Shown one piece after another: positions 1 to 64,000 of a stretch of DNA of 64,000 nucleotides. Every line of letters begins with the position of its first letter. Position 1 is the stretch's first letter. This stretch comes from Candidatus Endomicrobiellum porotermitis. Its GTDB lineage: Bacteria; Elusimicrobiota; Endomicrobiia; Endomicrobiales; Endomicrobiaceae. Position numbers and translations under genes: made by a program. The DNA is taken from the NCBI GenBank assembly GCA_031289055.1, contig JAITQE010000002.1, positions 1-64,000 on the forward strand, read 5' to 3'. The notes below the pieces were generated by a model. That model worked only from the letters and a program-made list of their open reading frames with translations, was not told the origin of the DNA and searched no databases.

Positions 1-560
1 CCCGCGACCCTCACACCCCCACCCACCACCACAAGCGCGGGGGGGTAGAGTAGAATGTGAAATATTTGTGAAAATTAAATCTTTCTTTTCAGATACTTTT
101 CCCCCAGTGAAGGCGTACAAAATGGCACGCGTCAATAGCGAGAGCCAAGAAGAACGCTTCCAGCCATGGTTAACGCTCGCCGAACATAGCAATGTATGTT
201 TCGCGGTAGAGCTTTACCGCTAGAGAAAAACGCTCGCCTTTTGATTAAAAACTACAAGACGCGATGTCTAAGGATATATAAGATTTATCAGAATATTAAA
301 ATTGCAATATTTATACCGGTAGCGGCGCAAAACGCTTAGATGATAGTTTGTTTTATGGGGTATAATCCGAGCGGGTTTGTAGGCTAACGTACATACCGCG
401 GATATCAAATTCTATCTTCTTTTTCGTGTTTCTATTTTAGTCTTTTCACAAGTCTGTCCCGTGCGTTCTATCTTTACTGTCCCTGTGGCTATTTATCTAC
501 GCACATCTTTACATTTGATTACTATAAATAAAGTTTAATAAGCATATCTTTCCTTACATT
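1..560. other. Gene-free, probably decayed stretch
   Basis: No convincing open frame or RNA gene is visible on either strand. The first 50 bases are unusually GC-rich for this genome and contain a run of seven G. A near-perfect palindrome (GCGGTA..TACCGC) lies near 210-230. The texture, short broken frames with mixed composition, resembles other decayed stretches in this window. Confidence 0.5.
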
Positions 561-632
561 TCACGGTGCGTTTTTAATAAAATCCGTTCCGACTTGATGT
601 TTTGCTATCCATACTGCCGGCTTCTTTGCCAT
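561..632 (-). CDS. Very short ORF (23 aa), possible truncated gene
   Basis: The minus strand reads a 23-codon frame (MAKKPAVWIAKHQ...) preceded by a good Shine-Dalgarno (TTGGAGG, about 6 nt from ATG) and a consensus-like promoter. The product is not recognised. It may be the surviving start of a gene whose body has been lost, because the sequence downstream has no continuing frame. It is diverged from the restriction gene cluster, a position where a small regulator would be expected, but nothing in the peptide resembles a helix-turn-helix. Confidence 0.25.
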   Translation of the reverse strand: MAKKPAVWIAKHQVGTDFIKNAP

Positions 633-666
633 AAGCAACCTCCAAAATAATTTGAAAAATCCATTG

Positions 667-703
667 TTAGTATTAAAATACTAAATAACAATACTTTTGT
701 CAA
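667..703 (-). promoter_or_regulatory. Minus-strand promoter with overlapping inverted repeat
   Basis: Read on the minus strand: TTGACA, 17-nt spacer, TATTTT. An inverted repeat TTAGTATT-AA-AATACTAA (667-684) covers the -10 region, a typical operator arrangement. It sits between two divergent promoters. Confidence 0.5.
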
Positions 704-709
704 GCGATA

Positions 710-738
710 TTGTATTTTTGTAATTCTTATGATATAAT
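710..738 (+). promoter_or_regulatory. Promoter of the restriction-modification cluster
   Basis: TTGTAT, 17-nt spacer, TATAAT. The ATG at 746 lies only 7 nt past the -10 box, so the transcript would be nearly leaderless. Confidence 0.5.
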
Positions 739-745
739 ATTAAAT

Positions 746-1346
746 ATGAAAACACAGAAATTGCGGGATACATGCGCGGATATATTTGCTGGAGCGACTA
801 TTTTTACTAATGATAATATCTCAAGAGATTATAAAAACGGCGGTTATAGAGTTATAAGATTAGCAGACATTCAAAATAATAAAATTTTTTCAAGGATTGT
901 CTGTTTTATAGCGCCAAAGACTACGAGCAAAACAGATACCTTTTGCAAGATAACGATATTCTATTATCGTCCCGCGGGACTATTTTTAAGGTTGCGATTT
1001 TTAATGAAGATACTTATAAAACAATTCCTTCTTCTTGACTTGTATCAGATTAAATCCTGATTTGAACATATCAGTCAATTACGTAGCCGCCTATTTGAGA
1101 CGCAAAGAAAATAGTATAATAACAGGCTAGAAGAATATAAAAAAGACAAACGACAAAAAGTCAAAAATCCAATTAAAACTTATTGACATTTATAATATAG
1201 AAATTCCTATCATTTCAAGTAAGGTTCAAAAAGAAATTGATAAGTTATCTTCGGAAGCGACAGATTATTTAAAAAAGAGTATCCAAAAAAAAACAAAAGA
1301 GATAGAGAAAATAGTTGAAAACAATTGTCATTTTGCAGGAGTATGA
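746..1346 (+). pseudogene. Decayed type I restriction specificity subunit (HsdS-like)
   Basis: The start at 746 reads KLRDTCADIFAGATIFT...YRVIRLADIQNNK, the usual opening of an HsdS target-recognition domain. After a frameshift, a second frame gives DNDILLSSRGTIFKVAIFNE, another classic HsdS segment, and a third frame near 1180-1346 gives a C-terminal piece (LIDIYNIEIPIIS...) followed by a coiled-coil tail. At least two frameshifts and internal stops break the reading frame, and the remaining length (about 200 codons) is half of a normal HsdS. The 3' end runs into the methyltransferase start, so it was probably the first gene of this operon. It cannot make a working specificity subunit. No hsdR or hsdM is visible. 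Confidence 0.7.
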
Positions 1347-1348
1347 TA

Positions 1349-2419
1349 ATGGAAAATTTACAAGCATATGGAAATTTAGTAAGCAGAAGTTATTATGATG
1401 ATACATTAAACATTAACGAAATATTAAATAAGGTTCATTGTTCTGACGCTTTATCCTTTTTAAAAAGAGTGCCGGATAATAGTATGGATTTGATAATAAC
1501 TTCTCCGCCTTATTTCCAACAACGGGATTATGGCTGTGGCGGTATTGGCAATGAAGCGACAGAAGACGAATATATAAATAATTTAGCGTCTATATTTAAC
1601 GAGTGTTCCCGTGTTGTAAAATCAACAGGAGCAATAGTTTTTAATTTGGGTGATAAATATCTAAACGGAAATTTATCGTTAATCCCATATAAATTTGCTC
1701 TCAAGGTATTAGAAAATAAAAAGGTTTTTTTAATCAATCAAATTACTTGGGCAAAAACAAATCCTACACCGAGACAAGAGCATAGAAAGCTAATACAATC
1801 TACAGAGCCGTTTTTTATATTTGCTAAAACAAAAGACTATTGCTTTAAATTAGACGAATTTTTAAGCCATTTAGATAGGAAAAATAAAAAAATAACTCCT
1901 AATTCTTCAAAGATAGGAAGAAAGTATTTTGATACTATAAGTCAGTCAAATTTAACGGCGGAAGAAAAAGAAAACGCAACTGGGGAGTTAGAGAAAGTTA
2001 TAGAAGAGGTGCGACTTGGGAAAATAGAAAGTTTCAGAATGAAAATTCGCGGTATTCATAAAGAAGCATACGGCGGTATGGAAGGCGGACGGAATAATCA
2101 AATTAGAAGAAACGGATTTACGATAATCAAAATAACAGGCAACGCTATGAAAAAAGATTTAATAGAAAGCCCCGTTGAAATAACAAAAGGCAATAAACAT
2201 GTGGCAGTATATCCGCTATATATAATACAAGAATTGGTAAAATTACTATCAAATAGTGGCGATGTTATAGTAGACCCTTTTTGTGGTAGCGGAACTACTT
2301 GTATTGCCGCTAAAAATCTTGGCAGAAAATATTTAGGCATAGAGATAAACCCTGAATATGTGTCATTGTCGGAAGAAAGAATAAAAGAAGCGGATAATTA
2401 TGAGGAGTTCTTTTTATGA
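1349..2419 (+). CDS. DNA methyltransferase, probable N4-cytosine type
   Basis: Site-specific DNA methyltransferase of the beta class. The catalytic motif LIITSPPYF (motif IV, SPPY, typical of m4C enzymes) is near residue 50, and the AdoMet-binding motif VDPFCGSGTTCIAAKN is near residue 310, giving the order IV...I. The ORF track begins at a TTG at 1325, but AGGAG at 1337-1341 sits 7 nt before ATG 1349, which I take as the start (356 aa). The stop overlaps the ATG of the next gene (ATGA). It should protect the host from the adjacent endonuclease. The target sequence cannot be read from the sequence. Confidence 0.88.
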   Translation: MENLQAYGNLVSRSYYDDTLNINEILNKVHCSDALSFLKRVPDNSMDLIITSPPYFQQRDYGCGGIGNEATEDEYINNLASIFNECSRVVKSTGAIVFNLGDKYLNGNLSLIPYKFALKVLENKKVFLINQITWAKTNPTPRQEHRKLIQSTEPFFIFAKTKDYCFKLDEFLSHLDRKNKKITPNSSKIGRKYFDTISQSNLTAEEKENATGELEKVIEEVRLGKIESFRMKIRGIHKEAYGGMEGGRNNQIRRNGFTIIKITGNAMKKDLIESPVEITKGNKHVAVYPLYIIQELVKLLSNSGDVIVDPFCGSGTTCIAAKNLGRKYLGIEINPEYVSLSEERIKEADNYEEFFL

Positions 2420-3537
2420 ATGAAAGAGGCGTTTTACAAAATGCTTATATTAAAGCCTCTAAATTAAATGCTGACAATATCCCAAATATAATTAAAAAAG
2501 ATATAGATATATTGATTTCAAATATAGAAAGTAATAAATCTCTGGTTTCTGCTTTAACAACAAGCCTCTTAAAGAAGATAACAGCGCCTAAACAAGATAT
2601 TCGTTTGCATAGAACAGATTTTACTAATGGTTATTCTGCAAGAGTTTTGGATACTCATATAACATCGCCATTTTTCAAAGATAATTTTCCAAAGTATGCA
2701 AATAAAGAGAGCGCTTTTTTAACATTGGCTACGAGAGAAGAAATTAAATGGACTAAAAAAGATGGAAAGAATTTAAAAATACGGAATGCAAAACTTAAAG
2801 AAGCATTTTTGAATATACTTGACCAAATAGAAACTTTTAAACAAGCCTCTGAAAAATATCTCGTTTATTTATTTTTTGCTCTTATAAAATTATCAAAGAC
2901 TAATGAAGATTTATTTCAGAAAACTGCAAAGCAAAAGACAGAAAATGCAAGCAACTTAAACATTAATATAATCTTATCAATGCTTGCCAAACATTTTCAG
3001 ATTAAGAAAAGTTCAAGGTTGCCTGTAATCGCAATATATTCAATCTATGAAGTTCTTTTTGATAAATTTGACAGATATAAAAGTAAAAAACTTGTTCCTT
3101 TACAGGTTCACACTTCGTCTGATAAGCACGGTTTTGGCGATATAGAAATATATACAAAAGACGGAAAGCCTTTTGAAATAGTTGAGATTAAACACAATAT
3201 TCCTATTGATGAGTATCTAATTTTTGATGTGATAAAAAAGATAAGCAAAATTGAAGTTGACAGATATTATATTCTTACGACTTTTCAAAATAGTTTTAAG
3301 AACGCTACCGAAGAAAATAAAATTTCAAATATTATTTTGAAGATTAAAAAAGAGCGAGGCATAGATATAATAGCAAATGGCATTTTAACAACGCTCAAAT
3401 ATTATTTAAGATTTATAGATAATTATGACGATTTTTTAAAATGTTATACTGCAAATCTCATTAAAGACGCAAAAGTATCAACTGAAATCAAAGACTTCCA
3501 TATAGAAAAATGGAACAAAATAAGAGATAATTATTAA
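2416..3537 (+). CDS. Probable type II restriction endonuclease
   Basis: A 373-aa protein translationally coupled to the methyltransferase by a 4-bp overlap, the typical layout of a type II restriction-modification pair. The middle part shows a PD-(D/E)XK-like catalytic signature: GFGDIEIY followed by FEIVEIKHN, supplying the acidic residue and the E-x-K pair. No full-length family is recognised from memory, and the N-terminal 230 residues are mostly helical and lysine-rich. The frame is intact with normal host-like AT-rich codon use. Position and motif support the endonuclease call; cleavage specificity is unknown. Confidence 0.75.
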   Translation: MNERGVLQNAYIKASKLNADNIPNIIKKDIDILISNIESNKSLVSALTTSLLKKITAPKQDIRLHRTDFTNGYSARVLDTHITSPFFKDNFPKYANKESAFLTLATREEIKWTKKDGKNLKIRNAKLKEAFLNILDQIETFKQASEKYLVYLFFALIKLSKTNEDLFQKTAKQKTENASNLNINIILSMLAKHFQIKKSSRLPVIAIYSIYEVLFDKFDRYKSKKLVPLQVHTSSDKHGFGDIEIYTKDGKPFEIVEIKHNIPIDEYLIFDVIKKISKIEVDRYYILTTFQNSFKNATEENKISNIILKIKKERGIDIIANGILTTLKYYLRFIDNYDDFLKCYTANLIKDAKVSTEIKDFHIEKWNKIRDNY

Positions 3538-3587
3538 ACTAAAATACTATTTGAAATGATATACTGATTGTCGGAGGGCATTACATA

Positions 3588-4166
3588 ATGAGTAAATGTC
3601 AAAATAATGTCATAAGTAAGTGCAAAATATTCTTCAAAATCTTGGCTTCTGGTAATAATAGTCACTTCTATTATAACTTCCTTTATTGCAGTACTGGCAC
3701 TTTCTTTATTTGGGGCATAAAAGTTTTAATAATGCTCTTACAACAGCAGTATCTAAAATAACTTCAATTAGTTTGTCACAGAATAGTATAATACTATAAA
3801 AATTACAGACGAAAATTCTCTTGTAGGGCATCTAATGGGCTTTTATGAAACTATTATAACAATATTCTCAATAATGATATGTTTCGTTTTGGGAATAGAT
3901 TTTATCTATATGCGTAATGTTTCAAAATCTGAAGTTAACAAGGTTGTTGAAGAAGCAATGAATGATGCTTTTTTTAAGTCCTTTCTAAAAGAACAGCTTG
4001 AAAATGTTTTCAAGTTAGACACAAAAGATGGAATGTTAGCGTCTTTCTTGAAGACCAATCTTGTGCCATTGAAAGTATGCAAGAGCAAATAATACAATTA
4101 AATGAAACTATAGTATCACTTCAAGAGTTTGTTGAAAAATTATCTGGCAATGACGAAATAACATAA
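3588..4166 (+). pseudogene. Decayed membrane/coiled-coil protein
   Basis: Pieces of one protein can be followed through several frames: a hydrophobic helix (VTSIITSFIAVLALSLFGA), then NNALTTAVSKITSISLSQNS, then the open part 3835-4092 with a second membrane helix (TIFSIMICFVLGIDFIY), then after a further frameshift an acidic coiled coil (QEQIIQLNETIVSLQEFVEK) ending at 4166. ORF 3835-4092 is therefore only the middle of a broken gene. Two membrane helices plus a C-terminal coiled coil is all that can be said; the family is not recognised. Confidence 0.55.
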
Positions 4167-4187
4167 CCAGAACACTCTGAAGGGGAA

Positions 4188-4196
4188 GGGGGGGGG
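4188..4196 (+). repeat. G9 homopolymer tract
   Basis: Nine consecutive G in AT-rich surroundings, directly upstream of the ATG codons at 4198 and 4202. Such tracts are prone to slipped-strand length change. Confidence 0.9.
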
Positions 4197-4201
4197 TATG
4201 A

Positions 4202-4490
4202 ATGGCAATAATAAGAAAATTTAATCGTTCTACTTCTGGTAATGCTGATGTGTTTGCTAATACTTCTGGTTATATTTTAAGATTAATTACAGATAAGCAT
4301 ATTACAAATCGTCCGCTTGATGTTAAAGCTGTTGCTAAAGCTCTAAACATTGGTCTTGAATACATAGCGTTGTTAGATAGTGAGGTCTCTGGTATATTGA
4401 GAAAAGAGGATAAAAGAACAATTTGTTTACAAAAATGAAGATTGGATAGCAGATATATGTTATGAGAACCACAAAGATTTGAAACTTTAA
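4202..4490 (+). pseudogene. Truncated ImmA/IrrE-type gene, N-terminal piece
   Basis: The 78-aa frame resembles the start of short ImmA/IrrE metallopeptidases, which read ...AKALGIEVEYIAL..DVSGILRK before the HExxH helix. Here DVKAVAKALNIGLEYIAL and EVSGILRKEDKR match that pattern, but the frame stops at 4438 before any HExxH. In a neighbouring frame the sequence runs on as NEDWIADICYENHKDLKL and stops at 4490, inside the first copy of the 37-bp repeat. The zinc site is missing, so it is inactive as a protease. Confidence 0.5.
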
Positions 4491-4507
4491 GCGTTTTGTG
4501 TTATAAT
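4471..4507 (+). repeat. 37-bp direct repeat, copy 1
   Basis: Identical to 5792-5828 over 37 bp, with a further shared TATGAGA just upstream. It contains the end of an open frame (KDLKL-stop) and a full promoter. The two copies bound the Panacea-type gene pair. Confidence 0.9.
4479..4507 (+). promoter_or_regulatory. Promoter of the Panacea-type pair
   Basis: TTGAAA, 17-nt spacer, TATAAT inside repeat copy 1. The coding start at 4532 lies 24 nt past the -10 box. Confidence 0.7.
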
Positions 4508-4531
4508 CAGCGTATGCAAAAGGAAGGCAAA

Positions 4532-5143
4532 ATGGTTTCAGTAAGAAAAATACTTCAGGCTTTGTATTACATTCAGAGCAAAGCTCCGAAAGATAATACG
4601 GCAAAAAGCGACATAATGTATTTGCTAAAACTAATATTTTTCGCCGATAGACACCATTTAAGACATTTTGGCTTTGTGGCTTCCGGAGATAAATATGAAG
4701 CTATGAAATACGGTCCTGTTGCGTCTGCTGTAAAAGATATTTTGTATGGCAAAATGCCAAATGCGAACTCTGCGGAACTTTATTTGCTCAGGGAAGTAGA
4801 ACAGTTAAGCGAGCACGACGTATTGGTGCTTAAACAAGATACCGATGAGCTTTCTGAAAGTTATAAACAGTCTTTGAATTTTTCTGTTAAAACATTTGGT
4901 AAATATAAGCAGTTTGAGTTAAGCAAAATAACTCACGATTATCCAGAATGGAAAAAGCACGAAGACAAACTAAGTAGGGGAATAAAGTCGGTAGAAATGG
5001 ATTTCAGAGATTTTTTTGATAATCCTAAAACATTAAAATGTTCAAAAAATTATGATATTAAAGAAGACCCTTTCAAAGAAGCAGATAGTAAATTTTTAGA
5101 GACGCTCAAGGAAGATTTTAGTGAAAGTGAAATTTCCTGTTAA
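4532..5143 (+). CDS. Panacea (DUF4065, SocA/GepA-like) protein, putative antitoxin
   Basis: A 203-aa protein opening with VRKILQALYYIQSKAP, followed by IMYLLKLIFFADRHHLRHFG and KYEAMKYGPVASAVKDIL, the recognisable core of the DUF4065/Panacea domain found in SocA-type antitoxins and phage GepA proteins. AAGGAAGG at 4520-4527 favours ATG 4532 over the TTG used by the ORF track. The downstream gene overlaps its 3' end by 23 bp, as in toxin-antitoxin operons. Known Panacea proteins neutralise very different toxins through direct binding; that role here is inferred from family and gene order. The C-terminal 60 residues after the domain are charged and not recognised. Confidence 0.75.
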   Translation: MVSVRKILQALYYIQSKAPKDNTAKSDIMYLLKLIFFADRHHLRHFGFVASGDKYEAMKYGPVASAVKDILYGKMPNANSAELYLLREVEQLSEHDVLVLKQDTDELSESYKQSLNFSVKTFGKYKQFELSKITHDYPEWKKHEDKLSRGIKSVEMDFRDFFDNPKTLKCSKNYDIKEDPFKEADSKFLETLKEDFSESEISC

Positions 5144-5576
5144 TCTTTTTCTCATAGATAAATGGAAGGCTTACAGAGGACAACTGCCTGAAAAATCGGA
5201 CAAACGTCATATAATTATTATTATATACATAACAAGAACAATAATAAATTATTTTTATATAACTTCAAAAGTTGACAAGGCAAAGATAATATATAAAAAC
5301 GATAAAAAAGCCTTGATTGAATTAGACACGAAAGAATGGACGAAATTGAAAAAAAAGTCTTGTATCCAGTGTGGCAAACGGCATCTTAAATGTATATCTC
5401 TAGAGACTCTAAAAGCAATGTATGAAAATGACAAGATAGAGTATGTAGACGAGATACCTGACGGAATAAAAACAAAAATAATACAAGCAGTTCGTGATTC
5501 AAAAACATATACAGACCCAGAAAAACAAATGTACGTTTCTACAACCAATCAATCCTGTAAAATCTCAAAGATATAA
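5121..5576 (+). CDS. Unknown protein, putative toxin partner of the Panacea gene
   Basis: A 151-aa basic protein starting at GTG 5121, with AAGGAAG about 6 nt upstream, and overlapping the Panacea gene. An N-terminal half rich in beta-type residues (HIIIIIYITRTIINYFYITS) is followed by a compact Cys/His cluster (CIQCGKRHLKC) that could bind zinc. It then has a helical tail ending in KTYTDPEKQMY. I do not recognise the family. Position, size and coupling match the toxin gene of a Panacea system. The beta-rich first half could be an SH3-like barrel of the PemK/MazF kind, but that is a guess. Confidence 0.6.
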   Translation: MKVKFPVNLFLIDKWKAYRGQLPEKSDKRHIIIIIYITRTIINYFYITSKVDKAKIIYKNDKKALIELDTKEWTKLKKKSCIQCGKRHLKCISLETLKAMYENDKIEYVDEIPDGIKTKIIQAVRDSKTYTDPEKQMYVSTTNQSCKISKI

Positions 5577-5811
5577 AGGTTCAACGCGCAGCATTGCGAC
5601 AAGTTTTACAAGACGGCGAAGGCAAGAGAGATAAAAGAATTTGAAAGAGCGGTAGCAAAAGAAGATTGCGTAGCAGATTGCAAAGAAGCAAATGGAAGAA
5701 ATACGGGATTGCTTATTTTGGTCTAATCCGCAAAGATATCGCGGAAGTTTAGCTTTTAACCGCCAAAAATCCAATATGTATATGAGATACTACAAAGATT
5801 TGAAACTTTAA
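5577..5811 (+). pseudogene. Gene remnants before repeat copy 2
   Basis: Two overlapping partial frames are visible. One reads RFNAQHCDKFYKTAKAREIK... and stops after TGLLILV. The other reads SNPQRYRGSLAFNRQK and ends in RYYKDLKL-stop inside repeat copy 2. The same KDLKL-stop ending occurs in repeat copy 1, so the two copies carry the end of the same ancestral gene. Neither piece is recognised. Confidence 0.4.
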
Positions 5812-5828
5812 GCGTTTTGTGTTATAAT
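5792..5828 (+). repeat. 37-bp direct repeat, copy 2
   Basis: Identical to 4471-4507. Sequence similarity ends exactly at the TATAAT box; the bases after it differ (GCTTCC here, CAGCGT in copy 1). Confidence 0.9.
5800..5828 (+). promoter_or_regulatory. Promoter within repeat copy 2
   Basis: TTGAAA, 17-nt spacer, TATAAT. Only remnants lie immediately downstream, so it may now drive non-coding transcription or the sulfatase-type gene at 6170. Confidence 0.55.
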
Positions 5829-6077
5829 GCTTCCGCAATGAGAATATTATAATGATTTTATGAGACTCGCCGCGTTAAGTAAAATAATTCGTTTTTTTTG
5901 TTTTGCAGATTTAAAAGGAGCCTGAATTTGAGCGTATCCTTAAAATCAAATCTCATAAAGAAAACTCCGACAAAGATACTTGCGTTATAAAGCAATGCTA
6001 TTCTTCCCCAGAGGAAAGAAATGTTATAACAAGCGACAAGTATAGATTACGTTATCAGTAGAGGGTAAAGATTAAAT

Positions 6078-6164
6078 ATGTCAAACTGGAAAGAAGTTCT
6101 TGATGAAATCAAACAGTTATCCATTAAACAGTCATCTCTAAATCCGTTGGATTTTATGGGATAA
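6078..6164 (+). pseudogene. N-terminal stub, resembles SDH_sah serine-protease-like proteins
   Basis: A 28-codon frame, MSNWKEVLDEIKQLSIK..NPLDF, ends at a stop. The opening resembles the N-terminus of membrane-linked serine peptidases of the SDH_sah (ClpP/SppA-fold) group, where NPLD is normally followed by RRKYL. The match is short and from memory. Upstream, about 5935-6060, a further unidentified partial frame (ERILKIKSHKENSDK...) is also broken. Confidence 0.3.
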
Positions 6165-6169
6165 TTTTT

Positions 6170-8153
6170 GTGACTACTTGGATAAAATGCTTTTTAAATA
6201 TCAAGTATCCTAAAGATGTAAAAACCAAGATAAAGATAGTATTATTGTACTTTTTCTTGATACTTGCCATATGCGCATTGTTTCGTCTACTGCTGTGCAT
6301 TAGTTATCCGTCTATATTTTATCAGTTGTCTTTTTGGGATAAGACTGCCAGTTTTATTTATGGTTTGCGTTTTGATATCGCTACTTTTTGTATCTTCCTA
6401 GGGACCGTTTATAGCGCTTTTGTTTTTCCCATGGCGGGGAAGCTGTAAAAAAAATATTATCGTAATTTCTTCCGTCTTATTAAGCTTAATATCGCTTTTG
6501 ATGATTTTGACGTTAAGCGCAGATTTTTTTTATTATCCGCAAGTGAAGCGACATATGACAGAAGATCTGCTTTTGGCTTGGAGAGACAAAACTTTCATAC
6601 TCGGCTACGTATTTAAACATTACTTACCTGCTTTGATTTTAATTGTATTCGTATCGTTTTTTTTAGAAATAAAAATTATTAAATTTATAGGGAAACAGTA
6701 CAATCCAAAGCTTATAAGCCTGTTTAAAGAGGTAGGAATTTTTATTGTAGTTAGTTTTTTTGTAATTTTGGGAAGAAGAGGCGGTTTTAACTTTTCCGGC
6801 ATGCCGTTAAATCTAATAGATGCTTATAAAATTCAAAAAAGTCCGGCAAATATCCAACTTATTTTAAACGGAATATTTACGCAGTATTATTTTCTTAAAG
6901 GAACAAACGACACAAAAGGCGTAATAAATTCTGGTTATCCTGCGGAACAAGCGTTAAAAAATGCAAAGAGCTTTCTTTTGAGCGAGAATGAAATTTTTCC
7001 TGATGAAAAATATCCTATAATGCGCCGTTTAAAGAATAGCGGAAAGCGCCAGAATTACAATGTTGTAGTTGTCTTGTTAGAAAGTTGGACGCCCAAATAT
7101 ATTGATTCTTTTAATGGAAATAAATGTTATAATGTTACTCCTGTTTTTGATAAAATAGCAAACGGCGGAATTAAATTTGTAAACGCCTACTCTGCGGGAC
7201 CAAGAAGCCAGTTTGGTTTAATTGCATCGCTTGTCGGTATGCAAATAGTTCCAGGAACCGTTCATTATTATGGTTTTGACATTATGAGTGCTTTTACTAA
7301 GATTGGCGCCGCTTTTAGGAATATAGGCTACCATACTTTGTATGCTCAATCTTATGAAAGGAAATCTATAATGATGTGTTCTGTGGCTGAGAATATGTTA
7401 GGTTTTGATAGAAGTTACGGAAAAGAAAATTTCCCTCAGTTGATGAACTATAAATATGATAATACATATGATTACGAGATGTGCGACTTTATCTCTAAAA
7501 AAGCCGGAGAAAGCCATGATCAAGGCAAATCGTTTTTTATTTGCGCTTTTACAGGAACTACGCATATTCCTTTTATTCAGACCGCTGCGCAATTTGAAAA
7601 GTACCCGCCAAATTCAGAAGAAAATAAATATCTCAATAACTTGTATTATGCCGATTATTCTATAGGGCATTTCATTGAACAAGCAAAAAAAGACGGGTAT
7701 TTTGACGATACAATTTTTATTTTTATGGCTGATCATATAGCTGGAAATTTCGCTTCCGCTGCAAATACAAAGCAAAGATTTAAAATTCCTATGGTTATAT
7801 ATGCTCCCAAAATTTTCAAGCCGCAAGTTGTTGAATATACGGTTTCTCAGGCGGATTTAATTCCCACACTGTATCACTTAATGGATATAGCCGAGCCGTT
7901 TTCCGCAATTGGCGTCAATGCTCTTGATAAAGATGCCAACCATTTTGCTTTGATATGCGATGGGATGAATATAGTCTTTATTAACAAAAAAGGCGACTAT
8001 ATAAGTAATAACCGAATTATGGTTGTTGAATCTTCAGCCGATAAAGATAGTAGCGAATATAGTTCTCTTAATGAAACATTGTTGTCTTTGGACAAATCAA
8101 TTACAGAGTTAATTAAAACTAACAGATGGTATGATTCTGGAAAGGTTGCATAG
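6170..8153 (+). pseudogene. Sulfatase/LTA-synthase-type membrane enzyme, split by a frameshift
   Basis: Two frames together make one protein. 6170-6448 (GTG start) supplies the first membrane helices; 6420-8153 supplies three further helices, then a periplasmic alkaline-phosphatase-fold domain with VVVLLESWTPKYIDSF, AYSAGPRSQFGLIASLVG (the Ser likely in the nucleophile position), TGTTHIPF and MADHIAGNF. Such enzymes transfer phosphoglycerol or phosphoethanolamine groups to envelope lipids or glycans. The break lies at 6420-6448: the first frame stops at a TAA that runs into an A8 tract, while the second frame enters without its own plausible start. Slippage in A8 would come after the stop, so a programmed shift does not explain it. 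Unless this is a sequence error, the full protein is not made. The catalytic part itself is undamaged, so the mutation is recent. Confidence 0.7.
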
Positions 8154-8792
8154 ACGACTTGTTTATAATTTAAAAGTCGCTTCAGATTCGCCTGAGGAAC
8201 TTAAAAATGCAAGAGCATATAAAATATTTTTTTTATTGATTTAGTTTTTGGACTTGCAATGTTTCTTAACGCTATGCTTTTTATCCCTCTATAAAAAAGC
8301 GGTTATAGTTGAAAAAGAAGAAGAAATAAGAGACTTGGATTTGATTATGGAAGAAGCGATGGAAAGGAAGAAGTTTGAGTACGGCAACAGGCAGGAATGT
8401 GGAGATAAAGTATGAAGGAAAAGAGAAAGGAGTGTTTATCTTTATCAAAGGGAAAAGCAGCGATTTTGAGCGAATGATGTAAAACATAATAAACAACGGA
8501 ATAGAAGCGGTAGAAGGGATAAAGGGGATAATAGACGTTTCCTATGCCGCGAAAGGAGATAGAGTAGAAATAAGAGTAAAAGACAATGGTATGGGAATGC
8601 CTAAAGAGACGGCGGAAAAGCTAGAAAAAGGGGATGGAAGTGGAAACGACAAAAGAATGCGGACACGGGATAGGAATGCAGCAAATAACGGGTACGATAA
8701 AAGAGATGAACGGGCGGGTAAAGATAGAATCTAAAGAGAATGTAGGGACGGAGTTTATACTTACGTTTGCCAAAACGCAATCGCCAAAATGA
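8154..8792 (+). pseudogene. Decayed sensor histidine kinase
   Basis: Pieces of a HATPase_c domain can be read through several frames: N box NIINNGIEAVE, G1 box VKDNGMGMPKE, G2 box GHGIGMQQITG, and the end NGRVKIESKENVGTEFILTF. Upstream, a broken hydrophobic segment and EEIRDLDLIMEEAMERKKFE suggest a membrane helix and linker. Several stops and frameshifts occur within 640 bp. A further short open piece (SVKERHILATNARLSDI...) follows up to about 8935 and may belong to the next gene of the same lost operon. The signalling system is dead. Confidence 0.75.
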
Positions 8793-8948
8793 TTTGGAGA
8801 TAAGCGTGAAAGAGAGGCATATATTAGCGACGAACGCGCGCTTGTCGGACATAAAGGATTTTAGCGAAAAGAGAGACTATATTAAAATGTTTCATAAAAT
8901 GTGTCTAAATGATACCAGTTTAAGAGTGGATTAATTGTTGGAGAAAAA

Positions 8949-10130
8949 ATGATAACAAAAGATTTGATTTTAAGAATTTTTTCTGCGGCAAATATTTTAA
9001 GATGGAACGATCATATTCGTCCGTCGGATTTTTTTGAATTAGACAAACAGTCTCATAAGATGATTATTGCTTATATAGTTGCCAAGTTTGAAGAAGAAAA
9101 TGGAAAATCCGTTGATTGGATAAAGCTTATTGAGTGCGGAATTTTTGAGCTTTTTCAAAGAATAATGCTTACAGATTTAAAACCCGAAGTATTTCGCGAG
9201 ATCATGTCAAAAAAAGAAAAAGAATTAAATAAATGGGTGCTTGAAAACTTAAAAAGCGACTTAGACTCTTTGCCGCGCGGTTTTGGCGAAAGGTGCCGTA
9301 AATATTTTTCCGAAACTAACTATGCGAATAAGGAAAGAAGAATATTAAGCGCGGCTCATTGTTTGTCAACGAAGTGGGAGTTTGGAATAGTTTATCCTTG
9401 GAATTCAATGCTTTACGGCATAGAAAAAACAAAACAAGAAATAGATAAAAGAGTTGCTGTTTTTGACGATTTGTTTGGCGTAACGCAATTGACGCTTAAC
9501 AAAAAATATTACGGGTTTTTGGATTTGTGCGGACAGCTTAGGTTTCAGCAAAGATGGGCGCAGGCTTTCAGAGTGCAAAAGACTACGGTTTTAGGGCATA
9601 TGTTAATGGTTGCGATATTTGCGTATTTATTGTCGCTTGAGACAAATTCTTCGCAAAAGAGGCGATATAACAACTTCTATGCGTCGCTGTTTCATGATTT
9701 GCCTGAGATTTTGACTAAAGACATAATTAAGCCCGTTAAATCTTCTATACGTGGGTTGGAAGACATAATAAAACAATACGAGAAGAAACAAGTTGACGAG
9801 AGAATACTTCCTTTAATACCTGAAAGTTGGCACGGCGAAATGCAATATTTTATAGAAGACGAATTTTCAGACAAAATTATTGAAAATGGCAAAATTAAGC
9901 GAGTTGACAATGCCGCTGATTTTGACGATGATAAATATAATGCGGTTGACGGATCTCTTATAGAAATGTGCGATAAGCTTTGCGCTTACATAGAGGCTTC
10001 TATGACTCTGGAATACGGTATAAATTCGTCTACATTGACAAAATCAAAAGAAATGCTTTATAAAAAATACGCAGGCGTTAAAAAAAATAACTTAGACTTT
10101 AAACAGTTGTACGATTATTTTTTGAATTAG
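8949..10130 (+). CDS. HD-domain hydrolase-like protein
   Basis: A 393-aa protein with GGAG 5 nt before ATG 8949. The central part shows an HD-type metal site: TTVLGHMLMVAIFAYLL followed by YASLFHDLPEILTKDIIKPVK, the pattern of YfbR-like phosphohydrolases (H...HD). Family members remove phosphate from nucleotides, but the substrate here is unknown. The N-terminal 170 residues contain LDKQSHKMIIAYIVAKFEEENG and may form a second, degenerate helical half. The gene stands alone between a dead kinase and a convergent tRNA. The frame is intact. Confidence 0.7.
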   Translation: MITKDLILRIFSAANILRWNDHIRPSDFFELDKQSHKMIIAYIVAKFEEENGKSVDWIKLIECGIFELFQRIMLTDLKPEVFREIMSKKEKELNKWVLENLKSDLDSLPRGFGERCRKYFSETNYANKERRILSAAHCLSTKWEFGIVYPWNSMLYGIEKTKQEIDKRVAVFDDLFGVTQLTLNKKYYGFLDLCGQLRFQQRWAQAFRVQKTTVLGHMLMVAIFAYLLSLETNSSQKRRYNNFYASLFHDLPEILTKDIIKPVKSSIRGLEDIIKQYEKKQVDERILPLIPESWHGEMQYFIEDEFSDKIIENGKIKRVDNAADFDDDKYNAVDGSLIEMCDKLCAYIEASMTLEYGINSSTLTKSKEMLYKKYAGVKKNNLDFKQLYDYFLN

Positions 10131-10136
10131 GTAAAG

Positions 10137-10220
10137 TGCTGAGGATGGGATTTGAACCCATACCGCCCTTTCGGGGACAGGCTTCTGAGACCTGCGTGTC
10201 TGCCGTTCCACCACCTCAGC
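10137..10220 (-). tRNA. tRNA-Leu (anticodon CAG)
   Basis: The minus strand folds as a class II tRNA: acceptor stem GCTGAGG/CCTCAGC, anticodon stem CAGGT/GCCTG with loop CTCAGAA (anticodon CAG), a variable arm and a T-arm with GGTTCAAATCC. The discriminator base is A; CCA is not encoded. It follows the MATE gene on the same strand by about 50 nt. Confidence 0.95.
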
Positions 10221-10270
10221 TTTATTTAGGGGCGCCGCCTCGCTTTACGGAACCCCAATCTCTTTAGCTT

Positions 10271-11656
10271 CTAGCCTTCAACTTTCATCTCAATGATGTG
10301 CATTTTTTTCCATTTGCCAGACTCGTATCTCATGTAGCACGAAACGTTCAGTATGATACCATAAATAACCAAAACACTCCAGCAGCCGTATAGTCCGAAA
10401 CGTTTTGTCGCTATATACATGGCAATTGAAGCCGTCATGAAAAGTATAATCAAAAGTTTCATAACAAATTTTGTGTCGCCCGCGCCTTTTATCGCTGAAG
10501 AAAATATAATGCTTAAAGATTCAAAAAGAGAAAATGCCGCTATAAATCTAAATAATATTATTATAGTAGGTCTTATCTGCTCTATAATCAGAGCTTCGGC
10601 GCCTCTGGCAAACGGTTTTATAAGAAGATTCGGAACAAATAAAAACATTAAGAAGGTAAAGAGGATAAAAGTAAAGACTATTTGCGCGGCGGTTATTACG
10701 CTTTTTTGCGCCATAGAGGCTTTGTTTCTGCCGAGATAATTGCCTATCATGATAGATGTCGTTATGCCGCATCCCACAAGAGGCATATAAGCCAAATTGT
10801 AAATGTTCATGACAATATTTGTCGCCGATAACTCTAACTTGCCGAGAGTGCCGACTATAAGAGAAAAGAACGTAAATACCGACATATCCAAAAATATATG
10901 GACGCCGCTTGGTAACCCAAATCGTATAAATCTTTTTAAGAATTTAAAATTAGGTTTTAGCTGTCTTGCGTTAAATTTAGAGTCATTCTTTTTTTGAGAG
11001 AATAAAATAAGGAATACAATAAATACGATGGCAAATCCGATAATTGTAGAAAGAGCCGCGCCTTCTATGCCAAGCGCTGTGAAACCAAATCGTCCAAATA
11101 TTAGCAAATAATCTAAAATAATATTTACAAATATGCCTATAAGATTAACTAATAAGACCGTTTTAGTCTTTTCTCTCCCGGCGTAAAATCCAGATAATGC
11201 GTACGAGCCAAGATAGAAAAATGAGCCGTAGCATAAGATATTAAAATACTTTATTTCTTCTTGAATAATATCTTTTGAGTGTCCTATGAAATTAAAAATA
11301 CTAGAGGAAAACAGCGTAAACGAAAAAATGACGACGGAACTTAAAGCGGCAAAATGAATAGCTTGCCAGACCGACGGACCGATGGACTTGTATTCTTTTT
11401 TGCCGTTATATTGCGCAACAAAAACGTCAATATAAGCTATGGTGCCTTGGAATATAAATACAATAGAACTGTTTAACAGTCCCGCTGGAAACGCCGCGGC
11501 GTAAGAATCATGCGAGCGCCACGCTAGAAAAAAACTGTCTATAAAATTTTGAAAAGCCCAAGCTCCCGTTGATATTATAAGCGGCAAAGCTATTTTAAAA
11601 AATTCGCGATACCCGGCTTTTGCTCGCCATCGTCTCATAATATATTTAAAAATCAT
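10271..11656 (-). CDS. MATE-family efflux transporter
   Basis: A 461-aa integral membrane protein with about twelve hydrophobic helices in two halves, starting FFKIALPLIISTGAWAFQNFIDSFFLAW, the MatE pattern (P..I......N..D..F). MATE proteins export drugs, metabolites or lipid-linked precursors using a proton or sodium gradient from the inner membrane. The substrate cannot be told from the sequence. ATG 11656 (MIFKYIMRRW) is the longest start; an internal ATG seven codons on (MRRWRAKAGYREF) is also possible. Monocistronic, with tRNA-Leu downstream. Confidence 0.88.
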   Translation of the reverse strand: MIFKYIMRRWRAKAGYREFFKIALPLIISTGAWAFQNFIDSFFLAWRSHDSYAAAFPAGLLNSSIVFIFQGTIAYIDVFVAQYNGKKEYKSIGPSVWQAIHFAALSSVVIFSFTLFSSSIFNFIGHSKDIIQEEIKYFNILCYGSFFYLGSYALSGFYAGREKTKTVLLVNLIGIFVNIILDYLLIFGRFGFTALGIEGAALSTIIGFAIVFIVFLILFSQKKNDSKFNARQLKPNFKFLKRFIRFGLPSGVHIFLDMSVFTFFSLIVGTLGKLELSATNIVMNIYNLAYMPLVGCGITTSIMIGNYLGRNKASMAQKSVITAAQIVFTFILFTFLMFLFVPNLLIKPFARGAEALIIEQIRPTIIILFRFIAAFSLFESLSIIFSSAIKGAGDTKFVMKLLIILFMTASIAMYIATKRFGLYGCWSVLVIYGIILNVSCYMRYESGKWKKMHIIEMKVEG

Positions 11657-11776
11657 GGTTTGTATTCTATATAATTTACCGTTAATTTTCCAGTTTTGAC
11701 TGCGGCGGCGGAAACTATAAGTTTAGATCGCGAATTAAAATCAAGAAAAATAAAGGCTCTCTTCTTTTATTTTTAC

Positions 11777-11796
11777 AAGATTTATTATAAAATCTT
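11777..11796 (+). promoter_or_regulatory. Inverted repeat upstream of the ABC gene
   Basis: AAGATTT-ATTATA-AAATCTT ends 7 nt before the ATG at 11803 and covers a possible -10 box (TATAAA). It could be an operator or a leader hairpin; no good -35 box is visible. Confidence 0.3.
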
Positions 11797-11802
11797 AAAA
11801 TT

Positions 11803-12585
11803 ATGAGTAATTTTATAGAGATGGAAAATGTATCCGTACTTCGCGGCTCAAGAGAAATTTTAAGCAATGTTAAGTTGACTATAAAAGCGGGCGAAAATGT
11901 TGCGATAATAGGTCCTAACGGCTCCGGAAAATCCACGTTTATAAAGCTGGTTACTCGTTCTATTTATCCGTATTATACAGAATCTGGCGTCTGTAAGTTG
12001 TTTGGGCGCGAAGATTGGAACGTAGCGGATTTGCGCAATACGCTTGGCATAGTTACAAGCGAGCTTCAATACGATTTTCACAACGAAACAACGGGGTTTG
12101 AAGCCGTGTTGTCCGGCTTTTTTTCAAGTATTGGAATAGGCAAAAATCATATTGTTACAAAGGCGATGGTTGAAAAAGCGGATAAGACGATAGATTTAAT
12201 GGAAGTGTCATATTTAAAAAATGAAAAGTTTGAGATTATGTCTTCCGGAGAAGCAAGAAGGTTTTTGATAGCGAGGGCGCTTGTAAATGAACCCAAAGCG
12301 TTGATTTTGGACGAGCCTTCAAACGGCTTGGATATAGCCTCGTCGTTGAACCTCCATAAAATTATGAGGAAGATAGTCGCGAGCGGCGCTAATATAATAC
12401 TCGTAACTCATTTAGTCTCGGACATCATTCCTGAGATAAACAGATTTGTGTTTTTTAAAAATGGCAAAATTTTTGCCGATGGGAAACGCGCGAACGTTTT
12501 TACGGATAAGAATCTATCTTCTCTTTTTGGCGTCGCTGTGGAAATCGGCGAAAACAACGGATTTTGCAGTATTATGACAACATAG
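11803..12585 (+). CDS. ABC transporter ATP-binding protein (ModF/PhrA-like)
   Basis: A 260-aa single nucleotide-binding domain: Walker A GPNGSGKST near residue 40, signature MSSGEARR near 150, Walker B ALILDEPSNGLD near 170 and switch His in LVTHL. The signature is the variant SSGEARR, like the stand-alone ModF/PhrA-type ATPases, rather than LSGGQ. No permease is adjacent; the next gene begins 21 nt downstream and is mprF. Its partner and substrate are unknown. A role in transport or as a soluble ATPase is inferred from the family only. Confidence 0.82.
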   Translation: MSNFIEMENVSVLRGSREILSNVKLTIKAGENVAIIGPNGSGKSTFIKLVTRSIYPYYTESGVCKLFGREDWNVADLRNTLGIVTSELQYDFHNETTGFEAVLSGFFSSIGIGKNHIVTKAMVEKADKTIDLMEVSYLKNEKFEIMSSGEARRFLIARALVNEPKALILDEPSNGLDIASSLNLHKIMRKIVASGANIILVTHLVSDIIPEINRFVFFKNGKIFADGKRANVFTDKNLSSLFGVAVEIGENNGFCSIMTT

Positions 12586-12606
12586 CGATATAACGTAGGA
12601 TAAACG

Positions 12607-15177
12607 ATGAAAAAGTGGATAAAAATTGTTCTGGTTCCTTTAGGCTTTTTAATTTTTATAGGAGCATTGGCTCTTTTACATAATCAATTAAAAAATTTTA
12701 GTTATGTCGACGTTATCAATGCGTTAAAGGCAATCCCTGCCGCAAGAATTGTAATAGCGTTGTGTTTGGCTTTGTCATACTATTTGATTTTAGGCGGTTA
12801 TGATATTGTCGCTTTTAAGTTTATTGACGCTAAAGTTCCAGTAAAGCCTAAAGACGTCTTGTTTACGTGTTTCATAAGTAATGTTTTAGCCAATAATACT
12901 GGCTATTCCATGCTTTTTGGCGGTTCCATAAGATACAGGCTTTATTCTTTATACAACGTTTCAATGATTGACGTTACAAAAGTGCTTCTGTTTTCTTCAG
13001 CGACAATATGGCTTGGACTTTTGGCTGTAGGCGGGATCATTTTTACTTTTGCTCCCGTTTCGTTAGAAGGGATATTAAATTTAAATATTTCAACAAGAAT
13101 AATCGGGTTGATTTCCTTAGCTGTTTTGGTTTTGTATATTTTATTAAGCAGGCTTCACTCAAAACCGTGCAAAATTTTTAAATGGACGGTCTCTTTTCCA
13201 AACATAAAGATTGTAACGGCTCAGGTGTTGCTTGCCACAAGCGATTGGGTTGTCGCTTCTTTTACGCTTTTTGTCCTTATGCCTGAAGGCTATATATCCT
13301 ATTTTGCGCTGCTCAAAGTTTTCCTCGTATCGCAATTTCTTGTGATTATAAGCCAAGTGCCGGGCGGAATGGGCGTTCTTGAAACGTCAATAACTCTTTT
13401 AATGCCGAATTCTGCAAACAACCCAGGCGTTATAAGCGCTCTTCTCGCCTATAGGGCGGTATTTTATTTCTTTCCGCTTTTAATAGCTCTTGTTATGTTA
13501 GGGACTTTTGAAATTATGGTTTTTACTAAAAATTTCAATAGGACGGCGAAGGTTTTTGGAAAAACGGTTTCGTCGCTTGTGGTTCAAGTCATAGCTCTAT
13601 GTTCTTTTTTTGTAGGTATGATAGCTATGTTTTCAGCGTCTACTCCGTTTAATGTCGCTCAATTAAAGGTTATTATAAACTTACTTCCTTCTTGGTTTGC
13701 GGATTTATCGCACTTCTTATTAAGTATTACGGCAATAGGCGTTTTGTTTATATCCCGAGCTTTGCAGCTTAGGATTAAAAAAGCGTGGAGCATATCCTGT
13801 TTTTTGGTAGCTTTTGCCATAGCTTTGATACTTATTGTTGGAGAACCGACTTTAGTTCTTGCGTGCTTTGTGTCTTTATTAGTTGTTTTATTGTTTTCAA
13901 AAAAATATTTCTACAGGGATATTCCTATACTCAAAACAAATTTTAGTTCGTGGTGGTTTTGCGCGGTTGGCGGAGTATTCGCCTTATCTGTTTGGATAGG
14001 ATTCTTTATAAATAGACAAAACATTTTCTCTTGGATACATCTTAATGTGTTTTTTAGCAATCTTTTAAACACTAATGATGCGGCGAGATTTTTAAGAGCA
14101 AGTCTTGGCGTCGGCGCTATAATACTAATAGTTATTGTTGAACAGATACTTAAAAACTTTTTTAATAAGACTTTGTCGTTTACAAAAAAAGATGTGGAGG
14201 CAATAACGCGTTCTTCAGATTACGCGTACTCGCTGTATGCTTTGGCTTCTGATAAGGAATTTATAGTAAATGACGAGAAAGATGCGTTTATAATGTACGC
14301 TAAGTCAAAAGACAGTTGGATTGTTTTAGGAGATCCGGTCGGAAGAAATTTTAGCAGAAACGAACTCTTGTGGAAGTTTAAAGAGATTGCTGACAGGGCT
14401 TCCGCCAAGCCTGCGTTTGTGGGTATAGACGGAAAATACGCGCAAATTTACGACGACGTTGGGCTTGATATTTTTGACATAGGTCAGGAAGCAAAAATAT
14501 CGTTGAAAAATTTTAATATATACGACGAGAAATTTAAAAGTTTTTATGATTTGGAAAGTAAGATAGAAAATGCGGGGTTTACTTATAAGCCTTTAAGCGC
14601 AGATATGTTTAACAGGTATAAAGCTGAATTCTCGGAGATAAATAAGCAGTGGGTAGAAGATAAGCATTATTTTGAAATGAACTTTGTCCCGGGGAAGTAT
14701 GATGAAATATATATGCAATACATGGACTTTAGCGTTTTGGAAAAAGACGGAAAGGTTTACGCTTTTTCAATTTTGTTAAAAACAGATAATAGACACGAAA
14801 TATCTTCTGGCGTAGCGAGGTATTTAAAAAGCGAGTATGATTTATTTTCCTATATCATGTTTAAAAATATTATTTACGCTAAAGATAATGGATATAAATG
14901 GTTTGATTTAGGGCTTGCTTACTTTAATAGGTCTGATAATAGCGGCGATGTCGCAAAATATTTCGCAAAGATGTTTATGTTTGCTGAACATTTTAAGTAT
15001 GATATTGCGTCTTTAAGAGAATTTAAGGAGAAGTTTTCTCCTATTTGGCGCGACAAATATGTGGCTATACACCCAGACAAGTATATTGTTTCATTCATTA
15101 AAAATTTTACGGCTCTTATTTCTCCTAAGAAAATCGTTGACAGAAAGAACTTTTTTAAAAGGTTTTTTAGAAAATGA
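12607..15177 (+). CDS. mprF: Phosphatidylglycerol lysyltransferase/flippase (MprF)
   Basis: An 856-aa bifunctional inner-membrane protein. The N-terminal part (about 1-520) has some 14 hydrophobic helices with the flippase motif NTGYSMLFGGSIRYRLYS and SQVPGGMGVLETS. The C-terminal part (about 530-850) is the DUF2156 aminoacyltransferase domain (IVLGDPVGR, YKWFDLGLAYFNRS, FKEKFSPIWRDKYVA). It moves an amino acid from aminoacyl-tRNA to phosphatidylglycerol and flips the product, lowering surface negative charge and protecting against cationic peptides. Length matches the family. The stop overlaps the tilS start by 4 bp, so it heads the operon running to ftsH. Which amino acid is used is not certain. 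Confidence 0.9.
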   Translation: MKKWIKIVLVPLGFLIFIGALALLHNQLKNFSYVDVINALKAIPAARIVIALCLALSYYLILGGYDIVAFKFIDAKVPVKPKDVLFTCFISNVLANNTGYSMLFGGSIRYRLYSLYNVSMIDVTKVLLFSSATIWLGLLAVGGIIFTFAPVSLEGILNLNISTRIIGLISLAVLVLYILLSRLHSKPCKIFKWTVSFPNIKIVTAQVLLATSDWVVASFTLFVLMPEGYISYFALLKVFLVSQFLVIISQVPGGMGVLETSITLLMPNSANNPGVISALLAYRAVFYFFPLLIALVMLGTFEIMVFTKNFNRTAKVFGKTVSSLVVQVIALCSFFVGMIAMFSASTPFNVAQLKVIINLLPSWFADLSHFLLSITAIGVLFISRALQLRIKKAWSISCFLVAFAIALILIVGEPTLVLACFVSLLVVLLFSKKYFYRDIPILKTNFSSWWFCAVGGVFALSVWIGFFINRQNIFSWIHLNVFFSNLLNTNDAARFLRASLGVGAIILIVIVEQILKNFFNKTLSFTKKDVEAITRSSDYAYSLYALASDKEFIVNDEKDAFIMYAKSKDSWIVLGDPVGRNFSRNELLWKFKEIADRASAKPAFVGIDGKYAQIYDDVGLDIFDIGQEAKISLKNFNIYDEKFKSFYDLESKIENAGFTYKPLSADMFNRYKAEFSEINKQWVEDKHYFEMNFVPGKYDEIYMQYMDFSVLEKDGKVYAFSILLKTDNRHEISSGVARYLKSEYDLFSYIMFKNIIYAKDNGYKWFDLGLAYFNRSDNSGDVAKYFAKMFMFAEHFKYDIASLREFKEKFSPIWRDKYVAIHPDKYIVSFIKNFTALISPKKIVDRKNFFKRFFRK

Positions 15178-16142
15178 AGGCATGGGATGTTTTCTATCAA
15201 GATATTATTCAAACCGGTTTAGTAAAATCCAAAGATAAAATCGTCCTTGCTGTTTCAGGCGGACAAGATTCTGTTTGTATGCTTCATTTGTTTTGGCGTT
15301 TGGCAAAAAAAATGCAAATAGAACTTTTGACGGCGAATTTCAATCATAATTTAAGAAAAGAGTCCGTCAAAGAAGCCCAAATCGTTAAAAATTTATCATA
15401 CAAACTTGGAATTGATTGCATTTTGGAAAGCGTTGACGTAAAAGACTACTCTAAAAAAGAATCTGTCTCCGTTGAAACGGCGGGACGGAACTTAAGGTAT
15501 TTGGTGCTTGAAAATATAGCTAAGAAACACAAATGCAATAAGATTTCCACCGCTCACAACGCCAACGATAACGCCGAAACTGTTTTAATGTGGCTTTTGA
15601 GGGGAAGCGGAAATTTTACGGGTATGCCTCAAGAAAGGAATGTAAATAGAAAAATTGCCATTATAAGACCATTGCTCCCGATTAAAAGAAGATTGATTGA
15701 AGATTATATAAATACGCATAAATTGCCTTTCTGCACAGACAAGTCCAATTTTTCTGATGTTTATACCCGCAACAAAATAAGGCTTTCTATTATTCCCTTA
15801 TGTGAAGAAATAAATACTATGGCTGTTGAACATATATTTAATTTAAGCCGTATACAAACTATAGAAGACGCTTATTTGGAAGAGATTACGCTTAAATATT
15901 TAAGAAAATGCGCGAAAGTTAGCAAAAAGCGGGTTCTGCTTGATTTAACAATGTTTTTGCGGTATAATAAAGCAATTCAATACAGAATTTTGAAGAATAT
16001 TTTGCCTCAAAAAAAGTACAATTCTTATATCAATTTAATAATGCGTAAAATTTTGTCGTCAGATTTATCCGTTTATAAGATATCGGACGAGTGGAGTTTT
16101 TGCGTTAAGCCAAACAATAGAGCATATTTTATAAAAGGGTAA
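15174..16142 (+). CDS. tilS: tRNA(Ile)-lysidine synthase
   Basis: Attaches lysine to C34 of tRNA-Ile(CAU) so that it reads AUA codons. The PP-loop SGGQDS is at residue 29, followed by ANFNHNLR and STAHNANDNAETVLMWLLRGSG, the conserved N-type ATP pyrophosphatase core. At 322 aa it is the short form, lacking most of the C-terminal domain of the E. coli enzyme, as is common. ATGA overlap with mprF; the order tilS-hpt-ftsH is widely conserved in bacteria. Confidence 0.93.
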   Translation: MKAWDVFYQDIIQTGLVKSKDKIVLAVSGGQDSVCMLHLFWRLAKKMQIELLTANFNHNLRKESVKEAQIVKNLSYKLGIDCILESVDVKDYSKKESVSVETAGRNLRYLVLENIAKKHKCNKISTAHNANDNAETVLMWLLRGSGNFTGMPQERNVNRKIAIIRPLLPIKRRLIEDYINTHKLPFCTDKSNFSDVYTRNKIRLSIIPLCEEINTMAVEHIFNLSRIQTIEDAYLEEITLKYLRKCAKVSKKRVLLDLTMFLRYNKAIQYRILKNILPQKKYNSYINLIMRKILSSDLSVYKISDEWSFCVKPNNRAYFIKG

Positions 16143-16147
16143 ATAAA

Positions 16148-16687
16148 ATGACGGATAAACGGAATAACTATAACGTTGACGTTTTAATTCCGGCTGAAGA
16201 TATTCGTAAAAAAGTTTCAGAAGTAGGCGCGCAAATATCAAAGGATTATGCGGGAAAGAGTATTCTTATAATTGCGGTTTTAAACGGTAGTTTTATTTTC
16301 TGCGCGGATTTGGTGCGCAGTTTAGATTTAGAATGCAAAGTTGATTTTATTTCTGTCGGTTCTTACATAGGCGCGCAAACGCAGGGAAAGGTGAAAGTAG
16401 TTTCAGGTATCAAAGAAGATATTATTGGCAGGGACGTTATCATAGTTGAAGACGTTGTCGATAGAGGTTTTACTTTAGATTTCTTGATAAAAGAAATGTC
16501 TTTGAAAAAGCCTAAAAGCATAAAGACTTGCGTTTTTTTAAATAAGAAGCGCGCTAGAGAAAAGGAAGTCGCCGTAGATTACAGTTGTTTTGAAGTGGGA
16601 AATGATTTTGTCGTCGGTTATGGACTGGACTACAATGGATTTTTTAGACAGTTGCCTTATGTTGGGAAAATAAAGGAGTCGGTTTAA
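16148..16687 (+). CDS. hpt: Hypoxanthine phosphoribosyltransferase
   Basis: A 179-aa purine salvage enzyme making IMP/GMP from hypoxanthine/guanine and PRPP. The PRPP-binding motif is VIIVEDVVDRGFTL, with VLNGSFIFCADLVRSL and FVVGYGLDYNG as further family landmarks. The usual ED-DTG is EDVVDRG here, a mild variant. It lies between tilS and ftsH, overlapping the ftsH start by 1 bp (TAATG), the conserved arrangement. Confidence 0.92.
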   Translation: MTDKRNNYNVDVLIPAEDIRKKVSEVGAQISKDYAGKSILIIAVLNGSFIFCADLVRSLDLECKVDFISVGSYIGAQTQGKVKVVSGIKEDIIGRDVIIVEDVVDRGFTLDFLIKEMSLKKPKSIKTCVFLNKKRAREKEVAVDYSCFEVGNDFVVGYGLDYNGFFRQLPYVGKIKESV

Positions 16688-18609
16688 TGAAGAAAAAAAG
16701 TCCATGGCATATACTTTTTTGGATAACGCTTTTTATAATTATATTTATGCTTATGAATTCTGACGGAAAGAAAGGTCCGGAAGCAGAGCTTGAATATTCC
16801 CAGTTTAAGCAGCATATAAGAGCGGGCAGCGTATCCAAAGTTGTAGTTGGACAGGATTTTATAAAAGGTCAATTTAGAGATTCCGAAGGAGTTTTAAAGA
16901 AGTTTAAAACTATTCCTATGAATGACCCCAACCTTATAAAAGACATGGAGGAAAACAAAGTTCTTGAATTTTCCTCTGTTGAAAAAAGCGGTTGGCTTAG
17001 TTCTCTTTTAGTAAGCTGTTTGCCGATGGCTCTTTTCATTTTTGTGTGGTTTTTCCTTATGAGAGGAATGATGGCTGGCGGCGGCAAGCAGGCTATGTCT
17101 TTTGGTAAAACAAAAGCAAAACTTGCAGGAAACAACGCCGCTAAAAAAGTTACTTTTAAAGATGTCGCGGGATGCAACGAGGCAAAAGAAGAATTGCAAG
17201 AAATAATAGAATTTTTAAAAGATCCGGCTAAATTTCAAAAATTGGGCGGAAAGATTCCAAAAGGAGTTCTTCTTTTTGGATCTCCGGGTACGGGAAAAAC
17301 TTTGCTTGCCAAAGCCGTCTCGGGAGAAGCCGGAGTTCCTTTCTTTTCTTCAAGCGGTTCTGAATTTGTTGAAATGTTTGTAGGCGTAGGAGCTTCAAGA
17401 GTAAGAGATTTATTCGATCAAGGCAGGAAGTCTGCTCCTTGTTTGTTATTTGTAGACGAAATAGATGCCGTCGGTAGGCATAGATTTGCTGGGATCGGCG
17501 GAGGTCACGATGAAAGAGAGCAAACTTTAAATCAATTGCTTGTTGAAATGGACGGTTTTGACACAAAAGAAGGCGTTATCCTAATTGCCGCTACAAACAG
17601 ACCCGACGTTTTAGATCCCGCGCTTTTAAGGCCTGGAAGATTTGACAGGCAGGTTCTAGTTCCAAGTCCGGATTTAAAAGACAGAGAAGAGATTCTTGCG
17701 GTGCACGCCCAAAAAATTAAGTTGGATAGCGATGTAAACTTAAACGTTATAGCCAGAAGAACTTCGGGGTTTGTCGGCGCTGATTTGGCAAATCTCATAA
17801 ATGAAGCGGCGCTGCTTGCCGCTAGAAACGGTCAAAAAGCCGTAAATATGAAAAATACGGAAGAAGCTATAGACAGAATTCTTGCGGGACCTCAGAGAAA
17901 ATCTCGCATGATGTCTGAAAAAGAGAAAAAAGTTATAGCTTATCATGAAGCTGGACATACTATAGTTGCAAAACTACTTCCGACGGCAGATCCTGTTCAT
18001 AAAGTTTCCATAGTGCCTAGAGGTCCGGCGCTTGGTTATACCCTTCAGCTTCCGGAAGAGGATAAATACCTAACTTCCAAAACTGAACTTTTAGACAGAC
18101 TGGCGATACTCTTTGGCGGACGCGTCGCCGAAGAAGTAATGTTTTCAGAAATAACAACCGGAGCTCAGAACGATATTTCAAAAGCCACAGAAATTGCGAC
18201 AAGAATGGTTATGGAATTTGGCATGAGCGAGAAAATAGGTCCAATGGCTTTACAAAGACCTAACGAAGAAATTTTCCTTGGAAGAGATATTTCAAGAGAA
18301 GTAAGGCATTCCGGTAAAACTTCGGAACTTATAGACGAAGAGATTAAGAAGATTATAGATGGCGCTAAAGCTAAAGCGACGAAACTTATTAAAGATAATT
18401 TAGCAAAGCTTGGTAAGCTTGTAAATTGTCTTTTAGAGAGAGAAAATCTTAATGGCGAAGAAGTTGATAAAATAATGAAAGGCGAAGATTTGCCTCCCGT
18501 CGCAGAAAAAGCGCCGGTAACAAAAGAAGACGGAAAAGAAGCCGCGATTGAAAAAGAAGTTATAAAAGAAAAAATTGACGGCGGACAACGGAAAAGTGAA
18601 AAAATTTAA
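16687..18609 (+). CDS. ftsH: ATP-dependent zinc metalloprotease FtsH
   Basis: A 640-aa membrane-anchored AAA+ protease for quality control of membrane proteins and regulators. There are two N-terminal helices (8-24 and about 100-118) around a small periplasmic domain; Walker A GSPGTGKT, Walker [12 protein letters not shown], the second region of homology [20 protein letters not shown], and zinc motif HEAGH in the peptidase part. All key residues are present and length is normal. The C-terminal 45 residues are charged and lysine-rich. Its 3' end overlaps the proposed folE start. Confidence 0.97.
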
Positions 18610-19171
18610 TTTTGACAAAAAAAAAGCTCAAGAAGCCATAAGGCTTTTGCTTGAATCTTTTGGAGAGGATTTAAACAGAGAAGGTCTTAGACGCACTCCA
18701 GAAAGAGTAGCTGAGTTTTATAAAGAAGCTTTATCAGGCAATGAAGTTGACTCTTCGGAACTTGTTCCAGTTCGCTATGCTGCGGAAGAGCATGAAGAAA
18801 TAATACTTGTTAAAGACATACCGTTTTATTCGTTGTGCGAGCATCACCTTTTGCCTTTTTTCGGCAAAGCTTGCGCGGCGTACGTGCCGCGTAAAGATAA
18901 AATAGTAGGCGTGTCAAAACTTGTAAGGCTTGTGGAAGTTTTCGCTAATAGGCTTCAGTTGCAAGAAAGACTTACAAAACAAGTCGCTGATACTATAATG
19001 AAGTCAATAGATCCGCACGGAGTCATGGTTGTTATTGAAGCCGAACATTTGTGCATGACAATGAGAGGCGTTAAAAAACCGGGAACTAAAATTCTCACTT
19101 CAGCCATGAGAGGAATATTTTTAAAAGACGTAAGAACTCGTTCTGAGGCAATGTCTCTTTTGGGAAGATAA
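18596..19171 (+). CDS. folE: GTP cyclohydrolase I
   Basis: First step of tetrahydrofolate synthesis: GTP to 7,8-dihydroneopterin triphosphate. Zinc and catalytic residues are seen in FYSLCEHHLLPFFGKA and EAEHLCMTMRGV, with GVSKLVRLVEVFANRLQ between. The frame has no ATG; GTG 18596 ([12 protein letters not shown]...) gives the usual N-terminus, while TTG 18575 used by the ORF track adds seven unlikely residues. Either way the start lies inside the end of ftsH, implying coupled translation. folP follows 2 nt later, so the pair forms a folate unit, although folB and folK are not in the window. Confidence 0.93.
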   Translation: MKKFNFDKKKAQEAIRLLLESFGEDLNREGLRRTPERVAEFYKEALSGNEVDSSELVPVRYAAEEHEEIILVKDIPFYSLCEHHLLPFFGKACAAYVPRKDKIVGVSKLVRLVEVFANRLQLQERLTKQVADTIMKSIDPHGVMVVIEAEHLCMTMRGVKKPGTKILTSAMRGIFLKDVRTRSEAMSLLGR

Positions 19172-19173
19172 AA

Positions 19174-20340
19174 TTGATAACAAGAAAAGCTGCGGTAAAT
19201 AATTTTAATGATGCTTTAAAACTTGTAAAAAACACCGGTTGCAGCGCTGTAGTTTACGAATCTTTAGCAAAAAAAGGCATTCTTGAACCCGTAAGTATAG
19301 AAAAGATAGACAATAGAGCGGCAAATATTTTGAAACAAGAGGCTATTTCCGTAGGCGCTGACGTAGCTTTGAGCGAGGGTATCAGCAGATTTAAACGTGG
19401 ATTTTCGGACGTAGTGTTATTTGCGACTATATCTCAGCTTGGCAAACTAGCGGACAAACTTAGCTTTCAGCCTTTTGGTTTAAAACAGCTTGCCGGAGAT
19501 TTTAAAAAAATAATAAGCAAAAGCAAAATTTTTAGATATAAAAACAAATCTTTGGATTTAACAAACCCAATTGTTATGGGTATAGTGAATATGGATCCGA
19601 ATTCTTTTTCTGGCGATGGGTTAACCTGTCCTGATAAAGCTTTAGAGCAAGCCGTTGAGTTTGAAAGGCTGGGGGCTGGAATTATAGACATCGGCGCGGA
19701 GTCTTCAAGGCCGGGCGTAAAGCTTGTTGATGTTAAAACCGAGATAAAAAGGTTGCTTCCCGCCTTAAAAAAAATAAGAAGACGCGTTAAAATTCCTATT
19801 TCTATAGATACTTACAAATACGAAACTGCAAAGGTCGCGTTGTCAGAAGGCGCCGATATAATCAACGATATTTTTTCTTTAACAAAAGGCAAAGACAAAT
19901 TGGCTAAACTTGTGGCGGATGCAAAAGCCGGGTTGATACTTATGCACATGAAAGGTCTGCCTAAGAATATGCAGATTGAGCCGAAATATAAAAATTGCAC
20001 TTCTGAAGTTTACGAATTTCTTTCTGAAAGGAAGTCTTATGCTATGGAATTTGGGATACAAGAAGAGTATATTGCCGTAGATCCGGGTCCCGGGTTTGGC
20101 AAGACAGTTAAACACAATATGGAACTAGTAAAGAATATGAGCGTTTTCTCTACGCTTGGAGCGGTAGTTGGGGCGGTATCGCGAAAACGATTTGTAAGAT
20201 CTTTGGCGGGCGGAGATAAAACGTCGTTTATAACTGCCAACTTTCTTACAGCGTTTTGCGGAGCTGATATTGTAAGAGTTCATGACGTCAAAGAAACTGT
20301 CAACGTTTTTGAAATAATAGAAACTTTTAGAGGAATATAA
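19174..20340 (+). CDS. folP: Dihydropteroate synthase, long form
   Basis: Joins p-aminobenzoate to the pterin pyrophosphate. The catalytic barrel begins near residue 128 with IVMGIVNMDPNSFSGDG, then IDIGAESSRPG, ISIDTYK, INDIFSL, LMHMKG and DPGPGFGKT. The first 120 residues are an extra domain seen in some bacterial and archaeal folP proteins and have no known catalytic role. The start is TTG 19174, 2 nt after the folE stop, with GGGAAG 8 nt upstream. The stop shares an A with the ATG of cdaA. Confidence 0.92.
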   Translation: MITRKAAVNNFNDALKLVKNTGCSAVVYESLAKKGILEPVSIEKIDNRAANILKQEAISVGADVALSEGISRFKRGFSDVVLFATISQLGKLADKLSFQPFGLKQLAGDFKKIISKSKIFRYKNKSLDLTNPIVMGIVNMDPNSFSGDGLTCPDKALEQAVEFERLGAGIIDIGAESSRPGVKLVDVKTEIKRLLPALKKIRRRVKIPISIDTYKYETAKVALSEGADIINDIFSLTKGKDKLAKLVADAKAGLILMHMKGLPKNMQIEPKYKNCTSEVYEFLSERKSYAMEFGIQEEYIAVDPGPGFGKTVKHNMELVKNMSVFSTLGAVVGAVSRKRFVRSLAGGDKTSFITANFLTAFCGADIVRVHDVKETVNVFEIIETFRGI

Positions 20341-21107
20341 TGGAAACATTGATCGCTATTTATAACCTGTATATTTCGCATATCTTAGATATATTTATTC
20401 TTACGCTAATATTCTATAGAATAATCCTTATAATACAAGGAACAAGAACAATACAGATATTTATTGGCATATTGTTCATATTAGGATTAACCATAATATC
20501 CAGAGATATCTTGCGTTTGAAAGCGTTATCTTGGCTTTTGGATAATTTTTGGCTTGCCGCCGTTATCATATTTGCCGTAATCTTCCAGACTGAAATAAGA
20601 AATCTTCTTGCTCAGATAGGCGGGCGCCTCTGGGGAGCAAAGTCAAAAATCAAAGATTCTTATGTTATTGAAATGGTTGACGCGATTGAGGATTTAAGCT
20701 CTTCAATGACAGGTTGCCTTATCGCTATAGAAAATGAAATTGGCTTAAAGAGTTTTACTGAGACGGGAGTGCTTCTTAACGCCGATATTTCAAGAGAGCT
20801 GCTTCTTTCAATTTTTAAGAATAAATCTGCCCCTTTGCATGACGGCGCGATTATAATTTCCAATGGTAGGATAGTGTCTGCAGGCTGCGTTCTCCCTTTG
20901 AGCCATGACACAAATGTAAAATTGTTTGGAACAAGACATAGAGCCGCGCTTGGATTAAGCGAAGTAACAGACTCTATCGTGGTGGTAGTTTCGGAAGAAA
21001 CGGGGCAAATCTCTGTGGCTCACGGCGGTAAGCTGCACGGGAATAACTCTCTGTCAAAACTTCGGGAGATAATTAATACAAATGGCGAGGTCTTAAGAAC
21101 AAAATGA
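20340..21107 (+). CDS. cdaA: Diadenylate cyclase CdaA
   Basis: Membrane enzyme making cyclic di-AMP, a signal for potassium and cell-wall balance. Three N-terminal helices (about 14-33, 38-54, 65-81) precede the DAC domain with LHDGAIIISNGRI and GTRHRAALGLSE, the two catalytic motifs. At 255 aa it is near the usual length. The order folP-cdaA-(cdaR)-glmM matches the conserved cdaA-cdaR-glmM module that links c-di-AMP to peptidoglycan precursor synthesis, but cdaR is reduced here to a short peptide. Confidence 0.95.
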   Translation: METLIAIYNLYISHILDIFILTLIFYRIILIIQGTRTIQIFIGILFILGLTIISRDILRLKALSWLLDNFWLAAVIIFAVIFQTEIRNLLAQIGGRLWGAKSKIKDSYVIEMVDAIEDLSSSMTGCLIAIENEIGLKSFTETGVLLNADISRELLLSIFKNKSAPLHDGAIIISNGRIVSAGCVLPLSHDTNVKLFGTRHRAALGLSEVTDSIVVVVSEETGQISVAHGGKLHGNNSLSKLREIINTNGEVLRTK

Positions 21108-21202
21108 CAAAGTTATTTGTTAAAATCAAAAAAAATTGGCACCTGAAAGCGCTTGCGCTTGTTCTTGCGATTTTTGTATGGCTGTATGCGAGATATATGT
21201 AA
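21104..21202 (+). CDS. 32-aa remnant of CdaR (YbbR), membrane anchor only
   Basis: Too short for the ORF track. The frame overlaps cdaA by ATGA and ends 1 nt before the glmM ATG. It reads MTKLFVKIKKNWHLKALALV..., closing with a tryptophan-containing helix and a stop. This is the typical opening of YbbR/CdaR (short basic start, one membrane helix), but all YbbR repeats outside the membrane are absent. CdaR normally binds and modulates CdaA. This is either a truncated relic kept for translational coupling or a functional transmembrane micropeptide; the intact frame and spacing allow both. Confidence 0.65.
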   Translation: MTKLFVKIKKNWHLKALALVLAIFVWLYARYM

Positions 21203-21203
21203 A

Positions 21204-22541
21204 ATGAAACTATTTGGCACGGATGGCATTAGGGGAGACTCTTCTAAATTCCCGTTTGATAATTCCACTCTTAATATCATAGGTCGTTCTATAGCCGAAG
21301 TTTTAGACGTAAATAAGAGTATTCTTATTATTCGCGATACTAGAGAATCAGGCAAAAGGATACAAGCGAAACTTTCTGAAGGCATGTCTGTGGCGGGAAC
21401 AAAAACAGTGTTTGGAGGCGTTATGCCGACGCCTGCGGCTTTGGTGCTTTTAAAAAAAGGGAAAGCCCGCGCGGCAGTTGTTATATCTGCAAGCCATAAC
21501 CCTTATATGGACAACGGAATTAAAATTTTTAATTCTAACGGACATAAACTTTCAGAATCAATAGAAGAAAAAATAGAAGCAAAGATAAATAAACACATCG
21601 CTTCAAAAGACATTTTTCCAAGAAAAAAGATTTCCTTAAAAGAAAATTCAAAACTTATAAAGTTTTACGAAAATTTTATTGTAAAAAATTTCTCAGGCAA
21701 GAAACTTAAAGGCAAGACCATAGTTTTGGATTGCGCTAACGGCGCTTCTTATAAATGTGCTCCGCGTATTTTAAAAAGACTGGGCGCAAGCGTCGTAACG
21801 TTAAACGCTAATCCTGACGGTAAGAATATAAATTTAAATTGCGGTTCTTTACACCCGCAATCTCTGTGTAAAGCCGTAAAAGAATATAACGCTTTTTGCG
21901 GATTTGCTTTTGACGGAGATGCCGATAGATTGATATGCGTTGATGAAAACGGCGTAATAAGAGACGGAGATTATTTTTTATCTTCAATGTCGGTATGGTT
22001 GAAGAGCAAAAAGAAGCTTAAAAACAATATTTTAGTTTCAACCGTTATGGCAAATATTGGATTGTCCCGCGCTTTAAAGAGAGAAAAAATAAAAGTTATA
22101 TCTTCTAAAGTCGGCGACAGATACGTTATGGAAGATATGAGGAAACATAAAGCCTCGTTTGGCGGCGAGCAGTCGGGACACTTTATATTTAAAGATATAT
22201 TAGCTACTGGCGACGGAGTCTTGAGTTCTGTTATGATTCTTTCGGCTTTGAGCGGCACAAGCAAAACGATGTCGGAGTTCATGAACGTTATTGAGAAGTG
22301 TCCACAGGTTTTGGTAAATAGAAAGCTAACGAAAAAAGTTCCTATTGAAAACCTTCCTAAGTCTTATAATCTAATAAAAGCTTGCGAAAAATCTCTCGGT
22401 TCCGATGGACGCGTGCTTGTAAGATATTCGGGTACGGAAAATCTTTTGAGGGTTATGGTTGAAGGTAAAGACGTTGACGAGATTCGGTCTATTGCCGAAA
22501 GCATAGCCGACTCGGTTGAGAAGGAGACGTTTCTACAATAA
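21204..22541 (+). CDS. glmM: Phosphoglucosamine mutase
   Basis: Interconverts glucosamine-6-phosphate and glucosamine-1-phosphate for UDP-GlcNAc, peptidoglycan and lipid A. The start MKLFGTDGIRG is the family signature and fixes ATG 21204, rather than the upstream TTG in the track. Phosphoserine loop VISASHNPYMDNGIK, metal loop FDGDADRLI, sugar loop GGEQSGHFIF and phosphate site RYSGTENLLRVM are all present (445 aa). It belongs to the cdaA-glmM module and lies close to glmS, the enzyme for its substrate. Confidence 0.97.
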   Translation: MKLFGTDGIRGDSSKFPFDNSTLNIIGRSIAEVLDVNKSILIIRDTRESGKRIQAKLSEGMSVAGTKTVFGGVMPTPAALVLLKKGKARAAVVISASHNPYMDNGIKIFNSNGHKLSESIEEKIEAKINKHIASKDIFPRKKISLKENSKLIKFYENFIVKNFSGKKLKGKTIVLDCANGASYKCAPRILKRLGASVVTLNANPDGKNINLNCGSLHPQSLCKAVKEYNAFCGFAFDGDADRLICVDENGVIRDGDYFLSSMSVWLKSKKKLKNNILVSTVMANIGLSRALKREKIKVISSKVGDRYVMEDMRKHKASFGGEQSGHFIFKDILATGDGVLSSVMILSALSGTSKTMSEFMNVIEKCPQVLVNRKLTKKVPIENLPKSYNLIKACEKSLGSDGRVLVRYSGTENLLRVMVEGKDVDEIRSIAESIADSVEKETFLQ

Positions 22542-22557
22542 TCGGAGAGGCGCAAAG

Positions 22558-23295
22558 ATGATTAAATTAGGCGTAAATATTGACCATATAGCTACGTTTA
22601 GGCAGGCTCGCGGAGAGGGCGTTCCGTCTATTATTGAAGCCGCTCTTGTGTGCGAAAAAGCCGGCGCCGACGGAATTACCGTTCATTTAAGAGAAGACAG
22701 AAGACATATTCAAGACTACGACGTTTATAGCTTGCGGGAAGTTTTAAAAACTAAATTAAATTTGGAAATGGCTGCGACTGAAGAAATTCTTAGCGTCGCC
22801 TTGGACGCTAAACCGGACTCCGTATGTATGGTTCCGGAAAAAAGAGAAGAGCTTACCACCGAAGGCGGTCTTGACGTTAAAAATAACAAAAAAAATATTT
22901 CTAGCATTGCGTCTAAGCTTAAAAAAGCTGGAATCGCGGTCAGTATATTTGTCAATGCGGATTTGGAACAAGTCGCCGCTTGTTCTGAAGTAGGGGCGGA
23001 CGCGGTTGAACTGCATACTGGAAAATATTCTTTACTTTTTAGAGAAAGCGGTGCTTCGTCTAGCGAATGTAAAGACGAGCTTAAAAGAATTGCCGAAGCT
23101 TCAAAGGAAGCGAGTAAAAGAAAGCTTATATTGAACGCCGGACACGGACTTGATTACGAGAATGTAGGTCAAATCTGTAAAATTCGCGGAATGAATGAGT
23201 TTAATATAGGATTTTCAATAATCTCAAAAGCAATATTTAATGGTCTTCAAAAGGCTGTTTTTGATATGAAAAGTCTTATAGAAAAGAACTCGTAA
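22558..23295 (+). CDS. pdxJ: Pyridoxine 5'-phosphate synthase
   Basis: Condenses 1-deoxyxylulose-5-phosphate with aminoacetone phosphate in vitamin B6 synthesis. MIKLGVNIDHIATFRQARG, DGITVHLREDRRHIQD and SVCMVPEKREELTTEGGLD are hallmark PdxJ segments. GGAGAGG upstream of ATG 22558 supports this start over the longer ORF call (245 aa). pdxA is not in the window. Confidence 0.95.
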   Translation: MIKLGVNIDHIATFRQARGEGVPSIIEAALVCEKAGADGITVHLREDRRHIQDYDVYSLREVLKTKLNLEMAATEEILSVALDAKPDSVCMVPEKREELTTEGGLDVKNNKKNISSIASKLKKAGIAVSIFVNADLEQVAACSEVGADAVELHTGKYSLLFRESGASSSECKDELKRIAEASKEASKRKLILNAGHGLDYENVGQICKIRGMNEFNIGFSIISKAIFNGLQKAVFDMKSLIEKNS

Positions 23296-23321
23296 TTTAC
23301 TAAATTCAGAAAGGACTGCGT

Positions 23322-25151
23322 ATGTGCGGGATAGTAGGCTATATAGGAAAGAAAAATGCCGTAGACGTAGTTCTTGACGGATTAAAAAAACTTGAATATA
23401 GAGGATACGATTCCTCAGGCATCGCTGTTGTTAAAGACGGGCGGCTGCAGATCAGACGAAGCGTGGGCAAGTTAAAAAACCTTGAAGAAAATATAGAGAA
23501 AAGACCTTTAAAAGCCAATATATCCATAGGTCATACTCGTTGGGCTACGCATGGGAAACCGTCAGAAGAAAACGCTCACCCGCATACGGATCCGACCAAA
23601 AGCATAGTTATAGTTCATAATGGGATAGTAGAAAATTATGCCGAATTAAAATCAGGACTTGAAAAAGAAGGCAAAGAATTTAAATCTGAAACCGATACCG
23701 AAGTAATAGCCCATCTTATAAAAAAATATTACAAAGACACTTTGCATTGCGCGGTTAGGAAAACTCTTAAAGAAATAAGGGGTTCGTATGCACTTGGCGT
23801 AATATGTAAAGACGAGCCCAATAAAATAGTTTGCGCAAGACAAGACGCTCCTCTTATAATTGGCGTAGGAAAAGGGGAGAATTTTTTAGCTTCAGATATT
23901 TCAGCGTTGCTTTCTTACGCGCGAGATATGATCTTTCTTGAAAATGGCGATATCGCTGAATTGACGTCTGACAAAATAATAATAACCGATACTGAAAATA
24001 ACGTAAAGAATAGAGAAGTGAAAAATATAAAATGGGATTGTGTGCAAGCCGAAAAAGAAGGCTATAAACACTTCATGCTTAAAGAAATATACGAACAGCC
24101 CAGAACTATAGAGGATACTTTCAGAGGCAGAATTTATCCCGACGAAGGACGCGTTTATATTGAAGAAGTCAAACTGTCAAAAGAAGACGTTAAAAATATA
24201 TCAAACGTTTATATTGTCGCTTGCGGAACCGCTTATCATTCCGGGCTTGTTTCAAAATTTCTGTTTGAAAATTTTGCAAAAATACCGACGGAAGTTGATA
24301 TAGCGTCGGAGTTTAGATACAGAGAGCCTATTTTAAACGAGAAGACGCTTGTTATAGTCGTTTCTCAATCGGGAGAAACGGCGGACACTTTAGCGGCTCT
24401 AAGGCTTGCTAAGAGCAAAGGCTGCGTAACATTAGCGGTTTGCAATGTTGTCGGATCTAGCATAAGCCGCGAGGCTGATCACGTAGTTTACACTCGCTGC
24501 GGTCCGGAAATAGGCGTTGCGTCTACAAAAGCTTTTACCGGGCAGCTTACGGCTCTTTATATACTTGCATTAGATTGGGCGCGCAAAAAAGAAAGTCTTT
24601 CAAAAGAAAAGTTAAAAAAATATTTAAAAGAATTATGGGAAGTGCCGGTAAAAATAGGAAATTTTTTAAAGCAAGCTGAAAACGTTTATGAAGTTGCCAA
24701 GAAATTTGCCCATAAAAAAGATTTCTTATATTTAGGCAGACATATAAATTATTCCATCGCTTTAGAAGGCGCTTTAAAACTTAAAGAACTTTCTTATATA
24801 CACGCCGAAGGTTACGCCGCCGGTGAAATGAAGCACGGTCCTATAGCTTTGATTGACGATGATATGCCAGTGGTTTCTATAGCCGTTAAAAGCAGAATTT
24901 ATGAAAAAATAAATTCAAATATTGAAGAAGCGAAAGCCAGAGGCGGTATTATTATAGTAATAGCAAGCGAGTCTGACAAAGCCATCGCAGATAAGGGATA
25001 CAGCGTAATATACGTTCCTGATTGCGACGAGTTTGTTTCCCCTATTTTGTCTGTAATTCCGCTTCAACTTTTGGCCTATTATGTGTCGGTGGCGCTAGGT
25101 TGCGACGTTGACCAGCCTAGAAATCTAGCCAAATCGGTTACAGTTGAATAA
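23322..25151 (+). CDS. glmS: Glutamine-fructose-6-phosphate aminotransferase (isomerizing)
   Basis: Makes glucosamine-6-phosphate from fructose-6-phosphate and glutamine. Catalytic Cys at position 2 (MCGIVGYIG), glutaminase residues HTRWATHG and HNGIVENY, then two SIS domains with SQSGETADTLAALR and CGPEIGVASTKAFTGQ, ending in the conserved PRNLAKSVTVE. At 609 aa it is full length. The 26-nt gap to pdxJ leaves no room for a glmS ribozyme. Confidence 0.97.
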   Translation: MCGIVGYIGKKNAVDVVLDGLKKLEYRGYDSSGIAVVKDGRLQIRRSVGKLKNLEENIEKRPLKANISIGHTRWATHGKPSEENAHPHTDPTKSIVIVHNGIVENYAELKSGLEKEGKEFKSETDTEVIAHLIKKYYKDTLHCAVRKTLKEIRGSYALGVICKDEPNKIVCARQDAPLIIGVGKGENFLASDISALLSYARDMIFLENGDIAELTSDKIIITDTENNVKNREVKNIKWDCVQAEKEGYKHFMLKEIYEQPRTIEDTFRGRIYPDEGRVYIEEVKLSKEDVKNISNVYIVACGTAYHSGLVSKFLFENFAKIPTEVDIASEFRYREPILNEKTLVIVVSQSGETADTLAALRLAKSKGCVTLAVCNVVGSSISREADHVVYTRCGPEIGVASTKAFTGQLTALYILALDWARKKESLSKEKLKKYLKELWEVPVKIGNFLKQAENVYEVAKKFAHKKDFLYLGRHINYSIALEGALKLKELSYIHAEGYAAGEMKHGPIALIDDDMPVVSIAVKSRIYEKINSNIEEAKARGGIIIVIASESDKAIADKGYSVIYVPDCDEFVSPILSVIPLQLLAYYVSVALGCDVDQPRNLAKSVTVE

Positions 25152-25190
25152 GTTTTGCTTTGTATTTTGAATTTACGCTCGCGGAATAAT

Positions 25191-25221
25191 TTTAAGGATT
25201 TTTCTTAGCAAAAATCTTAAA
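25191..25221 (+). repeat. Inverted repeat after glmS
   Basis: TTTAAGGATTTTT pairs with AAAAATCTTAAA (one bulged G) around the loop CTTAGC, 40 nt past the glmS stop. No T-run follows directly, so it is at best a weak terminator or an mRNA-end stabiliser. Confidence 0.4.
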
Positions 25222-25258
25222 ATCCGCCGTTCTAATTTTTGGAAGTCGTTTTGTCAGC

Positions 25259-25395
25259 AAAAGCTTAAATTTTTTTACTCTCTGCGGCTGTTATTATGTC
25301 TTTGCCCTCATACTGAACTTGATTTGTCGTCTCAGGCAATAGATTGAGGGTCAATCTCGCGACGACAACCCTCGCGCTGTTGTCGTTTGGCAAAA
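25259..25395 (-). pseudogene. Antisense gene remnant between glmS and acpS
   Basis: In this 290-bp gap the minus strand keeps one clean frame of about 40 codons reading RLLPNDNSARVVVARLTLNL and on through LPETTNQVQYEGKD to a stop near 25274. It has amino-acid composition like a real protein but no start, and an in-frame stop just upstream. The source family is not recognised. Confidence 0.35.
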
Positions 25396-25444
25396 GCCGA
25401 AATCTCTATTTGAGCGCGCGTTAAACGCTGTTAAAGAGGTTGAA

Positions 25445-25780
25445 ATGAACATAGGCATAGATATAGAAGAAGTTAAAAGATTTGATAAATATGCGAAAGA
25501 TAAAAAGTATCTTGAACGCGTGTTTTCAAAAGAAGAAGTATTATATTCTTTGCCTAAAAAAAACGCCTCGCAGCATTTGGCCGCCCGTTTTGCAGCTAAA
25601 GAAGCCGTATGGAAGGCGCTTAGCGCAAAAGATAAAAAACTTTCCGTTACGGATATTTCCGTAAGAAATAATAAAGACGGCAAACCTCAAGTTTACATAA
25701 AAAATAAAAAATACGGGAGAATAGACGTATCCTTGTCTCATACGAAAAAATACGTCGCCGCGGTTGCGGTCGCTTTTTAA
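25445..25780 (+). CDS. acpS: Holo-[acyl-carrier-protein] synthase
   Basis: Transfers 4'-phosphopantetheine from CoA to acyl carrier protein. Signature GIDIEEVKRFDKY at the N-terminus with the metal-binding Asp, and FAAKEAVWKAL near residue 55; the end DVSLSHTKKYVAAVAVAF is typical (111 aa). The neighbouring nnrD starts 4 nt downstream, a common pairing. Confidence 0.95.
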   Translation: MNIGIDIEEVKRFDKYAKDKKYLERVFSKEEVLYSLPKKNASQHLAARFAAKEAVWKALSAKDKKLSVTDISVRNNKDGKPQVYIKNKKYGRIDVSLSHTKKYVAAVAVAF

Positions 25781-25784
25781 CGTT

Positions 25785-26618
25785 ATGAAGAAACAAGAAA
25801 TTAAAAATTTCATTTGCAAATTAAAAAGAAAACCCGACGGCCACAAGTATGATTTTGGGCACGTTTTGGTTGTCGCAGGCTCTAAACTTATGCCGGGAGC
25901 CGGAGCTTTGTGTTGTTTGGGAGCAATGTATTGCGGAGCGGGTCTTGTAACATACGCCGTCAAAGAAGATTTTTTAATTCAAGCTTGCTCTTTGTCTAAA
26001 CCGGAAACAATATTTCACGTATATAAAACTGCCGCAAATATTGTTAAATACGCGAAGTTGAGAAAAGTTACGTCTCTAGTCATAGGACCCGGACTTAAAT
26101 CGGATTATAAATTCGTTCATAAGATTATTTTTTCAGTTAACGCTCCTATAGTTTTGGACGCGTCGGGTCTTGCTGTTTTTAACGGTATTTCTGGCAAGCT
26201 TAAAGACGTAAAGTCTAAACTTATATTAACGCCGCACTTGGGAGAATTTTCCAATCTTTTAAATATTTCAAGCGAGGCTGTAAGAAACAATAGAGAAAAA
26301 GTAGTCGCGGAATTTGCAAGGGAAAATCATCTTACGTGCGTCTTAAAAGGTAAAAATACGATTGTCGCTTCAGATGGGAGAGTTTATATAAATAACACAG
26401 GGACGCCCGCGATGGCTACGGCGGGAAGCGGCGACGTTTTGAGCGGCATGATAGCCGCGTTTGTAAATATTGGCGACGATATTTTTGATGCCGTAAAATT
26501 CGCCGTGTTTGTTCACGGATTAGCGGGGGAATTGTCTGAGAAAGAAAAATGCCAAGCAAGCGTCGTCGCAAGCGATATAGCTGAAAATATTCATAGAGTC
26601 GTAAAACAAGTTTCATAA
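25785..26618 (+). CDS. nnrD: ADP-dependent NAD(P)H-hydrate dehydratase (single domain)
   Basis: Repairs hydrated NAD(P)H. GHVLVVAGSKLMPGAGALC at the N-terminus and the catalytic/nucleotide region NNTGTPAMATAGSGDVLSGMIAAF place it in the ribokinase-fold CARKD family. The 277-aa protein corresponds only to the dehydratase half; the epimerase half (nnrE) fused to it in many bacteria is absent here. ATG 25785 avoids the extended ORF that overlaps acpS. Confidence 0.92.
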   Translation: MKKQEIKNFICKLKRKPDGHKYDFGHVLVVAGSKLMPGAGALCCLGAMYCGAGLVTYAVKEDFLIQACSLSKPETIFHVYKTAANIVKYAKLRKVTSLVIGPGLKSDYKFVHKIIFSVNAPIVLDASGLAVFNGISGKLKDVKSKLILTPHLGEFSNLLNISSEAVRNNREKVVAEFARENHLTCVLKGKNTIVASDGRVYINNTGTPAMATAGSGDVLSGMIAAFVNIGDDIFDAVKFAVFVHGLAGELSEKEKCQASVVASDIAENIHRVVKQVS

Positions 26619-26644
26619 CGATTATACGGATATATGGAGACAAA

Positions 26645-26940
26645 ATGGATTTTGAAAGAAAAATTATAGAAAACAGAAGACTCGTACATAAAAATCCAGA
26701 GCTTGGCGGAAAAGAATTTAAAACTGCAAAATTTATCAAGTCTAAACTTAAAGAATTGAAAATTCCCTACAAAAGAGTCGGAGCTACGGGAGTGCTTGGC
26801 GTTATAAAAGGCAAAACTTCTGGAAAAACAATAGCTTTAAGAGCTGATATAGGCGCTATTGGCGTTTCCGAATAGAACGACGTTGAAATATAGGTCGCAA
26901 AACGCTGGGATTATGCGCGCTTGCGGACATGACGCTCATA
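26645..26940 (+). pseudogene. N-terminal fragment of an M20 amidohydrolase
   Basis: The first 76 codons (IIENRRLVHKNPELGGKEF..., then TIALRADIGAI) are the start of an M20D aminoacylase/hippurate-hydrolase-type peptidase. After a stop at 26873, another frame gives KNAGIMRACGHDAH, the metal-binding GHDAH motif of the same family. Past that the similarity ends abruptly. Most of the catalytic domain and the dimerisation domain are missing. Confidence 0.75.
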
Positions 26941-27003
26941 AGTGGTTATTCTTCCAAAAGATCCCGTTTGGATCTTTGCCTATTGGGCAATAGCGGAGTC
27001 GCG

Positions 27004-27235
27004 GCTTTTTCAAGAGACGCGGAGACCGCGAGCCAAGTTTGGAGCGCAGAAACTGGGTATGACGGAGATCCCGTTTATAGAGAATTTTACAGAGATTTAG
27101 GATATAATTGCGATTACGAATATATAAGGACTTACTTACATTCAGACGGTATTAGAAGGAATATAGGAGTAAAGTACCATAAAATTACAGGCAAAGTTGC
27201 ATTAGGCGACAAACATTCTTACGTTCCGCGGCAGG
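27004..27235 (+). pseudogene. Internal fragment of a GH57-type glycoside hydrolase
   Basis: In the frame of ORF 26929-27477, the segment SQVWSAETGYDGDPVYREFY, with DGIRRNIGVKYHKITGKVAL further on, resembles the middle of GH57 1,4-alpha-glucan branching enzymes (AE.GYPGDP.YREFYRD..., IKY.RITG). Neither end of that roughly 500-aa enzyme is nearby. It is therefore a relocated or deletion-joined fragment, not an independent gene. Confidence 0.55.
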
Positions 27236-27477
27236 CAAGAATAACGGTGAAGGGTATCCCGAAGGTTTGGCAGGAGAAGAGATTCCTTTTAGGAGCAAGA
27301 ATAATAGCTGTTATTGACGCTTGTGACGCAATGACTTCAGACAGACCGTACAGAAAAGCGTTGGGAAAAGAATACGCGATTTCTGAATTAGAAAAAGGCA
27401 TGAACGCTCAATTTGACCCTAAAGTTGCCAAAGTCTTTATAGATATACTAAAATCTAAAACTACAGTAAGCGTATAG
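27236..27477 (+). pseudogene. C-terminal fragment of an HD-GYP domain protein
   Basis: NGEGYPEGLAGEEIP can be read in one frame, and after a one-base shift GARIIAVIDACDAMTSDRPY..KAL in another. Together they are the HHE..GYP..DAYDAMTSDRPYR end of an HD-GYP cyclic-di-GMP phosphodiesterase. The metal-binding N-terminal half (HD, HH) is gone. By chance its frame continues from the GH57 piece, which produces the spurious 182-aa ORF. Confidence 0.7.
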
Positions 27478-27492
27478 GATTTGTTAAATCGT

Positions 27493-28194
27493 ATGAGCGG
27501 TATTTTATACGTAGTTCCAACCCCAATAGGCAATCTTGAAGATATAACCTTAAGAGCGTTAAGAATTTTAAAAGAGTGCGACTTTATAGCCTGCGAGGAT
27601 ACTCGACAGAGTCTAAAGTTGTTGTCGCGTTTTGAGATATCCAAGCCTTTAATAAGTTTTTATTCTTATAACCAGCGATATAGAGTCGGACAAATAACGG
27701 ATAAGTTGTCCGACGGGAAAAAAGTCGTTCTTATCTCGGATGCAGGGACTCCCGGAATTTCCGATCCAGGGTATATTTTAGTAAAAGAAGCAATAGAAAA
27801 AGGCGTAAAAACGGAAGTTTTGCCTGGCGCCAGCGCTGTTATAACCGCTTTGGTCGGGTCAGGGCTTCCTACAGACGGTTTTGTTTTCTGCGGTTTCTTG
27901 AAAAGAAAAACCGGCAAAATGAAAAAAGAGCTTGCGGAACTTATAAATTTAGAAAAAACGATAGTTTTTTACGAGTCTCCTCATAGAATGCTTAAAACGG
28001 TTGAAACATGCTTAGAAGTATTCGGTGAAAACGCTAAAATTTGTCTTGCCAGAGAGTTGACTAAAAAATTTGAAGAATTTATAAGAGGAACGATAAAAGA
28101 AGTATTGGAAGATATAAAAAATAGAAATAGTTTTCTCGGGGAGTTTGTTGTTTTAATATACCCTAAAAGCGATACGGAGAAAGAAATTGATTAG
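27493..28194 (+). CDS. rsmI: 16S rRNA 2'-O-methyltransferase RsmI
   Basis: Methylates the ribose of C1402 in 16S rRNA. Characteristic segments: [60 protein letters not shown] and [12 protein letters not shown] (tetrapyrrole-methylase fold). ATG 27493 is preferred to the TTG four codons upstream. The 233-aa length is slightly short because the C-terminal extension is missing. The argC start overlaps its end by 8 bp. Confidence 0.95.
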
Positions 28195-29209
28195 AGCGGG
28201 AATTATAGGAATAACCGGATACACTGGCGAAGAGCTTTTAAAGCTTCTTTCAAATCGCGATGACGTTAAGATAACTGGGCTTTACGGCAGGAGTTCGTCA
28301 GAGGAAAGAGATTTAAAAGATATTTATCCCGGATTTGCGGGTTTAAATTTAAAAGTTGAACCTTTGAATATAAGACAAATAGCAGGCAACTGCGATGTTG
28401 TTTTTCTAGCCTTGCCCCATGCTGTTGCTTTTGAAATAGCGCCGCAGCTTATTGAATCGGGCGTAAAAGTCATAGATTTGTCGGCAGATTTCAGATTAAA
28501 AATCGCCGCCGCGTATGAAAAATGGTATAAAGTAAACCATACGGCAAAAGATTACATAGGCAAAGCGGTTTACGGTTTATCTGAACTTAACAACAAAGAA
28601 ATTAAAAACGCGTTGTTAGTCGCAAATCCGGGTTGCTATCCTACAACCGTTATTTTAGGTTGCGCTCCGGCGATAAAAAACAAGTTTGTAGATTTAAAAG
28701 GGATAGTTATAGATTCTAAAAGCGGTATTTCAGGCGCAGGTAGAAAATCTGCTCTAGAATATTTTAAAAACGAACACCCAAACTTTAGAGCGTATAAAAT
28801 TGCCGGAAGTCACAGACATATTCCAGAAATAGAACAAGAGCTTTCAAATCTTTCTGGCGAAGAAGTAACCGTAAGTTTTACGCCTCACGTCATTCCTGTT
28901 GAAAGAGGAATGCTTTCAACTATTTATATAAATCTTAGACAAGACGTTAAGACGTCTGCGGTAATAGAAAAGTATAGAGAGTTTTATAAAGGCGGAGAAT
29001 TTGTAAAAGTTCTTGATGAAGACGTAATGCCAGGAATTAAAGACGTTGTAAACGCAAATTTTTGCGAGATAAGCGTTAAAATAGACGAAAGAGCAAAAAG
29101 GCTTGTTATAGTTTCAGTTATAGATAATTTAGTAAAAGGCGCTTCGGGACAGGCGGTTCAGAACATGAATCTTATGTTTGGTTTGCCAGAAACTGCAGGA
29201 CTGATATAG
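28187..29209 (+). CDS. argC: N-acetyl-gamma-glutamyl-phosphate reductase
   Basis: Third step of arginine synthesis. [17 protein letters not shown] binds [15 protein letters not shown] carries the catalytic Cys, and [13 protein letters not shown] and HVIPVERGM are conserved (340 aa). The start is a TTG inside the end of rsmI, with CGGAG about 7 nt upstream. argJ begins 13 nt downstream; argB, argD and argF are not in the window. Confidence 0.95.
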
Positions 29210-29222
29210 GAGAAAGTTCAAA

Positions 29223-30425
29223 ATGCTTCCAAAAGGGTTTAAAGTGGGCGGAATATGCTCAGGGTTGTCAAAAAAAGAAGAAAAGAAAGATTTGGCTATT
29301 TTTATTTCCGATGTTCCGTCTAGCGCGGCTGGCGTTTTTACACAAAACGTAGCGAAGGCTGCTCCTGTTCTTGTAGATATTAAAAGATTAAAAACCGGCG
29401 ATAAATTTTCAGGCGTTATAGCAAACTCGGGTTGCGCTAACGCTTGCACAGGAGTCAAAGGATTAGAAGACGCCGAGTATATCTGTTCGGTGGGCGAAAA
29501 TATTTTTGAACTGAATTCAGGCTCGTTGCTGTGCGCTTCTACGGGAGTTATCGGACAATATTTAAACATTTCAAAAGACGCCTTTCCTGAAAAGGTTAAG
29601 TTACTGAGAGACAACGTCGGCGCGTCTCTTAAAAATGAAGAAGAAGCCGTTCTTGCCGTAATGACTACTGACACGTTCATAAAAAAGCTTGAGAAAGAAG
29701 TTGTTTTTAAAAAAGGCAAAATTAAAATTTGGGGTTGCGTAAAAGGCGCGGGAATGATTCACCCTAGCTTGCGGGGGCTTCACGCGACAATGCTTTCGTT
29801 TATATTAACAGACGCCGCTATAGAAAGCTCCACTCTTCAAGAAATTTTGGAAAACTCTGCGGATAAATCTTTTAACTGCGTTTCAATTGACGGAGACACT
29901 TCCACAAACGACACCGTTATTGCTTTGGCAAACGGTCAAAGCGCAACAGGCAAATTATCTAAAGAAGATTTGACAATTTTTATAAAAGCTTTTGAGGAAT
30001 TGACCTTGGAGCTTGCCAAGTCTGTTGCCAAAGACGGCGAGGGCGCCACTAAGTTTATTGAAATTGAAATAAAAAACGCCGAAACAAAAAAAGATGCAAG
30101 ACTTATAGCTGCTACTATCGCAACTTCTCCGCTTTTTAAAACAGCCATGTTTGGCTCCGACGCCAATTGGGGCAGGATTATTGCCGCCGCAGGCAGAGCG
30201 GGAGTATCTTTTGAGTTAAATAAAGTTAATATATATATTGGCAGTATTCATACTTTTAAAAACGGCTTTGCTTTAAATTTTTCTGAAGAAGACGCTAAGA
30301 AATCTCTTTCTGAGAAGGAAATTAAAGTGATTGTGGATTTGAGTATAGGCAACGAGTCAAGCAAGTATTATACGTGCGATTTTTCATATGGTTACATACG
30401 CATCAACGGCGACTACCGCTCATGA
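29223..30425 (+). CDS. argJ: Bifunctional ornithine acetyltransferase/N-acetylglutamate synthase
   Basis: Recycles the acetyl group in arginine synthesis. The protein (400 aa) normally cuts itself before a Thr in the motif GMI.PNMATML. Here the motif reads KGAGMIHPSLRGLHATMLSF, so the Ala-Thr cleavage site is present but four extra residues lie just before it. Other landmarks are intact: NSGCANACTG, CASTGVIGQ, SIDGDTSTNDTV, FGSDANWGRIIAA and the C-terminal YGYIRINGDYRS. The adjacent argC supports pathway function. Confidence 0.93.
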   Translation: MLPKGFKVGGICSGLSKKEEKKDLAIFISDVPSSAAGVFTQNVAKAAPVLVDIKRLKTGDKFSGVIANSGCANACTGVKGLEDAEYICSVGENIFELNSGSLLCASTGVIGQYLNISKDAFPEKVKLLRDNVGASLKNEEEAVLAVMTTDTFIKKLEKEVVFKKGKIKIWGCVKGAGMIHPSLRGLHATMLSFILTDAAIESSTLQEILENSADKSFNCVSIDGDTSTNDTVIALANGQSATGKLSKEDLTIFIKAFEELTLELAKSVAKDGEGATKFIEIEIKNAETKKDARLIAATIATSPLFKTAMFGSDANWGRIIAAAGRAGVSFELNKVNIYIGSIHTFKNGFALNFSEEDAKKSLSEKEIKVIVDLSIGNESSKYYTCDFSYGYIRINGDYRS

Positions 30426-30534
30426 TGAAAGCTTGTTTTTAAAACACATATTGAACAACGCGTCTTTCGCCGCCGCAGGCGTTATCGGATAGGATATGCG
30501 CGCTTTTATAGCTTGCCGTAAAAAGATAAATATT

Positions 30535-31143
30535 ATGACTTTAAAATTTTCTGCGAGAGAATCTGATTCCCATAAAAAAACAGCTGAAATAATAAAAACC
30601 GGCGGCGTGGCTATAGTTCCTACGGAAACGGTGTACGGTTTTGCTGTTGACGCTTTTAATATTGACGCTCAAAAAAAAGTTTATAAGATTAAAGGAAGAA
30701 GTCAAAAAAAACCTCTAATTCTAATGACGACTAATATTGAAAGCGTTAGACTACTTGTTGATATTCCAAAAAAAGCGTTTGAAATCGCCAAAAGGTTTTG
30801 GCCTGGTCAATTAACGCTTATATTTCCTACTACCGAAACAGGCAAAATGGTGTCTGGCGGAAGGAAAGACTTGGGAGTAAGAATTCCCGATAGCGAGTTT
30901 ATGCTTAAACTGCTTAAAGATATAAAAAAACCTATTTTTACCACGTCGGTAAACGTTTCAAACAAAAAAAGCGCAAAGAGTTCTAAAGATGTTTTAGAAT
31001 TTGATGGGATAGCCGACATTATAGTGGACGGCGGACAATGTAAGTTTTCTTTCGAGTCTACGGTTATAGATATGGTACAATTTCCGTACGTTATTTTAAG
31101 AAAAGGCTGTTTAGACGCTAACGAGTTGTTAAAGTATATATAG
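30535..31143 (+). CDS. tsaC: Threonylcarbamoyl-AMP synthase (Sua5/YwlC/TsaC family)
   Basis: Makes threonylcarbamoyl-AMP for the t6A37 modification of tRNAs reading ANN codons. Family segments: [46 protein letters not shown] and STVIDM near the end. I place the start at ATG 30535 (MTLKFS...). ATG 30496 has a better Shine-Dalgarno but adds 13 residues unlike the family. It is the short form without the C-terminal Sua5 domain. The 60 bp before it hold an unrecognised partial frame. Confidence 0.9.
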
Positions 31144-31157
31144 TTTACGGGGAAAAA

Positions 31158-32408
31158 ATGGAAAATGTAAAGAAAAATGATTCTGAAATTTACGATTTAT
31201 TGGCAAAAGAATTAAAAAGACAGAGAGAGACCATAGAGCTTATAGCTTCGGAAAACATAGCTTCTCAGTCGGTTATGGATGCTCAGGGGTCTTGCTTGAC
31301 AAATAAATATGCGGAAGGTTATCCTGGAAAAAGGTATTATGGCGGCTGCGAGTTTGTTGACGTTGTTGAAAACATAGCTATTGAGCGCGCAAAAAAACTT
31401 TTTAACGTTAACTTCGCAAACGTTCAGCCTCATTCTGGCGCTCAGGCAAATTTTGCCGCGCAGTTTGCTCTTCTAAAACCCGGCGAAACTATTATGGGGT
31501 TGAGCCTTTCTCACGGCGGGCATTTAACGCACGGCAGTCCTTATAATGTTTCAGGAAAATGGTTTAGCGTAGTTTCTTACAATGTTAAAGAAGACACGGG
31601 CCGTATAAATTACGATGAAATGGAAAAACTCGCTTTAGAGCGTAAACCTAAACTGATAATTAGCGGCGGTAGCGCTTATTCAAGAATTTGGGATTGGAAA
31701 AGAATAGGCGAGATTGCTAAAAAAGTCGGGGCTTATCATATGAGCGATATGGCTCATTACGCGGGGCTTATAGCCGCCGGCATATACCCTTCTCCCGTAC
31801 GACACGCCGACATAACAACTACAACAACGCACAAAACTTTACGAGGTCCTCGCGGAGGGTTAATTTTAACAAACAGCGAGGAAATTGCAAAAAAAATAAA
31901 TTCGGCGGTTTTTCCAGGAGAGCAAGGCGGACCTTTGATGCATGTTATTGCCGCCAAAGCTGTGGCTTTTGGTGAAGCTCTTAAACCCGAATTTAAAGAA
32001 TACCAGAAACAAGTTTTGATAAATTCCAGAAGACTTGCTCAGGAATTGGAGCAAGGGGGACTCAAGATCGTTTCCGGCGGCACTGATTCCCATGTGTTTT
32101 TAGTTGACTTAAGACCGTTAAATGTCAAAGGAAATGTTGCTCAAGAGACATTAGAGAGAGCCGGTATAACTCTAAATAAAAATGGAATTCCTTACGATAC
32201 TGAGAAACCGACAATAACTTCAGGGATCAGAATCGGCTCTCCTGCGGTTACCGCAAGAGGTATGAAAGAGCTTGAGATGATAAAAATAGCTCAATCAATA
32301 GTAAAAGTTCTTAAAAACATTGATAATGACAAGGTCATTTCAGAAGTTAGAGAGAATATGTTAAAACTTTGCCAAGAGTTTGCTATATACAAAGATTTAC
32401 AGTATTAA
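31158..32408 (+). CDS. glyA: Serine hydroxymethyltransferase
   Basis: PLP enzyme converting serine to glycine and charging tetrahydrofolate with a C1 unit, complementing folE/folP upstream. Landmarks: [52 protein letters not shown] and the PLP lysine in [14 protein letters not shown] (416 aa). It is the last gene of the long plus-strand block and is followed by a strong terminator. Confidence 0.97.
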
Positions 32409-32437
32409 GCTTTAAGATTGTACGTTAATAGGCGTTT

Positions 32438-32476
32438 AACTTCGGTAAGACAAATTATCTTGCTGAAGTTTTTTTT
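32438..32476 (+). terminator. Rho-independent terminator after glyA
   Basis: A 13-bp stem (AACTTCGGTAAGA with TCTTGCTGAAGTT, two G-T wobbles) around a 7-nt loop is followed by eight T. Confidence 0.9.
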
Positions 32477-32571
32477 CTTTATCAAAGTTTAAAACCTGAG
32501 TTTGGCTAATTATATGTCGTAAAAGTAAGATATAAATATAATCGTAAAATACTATTCAATTTGACATCTGA

Positions 32572-32600
32572 TTGACATCTGACGAGAATTCGTGTATGAT
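32572..32600 (+). promoter_or_regulatory. Promoter of tRNA-Asp
   Basis: TTGACA, 17-nt spacer, TATGAT, ending 14 nt before the tRNA. A second TTGACA lies 11 bp upstream in a tandem TTGACATCTGA repeat. Confidence 0.85.
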
Positions 32601-32614
32601 AGCTCGTTAAGTTT

Positions 32615-32690
32615 GGGGACGTGGTGTAGCCTGGTTTAACACACTGCCCTGTCAAGGCAGAGACCGCGGGTTCAAATCCCGTCGTCCCCG
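32615..32690 (+). tRNA. tRNA-Asp (anticodon GTC)
   Basis: Cloverleaf with acceptor GGGGACG/CGTCCCC, discriminator G, anticodon stem CTGCC/GGCAG with loop CTGTCAA, and T-arm GCGGGTTCAAATCCCGT. CCA is not encoded. Confidence 0.97.
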
Positions 32691-32789
32691 TTCGTTTTAA
32701 TATTTAAAATAAAAAAATTGCTTCTCCGATTATAAATTTTGGAAAGCGGCTTTTTTATGAAACGCCAAGATAAAAAGTTGTTTTTCTAA

Positions 32790-33005
32790 CCTATACAATC
32801 TCCTCTTATTTTATTTCTTCGCCGTTTTTTGCTTTTGACATGGACGGTTTATGGCGAGGTGTCTATAAGCGCGCGGTTGGAAATATTTTAACCCAGCGTT
32901 TTTATCTCTTGTTTTGGATATTGACATAATTTGCGAACTGTTTTGCCAAAACTCAGGTTCTACTTCCGTCGCTTTTTCAAAACGTAAATTTCCGTTATTA
33001 AGCAT
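32790..33005 (-). pseudogene. Tyrosine-recombinase (integrase) remnant
   Basis: On the minus strand the frame from 33005 reads KNAGLKYFQPRAYRHLAIN, resembling the catalytic PH..RH..A segment of phage-type integrases. After a frameshift near 32845 another frame gives SKAKNGEEIK, the segment that normally follows (K.G.EEI..I...GH). The catalytic Tyr region is not found. An integrase remnant 115 bp from a tRNA gene fits an old integration at tRNA-Asp. Confidence 0.45.
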
Positions 33006-33242
33006 GGTTCCAAAAAATAATCTACTAAAATTTCTATTTTTTAAGTCGTTCCTGACGGCTTACATATACGACTAACTCTCATAAAATTTCATAGGTGAAC
33101 AATTTGCCCCTTTTTTTGATTTAAGTTTTAACAAGTTTTTTTGATATAATCTTTTACAGTTAGATAGAATTTTACTTATCAGTTGACTACATTTCCATAT
33201 TATGTTTTCTGTAAAAGTTAGCTTGAAAATGCTATAAAAATT

Positions 33243-34457
33243 ATGTCTAAAATAAATAAACACCAAGTAAGCACATCTGTAAAAGCCTCTATCAATCCCA
33301 GAGTTCTAAAATGGGCGAGAGAGGCTGTTTGTTTTTCTCATTCTGACATCGTTAAAAAATTAAATAAAAAAACTATTAAAGAGATAGATTTAATTGCTTG
33401 GGAAGAAGGTCGAGATTTTCCTACGATAGATATTGCAAAAAGTCTGGCTAAATTATATGGAATAAAGTTTATAACTTTTTATTTGCCGAGTATTCCTAAA
33501 AATATAAAGCCGTTAAAAGATTTTAGAGGGGTATCTGACGCCGCCGCATTCTCTAAAAATTTTGTCTTTTTAATGCGTGAGATACAAGGTAAACAAGAAT
33601 GGCTTAAAGAATACTTTGCAAGTAAAGGTAAGAAACCTATCAATTTTATCAGTAGTGTCAATATTGACAACGGAATAAAAACGGCTGTTAATTCTCTTAA
33701 CAGTTTGTTATTGACTGATATTAAATTAAAACCAAAAGCAGATGATACTTTAAAAGCATTAGTAAAGAAAATAGAAAGTTTAGGCGTATTTGTTTCCATA
33801 GGAAATTCTTTTAACGGACACTACTTGTATGCAATTGAGTCTGCCGAAGCGAGAGGATTTGCTATTGCAGATAAAATAGCACCTTTCATATTCATTAACT
33901 CCAAAGATAATAAAGAGGCTCAATTATTTACGCTTATACACGAATTTTGCCATTTGCTTTTAGGCAAAAGCGGCGTATCTGACACTTCCAGCGATAATAG
34001 AAAACCGATAGAAGTTTTTTGCAATAAAGCGACGGCAGAGTTTTTAATGCCTACTGAAAAATTTCGTGAAGTATGGGATTCCATAACTACAAATGACTTG
34101 GGCAAAAAAATAGAAATTCTTTGCGAGAAATTCCCAACAAGTTCTTTATCAGTAATAATTAAAATTCATACATTAAAATTGATTGATAAAAATACTTTTG
34201 ACGAAACACATAATCGTTATAAAAAAAATGATTCTGCAAAATCTACTGTTAATGCTGCAATACAAAAGCAGGGAAAGACTCATTTTTCCGCCCCATATCT
34301 TAGAACTTTGAGAATTAACGGCAGACAATTTATTGATGTGGTTATTGAGGCATATAATAGCAATGAAATTATGATTAGAAATGCGTGTTCTTTATTAGGC
34401 ATTACAAAAGCGGCAAAATTTGATACCTATGAGCGTAAATGGGATATGTATTTATGA
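33243..34457 (+). CDS. XRE/ImmA-IrrE family metallopeptidase, putative antitoxin
   Basis: A 404-aa protein. The N-terminus (about 15-80) is a helix-turn-helix-like region (LKWAREAVCFSHSDIVKKLN, DFPTIDIAKSLAKLYG). The middle carries the zinc motif LIHEFCHLLLG near residue 237 and an EVFCNKATAEFLMP glutamate, the ImmA/IrrE peptidase core. The C-terminal 100 residues are unassigned. The gene overlaps the downstream PIN-type gene by ATGA. COG2856-type proteins paired with DUF4411 are known predicted toxin-antitoxin pairs, so repression and/or proteolytic control of the partner is likely but inferred. Intact, unlike most neighbours. Confidence 0.85.
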   Translation: MSKINKHQVSTSVKASINPRVLKWAREAVCFSHSDIVKKLNKKTIKEIDLIAWEEGRDFPTIDIAKSLAKLYGIKFITFYLPSIPKNIKPLKDFRGVSDAAAFSKNFVFLMREIQGKQEWLKEYFASKGKKPINFISSVNIDNGIKTAVNSLNSLLLTDIKLKPKADDTLKALVKKIESLGVFVSIGNSFNGHYLYAIESAEARGFAIADKIAPFIFINSKDNKEAQLFTLIHEFCHLLLGKSGVSDTSSDNRKPIEVFCNKATAEFLMPTEKFREVWDSITTNDLGKKIEILCEKFPTSSLSVIIKIHTLKLIDKNTFDETHNRYKKNDSAKSTVNAAIQKQGKTHFSAPYLRTLRINGRQFIDVVIEAYNSNEIMIRNACSLLGITKAAKFDTYERKWDMYL

Positions 34458-34912
34458 AATATTGCTTGGACTCTTGCGTATTTATAGAGGCTTGGAACAA
34501 ACACTATTCTCCTGAAATATCAATGGACTTCTGGGATTGGTTGGCTAACTTAGCAAAAAATAAGGAAATTTTTATCCCTGAAGAAGTATATGAAGAAATA
34601 GTAGTCCAAAAAGATAAATTGTATGAATGGGTTAAATCTATAAAAACAGATATTGTTTATCAACTTGATTATGAAACTCAACAAGCAGTAAATAATATAA
34701 TGACTAAACCAGAAGCAATAAAACTTGCTGATTCTAATACGAAGAATGGAGCAGATGTTTTTGTTGTAGCATATGCGAAAAGAAATAATGCTACTGTTGT
34801 ATCAAATGATAAAAGTATCGGGAATTTATGTAAAGTTTGCGATGTTAAAATTTTGAAAGATTATGAATTTTTAAAAGCCAAAAAACTGAGAATGAAAGTT
34901 TCATTGGAATAA
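34454..34912 (+). CDS. DUF4411 PIN-like protein, putative toxin
   Basis: A 152-aa protein starting at ATG 34454, four bases into the stop of the ImmA gene. YCLDSCVFIEAWNKHY gives the first acidic residue of a PIN nuclease; EEVYEEIV, NGADVFVVAYAKRNNATVVSND and ILKDYEFL supply the later acidic positions of the DUF4411 group. PIN toxins cleave RNA. Translation coupled to the upstream antitoxin candidate supports the role. Confidence 0.82.
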   Translation: MKYCLDSCVFIEAWNKHYSPEISMDFWDWLANLAKNKEIFIPEEVYEEIVVQKDKLYEWVKSIKTDIVYQLDYETQQAVNNIMTKPEAIKLADSNTKNGADVFVVAYAKRNNATVVSNDKSIGNLCKVCDVKILKDYEFLKAKKLRMKVSLE

Positions 34913-35539
34913 CTGATAACTATATATTATTTTGTTTTTTGACATACTTATTTAAAATTGTTATATTCATAATCAAGCGGTATGCTTGAGAACGCAAAAA
35001 AGTTATACAACTCGTATAGTTTACCCCCCCCCATATTAGTTATATGCTTAGAACTTTTTAAAGAATTTAAACCCGCTTGTCCGACTATAAAATCGGAGTT
35101 TAGCGACTTTTTTGTGTCTATGTCGTCAATATTTTCTTTAATATCTGCAAAATAGTTAAAAGGCTTCCTATAATATTGCGCTTTCTAAAGATCTATTTGC
35201 ATTTATTGCTCTTAATTCACATTGTCCAGCGTCTATTTCTATAAATTTCGCTAAGCGCATCTAGTCTAACAACCCTGCATTTAGAAATCACAATTTGCGA
35301 CATCCAATTTTGACACTCAGGTTCTAAAGTATAGTTTAAATGCCGATAACGCCGTAATTTATAACGACATAGGAAGGACAATAATGGCGTAGTTTTTGTT
35401 AAGAAATCATTAAAACTATGTTCATTTTGGTAGACTGCATGGAAGATTTTTAATTATTTCCCATCTTGCTATTCAAAAAAGAAAAAAAAGACTATTATAT
35501 ATTCAATAATAGGAGGATGTTTTAACTAAGGAGCGTATA
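34913..35539. other. Gene-free stretch with a minus-strand remnant
   Basis: No intact gene. On the minus strand, roughly 35260 to 35030, a frameshifted reading gives RLAKFIEIDAGQCELRAINA and then FNYFADIKENIDDIDTKKSL, protein-like but not recognised. It runs into the C9/G9 tract at 35024-35032. The rest (35280-35500) shows only short broken frames. An A-rich leader with AAGGAG precedes the next gene. Confidence 0.4.
35024..35032 (+). repeat. C9 homopolymer tract
   Basis: Nine C on the plus strand (nine G on the minus strand, directly after an ATG there). With the G9 at 4188-4196 it is one of only two such tracts of nine noted, both in accessory regions. Confidence 0.9.
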
Positions 35540-35758
35540 ATGAAGAAAGTAGCGAGTATGTTGTTAGCGTTAGCGTTGTTTGTTTCGCCTATGAAGTCAG
35601 TTTTTGCATTCGATCTTTTTATCTGGGATGTCGAAAGCTATTTTTGGGAGTTGACCGAAGAAGGCGAGTTTTTCTTAAATTTTATATGCACGACGATAGC
35701 GGTGGCCGGTTCTATTGCCGCTGGCGGATATTTGTTGTTAAAAAATAAAAAGTTTTGA
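35540..35758 (+). CDS. Small secreted/membrane protein, unknown
   Basis: 72 aa with AAGGAG 7 nt before ATG. The N-terminus is a clear signal peptide (MKKVASMLLALALFVSPMKS, likely cut after VFA). A short acidic-aromatic part (DLFIWDVESYFWELTEEGEF) follows, then a second hydrophobic helix (IAVAGSIAAGGYLLL) and a basic end (KNKKF). So the mature form would be a single-span protein with a 20-residue periplasmic head. Not recognised. Good start signals suggest it is expressed even though both flanks are decayed. Confidence 0.6.
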   Translation: MKKVASMLLALALFVSPMKSVFAFDLFIWDVESYFWELTEEGEFFLNFICTTIAVAGSIAAGGYLLLKNKKF

Positions 35759-35813
35759 AAGCAAAAAAAATCAGGCGGACTTGGCATAATGACGAATGGC
35801 GGCTTTTCGCTCT

Positions 35814-35993
35814 ATGAATACATATATAGAAATGTTTAACGAGAAAACTTCCGATATTCAAGCAAACAAACTGCTTAAAATCAGCAAATTCGCAAGAGCG
35901 GCGGATTTTCCTGTTTCAACAATAAGGTATTATTTAAGAATAGGCAAAATAAAACCTGTTTTTTTCTCAGCTAATAAACTGGCGACGCTTTAA
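35814..35993 (+). pseudogene. Truncated MerR-type regulator
   Basis: The frame ISKFARAADFPVSTIRYYLR..KIKPVFF is the DNA-binding first half of a MerR-family regulator (ARLADVPVSTIRYY...GLLKP). It stops right after the wing, leaving no dimerisation or effector part. The residues before it (MNTYIEMFNEK...) are unlike MerR starts and may come from another gene. Probably inactive. Confidence 0.5.
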
Positions 35994-36007
35994 TGTCTGA
36001 CATAACT

Positions 36008-36804
36008 TCAAAATTTGTGTTTTTTATTTTCTTCCTTTATATAAAAATCAAGAATTCCATTGTCAGATTTTTGCTCTAGGGGTTTATCTGAACTTTCTTT
36101 CTTTTCAAACCTGCGGGATAAAAATAGTCCAATTTCAAATAATAAGTACGTTGGAATTGCAAGTAAAAGCTGGCTTAATACGTCGGGCGGTGTGAGTATT
36201 TGTCGCAAATATCAATATGATCACAATAATGTAGGGTCTTTTGATCTTAAAAAAGAAGATTTTACAAGGTTGAATCTTAACGGCAAGCATAACAGCTATA
36301 GGAAACTGAAACATAATCCCGAAAGCAAATGTCAACCAACCGGTAAGCCATAAAAAACTGCTAAAACCTATTACAGGTCTTAATTCCGAAGATGAAAAAC
36401 CCACAAAAAAATTCATTAAAATCGGCAATATAAAACCTACACAAAAAATACCGCCCAGAACGAAAAGAAAATACGATGACAGAACCCACCATTTCAAGGC
36501 TTTGCGTTCCGATGGATATAAAGCGGGAAGCAAAAACTTCCATATTTGCCAAACGCAGTATGGGAAAGATATAACTAAAGCTATAACAAACGCTAATTTC
36601 AGCTGTATTATGAAAACTTCCATAGGCGAAAAGTAATTTAAATGATTCAATTCTTTTGGCAAGCAACAATGTATAAAGCAAATTGATAAATTTTGGAGCT
36701 GCTGTGAAAGAAGGTATGTAAAATAAAGAAACGGCAAGGATGCGTTTTATAAGAGGTTTGCGCAACTCTTGAAGATGGAATAGAAAAGATTTCCTGTCGT
36801 TCAT
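36008..36804 (-). pseudogene. tatC: Decayed Sec-independent translocase subunit TatC
   Basis: Three overlapping minus-strand frames together give one TatC. 36804 onward reads FLFHLQELRKPLIKRILAV; the next frame gives YFSPMEVFIIQLKLAFVIAL, PYCVWQIWKFLLPALYPSER and FSSFLWLTGWLTFAFGIMFQ; a third frame near 36200-36008 gives [20 protein letters not shown], the conserved end. At least two frameshifts break it, so the twin-arginine export route based on this gene is lost. No tatA is visible next to it. Confidence 0.85.
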
Positions 36805-36876
36805 TTTTTCTCATTATTTTTATCCTTTAAAAAGACCAATCTTCCGAAGCGGCGGACTTGGACTCGGAGACAGAGG

Positions 36877-37068
36877 GTGTCAGAAAATGCAGAGAGTTGC
36901 CTTGTTGAAATTATTTTAAGAATTTCCGAAGGGGTTATGCGGGTGTCAGAAAACAAAGTGAAGTGCATTGTTGGATTAGCGTGTGTGGTTGGCGTATGCG
37001 TTGGCGTGTATAAGAGGGATAGTATTAAAGAATTTTTCTTTCGCATGGCGGGGGCAAAATGGAGATAG
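36877..37068 (+). CDS. Short ORF with one membrane helix, doubtful
   Basis: 63 codons from GTG 36877, with GGAG 7 nt upstream. It contains one hydrophobic segment (CIVGLACVVGVCVGVY) and a basic end. A short repeat (GGGTGTCAGAAAA) occurs at its start and again 75 bp later. Surroundings are decayed and no family is recognised, so this may be a remnant. Confidence 0.25.
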   Translation: MSENAESCLVEIILRISEGVMRVSENKVKCIVGLACVVGVCVGVYKRDSIKEFFFRMAGAKWR

Positions 37069-37382
37069 AGAAGCAGAATGAGAAAGATTAACCGTCGTCT
37101 GGGTGCCGTAGGGTAATGCGGGTCATGCCCCCGGAAGTGACGAGGATATAGAATAATCGTCGGCAGGCGGTCAACAAGTCGTCTCCAAAGATGATGGTCT
37201 AAATCATTACAACAAAAGAGCAAATGAGAAATGAAAGATTTTATCAAAGTCTTGGATATATAGGACGCATAAGTTTATTACAAGGCGTTTTGGCAAAAGC
37301 ATAAATTGTTGACCTTTCCGCGAAAAATGCGGCAATTGCAAGTTGGAGAAAGATTGGAAGAATAAAGCAAAAGGTCGCAGGC
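37069..37382 (+). other. Decayed stretch before the IS remnant
   Basis: Only broken frames are visible, for example ERFYQSLGYIGRISLLQGVL and, past a stop, VDLSAKNAAIASWRKIGRIK. They read like protein but are not recognised. Confidence 0.3.
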
Positions 37383-37480
37383 ATGAGGAAAGGACGTTTC
37401 AGCGAAGAACAATGGGGTATTGAAAGAGGCGGAAAACGGCGTAAAAGTAGCGGAATTTAACAAGGAAATATTGGATAACT
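37383..37480 (+). mobile_element. IS3-family OrfA transposase remnant
   Basis: MRKGRFSEEQ in one frame and, after a shift, VLKEAENGVKVAEFNKEIL in another, matching the start of IS3-type OrfA proteins (MRKSRFTEEQII..LKEAE.G..V.ELCR). About 33 codons remain. No OrfB or terminal inverted repeats were found nearby. Confidence 0.6.
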
Positions 37481-37654
37481 GATGCGCCGCTGCAAGTTAA
37501 GTTGTAGAAAATACGCGCATAGTAACCGCGTTTGTTTTTTTCTAATAATTTTATAAAATACCGCTTGCAACAATGACGCTACCGTAGTCGCAGTATAACT
37601 TTGATTTTTGACATTTTTATATTGTAAGTCTCTAGGAAAATAAAGGAGATGACG

Positions 37655-38272
37655 ATGAACAAAAGCTTTTTGTTACTCTTATCGTTTGCGTTCTTAGCGG
37701 CATTATCTTCAAACCTTATAGCTCGGTCTACGAAACCGCGCGGGTATTTCGATAAAAATAAAACCGTTATGCCATTTGTCGTATATGTTGAAAATAACTC
37801 AAAGCAGAATCATTACGCTCCGTCGGGATGGATGGGGGACTACGGCGATATAAAGATTGATTTGGTATGTAAAGAAAACCCCAGAAGCGGCAGTTCTTGT
37901 ATAAAAATCGTTTACGGCGCTAAAGCAACTCAAGGCGCGGGTTGGATGGGCATATATTGGCAGCAACCTCCAAATAATTGAGGGAGACAGAAAAGGCGGA
38001 TACGATTTAACCGGAGCCAAAAGGCTTATTTTTTTTGCTAAGGGAGAAAATAGTTGAATTTAAAATCGGGGGCATCTCAGTCGAGTTTCCAGATTCAGAT
38101 TCTGCGTCTATATGTCCTGTTGAGCTTACAAAGAGTTGGACAAAGTATACTATAGATTTGAAAGGCAGAGACCTGAGCAATATTATCGGAGGCTTTTGCT
38201 TTGCCGCTTCCAGAGATGACAACCCAAATGGATTTACAATGAATGTATCTTGATGATATAATATACGAGTAA
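37655..38272 (+). pseudogene. Secreted protein with carbohydrate-binding-like domain, frameshifted
   Basis: ATG 37655 follows AAGGAG by 6 nt. A signal peptide (KSFLLLLSFAFLAALSSN) precedes a beta-rich domain: YAPSGWMGDYGDIKIDLVCK, GWMGIYWQQPPNN, then after a shift YDLTGAKRLIFFAKGEN, after another IVEFKIGGISVEFPDS and LTKSWTKYTIDLKGRDLSNI, and in a last frame MYLDDIIYE. The pattern resembles galactose-binding-type jelly-roll domains (CBM11-like) of exported proteins. At least three frame changes separate the pieces, so it is dead, though little diverged. Confidence 0.65.
38233..38262 (+). promoter_or_regulatory. Likely promoter of xerD
   Basis: TTTACA, 18-nt spacer, TATAAT, lying within the last codons of the decayed secreted-protein gene. 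Confidence 0.5.
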
Positions 38273-38306
38273 ATATTTTTTTTGTTGAAATTGAAAAGGT
38301 TTTCAT

Positions 38307-39191
38307 ATGCCTGATAATCAAAAGCCGCTAAAAGATTTTGTTTCGTATATAGTTGTTGAAAAGGGTTTGTCTAAGAATACGATATTGGCGTATAGATCCG
38401 ATATTTTGAAGTTTGTTGCTTTTGTGGAAAAAAGACGGATTCAACTTGAAAATTGCCAACATCAAGATATTACGGATTTTCTGTGGCAAGCAAAAGTTGA
38501 CGGTTTAAAGCCGAAATCTCTTTATAGGCTTGTGGAATCTTTAAGGCAATTTTATAAATTTCTAAATTCTGAAGATATAATTAAAACTAACCCGACTCTT
38601 TATTTATCTTCCCCAAGAATTCCCGAAAACTTGCCCGACATGCTTACATTTGACGAGATCATGCTTTTGTTAAACGCCGTTACCGATAAAGACGAAGTAG
38701 ATGTAAGAAATAGGGCTATGCTAGAGCTGCTATACGCTACGGGATTAAGAGTTTCCGAGCTTATAAATCTTAAGTTTTCAAATATAAATTTACAAGATAA
38801 TTTTTTGAGGATTATAGGCAAGGGATCTAAAGAAAGATTGATACCGTTTGGAGAAAAAGCCAAGACTTTTATCAATATTTATCTTTTAAAGAGAAAACCT
38901 TATGCAAATTCTGAAGACAATGTTTTTATTTCAAGATTAGGAAAGAAACTTTCCAGAGTGGAGTTTTGGAGACAGTTGAAGAACATATCCAAAAAAGCCG
39001 GAATAAACAAAAATATTACGCCCCATACATTAAGACATTCTTTTGCAACTCATCTTTTAGCGGGCGGAGCTGATATTCGTTTTGTTCAAGAAATGTTGGG
39101 GCATGCTTCAATAGCGACTACGCAAATTTACACTCATCTTGATAAAGATAAAATCATACAACAGCATAAAAATTTTCATCCAAGAGGATAA
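38307..39191 (+). CDS. xerD: Tyrosine recombinase XerD/XerC
   Basis: Chromosome dimer resolvase acting at dif with FtsK. The 294-aa protein has the N-terminal SAM-like domain (FVSYIVVEKGLSKNTILAYRSD) and the full catalytic set: Arg in ATGLRVSELINL, Lys in GKGSKERLIPFG, HTLRHSFATHLL, GHASIATTQIYTHLD with the nucleophile Tyr. Closer to XerD than XerC from the N-terminus; if it is the only Xer protein it may act alone. No dif site was recognised in the window. Confidence 0.9.
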   Translation: MPDNQKPLKDFVSYIVVEKGLSKNTILAYRSDILKFVAFVEKRRIQLENCQHQDITDFLWQAKVDGLKPKSLYRLVESLRQFYKFLNSEDIIKTNPTLYLSSPRIPENLPDMLTFDEIMLLLNAVTDKDEVDVRNRAMLELLYATGLRVSELINLKFSNINLQDNFLRIIGKGSKERLIPFGEKAKTFINIYLLKRKPYANSEDNVFISRLGKKLSRVEFWRQLKNISKKAGINKNITPHTLRHSFATHLLAGGADIRFVQEMLGHASIATTQIYTHLDKDKIIQQHKNFHPRG

Positions 39192-39194
39192 ATT

Positions 39195-39998
39195 TCAAAT
39201 ATCCAGAGTTTCGTTCATGCTGCCTGTACGATAACCTAAAAGGTCTACTGAAATATAGACATATCCCAAGTCTTTTAGTTTTTTGTAAACTTCTTCTCTA
39301 TTGTTCATGAGAATTTTAATTCCGTTTCCGTCTGTTTCAATTCTTGCTAGATTGCCATGATGTCGCACTCTAACTTGCTTTAATCCCATATCAAAAAGCG
39401 CTTGTTCAGCCTTGTCCACCATAGATAAAGCTTTATGGGTAATTTCCTCTCCGTATGGAAACCTTGAAGATAAACATGCAAAAGACTGCTTATCCCAAGT
39501 AGAAAGTTCAAGTTTTTTTGAAAGCAATCGTATTTCGTCTTTTGTGAGGTTTGCATAACGCAGAGGGCTTTTTACGTTAAGTTCCGATATCGCGATAAAT
39601 CCGGGACGATAGTCGTTATTATCGTCAATATTGGAAGCTTCGGCCACACTATTGATTCTTTTTTCTTTTGCTATATTCCAAATCTTTGAGAAAAGTCCTT
39701 TTTTACATAAATAACAACGGTTGGTAGGATTGTGCGAAAAACCTTCTATGTCTAATTCTTCAGAATTAAATATTATGTGCGTTATTCCTTCTTTTTTACA
39801 AAAAGCAATCGCTTCGTTAAGTTCTCTTCGCGGAAAAGAGCAAGATTTGGCTGTTACGGCTATAACTTTTTTTCCGAGTAAATTATGCGCGGTTTTTAGC
39901 AAAAAAGTTGAGTCGACGCCGCCAGAAAATGCAATAACAAGGGTTTCTAAGTTTAATATGTATTTTTTTAAAACTTCATATTTTTGTTTAGCGTTCAT
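39195..39998 (-). CDS. larE: ATP-dependent sacrificial sulfur transferase LarE
   Basis: Third step of nickel-pincer nucleotide (NPN) cofactor synthesis: it activates the pyridinium dicarboxylate mononucleotide with ATP and donates sulfur. PP-loop VIAFSGGVDSTFLL near residue 22, NRCYLCKKGLFS, and SFACLSSRFPYGEEI with the sacrificial-type Cys. 267 aa. Last gene of the lar operon, directly abutting larC. Confidence 0.93.
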   Translation of the reverse strand: MNAKQKYEVLKKYILNLETLVIAFSGGVDSTFLLKTAHNLLGKKVIAVTAKSCSFPRRELNEAIAFCKKEGITHIIFNSEELDIEGFSHNPTNRCYLCKKGLFSKIWNIAKEKRINSVAEASNIDDNNDYRPGFIAISELNVKSPLRYANLTKDEIRLLSKKLELSTWDKQSFACLSSRFPYGEEITHKALSMVDKAEQALFDMGLKQVRVRHHGNLARIETDGNGIKILMNNREEVYKKLKDLGYVYISVDLLGYRTGSMNETLDI

Positions 39999-41210
39999 TT
40001 ATTTTAACTTTATATTATTTTTAATTTCTTCAAAAGTTGTATTTTTCAAACGAGCCTTTTTCGCTATATCTTCAAACTCAGGTTTTGATTTTTTTATTCC
40101 AAAACCTTCGCCCGTTTTAATGCGAATATTTCCGTACGGCGTTTTTTGTGCGGACATTTTACGGTTTAAAATATAGCGCTTGCAAATAGTTTTTCTTACT
40201 CCAAAAGCGGAAGTATATTTTAAAATGAGTTTTGCGAAAAAATCTACTTTTTCAACATCGCATATGCACGTTAATAAAACTCCGGGACGATTTTTTTTCA
40301 TTTGGATAGACGTATAGAAAACGTCTAATGCGCCCTTTTCTAAAAGCAAATTCGATGCGAAACTTAAAGATTCTCCCGTCATATCATCCAAGTTGCACTG
40401 CAGTTGCGCTACAGCGTTATTTGCAGCGTCTGCATCTTTATCGGATTCTCCTAAAAATGCTCTCACGCAGTTTGTCGTCTCAATTTCGCGAGTTCCCATT
40501 CCATAGCCTATTTTCTTAAGGCGCATTGCGGGCATTTGACCAAAACTATTGGCAAAATGTTTTATAATGGCGGCTCCAGTAGGCGTGCATAGTTCTCCCT
40601 CGCATTCATTTGTATAAATTGGAATGTCGCGTAAAATATGCGCTGTTGCCGGCGTCGGAACTGAAAAAACGCCGTGCGCGCAATGCGCATACCCTTTGCC
40701 TATATTTATAGGCGATGATATTATTTCTTTAGGAGAGAGCTTATCTATAAGTAAACACGCGCCGACAATATCAACTATTGCGTCAATTTCTCCGACTTCG
40801 TGAAAGTGTATTTGCGCTACGGGTTTACCGTGAGCTTTTGCTTCAGCTTGAGCAATTATATTATATACGCTTACAGCATTGTCTTTAACTTTTTTTGAGG
40901 CTTTTAACTTTGATATGACGTTTTCAATTGTTTTTAGATTTGTATGATTGTGTTTATGCGAATGATTATGTCCTATATAATGAGAATGTTTTTCATGCTC
41001 CTCATGTCCGCGAATTTTTACATGGATTTTGGTTCCTTTTATCAAATTCTTTTCCATAGGTCGCTGCGTTACGCTTACGCTGTCAAGTCCAAGAGAGTTT
41101 ATTTGTTTTAAAAAATCTTTTCTATCGCTCTCGCCGCCCAATTCGTACAATGCGGCCGTCAACATGTCTCCTGCGGCTCCAGTAGAACATTCAAGGTAAA
41201 GAGTTTTCAT
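39999..41210 (-). CDS. larC: Nickel insertion protein LarC (pyridinium bisthiocarboxylate nickel chelatase)
   Basis: CTP-dependent cyclometallase that inserts nickel in the last step of NPN synthesis. It opens with LYLECSTGAAGDMLTAALYE, has a His-rich metal loop (HEEHEKHSHYIGHNHSHKHN), HFHEVGEIDAIVDIVGA, and ELCTPTGAAIIKHF. In Lactobacillus plantarum the protein comes from two frames joined by a frameshift; here it is one continuous 403-aa frame. The start overlaps larB by 4 bp. Confidence 0.94.
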   Translation of the reverse strand: MKTLYLECSTGAAGDMLTAALYELGGESDRKDFLKQINSLGLDSVSVTQRPMEKNLIKGTKIHVKIRGHEEHEKHSHYIGHNHSHKHNHTNLKTIENVISKLKASKKVKDNAVSVYNIIAQAEAKAHGKPVAQIHFHEVGEIDAIVDIVGACLLIDKLSPKEIISSPINIGKGYAHCAHGVFSVPTPATAHILRDIPIYTNECEGELCTPTGAAIIKHFANSFGQMPAMRLKKIGYGMGTREIETTNCVRAFLGESDKDADAANNAVAQLQCNLDDMTGESLSFASNLLLEKGALDVFYTSIQMKKNRPGVLLTCICDVEKVDFFAKLILKYTSAFGVRKTICKRYILNRKMSAQKTPYGNIRIKTGEGFGIKKSKPEFEDIAKKARLKNTTFEEIKNNIKLK

Positions 41211-41980
41211 TTAATACTCTCAATTTTGTTGATACGATTTGCAATAAATCCCGCTCCAAAACCATTGTCTATGTTTACTACGGAAATACCGTTTGCGCAA
41301 GAGTTGAGCATGGCAAGCAAAGCTGAAAGACCTTCAAAATTTGAACCATATCCTATGCTTGTAGGGACCGCTATTACGGGACAGCTTACAAGTCCTCCAA
41401 CTACGCTTGCAAGAGCTCCTTCCATGCCCGCGACCGCTACTATAACTCTTGCTTTTGCAAGAGTTTCGTATTTTGACAAAAGTCTGCGTATTCCTGCTAC
41501 GCCTACGTCATATAAACGAGTAACTTGGCTTCCGAGCGTTTCGGCTGTTATCGCAGCTTCTTCGCATACTGGAATATCGCTTGTTCCTGCGGAAACTATA
41601 ACGACAGAACCTAAAAGTTTAATAGTTTTATTGCGATTTACGATGGCAATCTTTGCGACTAAATGATATTCCACGCCTATTTTTTGTTTTATTAAAAAGT
41701 CCGCCGTTTCTTGAGATGTTCTTGTGATAATAATATTGTCTACGTTTTTACATAGCATATTTAAGACTATGTTTGCTATTTGCTCTTTAGTTTTTCCTTC
41801 TCCAAAAATAATCTCTCCAGATCCTTGTCTTAAGTTTCTGTGATAGTCAATGTTTGCAAATCCTAAATCTTCAAAAGGCGCAGTTTGCAAACGCAATATA
41901 GCGTCTTCAGGAGAAATAGCTCCTGATTGCACCATTTTTAAAAGCTCAAGTATTTCTTTTTTATCGTTTGCTTTTTGCAT
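41207..41980 (-). CDS. larB: Nicotinate-nucleotide carboxylase/hydrolase LarB
   Basis: First step of NPN synthesis, carboxylating nicotinic acid adenine dinucleotide and splitting its phosphoanhydride. The N-terminal VQSGAISPEDAILRL and DLGFANIDYHRNLRQG..EIIFGEGKT are typical. The PurE-like domain has VSAGTSDIPVCEEAAITAE, RLYDVGVAGIRRLL, VAGMEGALASVVGGL and PTSIGYG. 257 aa. Lies between larN and larC. Confidence 0.94.
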   Translation of the reverse strand: MQKANDKKEILELLKMVQSGAISPEDAILRLQTAPFEDLGFANIDYHRNLRQGSGEIIFGEGKTKEQIANIVLNMLCKNVDNIIITRTSQETADFLIKQKIGVEYHLVAKIAIVNRNKTIKLLGSVVIVSAGTSDIPVCEEAAITAETLGSQVTRLYDVGVAGIRRLLSKYETLAKARVIVAVAGMEGALASVVGGLVSCPVIAVPTSIGYGSNFEGLSALLAMLNSCANGISVVNIDNGFGAGFIANRINKIESIK

Positions 41981-41984
41981 ACGT

Positions 41985-42260
41985 TTATTTTGTCAAATGT
42001 TTTATTACGCTTGTTATGATTTTAAATAGCGTATAAAGTAGAGCTAGTCCAATGAGTCCGGCTAAAAAAGTTGACGCGAAATGATTTTCTACAAAAGGAA
42101 AAGAATACCCTGAAAAGATAGAAGACGTTTCTTTGGCTTTATTTGCAAACCCATAATTTATGGCAGCCGTTTCCAAAGCGTCGGGAAGTTTAGAAGCAAA
42201 CAAACTTGCCAAAAGCGCTGCAAATATGGGAATTACAAATGCAAAAATTTTTTTATTCAT
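41985..42260 (-). CDS. larN: PDGLE-type component of a nickel/cobalt ECF transporter
   Basis: 91 aa with an N-terminal helix (IFAFVIPIFAALLASLF), the motif SKLPDALET, a variant of PDGLE, and a C-terminal helix (FASTFLAGLIGLALLYTLF). Such small CbiN/NikN/PDGLE proteins complex with the CbiM/NikM substrate subunit. It overlaps larM by 8 bp. The name larN is given by analogy to lar operons. Confidence 0.8.
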   Translation of the reverse strand: MNKKIFAFVIPIFAALLASLFASKLPDALETAAINYGFANKAKETSSIFSGYSFPFVENHFASTFLAGLIGLALLYTLFKIITSVIKHLTK

Positions 42261-42939
42261 TTGATTCTCCGTTTACGTTTCTAAATATTTTAAGCAGCGC
42301 GAGAGTTATTAACGCTTCAAGACAAGCCGCTCCCAAATGCAGGCTCATCATATTTTTAAAAGCTGTTGAAAATGCTATTGAACCTGATAATCCAAGCTCT
42401 ATAAGGCATGCCAAAGAAGCCGTCATTACAGAGAAAAAACATGCCGCAAAAACTCCAAGACAGCGGCTTTTTTTTGAAAAAGCTTTATACGCGTAATAAG
42501 ACAAGAAAGATCCTATAAAAGCCATATTAAGAATATTTGCTCCAAGCGCTAAAAGTCCGCCGTCTGTGAAAAACAAGGATTGTATAATAAGAACAAAAGA
42601 CATTATTGTAAAACCTGCAAATGGGCCGGCAAGGACAGAGGCGAAAACTCCACCAAGCAAATGAGCTGAAGTCGCCGACTTTACCGGTATGTTAAACATT
42701 TGAAATGCAAACACCCAAAGAGCTATCAACGCCAATCGTTGAAAATATTTGCCGGTATTTTCTGAAAATCCAAACGATTGAGAGCCTACGTTTGCTTCCG
42801 AAACGCTATCTGCAATCGCTCCTACGAAGACCGTTATAGTTTTTAATATTTTGCTAAGACAATATCCAAGCATGCCTACAGCTCCAGCAAGCAGTCCTTC
42901 CGCTAAATTATTGTTTAAAAATCCGTCAGGTATATGCAT
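42253..42939 (-). CDS. larM: CbiM/NikM-type nickel uptake membrane subunit
   Basis: 228-aa membrane protein beginning MHIPDGFL, the metal-binding N-terminus of CbiM/NikM, with SATSAHLLGGVFASVLAGPF and further helices. In the lar operon it should supply nickel to LarC. The energising subunits Q and O are not next to it. GGAGG stands about 7 nt before its ATG. The preceding lptG stop is only 42 nt away, so it is probably part of the lptFG transcript. Confidence 0.88.
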   Translation of the reverse strand: MHIPDGFLNNNLAEGLLAGAVGMLGYCLSKILKTITVFVGAIADSVSEANVGSQSFGFSENTGKYFQRLALIALWVFAFQMFNIPVKSATSAHLLGGVFASVLAGPFAGFTIMSFVLIIQSLFFTDGGLLALGANILNMAFIGSFLSYYAYKAFSKKSRCLGVFAACFFSVMTASLACLIELGLSGSIAFSTAFKNMMSLHLGAACLEALITLALLKIFRNVNGESNE

Positions 42940-42981
42940 AAAATATCCTCCAAAAATAAAATGCGCGATGATAAAGTATAT

Positions 42982-44064
42982 CTACTTTTTTACTTTGACC
43001 AGTAAATAAACGCCAATAGCCAAGAATATAAAATTTGGCAGCCATGCCGCCATAAACGGCGATAGTATTAAATTGTTGCCAAGAGATGTTGTTAGAGCTT
43101 GAATTGTCCAATAAGCAAATGTTGCAGATAATGCGGTTAGGAAATTAAATATTACGTTTGCTTTTCTTCCAAATCCTATGACAAAAGGTATTCCTATCAT
43201 CATAACTATAATATGGGAAAAAACAGAAGCAAATCTTGCGTTCAGCGCAATTCTTGCTTTTACCGCCGCCTGCCCGAAAATTTTTAATTGATTTATATGT
43301 TTGTTAAAATCAGACGTATTCATACTGTTGTAGGGAGGGTCTTTAAGCGTTATGTCTTCAGGAGTAACGTTTATGTTGGAATTATATGTTTTAAAATGGA
43401 CTTCGTCCAAGAAGTCGCTTTCAAAGCCTCTCATAATGCCGTTTTTAAGTACCCAAGAGCCGTCTTCCCAATCGGCTTTTTCAGCTAAAACAAGTCTTTT
43501 TAATTCAAAATCTTTATTATATCTTTCAAATACAACGTTTTTCATTGTATTTGTTTTTGTGTCAAGATGTCCGACAGTTAATCTTACGTTATTTTTTAAC
43601 GCTATTATTTGATTGTAAAAATCCGTTTGTAGATATGCTTTTTCTTTTTTTATTTTTTCAGTATCTATTTTTCTGTTGTAACCCGTCGTTTTAGGGATAA
43701 TAAATTCTCTACAAGCAAAGTCTGCAAGTCCTATAATAAAACCGGTCGCAAGTAAAAGCGAGATAACGCGCCACATATTTATTCCCGCTGCTTTCATTGC
43801 CGTAATTTCGCTTCTTTTTGCAAGGTTTCCAAGAGAAAACAATAAAGCCAAAAGAGTGGCTATTGGTAAAGCCTGTACAAGCCATTCCGGCGCATTTGTC
43901 AGCATGTGGACAATTATCGCGCTAAAAGTCGCTTTGTGTTCCATGTAAAACTTTATCTTGCCAAGCAATTGAGACGTTATGACTACGACAGAAAAAGCCG
44001 CTGTTGTAAATATAAATATTTTAATAAAGTTTGCGACAACGTATTTGTAAAGAATTTTTATCAT
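42982..44064 (-). CDS. lptG: LPS export permease LptG
   Basis: YjgP/YjgQ-family half of the LptB2FG transporter that extracts LPS from the inner membrane. Real start MIKILYKYVVANFIKIF at 44064 (361 aa). The track's extra 83 residues are out-of-frame lptF sequence. Helices 1-3 with ALPIATLLALLFSLGNLAKRSEITAMKAAG (the conserved coupling region) and three C-terminal helices frame a periplasmic beta-jellyroll. ATGA overlap with lptF. The ATPase gene lptB is not in the window. Confidence 0.93.
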   Translation of the reverse strand: MIKILYKYVVANFIKIFIFTTAAFSVVVITSQLLGKIKFYMEHKATFSAIIVHMLTNAPEWLVQALPIATLLALLFSLGNLAKRSEITAMKAAGINMWRVISLLLATGFIIGLADFACREFIIPKTTGYNRKIDTEKIKKEKAYLQTDFYNQIIALKNNVRLTVGHLDTKTNTMKNVVFERYNKDFELKRLVLAEKADWEDGSWVLKNGIMRGFESDFLDEVHFKTYNSNINVTPEDITLKDPPYNSMNTSDFNKHINQLKIFGQAAVKARIALNARFASVFSHIIVMMIGIPFVIGFGRKANVIFNFLTALSATFAYWTIQALTTSLGNNLILSPFMAAWLPNFIFLAIGVYLLVKVKK

Positions 44065-45191
44065 TTTTTTACCATCTTGCCGAACAAATAGATTCCTACC
44101 GCGCCTGTAGCCAAATTCGGCAGCCAGAGTATTATTCCTATAGGCAGATATTCTTTTTCGCCTAAATTGATTGAAAGCACAAGCAAGGTATAATAAACAA
44201 CGATTATGCCTAAACTTAAACCAAAGCCGACCGCTTTGCCGCCTTTGCCGGTCCGGATTCCTATAGGCAAAGCTATGATAATAAAAATAATCGGAGCGAC
44301 GGCATATATCCACCTAAGCCAATAATCAAGCAAATAAGGCATAAACGCAAGCTTTTGTTCTTTGTATTGTTTTATTATTTCAATTAGTTTTGGAGAAGAT
44401 AATTCCGACGGTCCTATGCTGTAGCTTTTAATATTATCGCGCAATGGTATAAATAGAGAATATGTTTTAAAAGTTGCGTGGGTCATATTTGTCATATCTG
44501 ATGGGGAAGCTTTTTGCCAATATCCTTTGTAAAGAGTCAGCTGCGCGCCTGTAGCGTAAGCTTTTACAGTAGCTGAAGACGCGGTTATACGCCATGCTCC
44601 ATTATCATTTTGCGGTAGAGCGATTTTCTTATCATTTTCAACATAGTCGTTTTCAAATTTGTATATGCTTACGCCAATCAAAGTATTTTTAGCATTGTCA
44701 ACTTTATTGCTATATATGCGGTAGTCGCCCAGTTTTGTTAAAGACTTCTCGTTAAATTTAACAAGAGGTCTTTTTGTTACGACTTCTTCAAAATAAGCTT
44801 TTAGATTAGAATTTAATTTTGGCGCAAGAAAATGATTAAAAAACACTAAAAAAAATGAAACGCCGCATACAAAAATTATTGTGGGCATTGTAAGCGTTTT
44901 ATAGTCAAGTCCCGCGGCTTTAACGGCTGTAATTTCATTGTCTGTAGACAATCGCCCGTAAGATAACAGTGATCCAAAAAGCGTAGCCATAGGTATTGAT
45001 AATATTAAGACGTTTGGAAAATAGAAAGTAAACATCTTGACAACTGCCCAAAGGGCTACGCCCTTCTCAATTAAGAGGTCCATAAGATCAAATACAAAGG
45101 TTAATATTAAAAGGAATGAGAAGATAATAACGCTGAAAATAAAAGAATGCAAAAATTCTTTAATAATGTAAGAATGTATTTTTTTTATCAT
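44061..45191 (-). CDS. lptF: LPS export permease LptF
   Basis: Partner of LptG, 376 aa. Starts IHSYIIKEFLHSFIFSVIIF; coupling region SIPMATLFGSLLSYGRLSTD.EITAVKAAG; periplasmic domain about 120-290; C-terminal helices with ALPIGIRTGKGGKAVGFGLS. The FG order, common in many phyla, and the 4-bp overlap point to one complex. It heads the minus-strand operon that continues into the lar genes. Confidence 0.93.
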   Translation of the reverse strand: MIKKIHSYIIKEFLHSFIFSVIIFSFLLILTFVFDLMDLLIEKGVALWAVVKMFTFYFPNVLILSIPMATLFGSLLSYGRLSTDNEITAVKAAGLDYKTLTMPTIIFVCGVSFFLVFFNHFLAPKLNSNLKAYFEEVVTKRPLVKFNEKSLTKLGDYRIYSNKVDNAKNTLIGVSIYKFENDYVENDKKIALPQNDNGAWRITASSATVKAYATGAQLTLYKGYWQKASPSDMTNMTHATFKTYSLFIPLRDNIKSYSIGPSELSSPKLIEIIKQYKEQKLAFMPYLLDYWLRWIYAVAPIIFIIIALPIGIRTGKGGKAVGFGLSLGIIVVYYTLLVLSINLGEKEYLPIGIILWLPNLATGAVGIYLFGKMVKK

Positions 45192-45237
45192 GTTTTATTT
45201 GAGAAAAACTTCGTTTAAAGATTGCCCGATAGAAAGA

Positions 45238-45266
45238 ATTGTATAAAATTTGTGTAAAAGTTGAAA
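45238..45266 (-). promoter_or_regulatory. Promoter of the lptF-lar operon
   Basis: Minus strand: TTTCAA, 17-nt spacer, TACAAT. It overlaps the opposite promoter at 45250-45278, so the two divergent operons compete for one site. Confidence 0.5.
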
Positions 45267-45278
45267 GAATATTATAAT
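45250..45278 (+). promoter_or_regulatory. Promoter of the SprA-like gene
   Basis: TTGTGT, 17-nt spacer, TATAAT; ATG follows 12 nt later. Confidence 0.55.
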
Positions 45279-45290
45279 CTGAAACGTTAG

Positions 45291-48200
45291 ATGAGATTGA
45301 AAGAAATTAAAATTTTAATTTTAGCGCTTTCGTTGTTTATGTATTCCGCAGGTTTTGCGGAATACAAATCTTTTGCGAAAAAATATAGCGTTTTGGGAGA
45401 TAATCGGCAAGAAATCTACAGTCAATTTGACGAATACGACAAGTTTCGCGATATTGAAAGCGTAGAGCCTTCGGGAACTATAATCTCGCAGGAATATGTT
45501 TCTTCGCAAGACGAAGAAGACTTTCCCGAATCTGTTCAAGAAATAGCCGGGCAAGAGGTATTGGACTATTTTGACGACGATAAGTCTGAAGTGATGGAAT
45601 ATTCTCCCGAAAAATGGCGTGAAAAAAATAAACGTCGCAAAATGGCGACAGATCCTGATTTAACAAATCAACGCGCCTCGCCCGGAATAACAGCCGAACT
45701 TCCTTTTGAATCAAAACTTTCTCTTTCTGGAAGGAAACTGATAGGATTTAGCCACGCCTCAAGAGTATACGACAAAGAAGAAACTGGAAAAAGAAAAAAC
45801 AATTCGACGTTTAAGATGGAGCAAGAGCTGCAGATGAGGGTTCTTGGCAGTATGAGCGAAAGATTAAACGTTAACATTGACTACGACGATACGGTAGGTA
45901 AAAAAGATATATCGCTTGTCTACATAGGCAAACGCGGCGAATTTGTAAAAGAAGCGGCTTTTGGCGATATTTCAGTTTGTATGCCGGCTACGGAATTTAC
46001 GGGATACAAGAAAGAATTGTTTGGTTTAAAAGTCGACACAGGGTATAAAGGTTTTGGCGCGAACGCTTTTTTCAGTAAAACAAAAGGGCTTTCTGAGGTA
46101 AAACGTTTTACTGGAAACTCCAAATTAGAAAGAAAAACTATTGCCGACGCTTCTTATGTTAAATTAAAATATTATTCGCTGTTGGCAAACGGCGAGGCAA
46201 GGACAATCAAAAATGGAACCGTAAAAGTATTTATAGATTATCAAAAAAACGATCCAAAATATAACTATTCTTATCCGCCGTCAGGCATTCTTCTGACAGA
46301 CATAAATAATACTCCAGGATTTAATTATATCGGCAGCTTTGTGACTCTTGTTCAAGGTCAAGATTTCATTGTTGATTACGCTACAGGAACGCTTGGTTTT
46401 AGAGGCGCTTTGTCCGGCAATTATGTCGTCGCTGTGAGTTATGATTTTACCGACGGGACGTCTTTACCTGCTCCCGCGATAATAAAAGATTCAAATAATA
46501 CCGCAGGCATTGCTACAGAACTTAAAACAGTTTACGATTTGGGAAATTTAAAGATAGTCCGCGACAACGGAAGAGGGAATTTTATATTAGAAATAAAAGA
46601 TTTGAATGATTCCGTTCCTGCAAATATTGACGGAGGAAGATCGGTTCCATCTTATCCGTCAAATATTACGGTTGATTTTGAGAGCGGATATTTTAGACTT
46701 AGCGACAGGCTGCACAACTCTTTGTATAGCGCGGGCGAACATAAATATAACTTTGTAACCGAGTATAAATATACAATTAAAATACTTACTTTAAGACCGG
46801 GGATTGTTCCTCGCTCGGAAAAGGTTGTTATTGACGGAAATATCTTAAAAAATGGAACAGATTACATTATAGATTACGATATGGGAATTTTAACTATAAA
46901 AAACGATGATGCTATAAAAGAAAATTCCGTGACGGACGTATCTTATGATTATTCTTTATTTGGCTCAGGAAGCGAGACGTCTCTTATTGGAGCTAACGCA
47001 AGACTTAAATTAACAGAAAGTTTTTCAGTAGGAGCAAGCGTAATACGCAATTTTACAGCTAAAGGAAAAGAGCTTCCGGAGATAAAAAATACTCCAACGA
47101 ACCTTACAATCGGAGAATGCGATGCAAAAATTACGAATTTAGACGTAAATTTTTTAAACGCGAGAGTTAATGCCGATGCTGAATATGTGTTGAGTTCTCA
47201 AAATAATAACACTTCTGGAAAAGCGTCAATTGATTCTATGGATAATTCTGTAAAAGAAGATGCGGCAAGCATGTTAGAGGAAAATTGGTTTCATAGCGCA
47301 ACAGGTTTTCCGACTGTAAGAAGAAACTTAAGAGATTTATCATGGAGAAGTTATGAAGTAAGCCTTAAAGATATTGATCCATTTTTGGAACTTACCGACG
47401 GCGAGAAACAGCTCGTTTTAGACGTTAATTACGATGTTAGGATTTATTCTCAGATAGCTTTTTCCCAAAAACTCTGTTCAGGTTGGGAGGGGATAGATTA
47501 TTCAAAAAAACTCTATATTGACGTATGGATTAACGATCCAAATCATGGAGGACATGAAGTTTTTGTAGAGTATGCTTCATGTATAAACGAAGATGCCGAC
47601 GGAGATGGCGAGCTTGATAGCGAAGATACGGATAATACTGGAATTTTAAGTCCATGGAAAGACACGGGGCAGACTTATCATAATGCCGATGGAACGGTGT
47701 CATTTATCGGCGCTCATAACGGAAAACTTGACACTGAAGATATAAATGGAAACGGCGTTTTGGACGCGCAAGATGAAGTCGCTGGAAGTTATTGTCTTTC
47801 TTCGTCAAGCGTAACTGTAGTAAATAGTAATCCAAACGGTTGGCGGCAATTGAGAATATCCATAGATGTCAATGACGCTAATAGAGATATTTGGAGAAAT
47901 ATAAGAATTCTCCGCGTTAAAATATGCCAAACAAGAGGTCTTACTGGGGACCAAGGAAGATTGACGATAGGAAAAATATCAATATCTGGCAACAGATGGG
48001 AAAAAACAGGTTTAAATTTAAATGATTTTAATATTTCATCAATAGGCAGATTTGACGCAAATTATAAATCTCTTATGAACAACAAATATTATTTTGATTT
48101 ATACGGCATAGAAAATAGCGTAAGAAAAGACGAGAGAGCTTTAAAAATTGAATACGCTCCTTCGCTTTCCCAAGAGCAGTTTTTAGCAAAGTCGGTTTAT

Positions 48201-50594
48201 CACGGCGAATGTCTTGATTTGTCAAAATACGAATCTTTAAGGTTTATGGTGTACGCAAAGCCTGAATATGGATTTGCTCGCGCCGGAGACGTTATAATCT
48301 TTAGAGCGGGCGGCAACGCCGATAATTATTTTGAGTATAGGGTTACTGTAACCGACGATCCGCGTTGGCAGGATTGGAATTTAATTGCAATAAAACAAAG
48401 CGGCGTTGGGCGAACGGCGTCTTGGTCAACGTCTGATCCCAGTGCCGAAATTATCGTACGCGGAAATCCGTCGCTGGATAGAATATCGCAGTTTGTCGTA
48501 GGCGTGGAGTCTTCGGATATAGGCGACAAACGCCAAGTTTGGTTTAACGAAATACATGTTATCGGAAGCAGACTTACAAACGGAGCCGCTTGGAAAACAG
48601 GAGGAAGTTTGCAGTGGAGAGGCAATGACGTATTGGGGACGTTGACGGTTGTCGCTTCTAAAAAAAACATAGACAGAAATTTCCGCAATATTACGGCTGG
48701 AGTTTATAACAGAGACTTTATTGAAGAAAACGCTTATTTGGACTTTGAAGGCTGGAAAACAAACAATAATACTGTAAAATTATTTCCGTTAAAAACGGGG
48801 ATTTCCAAAATAGAAACTATAACGCCGAAAGTTTCAGAGAATAAATCAAATTTAATTTCTTTAAACGATGAAGGTCGCGTTATAAAATATTGCGGATATG
48901 CCGATACGGATTTAAGACCGGGCATGAATTTCCCGAAGTTGGGATTAAAATATGATCGCGCAATTATAGATACGTCAAAAATTGAACGTTTAGAAGATAA
49001 GGAATCTTTAGCCGGAGAATTTGTTTACAATGTTCCCGTCAACTTAATCATATTCCCGATTAGCATATCTGTCAATGCAAAAACTTCAAGGTCATATTTT
49101 AAAGTTTATCCCGAGACTCCTATAGAAACGTCAAAACAGTTTTTAGGTATGGATAAAATAAGAGAATATTTGGATATTTCTAACTATCATACTTTAGAGC
49201 AGTCAAATATGCTTGTTTTGAAAGCTCCTTTCAAATTTACTAAAGGAATTACTTTTTCTCCGGGCTATAGCATAAGTATTGTAAGGGAAAAAAATAAAGA
49301 TTTCCCTGAAGAAATTGAATACGGCAAATCTTTAAATCAGGGAGTGGGCGCAAGTCTTGTTTTGGGCATTGCCGATTGGTTTAGCCCTGCGTTTACTTAC
49401 AGCGTCAATACTAAAGAAAATTACAGCATTCGTTCAAGCACTAATACTGAGTCGCTTCTTACGCCAGGTCAAAAGAAATATATAGAAAGAAACGGGATTG
49501 GAGAAATTTCTTGGAATTTAAATGCTTACGACGTTACTTCTTTCAGGCTTTTAAAGAGTTTATCGTTTTCATCGTATTATAAACTTCAAGATTCAGACTC
49601 TTATGATAATGTAGATAAAGATTTTCAATCAATAGGCTGGACTAGAGAGAAGCTTTGGATAAGAGATAATCCGTTGATGGACATAGAGCCTTTTTATTCG
49701 TCAAACACATATACGGTTAAGACAATTTTAGGCAGAAATGACGTTCGTTTTACAGGTAAATATATGCCTTTTGAAGCTTTTTTTTTTAGAGACTTGCTTG
49801 CTCCGTTAAGTTCTATAAGCGCAAACTGCGCTTATACGCAAGGCAATGAAAAATCATATAAAACAGGCACATATAATAAAATATGTACGATAATATGGCC
49901 TGATGTTTTGCTTGGAATATCCGGCGTTGAAAAATTTTTTGATCCGATGCATCTCTTTGGCGATACTCAACTTAATTTAAAGTACAATAATAAAAGCGTA
50001 GTGTCTTATAGCGTTTCGTATATTGACAGCGTTATGCGGGGATTGGATTACAGATTTAAATTTTTAAAACGTTTTGATTTATATTTTTCTTTAGAAAACG
50101 CAAAGTCTGAAGAATTGTCTTATAATACTTTGAAAACCTTATTTGATTCTTCGGCAAATAAATACGTATGTCAGGGAGCCGCGGGATTGGGTCGCTGGCG
50201 TTTTAGTTTTAGATACGAAAATGAAGAACGTTGGCAAAAAAACGCTTCAGGAAAATATTCTTCAAATGTTCGTAAAAATTCGTATGTTGGGCAAATAAAT
50301 GCCGACTTGATATTTCCATCGGGACTAAAAATACCTTTAATAAGAAAAGCTATCCCTTTGAAAAATAGAATGGTGTTCGTTTCAAATCTAAAATATATAG
50401 GCCAGAAATCCGACGTCAATGTTGAAAAAGACAATAGTATAAATTACGGCGTTGCCGCTAACGCCGATTATGAAGTGTCAAAATATTTTAGATTTATTGC
50501 CGGCGTAAGCTATGACAGATTTGAATTTAGATACAACCGCGATTTAAATTATTATGATCTTGCCGTTATAGGCAAATTGACCGTACAATTCTAA
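45291..50594 (+). CDS. Giant outer-membrane protein, SprA-like
   Basis: 1767 aa. Signal peptide (about 1-23) followed by an acidic low-complexity stretch to about 130. From about 145 it shows segments typical of SprA-related proteins: LVYIGKRGEFVKEAAFGDIS, ELFGLKVDTGYKGFGANAFF and repeated units of the type DFIVDYATGTLGF and DYIIDYDMGILTI. About 775-830 holds Asp-rich Ca-binding-like loops (DADGDGELDSEDTD, DINGNGVLDAQDE). The C-terminal 600 residues have alternating aromatic strands and end in LTVQF, an outer-membrane barrel ending. SprA forms the huge translocation barrel of type IX secretion (about 2400 aa in Flavobacterium). This one is shorter, and no other T9SS gene is in the window, so function is open. 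Confidence 0.65.
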   Translation: MRLKEIKILILALSLFMYSAGFAEYKSFAKKYSVLGDNRQEIYSQFDEYDKFRDIESVEPSGTIISQEYVSSQDEEDFPESVQEIAGQEVLDYFDDDKSEVMEYSPEKWREKNKRRKMATDPDLTNQRASPGITAELPFESKLSLSGRKLIGFSHASRVYDKEETGKRKNNSTFKMEQELQMRVLGSMSERLNVNIDYDDTVGKKDISLVYIGKRGEFVKEAAFGDISVCMPATEFTGYKKELFGLKVDTGYKGFGANAFFSKTKGLSEVKRFTGNSKLERKTIADASYVKLKYYSLLANGEARTIKNGTVKVFIDYQKNDPKYNYSYPPSGILLTDINNTPGFNYIGSFVTLVQGQDFIVDYATGTLGFRGALSGNYVVAVSYDFTDGTSLPAPAIIKDSNNTAGIATELKTVYDLGNLKIVRDNGRGNFILEIKDLNDSVPANIDGGRSVPSYPSNITVDFESGYFRLSDRLHNSLYSAGEHKYNFVTEYKYTIKILTLRPGIVPRSEKVVIDGNILKNGTDYIIDYDMGILTIKNDDAIKENSVTDVSYDYSLFGSGSETSLIGANARLKLTESFSVGASVIRNFTAKGKELPEIKNTPTNLTIGECDAKITNLDVNFLNARVNADAEYVLSSQNNNTSGKASIDSMDNSVKEDAASMLEENWFHSATGFPTVRRNLRDLSWRSYEVSLKDIDPFLELTDGEKQLVLDVNYDVRIYSQIAFSQKLCSGWEGIDYSKKLYIDVWINDPNHGGHEVFVEYASCINEDADGDGELDSEDTDNTGILSPWKDTGQTYHNADGTVSFIGAHNGKLDTEDINGNGVLDAQDEVAGSYCLSSSSVTVVNSNPNGWRQLRISIDVNDANRDIWRNIRILRVKICQTRGLTGDQGRLTIGKISISGNRWEKTGLNLNDFNISSIGRFDANYKSLMNNKYYFDLYGIENSVRKDERALKIEYAPSLSQEQFLAKSVYHGECLDLSKYESLRFMVYAKPEYGFARAGDVIIFRAGGNADNYFEYRVTVTDDPRWQDWNLIAIKQSGVGRTASWSTSDPSAEIIVRGNPSLDRISQFVVGVESSDIGDKRQVWFNEIHVIGSRLTNGAAWKTGGSLQWRGNDVLGTLTVVASKKNIDRNFRNITAGVYNRDFIEENAYLDFEGWKTNNNTVKLFPLKTGISKIETITPKVSENKSNLISLNDEGRVIKYCGYADTDLRPGMNFPKLGLKYDRAIIDTSKIERLEDKESLAGEFVYNVPVNLIIFPISISVNAKTSRSYFKVYPETPIETSKQFLGMDKIREYLDISNYHTLEQSNMLVLKAPFKFTKGITFSPGYSISIVREKNKDFPEEIEYGKSLNQGVGASLVLGIADWFSPAFTYSVNTKENYSIRSSTNTESLLTPGQKKYIERNGIGEISWNLNAYDVTSFRLLKSLSFSSYYKLQDSDSYDNVDKDFQSIGWTREKLWIRDNPLMDIEPFYSSNTYTVKTILGRNDVRFTGKYMPFEAFFFRDLLAPLSSISANCAYTQGNEKSYKTGTYNKICTIIWPDVLLGISGVEKFFDPMHLFGDTQLNLKYNNKSVVSYSVSYIDSVMRGLDYRFKFLKRFDLYFSLENAKSEELSYNTLKTLFDSSANKYVCQGAAGLGRWRFSFRYENEERWQKNASGKYSSNVRKNSYVGQINADLIFPSGLKIPLIRKAIPLKNRMVFVSNLKYIGQKSDVNVEKDNSINYGVAANADYEVSKYFRFIAGVSYDRFEFRYNRDLNYYDLAVIGKLTVQF

Positions 50595-51311
50595 ATGAAG
50601 AATACATTATTGAAAATTACAAATTTATTTTATCCTGTTACATGTTCATCTTGCGGAGATGATTTAAATTCTATATCTCAAACTAGGATATGCGGCAGAT
50701 GTAAATCATCTCTTAGTTTAATAAACGGACATATTTGCCAAAAGTGCGGCGCGCCTTTATCTTCAGGAGGAGAGTTTTGTTGCGCGTGTAAGAAAAATCC
50801 TAAACAATATGCGTTTGATAAAATGCGTTCTGTTTATGAATATAAAGGTTCTGTAAGAAAATTGATTTTAAAATTTAAATATTCTAATAGAACTTTTTTA
50901 GCGAAAGATTTTGCTGTAGATATGCATGAAATAGTGAAAAATAACGATTTCTATCAAGAATCTGATTTTATCATATCAGTTCCTTTAAACATTATAAGAA
51001 AAATAAAAAGAGGATATAATCAATCGGAACTGCTTGCCGAGGAATTATCTATTAAAACAAATATTCCCATGTTAAAAAACGTTTTATTTAGAAGTAAAAT
51101 AACAAAACCTCAGTTTAAGTTGTCAAGAACTGAACGTTTTAAAAATATAAAGAATTCTTTTTTTGTAAAGAACAAAAAAGTTATAACGGGTAAAAATATA
51201 TTACTGATAGACGATATAGTTACAACGTCTTCAACTGTTTCCGCTTGTTCGTCCGTTTTAAAACTATGCGGAGCGATTAAAATTTTTATATTAACATTGG
51301 CAAGAGATTAA
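50595..51311 (+). CDS. comF: ComF-family phosphoribosyltransferase-like protein
   Basis: 238 aa, starting directly after the previous stop. An N-terminal zinc ribbon (CSSCGD, CGRCKS, CQKCGAPL, CCACKK) is followed by a PRTase fold with ISVPLNIIRKIKRGYNQSELLAEEL and the PRPP-type loop ILLIDDIVTTSSTVSAC. ComF proteins take part in DNA uptake in competent bacteria; many other bacteria keep them with unclear roles. It precedes the pilus locus, which could be meaningful for DNA uptake, but an association is only inferred. Confidence 0.88.
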   Translation: MKNTLLKITNLFYPVTCSSCGDDLNSISQTRICGRCKSSLSLINGHICQKCGAPLSSGGEFCCACKKNPKQYAFDKMRSVYEYKGSVRKLILKFKYSNRTFLAKDFAVDMHEIVKNNDFYQESDFIISVPLNIIRKIKRGYNQSELLAEELSIKTNIPMLKNVLFRSKITKPQFKLSRTERFKNIKNSFFVKNKKVITGKNILLIDDIVTTSSTVSACSSVLKLCGAIKIFILTLARD

Positions 51312-51362
51312 AGCCTGAGTTTCTCGCTTTGTGCTTTTGAATTAAAAAGTTGTATTTTTTTG

Positions 51363-51391
51363 CAGCCGCGCCTTTATTAAACGCGGAGCTG
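51363..51391 (+). repeat. Inverted repeat between comF and tadE
   Basis: CAG-CCGCG pairs with CGCGG-(AG)-CTG around an 11-nt AT-rich loop. No T-run follows, so a terminator role is doubtful. Confidence 0.3.
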
Positions 51392-51476
51392 AGTTCTGGA
51401 CATATATGTGAAATTTTTGTAGACTCTCTCTAATATTTTAGTCCAAAATAACTTAAATCAAAAAATTAGGACATAA

Positions 51477-52016
51477 ATGATTTGCTTAAATATTAAACAA
51501 TCAAGAGGACAAGCTCTTGTTGAAGCGGCTTTAGTCGCTCCGCTGATTATACTTTTTCTTTTCGCAATTTTATGGTTTGCGCGCATAATGCTTACGTGGC
51601 AACAAATTTCTACGGCTGCTCGTTACGGAGCAGATCTTCTTGTCTACACTCATTTCAGCGTAAAATACATAGAAGGCGATATGAAAGATTATCTTTGCGC
51701 TGCAAATACAATAGGGAGAACTATTGATCCCAAAAAACTTACCATAAGAATTGAAGCAAACGATTACAAACCTATTAAATACGATTTTGATATTACAAAC
51801 TCCTCAAGTTTTGCGATTTTAAATCCTGCCAATTTGTTTGACGCATTGAAAGCTTTTGCTCCGGGACTTAGCAAGAAGTCTTTCGTTGAAATAACTTATG
51901 CGTACAATATTCCAAATATATTGAAAATAATAGGAACAGATAGCATAAAAATAACCGCGCGAGCGTCAGTCTTGTCAGGCACGGGAAGCGTTGGCGCTTT
52001 ACAGCGACAAAAATAA
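51477..52016 (+). CDS. tadE: TadE-like pseudopilin
   Basis: 179 aa. The N-terminus is class III prepilin/TadE-like: a short basic leader, RGQALVEAALVAPLIILFLF (Glu at +5 type position) and one helix, followed by a periplasmic domain of about 140 residues. In Tad systems TadE is processed like the pilin and helps pilus assembly. It opens the locus; the pilin gene follows 15 nt downstream. Confidence 0.82.
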   Translation: MICLNIKQSRGQALVEAALVAPLIILFLFAILWFARIMLTWQQISTAARYGADLLVYTHFSVKYIEGDMKDYLCAANTIGRTIDPKKLTIRIEANDYKPIKYDFDITNSSSFAILNPANLFDALKAFAPGLSKKSFVEITYAYNIPNILKIIGTDSIKITARASVLSGTGSVGALQRQK

Positions 52017-52031
52017 ACTTAAGGGGACGAT

Positions 52032-52205
52032 ATGATCGACTTTGGCTGGATTAAGAAAAACAAAGGGCAGGGAATGGTTGAATATATTCTTATCGTGGCT
52101 GTTGTTGTGGGGATAGTTTTTGTCGCATATAAGGCTTTTGGAAAGAAAATAAAAGGACAGTTTGAAAAAGCTGCTAAAACCGTTCAGTCGGCAGATAAAG
52201 AATAG
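52032..52205 (+). CDS. flp: Flp-type major pilin
   Basis: Below the length limit of the ORF track. ATG 52032 with GGGG/GGA upstream opens a 57-codon frame: MIDFGWIKKNKGQGMVEYIL, then a hydrophobic helix (IVAVVVGIVFVAYK) and a basic-amphipathic tail. KGQGMVEYIL fits the Flp prepilin cleavage site G/xxxxEY, cut after the Gly. This is the expected fibre subunit, placed between tadE and cpaB. Confidence 0.88.
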   Translation: MIDFGWIKKNKGQGMVEYILIVAVVVGIVFVAYKAFGKKIKGQFEKAAKTVQSADKE

Positions 52206-52209
52206 CGTA

Positions 52210-53043
52210 ATGAAAAAGTCTATAATAGTTGCTCTTGTTTGCGCGGCGGTTTCCACCGGCTTAGCTTATTTATTTCTGTCTGATTTAGAAATTAAGTACA
52301 AAACTATGGCGGAACCTGTGAAGGTTGTTGTTGCATGCCAAAGAATACCGCAAGGCGTTCTGATACGGTCTGACATGCTTGTTGAAAAAACGGTTCCTAA
52401 AGAATATATACAACCAAAAGCGTTTCAAGATTTAAGGAAATTATTTACAGAAGACGGTTCTGCAGTTTATATATCTTTGAACACAATTGAAGAAAACGAG
52501 CAAATACTTTCCACTAAAGTTTCAAAAACTAATCAAGACACAGGCGTAAGCAATTTGATTCCCGAAGGCAAAAAGGCGTTGTCGGTATCGTTTGACTGCG
52601 AATCGTTGGATATTCTTACTCCCGGCGGCAGAATAGATATTTTTGCAATAGTTGAATACATTGATAACGGAAAAGAAACGCAAGACGCTGTGTTTTCTGT
52701 CGCTCAAAATATTTTAGTTTTGGCTGTAGGCGGAAATTGTATAGGCAGCGCTAAAAAATCAGAGCAAGACGACGATTCAAACAATTTAAATTCCATAACT
52801 GTGGCGGTGTCTGTGGAAGAAATTCAGAGAATTCTTATAGCCTGCCAAAAGGGAAGTTTAAAATATGTAATAAGACCTGTTGGCGACTTAGAAATCTCTA
52901 ATATAGAACCTTTAAAACTCTCCGCTATAGTAAAAGATATTTCAAAAATATCTCCAAATTACGATAAAAGTTTGAAAACGACAAATGAAAGAGAAATTTT
53001 GGAAATAATAAACAGATACGCAAATATGAATAAACGGAAATAA
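52210..53043 (+). CDS. cpaB: Flp pilus assembly protein CpaB
   Basis: 277 aa from ATG 52210, 4 nt after the pilin stop. Membrane anchor (IIVALVCAAVSTGLAYLFL), then an SAF domain (VKVVVACQRIPQGVLIRSDM...) and KKALSVSFDCESLDILTPGGRIDIFA, typical of CpaB/RcpC, a periplasmic protein thought to stabilise the outer-membrane part of the machine. The track's ORF start at 52162 lies inside the pilin gene and is not used. Confidence 0.9.
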   Translation: MKKSIIVALVCAAVSTGLAYLFLSDLEIKYKTMAEPVKVVVACQRIPQGVLIRSDMLVEKTVPKEYIQPKAFQDLRKLFTEDGSAVYISLNTIEENEQILSTKVSKTNQDTGVSNLIPEGKKALSVSFDCESLDILTPGGRIDIFAIVEYIDNGKETQDAVFSVAQNILVLAVGGNCIGSAKKSEQDDDSNNLNSITVAVSVEEIQRILIACQKGSLKYVIRPVGDLEISNIEPLKLSAIVKDISKISPNYDKSLKTTNEREILEIINRYANMNKRK

Positions 53044-53052
53044 GAGGTTTTG

Positions 53053-55047
53053 ATGTTTACAATAGCGTCAAGTTGCAGTTTATTCCAAAGAGATTTGTTG
53101 GCTTACGGATTATCTTGCGTAGCGTCAAATAAAAAAGAGTCTTGCGTTGTTGTTGATTTTTCTATGCCTGATCCGGATTCTTTTTGGTCTGTATACGGAA
53201 CTGGAATTAAGTATATTGAAGATATTTTACCGGTTTTGTCGGGAGTTAATCCTAAGATCTTAAAAGAATATTTATCGCCTATAGGATTGAGATCTGTTCT
53301 CGGTTTTAGAGACACAAAATTAAAAGACTCTGATATTGAAAGAATTTTATACTTAATAACGGCTCTTAAAGAAAGCTTTAAATATATTTTTGTTGTTTTG
53401 CCAGATGAAATAAGCGCAAATCTTTTAAGAATTGTTCAACAATCCAAGTGTGTTTTGTTTCCTTATACCGCCGACGCAATATCTGTAAAAAACGTAACTT
53501 TTATTTTAAAAGAGTATTCTTGCGAGGTTTACGAAACAAATTTTGCGGCTTTAAAGCTTGACGCTGGATATGGGTTTAATTCCTATAATATTTTACGCGA
53601 GTCAAAAATTTTAAAATACAGTATTGAGGCGGAATTTAACCACCGCATTCAAGAGCAAATTCTATCTCCGCAGTTCTCTTACAAAGACAAATCAAATCGT
53701 TACGTTTTAGCTTTAAACAAGACCTTGAGCATTTTTGATAATTTGCAACGAGTAAGGATTAATGGATTGTCTTCAAGTAAATATTATCAAAATGAAAATG
53801 CTTACGGCGAACTGCGAGACGATATTCATAAGTCGCTTGTTGAAGAGATGAAAGAATATGTTGATGAAAACGACAGCAACAAACTAAAACAATTGGCAAA
53901 AAGCAAGATAAGTGAAATTTTGTCTAAAAGAAATCTTGTTTTGCCAATAGATATTTCAGATAGACTTTATAAAGAGCTTTGCAATGACGTCGCGGGACTC
54001 GGGGTATTGGAAGATTTCATAGAAGATTCTTCCGTTACTGAGATAATGGTTAACGGACATAAAAATATATATATTGAAAGGAACGGAAAAATAATAATGA
54101 CTGGAATTTCGTTTCCCGACGAAGAGCGATTGAAAGCGGTTATAGACAGAATAGTTTCTAAAGTAGGCAGGCATATTGACGAATCTTCGCCTATAGTTGA
54201 CGCGAGACTTAAAGACGGTTCGCGCGTTAATGCCGTTATAAAACCCGTATCACTGGACGGTTCTGCGGTTACAATAAGGAAGTTTTTAAAAAATAAACTT
54301 TCAGTTGAATCTTTGGTTTCTGCGGGCAGTCTGAATGAATCTATGCTTGAATTTTTAAAAACTGTCGTTTTGTTGAAAAGAAATGTTATTATTTCAGGGG
54401 GCACTGGTACGGGTAAAACAACGCTTTTAAACGTCGTGTCGTCGTTTATTCCTAAAGAAGAGAGGCTTGTTACTATTGAAGATTCGGCGGAACTTCAGCT
54501 CCAACAGAAGCATGTCGTAAGACTTGAAAGCAGACCAAAATCAACGGAAGGAACAGGCGAGATTAACATAAGAAGGTTGGTAGTAAACGCTTTAAGAATG
54601 CGCCCTGACAGGATAATTGTTGGAGAATGTCGTTCCGGCGAAGCACTTGACATGATTCAAGCTATGTCAACAGGGCATGAAGGCAGTCTTACAACATTAC
54701 ACGCCAATTCTCCTTATGATGCTATTTCAAGACTTACGACTATGGCGTTGATGTCGGGTATGGCTTTGCCTGAGAAATCTATCGTTTCTCAAATAGCATC
54801 TGCAATAAATATTATAGTGCAGCTTGCTCGTTATACCGACGGCTCAAGAAAAATATCTTCAATATCGGCAATAAATAAAACTAACGATGAGCGATTGTAC
54901 GAGATTAAGCCTGTTTTTCAATTTGATTTAAAAAGTTTTAACGACGGCGTTCAAAAAGGAGAATTCAATTTTACTGGCTATATCCCGGATTTTATACGAA
55001 ACGCGTTTCAAAAAGGTATAAATGTAAATACTGGAATATTTAAATGA
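53053..55047 (+). CDS. cpaF: CpaE-like/CpaF (TadA) fusion ATPase
   Basis: 664 aa. Residues about 265-610 are a complete CpaF/TadA secretion ATPase: LGVLEDFIEDSSVTEIMVNG, Walker A ISGGTGTGKTTLL, EDSAELQL, RMRPDRIIVGECRSGEALDM and GHEGSLTTLHANSP. The first 190 residues resemble the MinD-like fold of CpaE/TadZ (a strand-type VVVDFSMPDPDSF, then KYIFVVLPDEISANLLRIVQ), but the Walker A GKGGVGKT is replaced by SCSLFQRD, so it cannot bind ATP in the usual way. TadZ and TadA are normally separate proteins. ATG 53053 is used rather than the adjoining TTG. Confidence 0.85.
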   Translation: MFTIASSCSLFQRDLLAYGLSCVASNKKESCVVVDFSMPDPDSFWSVYGTGIKYIEDILPVLSGVNPKILKEYLSPIGLRSVLGFRDTKLKDSDIERILYLITALKESFKYIFVVLPDEISANLLRIVQQSKCVLFPYTADAISVKNVTFILKEYSCEVYETNFAALKLDAGYGFNSYNILRESKILKYSIEAEFNHRIQEQILSPQFSYKDKSNRYVLALNKTLSIFDNLQRVRINGLSSSKYYQNENAYGELRDDIHKSLVEEMKEYVDENDSNKLKQLAKSKISEILSKRNLVLPIDISDRLYKELCNDVAGLGVLEDFIEDSSVTEIMVNGHKNIYIERNGKIIMTGISFPDEERLKAVIDRIVSKVGRHIDESSPIVDARLKDGSRVNAVIKPVSLDGSAVTIRKFLKNKLSVESLVSAGSLNESMLEFLKTVVLLKRNVIISGGTGTGKTTLLNVVSSFIPKEERLVTIEDSAELQLQQKHVVRLESRPKSTEGTGEINIRRLVVNALRMRPDRIIVGECRSGEALDMIQAMSTGHEGSLTTLHANSPYDAISRLTTMALMSGMALPEKSIVSQIASAINIIVQLARYTDGSRKISSISAINKTNDERLYEIKPVFQFDLKSFNDGVQKGEFNFTGYIPDFIRNAFQKGINVNTGIFK

Positions 55048-55850
55048 TGAAAATACTTTTTCTTTTTTCTTTCTCATTGTTCGTATTTTGCTTTATGTGT
55101 TTTCTTATAAACAAATTGAAATTTAAAATAAATAGGAAAAGGTCTTTTGATTTAAAGAAACTTTCGCAAAATAAGAAAAGACTTTTTGTTTCTTTTATTA
55201 TTTTTTTCATTTCTGCAATATTTTTCCATAATATTGTCTTTGCGTTGATTTTGAGCGTTTTATATTGTTATTTTGATTGGTACGCTCAAGATAAAAAAAT
55301 GCGAAAAAAAGCTGCTTTGATAGACAAACAGGTTATGGAAGCTTTAAACGTTATAAAAAATGCTGTTAGAGCGGGGCAATCTTTACAGAATTCCATTGTT
55401 ACGGCTAAGAACGAACTAAAATATCCTATAAAAAGCGAATTTGAAAAGATATCGGAAAAGTTGGCTTTTGTAGCGAGTTTTGACAAAGTTTTAGAAGAAG
55501 CTTCTAAAACCGCGATAAGTAAAGAATTTAAACTTATGATAGATGTTATCAGAATATCAAAAGACTCAGGGGCAAGTTTAAGCGATATTTTTGACACAAT
55601 ATCCGATTCTACGTTTCAAAGAATTAGCGTCCATTCAAAAATAATAGCTTTAACAGCTCAAGGAAGAATGTCCGGAAATTTAGTAAGCGTTATCCCTTTT
55701 GTAGTTATATTTATGATGTATATAATTGAACCTGAAATGATGGAATGTTTGTTTGTTACTTTGACTGGCAATATTTTACTTCTCATAGTTGTTGTTATGG
55801 TTATTACAGGTTCGTTTGTAATAAGGAAGATGACGGAGATTGATTTCTGA
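55044..55850 (+). CDS. tadB: Tad inner-membrane platform protein TadB
   Basis: 268 aa with two N-terminal and two C-terminal helix groups around a T2SSF (GspF-type) domain: MEALNVIKNAVRAGQSLQNSI and RISKDSGASLSDIFDTISD. With TadC it forms the inner-membrane core driven by the CpaF ATPase. ATGATG overlaps the stop of the fusion gene. Confidence 0.88.
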   Translation: MMKILFLFSFSLFVFCFMCFLINKLKFKINRKRSFDLKKLSQNKKRLFVSFIIFFISAIFFHNIVFALILSVLYCYFDWYAQDKKMRKKAALIDKQVMEALNVIKNAVRAGQSLQNSIVTAKNELKYPIKSEFEKISEKLAFVASFDKVLEEASKTAISKEFKLMIDVIRISKDSGASLSDIFDTISDSTFQRISVHSKIIALTAQGRMSGNLVSVIPFVVIFMMYIIEPEMMECLFVTLTGNILLLIVVVMVITGSFVIRKMTEIDF

Positions 55851-56728
55851 TGATAACGTTATTATGTTTTTTTTGGTTTTTCTCCATATTTTTTGCGGTT
55901 TATTACATAGTTTCAAATGTAAAGAGAGCAGACCTTGCGAGTAAGGTTAAAAATGCCGTAGAAAAAAAGAAATCAAGAAGTTTTGCAATAGCTTACTTCT
56001 TTATTGCGCTTGAAAAATTAGCTTGTTTAGCAGAAAAAATTAAATATAAGAAGTTTGTTTCTTTTATTGAAAAAGACTATGCAATTTTAAAATTGCTCGG
56101 CAAAAAATATGAAAATATAACTCCATATAAATTTTTTGCAATACAAATATTTGCTATGTTTGCAGGAATGCTATTTACCGCGCTTTTTGTAAGTTTGCAT
56201 ATAATAGTTGTTCTTTCTGTTGGATTATTGTGCTTTTACTTGCCTGTTTTAAAGATTAAAGAAGAATTGAAAAAGAGAAAAGAATCTATACTTAAACAAT
56301 TGCCTGAAATGGCGGATTTGTTTTCGGTTATGCTTGCCGCAGGGCTTGATTTTTACGCCGCGGCTGGAAAAGTCGTTATGATAATGTCAGGCTCTTTGAT
56401 CGACGAGCTGAAAAATGCTTTGGCAAAAATCTCTTTAGGTTATGATAAAAAAGCCGCTTTTAAGGAAATGGCTGAAAACGCAGGCGTTGAGCAAGTATAT
56501 TCTTTTGTAAGCGCTATAAATATGGCTTTAGAATCAGGCACAGAAATGTCTGACGCTTTAAAAAGGATATCTTGCGCGTCGCGAAACGAAAGATTTGCTT
56601 ATGCGCAAAAGAAAGCTCACGAAGCTCCTGTAAAGATGCTTATTCCATTAGCGTTGTTAATCTTCCCAACAATTTTTATAGTTATATTTGGACCAATTGC
56701 TATAAGCTTTATTAAAAATGGATTCTAG
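55850..56728 (+). CDS. tadC: Tad inner-membrane platform protein TadC
   Basis: 292 aa T2SSF-domain protein: QLPEMADLFSVMLAAGLDFY, ALAKISLGYDKKAAFKEMAE and FVSAINMALESGTEMSDALK, flanked by helices at about 95-130 and 265-290. It overlaps tadB by 1 bp. The Tad cluster ends here; tadD, a prepilin peptidase and a secretin are not found downstream. Confidence 0.88.
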   Translation: MITLLCFFWFFSIFFAVYYIVSNVKRADLASKVKNAVEKKKSRSFAIAYFFIALEKLACLAEKIKYKKFVSFIEKDYAILKLLGKKYENITPYKFFAIQIFAMFAGMLFTALFVSLHIIVVLSVGLLCFYLPVLKIKEELKKRKESILKQLPEMADLFSVMLAAGLDFYAAAGKVVMIMSGSLIDELKNALAKISLGYDKKAAFKEMAENAGVEQVYSFVSAINMALESGTEMSDALKRISCASRNERFAYAQKKAHEAPVKMLIPLALLIFPTIFIVIFGPIAISFIKNGF

Positions 56729-56810
56729 CCTAGCTTCCTTTTTTTAAACGATTACAATTTTGATAGATGAGCTTTGGCAGAATGTCGGATATTGTTGAAA
56801 GTGCAAAAAA

Positions 56811-57827
56811 TTAATTCTCTGTTATTTTAATTACAGTTCCGACAATCTTACTGTCTTTGTTTATAGAAACTGCGGAAATTTTATAACTTCCCGATGATCC
56901 TGTGACTTTGGTTCCGGGCGTTTCGTTTGCTTTTATCACAATCTTAACTATATTTGGATCTTTTACAGCTTCAAGTATATGCCGTTTGTTTTTCGCAAGA
57001 TTGTTTTTAATTACTTTTCCTGTAGAATCGTGGGAATACACAACCTCAGTTGACGAGTTTAATATTATAAAAGCTAAACTATCATCAATTGACGTCGCGT
57101 GCGAATATTCAATAATTTTAATCAGGCTTTCGTTGTCTTCTTCAAGTTTTTCTATTTTCTTTGAGATTTTATCTCTTTCTGTCGTAAAAATATCCGTTAT
57201 TTCATTGTATTTTTCGTCTTTTGCATTTTCCGACTTGTTTTCCAGGCTATTTTTTATTCTGTTAAAAGGGGAAAGTATAAGAAGTTTTGAAAGAAAGCAA
57301 AGAATGATAATAATAAGCATCGTTACGGCTGAAGCTATAGAGTAATACTTTATTTGCCAATATTTGGCAATTTCTTCGCTTTTTTGAACAGAAACTATAC
57401 ACAGCAAAGTATAATTGTTTGATATTGGCTCTGACAAAAGGAAAAAATTGTCTTCAGGCATTTTCTGAATAATTTCTTTTTTCTGCGTTACGGCTTCGTT
57501 GTAAATTTGGGCATGTTTTTCAGTATTCCATTCATTTGTGTTATTGTGTATAATCACTCTGCTATTTTTATCTAGTATAAAACAAGATGTTACGTTGGAA
57601 GCATTCGCTAAGCGCTCAATATTTGAAAGAAGACTTATATCGTCGGAGTTTTGAATTGCCTTGTTTAAATGCGGAATTGTCGTCGTAAGCGCGGTTTGAG
57701 CTTTTTCCAATATAAGGTTTTGCAAATCTTTTGCTTTGTCTTTTGAAAGCAAATTTACTATCGGATAGAAAATTCCGCATATGAATAGAAGAGTAAAGAA
57801 AGCCAAGAATATTATATTCTTCTTCAT
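56811..57827 (-). CDS. Membrane sensor-like protein without output domain
   Basis: 338 aa. Helix 1 (IIFLAFFTLLFICGIFYPIV), an extracytoplasmic region of about 130 residues resembling single-Cache/PAS sensor domains (SCFILDKNSRVIIHN), helix 2 (SIASAVTMLIIIILCFLSKLL), a HAMP-like linker and coiled coil (KISKKIEKLEEDNESLI), then a C-terminal PAS-like part (AFIILNSSTEVVYSHDSTGK). The layout is that of a sensor kinase or chemoreceptor cut off before any kinase, GGDEF or MA domain. It stands convergent to tadC and divergent from the DUF192 gene. Intact frame; role unknown. Confidence 0.55.
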   Translation of the reverse strand: MKKNIIFLAFFTLLFICGIFYPIVNLLSKDKAKDLQNLILEKAQTALTTTIPHLNKAIQNSDDISLLSNIERLANASNVTSCFILDKNSRVIIHNNTNEWNTEKHAQIYNEAVTQKKEIIQKMPEDNFFLLSEPISNNYTLLCIVSVQKSEEIAKYWQIKYYSIASAVTMLIIIILCFLSKLLILSPFNRIKNSLENKSENAKDEKYNEITDIFTTERDKISKKIEKLEEDNESLIKIIEYSHATSIDDSLAFIILNSSTEVVYSHDSTGKVIKNNLAKNKRHILEAVKDPNIVKIVIKANETPGTKVTGSSGSYKISAVSINKDSKIVGTVIKITEN

Positions 57828-57958
57828 GAATAAAATTATACAATATTTTTTTTGTTAGAAAGATCTCGCCTTTTGAGTAAGCGCGGTCCGCGTTCAAAAA
57901 CTATTGCTTAACATTTTTGCGGCGTTGTCTAAACGCGCGATTTATGACGGAGCGACTG

Positions 57959-58276
57959 ATGGAAAGAGTAAAGTTGAATATAAGGGTAGTTAATGCAGAA
58001 AGTTTTTGTCAAAGATTTGTCGGATTTATGTTTAAGAAAGACGCTGAGTATGCATTGCTATTCAAAAATTGTAAATCAATACATACTTTTTTTATGCGTT
58101 TTGACTTAGATATTATTTATTTGGATAAATGCAACAAAGTTGTAAAGGTTATAAAACAATTAAAACCTTTCAAGATAGCCCTGCCTATAAAGAATGCAGT
58201 TTCAATTCTTGAAATACCTTCAAACATCACAGAGAACATAGATTCTGTAATTGTAAAGAAATTGATTGATTTTTAA
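57959..58276 (+). CDS. DUF192 family protein
   Basis: 105 aa from ATG 57959, with GGAG 6 nt upstream; the track's start is 14 codons further out. The segments FCQRFVGFMFKKDAEYALLFKNC, HTFFMRFDLDIIYLD and VSILEIP are the DUF192 pattern (GLM.R..L..G.GMLF......HTFFMRFPIDVIFLD). Members are small, often exported proteins of unknown role and are frequently next to Tad genes; here there is no signal peptide. Confidence 0.8.
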   Translation: MERVKLNIRVVNAESFCQRFVGFMFKKDAEYALLFKNCKSIHTFFMRFDLDIIYLDKCNKVVKVIKQLKPFKIALPIKNAVSILEIPSNITENIDSVIVKKLIDF

Positions 58277-58300
58277 ATAAAAAATTGAAAATCTTTCTTT

Positions 58301-58329
58301 TTGACTGTGTTATTAAAAAATGATATAAT
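58301..58329 (+). promoter_or_regulatory. Promoter of lysS
   Basis: TTGACT, 17-nt spacer, TATAAT; about 60 nt of leader precede the start codon. Confidence 0.75.
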
Positions 58330-58389
58330 TTTTGAGGCAAAAAACCTTGAAATTTAAAACAAATATACAATCAGAGGAAAGTGCGGCAA

Positions 58390-59862
58390 ATGGAAAAAAA
58401 AGAACGATATCAGAATGCAACGCCTATTGAACAAATAATTCAACAGAGAAAACAAAAAGCAAAAGACTTTACAGCGGCTGGAATAAATCCTTATCCCGCA
58501 AAGTATTTTTTGGATAAAAATAACGCTGAGATACAAAAAGCGTTTGCATCTCTTGAAAAAGAACAAATCTCAGACGTAAAGGTTAAAGCCGCAGGAAGAG
58601 TAATGACTTACAGAAACATGGGTAAAGCGGCTTTTCTTGACATAAGAGACGGATATTCTAAAATTCAGATATACGTAAGAGCAGATAAAGTTGGGGCGGA
58701 AGAATATAAATTTTTCAAAAATATGGTTGACACATCTGATTTTATTGCCGTTGAAGGCATTCCTTTTAGAACAAAAACAAATGAACTCAGCATAATGGTA
58801 GAGACATGGATGATGCTCGCTAAGGCGTTTAGACCTCTTCCAGCGAAGTGGCACGGTCTTAAAGATACGGAGACAAGATACAGGCAAAGATATTTGGATT
58901 TAATAGCCAACGGCGAAGTTAAAGACGTTTTTGTGAAGAGAAGCGTGATTATTTCTGCTATAAGGCATAAACTTGAAGAATTAGGTTTTATAGAAGTGGA
59001 GACTCCAATTTTGCAGTCTTTGGCAGGCGGAGCTAACGCAAGACCTTTTATAACCCGACACAATGCTTTGAATATAGATTTGTTTTTGAGGATTGCGCCG
59101 GAACTCTTCTTGAAGCGTTTAGTTGTCGGCGGTATGGACAGAGTTTTTGAAATAGGCAGAAACTTTAGAAACGAAGGCGTTGATAAAGAGCACAATCCTG
59201 AATTTACGATGATGGAGCTTTATCAGGCGTATGCCGATTACAATGATATGATGGACTTGACCGAGACGTTAATTAAATCCGCCGCTAAAAAAGTAAACCC
59301 TGAACTAAAGCTAGAATTTAAAAGAGCAAAGATGTTTGATTTGATAAAAGAATATACCGGACTTGATTTGCTTCCATATGTTGAAAGCGGAAAAATGTTT
59401 AATCAGGTTAAACATTTGAATCTTGATTTGCCTAAGGACGCTACAGACAAAAAGATTTTAGATCAAGTTTTTGACGAAAGAGTTATACCTAATTTAAAGA
59501 ATCCTATTTTTGTTATGGACTATCCTGCTGCGTATTCGCCGCTTTCAAAGGTCAAATTTGATCAACCAGAAATAGCCGAACGTTTTGAGCTTTACATAAA
59601 TGGAATGGAGATAGGAAACGCATATTCTGAGCTTAACGATCCTGAATTGCAGAAAATTAGATTTGCCCAACAGATGGAAGCCAAGAAGAAAGGCGACGAT
59701 GAAGTTATGCCTTATGACGAAGATTTTATTTTTGCGCTTGAACAGGGGCTGCCTCCAACAGGCGGTTTAGGCATAGGCGTAGACAGGCTTGTTATGGTGT
59801 TGACAGGCGTGGAATCCATAAGGGAAGCGATAACTTTTCCGGCTATGAGACCCTCTGAGTAA
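58390..59862 (+). CDS. lysS: Lysyl-tRNA synthetase, class II
   Basis: 490 aa. An N-terminal OB-fold anticodon domain (about 60-165: [20 protein letters not shown]) precedes the class II core: motif 1 [20 protein letters not shown], motif 2 [20 protein letters not shown], motif 3 [23 protein letters not shown] about 10 nt before ATG 58390 fits this start better than the GTG at 58381. First gene of a lysS-lolC/E-lolD run. Confidence 0.96.
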
Positions 59863-59876
59863 ATTGCGTGAATGCA

Positions 59877-61097
59877 ATGTCTGTTGAGTTTTTTATAGCT
59901 GTAAGATACCTAATGGCGAGGAGAAAAGCTTTTTTCTCTTTGCTCACCACTCTTATTGTCGTAGGCGGCACAACTTTGGGCGTTGCCGCTCTTGTTATAA
60001 CCCTTGCGGTTATGAGCGGTTTTCAAAGCGATATAAGAAATAAAATCTTAGGAATACAGCCGCACATTCTTGTAACAAGAGCCGACGGAGAATTTTTTAG
60101 CGATTACGTTTCTGTGGAAGATAAAATAAAAAGTAATAAAAATGTCGCAAGCGTTTCTCCATTTATATACAAGCAAGGCGTTGTAAAAGGCGTTGACTCC
60201 GCCTCTACATCGGGCATAATAATAAAAGCCATAGATTATGCCAAAGAAAATAAAATTTTAAATATTTCAAAACAGATTGTTGTTTCAGACGTTAAGTTTA
60301 ACGGCGAAATTATTGGCGGGAGATCGATAATATTGGGTTGCGAGTTGGCTAAAAGCGTCTCTGCAGATGCCGGCGACGAAGTTGTTTTGATGTTTCCGAC
60401 TAGCTTTGGAAGTATTCCCAAAATGTATAAATTTAATGTTTCAGCAATAATACAGTCGGGAATGTATGATTTTGATTCCTCTTTGGGTTTTATAGATTTA
60501 AAAGAAGGGCAAAGTTTATTTTTAATGCCTGATTCTATTACGGGTCTTGATATACATACGACTAATTTTGAAAAAGCGTCCGCGACTGCCGCCGAGCTTC
60601 AAAAAGACTTATCTTACCCTTACAAAGCAAAAGCATGGCTTGATATGAATAGAAATCTTTTTTCGGCTTTGAAGCTTGAAAAAATAATGATGTTTCTTAT
60701 TTTAGGGCTTATAATAATTGTTGCCGCGTTTAACATTATTTCAAATCTTTTACTTTTAAGCGTTCAGAAGTCAAAGGAAATAGGAATAATGTCCGCCATG
60801 GGGTTTTCAAATTATTCTGTTTCAAAGATATTTTTTTACGAAGGGCTTATTGTTGGCTCGGTAGGAACAGTATTTGGGATAATTTTTGGACTTTCAGTAA
60901 GTTTGGGATTAAAATATCTTGATATATTTAAACTTCCTAAAGGCGTTTATTACGTTGATAAACTTCCTGTTTTTATAGCTCCTTTAGACATATTGTTTGT
61001 GGCTGTAAGCGCTTTTTTTATTTCTGCGTTGGCTGGATTGTACCCGGCGTATCAGGTTTCAAAATTGAATCCGCTTGAAGCCATAAGATACGGTTAA
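59877..61097 (+). CDS. lolE: Lipoprotein-releasing ABC permease LolC/LolE
   Basis: 406 aa inner-membrane permease that, with LolD, releases lipoproteins for transfer to the outer membrane. N-terminal FFIAVRYLMARRKAFFSLLT with helix 1, a MacB-like periplasmic domain (about 50-265), then three C-terminal helices including QKSKEIGIMSAMGFSNYSVS and the end SKLNPLEAIRYG. Only one permease gene is present, so the complex may be a homodimer (LolF-type). ATG 59877 is chosen over GTG 59868. Confidence 0.9.
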   Translation: MSVEFFIAVRYLMARRKAFFSLLTTLIVVGGTTLGVAALVITLAVMSGFQSDIRNKILGIQPHILVTRADGEFFSDYVSVEDKIKSNKNVASVSPFIYKQGVVKGVDSASTSGIIIKAIDYAKENKILNISKQIVVSDVKFNGEIIGGRSIILGCELAKSVSADAGDEVVLMFPTSFGSIPKMYKFNVSAIIQSGMYDFDSSLGFIDLKEGQSLFLMPDSITGLDIHTTNFEKASATAAELQKDLSYPYKAKAWLDMNRNLFSALKLEKIMMFLILGLIIIVAAFNIISNLLLLSVQKSKEIGIMSAMGFSNYSVSKIFFYEGLIVGSVGTVFGIIFGLSVSLGLKYLDIFKLPKGVYYVDKLPVFIAPLDILFVAVSAFFISALAGLYPAYQVSKLNPLEAIRYG

Positions 61098-61119
61098 AGA
61101 CGTTTAATCGGAATGAACT

Positions 61120-61785
61120 ATGAACATAAAAGCCGAAGGCTTGAATAAGAATTACTATAAAAAAGACTCTTCCGGCGTGAATGTGTTAAAAAACATAAAT
61201 TTGGACATAACGGCTGGCCAAAAAGTAGCTTTAACTGGTCCCTCTGGCGCTGGTAAAAGCACGCTTATACATATTTTGGGATTGATGGACAGACCGTCGT
61301 CAGGTAAAGTGTACATAGACGGAATTGATTGTTTTGCCAAAAACGACAAATATTTGCGCAATACAAGAAAAGAGAGCGTAGGATTTGTTTTTCAATTCCA
61401 CTATCTTATGCCTGATTTTACAGTTTTTGAGAATATTCTTATTCCAGTTTGGAAAGATAAAGATTTAAAATTGGAACAAGCCCGAGAGCTTTTAAAAAAA
61501 GCCGGACTTTTTCACAGGAAAGATCATTATCCTTCAGAGCTTTCCGGCGGAGAACAGCAAAGAGCGGCTGTTGTAAGAGCTTTAATAAATAAACCCGGCG
61601 TAATTTTTGCGGACGAGCCTACCGGTAATTTGGACAGGCGCACAGGACTTGAAATAGAAAGCTTGTTGTTTGCCTTTGCGGCTGATATAGGCGCTACTCT
61701 GGTTCTTGTAACCCACGATGAAAGTCTTGCCGAAAAAACGGATAAAATAATTAGGATTGCTGATGGCCGCGTATTGCAAGCATAA
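61120..61785 (+). CDS. lolD: Lipoprotein-releasing ATPase LolD
   Basis: 221 aa ABC ATPase of the MacB/LolD group: Walker A GPSGAGKST, Q-loop FVFQFHYLMPDFTV, signature ELSGGEQQRAAVVRALINKP, Walker B VIFADEPTGNLD and LVTHDESLA. It follows the permease gene by 22 nt and energises it. Confidence 0.95.
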   Translation: MNIKAEGLNKNYYKKDSSGVNVLKNINLDITAGQKVALTGPSGAGKSTLIHILGLMDRPSSGKVYIDGIDCFAKNDKYLRNTRKESVGFVFQFHYLMPDFTVFENILIPVWKDKDLKLEQARELLKKAGLFHRKDHYPSELSGGEQQRAAVVRALINKPGVIFADEPTGNLDRRTGLEIESLLFAFAADIGATLVLVTHDESLAEKTDKIIRIADGRVLQA

Positions 61786-61816
61786 TTCGTATTTTGCATA
61801 TAAGGAGAACGGACAG

Positions 61817-62692
61817 ATGAAAATTTTTCTTGACGGAAAATTCGTTGAAAAAGAAGATGCGAAAGTTTCCGTCTTTGACCATGGCTTTCTTTACGGCGAT
61901 GGTATTTTTGAAGGCATAAGAGCTTATAACGGCAGAATTTTTAGATTGAAAGAGCATTTGGAAAGACTTTGGGCTTCGGCTAAAGCCGTCAATTTAGAAA
62001 TTCCGATGCATAAAAAAGAAATGGAAAAGGCTTTAATAAAAACCATTTTAACAAATAAACTTAACGACGCATATATAAGGCTTATCGTTACAAGGGGTTG
62101 TGGCGATTTAGGTCTTGATCCAAGGAATTGCACAAACCCGCCTTCTGTGATAATAATAGCGGATCAGATTAAAGTGTACCCCGAAGAATTCTATGAAAAA
62201 GGTATGGAAGTTGTAACGGTTTCTACCAGAAGAATAAGGCAAGATTCTTTAAGCCCAAATGTCAAATCGCTTAACTATTTGAATAATATTCTTGCGAAAA
62301 TGCAGGCTATAAACAGCGGCGTCGCCGAGGCTATTATGTTAAATGCCGAAGGATATGTCGCGGAATGTACTGGCGACAATATATTTATAGTAAAAAATGG
62401 CGTTTTGTATACTCCTGCCGGTTCTGAAGGCGCGTTGATAGGCATAACTAGACACGCAGTCATAGAGCTTGCAAAAAACAAATCAAAATTTCCTGTGAAA
62501 GAAGGACGCTTAAGCTTGTACGAGGTTTACACTGCCGATGAATGTTTTTTAACGGGAACTGCTGCCGAAATAATTCCGGTTGTTGCCGTTGATTCAAGAG
62601 TTGTCGCCGACGGAACGCCCGGCAAAATAACAGCTAAGCTTATAAAAGAGTTTAAAGCGTTAGTTCGTTCGTCAGGTACGCCAATTAAATAG
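61817..62692 (+). CDS. ilvE: Branched-chain amino acid aminotransferase
   Basis: 291 aa fold-type IV PLP enzyme. MKIFLDGKFVEKEDAKVSVF fixes ATG 61817, with GGAG upstream; the longer track ORF overlaps lolD out of frame. FDHGFLYGDGIFEGIRAYNG, SLNYLNNILAKMQA (PLP Lys at VKSLNYL), ECTGDNIFIV and LTGTAAEIIPVV are typical IlvE segments. A D-amino-acid aminotransferase is the main alternative, but the closing motifs favour IlvE. Confidence 0.9.
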   Translation: MKIFLDGKFVEKEDAKVSVFDHGFLYGDGIFEGIRAYNGRIFRLKEHLERLWASAKAVNLEIPMHKKEMEKALIKTILTNKLNDAYIRLIVTRGCGDLGLDPRNCTNPPSVIIIADQIKVYPEEFYEKGMEVVTVSTRRIRQDSLSPNVKSLNYLNNILAKMQAINSGVAEAIMLNAEGYVAECTGDNIFIVKNGVLYTPAGSEGALIGITRHAVIELAKNKSKFPVKEGRLSLYEVYTADECFLTGTAAEIIPVVAVDSRVVADGTPGKITAKLIKEFKALVRSSGTPIK

Positions 62693-62704
62693 TTTTATTT
62701 ATAG

Positions 62705-62749
62705 TCGGCAGAGATTTGTTTAATTAATATTAAATTATTTCTCTGTCGA
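62705..62749 (+). repeat. Long-loop inverted repeat before the TamB-like gene
   Basis: TCGGCAGAGA pairs with TCTCTGTCGA (one G-T) around a 25-nt AT-only loop that itself contains TTTAATTAATATTAAA. It lies between ilvE and the next start. On the plus strand A-residues follow, so it is not a normal terminator; an operator or mRNA structure is possible. Confidence 0.45.
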
Positions 62750-62776
62750 AAAAACTTTATAAGTTCTAAGGCGTGT

Positions 62777-64000
62777 ATGCGAAAGATTATAATATTTTTT
62801 ATTGTCTTAGTTTTGCCGATTGCCATATGCTGCGCAAGAGGACGTCTTTTAGTTCCTTACTTGCAAAAATATGTAAGCGACAAAACCGGACACGACATAT
62901 CTATCGGTAATTTTTCCTTATCTCCGTTTAGATTAGCTTTTAAAAACATTGATGTGGACGGTTTCATAAAAGTCCGAAAGATTACGTTTAAATTAAATCT
63001 GTTTAAACTTCTTTTTAATATATTCTCGCCTATAGGAACTATAAGGCAAATTGAAGTCTCTAACCTTGAAATTGATCTAAAAGAAAACCAAACTATTTCT
63101 AATCTAAAATCAGTAGAAAAGAAAGCTATTTTAAAACTTCCAGAAATGGATGTTGACGTTTACGTCAATGAAGTTCTAATTAAACGAGAAACAGAATTTT
63201 TCAACATAACCGACGCTCACGTCTATGTTGATACAAATACGATAAAGTTAGATTCAGTTTTACACGCAGCCGGCAGCTCTATTAAACTTGAAGCGTTATT
63301 GAAACAAAAAGAAGGCTATCTTTTTGACGGAACAGTTCTTCTTACGTCTAAAAATAAGATTAATATGCTTATAACTTCCGAAGGGGTTGTTGATTTATTA
63401 TCCTTTAATTCCGATTGGAATATAGCTATTGTAAAGTTAAATTACGGAGGTTTTGATTTTGGCGGAGCGTCGGGGTCTTTATTAAAAAATGAAAAAGGCA
63501 TTGATATTAAAGTCGCTGGTAGTTTCGGAAAATTTGAAGTAAACGGTTTGCTTAGCGATGCAATAAATGCATCGGCATTTATTGATATTTCTCAAACAAG
63601 TAAATCTGTATCTGGCAAACTTAACATGAATTTTAAAAAACGAAAAGCCTTAAAAGAATTAAATCTCAAGGTTTCAAAATTAAACGCTTTTAATTTTAGT
63701 ATAGGAAGTTTTGAATTATTAAGCGGTAAAAATAATAACGGCGCATATAAAATTGTTTGCGACTACGGTTTGAGAAGACGGTTGGAAGCTGTTTATTTAC
63801 AAGGAGGAGATTATGAAGGCGATTTAATTATAAGAGATAAAAAAGTAGGATATGTAAAAGGAAATATCAAGACGGGAACAATTACTGTTGACGCTAAAAA
63901 TATTAATGTAACCGATACGCCCGTAATTCCTATCGTGTTAGAAAACGTTGATGGAAGAGTAAATATTTCTGGCAATATAAATGAAGTTTCAGGCAAGATA
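62777..64000 (+). CDS. TamB/AsmA-like envelope protein, 5' part (cut by window edge)
   Basis: Not in the ORF track because no stop occurs before the window ends; 408 codons are open. The start has a signal anchor (KIIIFFIVLVLPIAICCARG). LLVPYLQKYVSDKTGHDISI then NFSLSPFRLAFKNIDVDG and IRQIEVSNLEIDL give the N-terminal AsmA/TamB pattern (extended beta repeats bridging the periplasm). Repetitive beta strands continue to the edge. TamB-type proteins move lipids or assist outer-membrane assembly. The C-terminal DUF490 domain, if present, is outside the window, so plain AsmA/YhdP-like remains possible. Confidence 0.7.
   Translation, partial: MRKIIIFFIVLVLPIAICCARGRLLVPYLQKYVSDKTGHDISIGNFSLSPFRLAFKNIDVDGFIKVRKITFKLNLFKLLFNIFSPIGTIRQIEVSNLEIDLKENQTISNLKSVEKKAILKLPEMDVDVYVNEVLIKRETEFFNITDAHVYVDTNTIKLDSVLHAAGSSIKLEALLKQKEGYLFDGTVLLTSKNKINMLITSEGVVDLLSFNSDWNIAIVKLNYGGFDFGGASGSLLKNEKGIDIKVAGSFGKFEVNGLLSDAINASAFIDISQTSKSVSGKLNMNFKKRKALKELNLKVSKLNAFNFSIGSFELLSGKNNNGAYKIVCDYGLRRRLEAVYLQGGDYEGDLIIRDKKVGYVKGNIKTGTITVDAKNINVTDTPVIPIVLENVDGRVNISGNINEVSGKI

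Follow-up and report, generated by a model that had tools for sequence, protein, structure and literature searches.

A Panacea gene pair between promoter-bearing repeats and its probable link to an rve-type insertion sequence family found 5 bp upstream of −35 boxes in termite-gut Endomicrobium

Results

The Panacea cassette and its neighbours

The window, that is, the whole 64,000-nt stretch analysed here (positions 1 to 64,000 of contig JAITQE010000002.1 of Candidatus Endomicrobiellum porotermitis, genome G000), contains a two-gene cassette at 4532–5576. The cassette genes and the insertion sequence (IS) remnants, target copies, promoters and sulfatase-family gene described below all lie on the forward strand. 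The first gene (4532–5143) encodes a putative antitoxin of 203 aa with a Panacea domain (SocA_Panacea, PF13274, E = 1.8e-21) and the GPV motif in ..KYGPVAS.., and has homologues in G020, G005 and G006. The partner ORF (5121–5576), a putative toxin of up to 151 aa, overlaps the Panacea gene, and its final codons, 5556 onwards, belong to the left end of an IS. Profile searches, known toxin families included, matched the partner to no protein family, and no relatives of it were detected in viral contigs, plasmids, phages or the PDB; its single-sequence fold had a pLDDT of 34.8, which is meaningless as structure. The partner stands beside the Panacea gene in G000, G020 and G006 and also in G005, where its frame is split, and its family was found in 8 of the 295 phylum genomes searched. 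The domain match and the conserved adjoining partner bear out the original prediction of a Panacea-type two-gene unit between repeats.

Homologous Panacea pairs are located at unrelated loci in G020 (C84), G005 (C33) and G006 (C24). The G020 pair lies between inverted copies of another gene (L045: 1199–1642 on the reverse strand, 3311–3745 on the forward strand). A decayed Panacea remnant occupies G000:C20:4541–4795 (L013), where G005:C33 (L046) keeps its pair; from this comparison, the remnant is a loss in one sister species.

Directly upstream (1325–3537) lie a DNA methyltransferase gene (PF01555) and, after it, an uncharacterised 373-aa ORF, both kept in G005; these genes are possibly a restriction-modification unit. 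The 78-aa ORF at 4202–4438, cut on its 3′ side by the left IS remnant, had no Pfam match and looks, by eye, like the N-terminus of a larger, ImmA/IrrE-like gene. Downstream of the cassette is a resident sulfatase-family gene (6170–8153; PF00884, 2.7e-37). It comprises two overlapping ORFs here (6170–6448 and 6420–8153) and one intact 684-aa ORF in G005 (L042:5775–7829), and was probably split by a frameshift.

Direct repeats carrying a promoter on each side of the cassette

Two direct repeats with a perfect core of 37 nt (37/37 identity) were reproduced at 4471–4507 and 5792–5828, around the cassette, as had been predicted. A repeat search of the region matched 39 of 40 positions between 4468–4507 and 5789–5828, and gapped alignment lengthened the match to 53–55 nt. 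A third copy of the 35-nt repeat core was absent from the 1.04-Mb genome with up to three mismatches permitted. The full repeat is thus unique to the locus at this threshold and is not a genome-wide promoter element. Judged from these alignments, the repeats are real and chance is ruled out.

The complete TTGAAA-N17-TATAAT promoter expected in each repeat was present at 4479–4507 (P_left) and 5800–5828 (P_right), and the region has no better sigma-70-like sites than these two. The cassette has a separate promoter on either side. The Panacea start codon follows 24 nt downstream of P_left, which may drive the cassette. P_right is the resident promoter upstream of the sulfatase-family gene, and a single copy is also found in G005.

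Each repeat joins an IS end to a promoter

Three parts very probably make up each repeat: a right terminal repeat from a decayed rve-type IS, the 5-nt target copy AAGAT and the promoter. The IS end inside the repeat falls at 4473 in the left copy and 5794 in the right copy; AAGAT follows at 4474–4478 and 5795–5799 and is the same in G005. The repeat unit extends leftwards into IS sequence at 4406–4454 and 5657–5751. In a DNA search of the same genome, IS copies on contigs C22 and C8 matched these two segments with their 3′ part and 5578–5667 with their 5′ part.

The left remnant (IS_L, 4406–4473), a remnant of an IS 3′ end, is 92–93% identical to the C22 and C8 copies and carries the terminal repeat of the family: a transposase C-terminal piece, IKEQFVYKNEDWIAD (4406–4454), is followed by the right terminal repeat, which runs to ..GAGAACCACA at 4473. 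The right remnant (IS_R, 5556–5794) is an internally deleted IS that matches the same copies. Its left end, TGTAAAATCTCAAAGA at 5556, is similar to those of the C22 and C8 copies and is located within the 3′ end of the partner ORF; a 5′ piece (5578–5667), a 3′ piece (5657–5751) and a right end, ..GAGATACTACA at 5794, complete it. The left flank of IS_R is AATCC and the right flank AAGAT. As these mismatched flanks are not a target-duplication pair, IS_R is most simply a recombinant of two ISs.

Both repeats also contain an open frame ending in KDLKL-stop, originally taken for the 3′ terminus of a resident gene. On the left, this frame is the final part of a broken transposase frame that crosses the IS end, and in the right copy it is incidental. 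The reading of the repeat as a marker of a resident gene's 3′ end was dropped, the frame being transposase or chance.

A single-repeat locus without the cassette

Endomicrobium sp. Po218_bin113 (G005) has the syntenic locus (C17) without the cassette, and the IS tail, the repeat and the promoter each occur once there; this is the one relative in which the empty locus was seen. It shares the methyltransferase neighbours (91% identity) and the sulfatase-family gene (96%; PF00884). The original prediction had proposed that the cassette was inserted with duplication of a resident gene end and its promoter. The G005 site supports duplication of the promoter together with cassette insertion, and the supposed gene end is an IS end. 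The promoter copies at 4479–4507 and 5800–5828 are identical to each other and differ from G005 at two positions, suggesting that the duplication is younger than the species split or that the copies were homogenised.

The cassette had further been taken for a self-contained mobile unit without its own recombinase. It encodes no recombinase, in agreement with the second half of that description. A Panacea unit that inserted itself, duplicating a 37–55 bp target, with the repeat as target or recognition site, would account for the single-repeat empty site in G005 and for Panacea pairs at different loci across species, and long target duplication on insertion has been described for restriction-modification units (PMC3031569). 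We nevertheless regard self-insertion as improbable. The repeat was found at one locus only and is absent beside the homologous pairs at G020:C84, G005:C33 and G006:C24, so that the Panacea pair turns up at differing loci, yet without the help of the 37-nt repeat. Moreover, the repeat is half IS end and half promoter, no further cassettes were found between two such repeats, and the missing recombinase itself speaks against self-insertion. The homologous pairs without the repeat, and IS_R, which forms the right border of the cassette, indicate that it is not a self-contained mobile unit.

A composite transposon, in which two like-oriented IS copies carried the cassette as a unit, would explain why IS remnants of the same orientation lie on either side. 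This is quite improbable, because one and the same 34-nt resident sequence forms the inner flank of IS_L and the outer flank of IS_R, an arrangement not generated by composite transposition, and neither a left end of IS_L nor an outer target duplication was found. Since the remnants at 4406–4473 and 5556–5794 supply homology, IS-linked recombination is a likelier route than self-mobility.

The rve-type IS family in Endomicrobium

The terminal repeat of the IS in G005 is AATATGTTATGAGATACTACA, and the upstream half of the 37-nt repeat belongs to it. This terminal repeat was detected in 18 of 42 genus genomes, with up to 16 copies per genome (reversed control, 0–1). Ends of an rve-type transposase gene lie directly inside it. 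At G025:C9, an rve match lies 220 nt inside the IS end, and the broken copy there, read through by hand, matched rve_3 (PF13683, 5.9e-15). The transposase pieces match rve_3, rve and rve_2, with no match to a Mutator-type family; no unbroken transposase copy was present in the genus genomes examined.

The terminal repeats are inverted, as seen from the opposed ends of short derivatives and from the left ends in C22, C8 and the window. Identical recent IS copies occur in Ca. E. embiratermitis (G066), where one element has TGGAG at both ends, a 5-bp target duplication; joining its flanks restored an open frame of 258 aa that encodes a Fic domain. Matching target copies were not seen at the ends of the short derivatives (174–307 bp; G032, G010 and G013), and the 5-bp duplication was therefore taken from the recent G066 copies. 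The assemblies are drafts. One IS-bearing contig (L122, BNVZ01000032.1) is surrounded by a large inverted duplication (4595–5374 on the forward and 5934–6713 on the reverse strand) with a triosephosphate-isomerase-like gene twice, possibly an assembly palindrome.

Insertion at a fixed distance from −35 boxes

We scored 42 non-redundant IS ends for at least 5/6 of TTGACA at each offset, with 1000 shuffles as control; the ends were located via the terminal repeat, which makes the method blind to selection on the repeat itself. A box at this threshold was found exactly 5 nt outside the IS end in 18 cases (shuffles: mean 0.3, maximum 3). These 18 ends fall at offset 6, against one each at offsets 5 and 7 and 0–1 at the others, and no enrichment was seen away from the 5-bp distance up to offset 22. 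A −10 was present as well, after a spacer of 16–18 nt, at 19 of the 42 ends (expected 0.9). About half of the terminal-repeat ends have no promoter at +6, in part an expected consequence of each IS having two ends. Promoters were found at 3/4 right ends and 0/3 left ends in G066, and at 7/14 left and 7/11 right ends across the genus.

The promoter was retained in relatives lacking this IS at the L096 locus (6 genomes), a groES-like leader (8) and a gatC-like leader (5), with promoter orthology based on short alignments; the names groES, gatC and trpE are our reading of the downstream sequence rather than annotation. At the first three loci, similarity to the IS-bearing genomes stops just upstream of the promoter. 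Thus, the promoter is resident and not borne by the IS. Upstream of rpmH (PF00468; L109/L262/L248), the IS is present in G020 and G061 with differing 5-nt copies, GGGGT and ATAAT, and upstream of the trpE leader the 5-nt copies in G020 and G061 are AAAAT versus ACGGT (L028/L263). These unlike copies argue for independent insertions at one base. The rpmH promoter of G010 probably carries a more diverged IS end, with the 5-nt copy GGTGG.

A second rve-type subfamily, with the terminal repeat GTCGCATATGTATGTAACCAATACA and PF13683 matches on transposase pieces (2.3e-4 and 8.1e-6), has a −35 box at 5 bp at 11 of 18 ends (expected 0.4). Its loci are L205, L259 and L270–L293 (G025, G016, G010 and others), and G025 has as many as 11 copies. 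At the site that it holds in G013 and G025, sister species have the first subfamily.

From these sequence comparisons, the rve-type IS family appears to insert repeatedly and exactly 5 bp upstream of −35 boxes in termite-gut Endomicrobium. Random insertion with survival of only the promoter-upstream copies in shrinking genomes would fit the decay of all copies in most genomes, and intergenic survivors would be expected. Survival alone, however, cannot set a 5-nt distance (18 ends versus one each at the neighbouring offsets), unlike 5-nt copies lie at the same base of the rpmH and trpE promoters in different species, and the identical recent G066 copies show the same position at 3/4 right ends; we consider this explanation very unlikely. 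That the 21-nt motif is instead a regulator operator at a fixed promoter distance, as the constant spacing to −35 and some motif copies without recognisable upstream IS sequence might suggest, is scarcely credible, and for the IS-linked copies it was refuted by the motif's inverted occurrence at both element ends, the identical 123-nt IS ends with four different flanks in G066 and the gene restored by joining G066 flanks, besides its absence from orthologous promoters in many relatives.

Discussion

A route for capture of the cassette

An IS-end composite repeat, IS-linked capture of the Panacea pair and promoter-adjacent IS insertion together form the best explanation of the locus, with a probability of roughly 0.7. 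The features that carry it were read from the sequences themselves: the IS ends, the 5-bp duplication in a relative, the −35 spacing, the resident promoters, the G005 site and the flanks of IS_R.

For the capture itself, recombination between two ISs plus one illegitimate joint, duplicating the IS end and the promoter, has in our estimate about an even chance of being the actual route. The ancestral order would have been IS, AAGAT, promoter and sulfatase gene, the order still present in G005; the IS would have stood beside the promoter originally because insertion 5 bp upstream of −35 boxes is characteristic of its family. A related IS would have been inserted at the 3′ end of the Panacea pair, and homologous recombination between this cassette IS and the promoter IS would have formed the right junction with the hybrid IS_R. 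On the left, we infer an illegitimate joint that attached the cassette immediately downstream of the −10 box in another copy of the locus. The stretch from the crossover to the joint (IS 3′ part, AAGAT and promoter) would thereby have been duplicated, so that the cassette and the resident gene each ended up with a promoter. An intermediate in which an IS with matching flanks comes after the cassette was not found, and both IS copies are so heavily decayed that the crossover points are unmappable. Such a route would let a toxin-antitoxin-like pair gain a ready promoter without its own recombinase.

More tentatively, the transposases of both subfamilies might recognise sigma-70 promoters, or RNA polymerase on them, and direct insertion to a position 5 bp upstream of −35 boxes of essential genes, so that IS ends become a lasting upstream edge of these promoters and recombination handles by which arriving cassettes are set behind existing promoters. 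In shrinking endosymbiont genomes, this would be a low-damage landing strategy.

Comparison with known systems

The IS shares rve core pieces (rve_3/rve_2), inverted repeats of the form TGT...ACA, a short target duplication and a length of about 1 kb with IS481/IS3-like elements, and differs from them in its apparent promoter-upstream targeting. We know of no IS481/IS3-like members with such targeting. No published rve-type IS with promoter-upstream insertion was found in the literature searched (subscription journals lay outside the search), the only precedent being Mutator-type.

The gene pair resembles PanAT toxin-antitoxin pairs (PMC8832971) in its Panacea (DUF4065) domain with the GPV motif, antitoxin-first order and conserved neighbour; unlike in those pairs, the partner here matches no known toxin family and its toxin role is putative. 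For the arrival of the cassette, restriction-modification units, for which IS-linked movement as well as insertion that duplicates a long target has been described (PMC3031569), would by analogy offer the nearest described events. They too are selfish two-gene units with direct target repeats or ISs on both sides and no recombinase of their own, whereas the unit here is a Panacea pair, and the target that was duplicated itself consists of an IS end and a promoter.

Fixed-distance insertion upstream of promoters is already known for Mutator-type elements, where it was described as unusual: TnGBS, ISLre2 and ISKra4 (p-MULT) insert 15–17 bp upstream of −35 (PMC3942029). The Endomicrobium IS likewise keeps a fixed distance upstream of sigma-70/sigma-A promoters. 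Its orientation is apparently fixed in G066, where the terminal repeats differ, and free in the G010/G013/G032 group, where they are nearly equal, a pattern like that reported for ISLbu1 and others (PMC3942029). In contrast to p-MULT elements, it has an rve rather than a Mutator-type transposase, and it combines a 5-bp distance with a 5-bp target copy, versus 15–17 bp. Thus, the Endomicrobium IS works like p-MULT elements without being one. That a second, unrelated transposase class acts at a different distance points to convergent targeting of the transcription machinery, and the existence of two classes makes promoter-finding by transposases testable by comparison.
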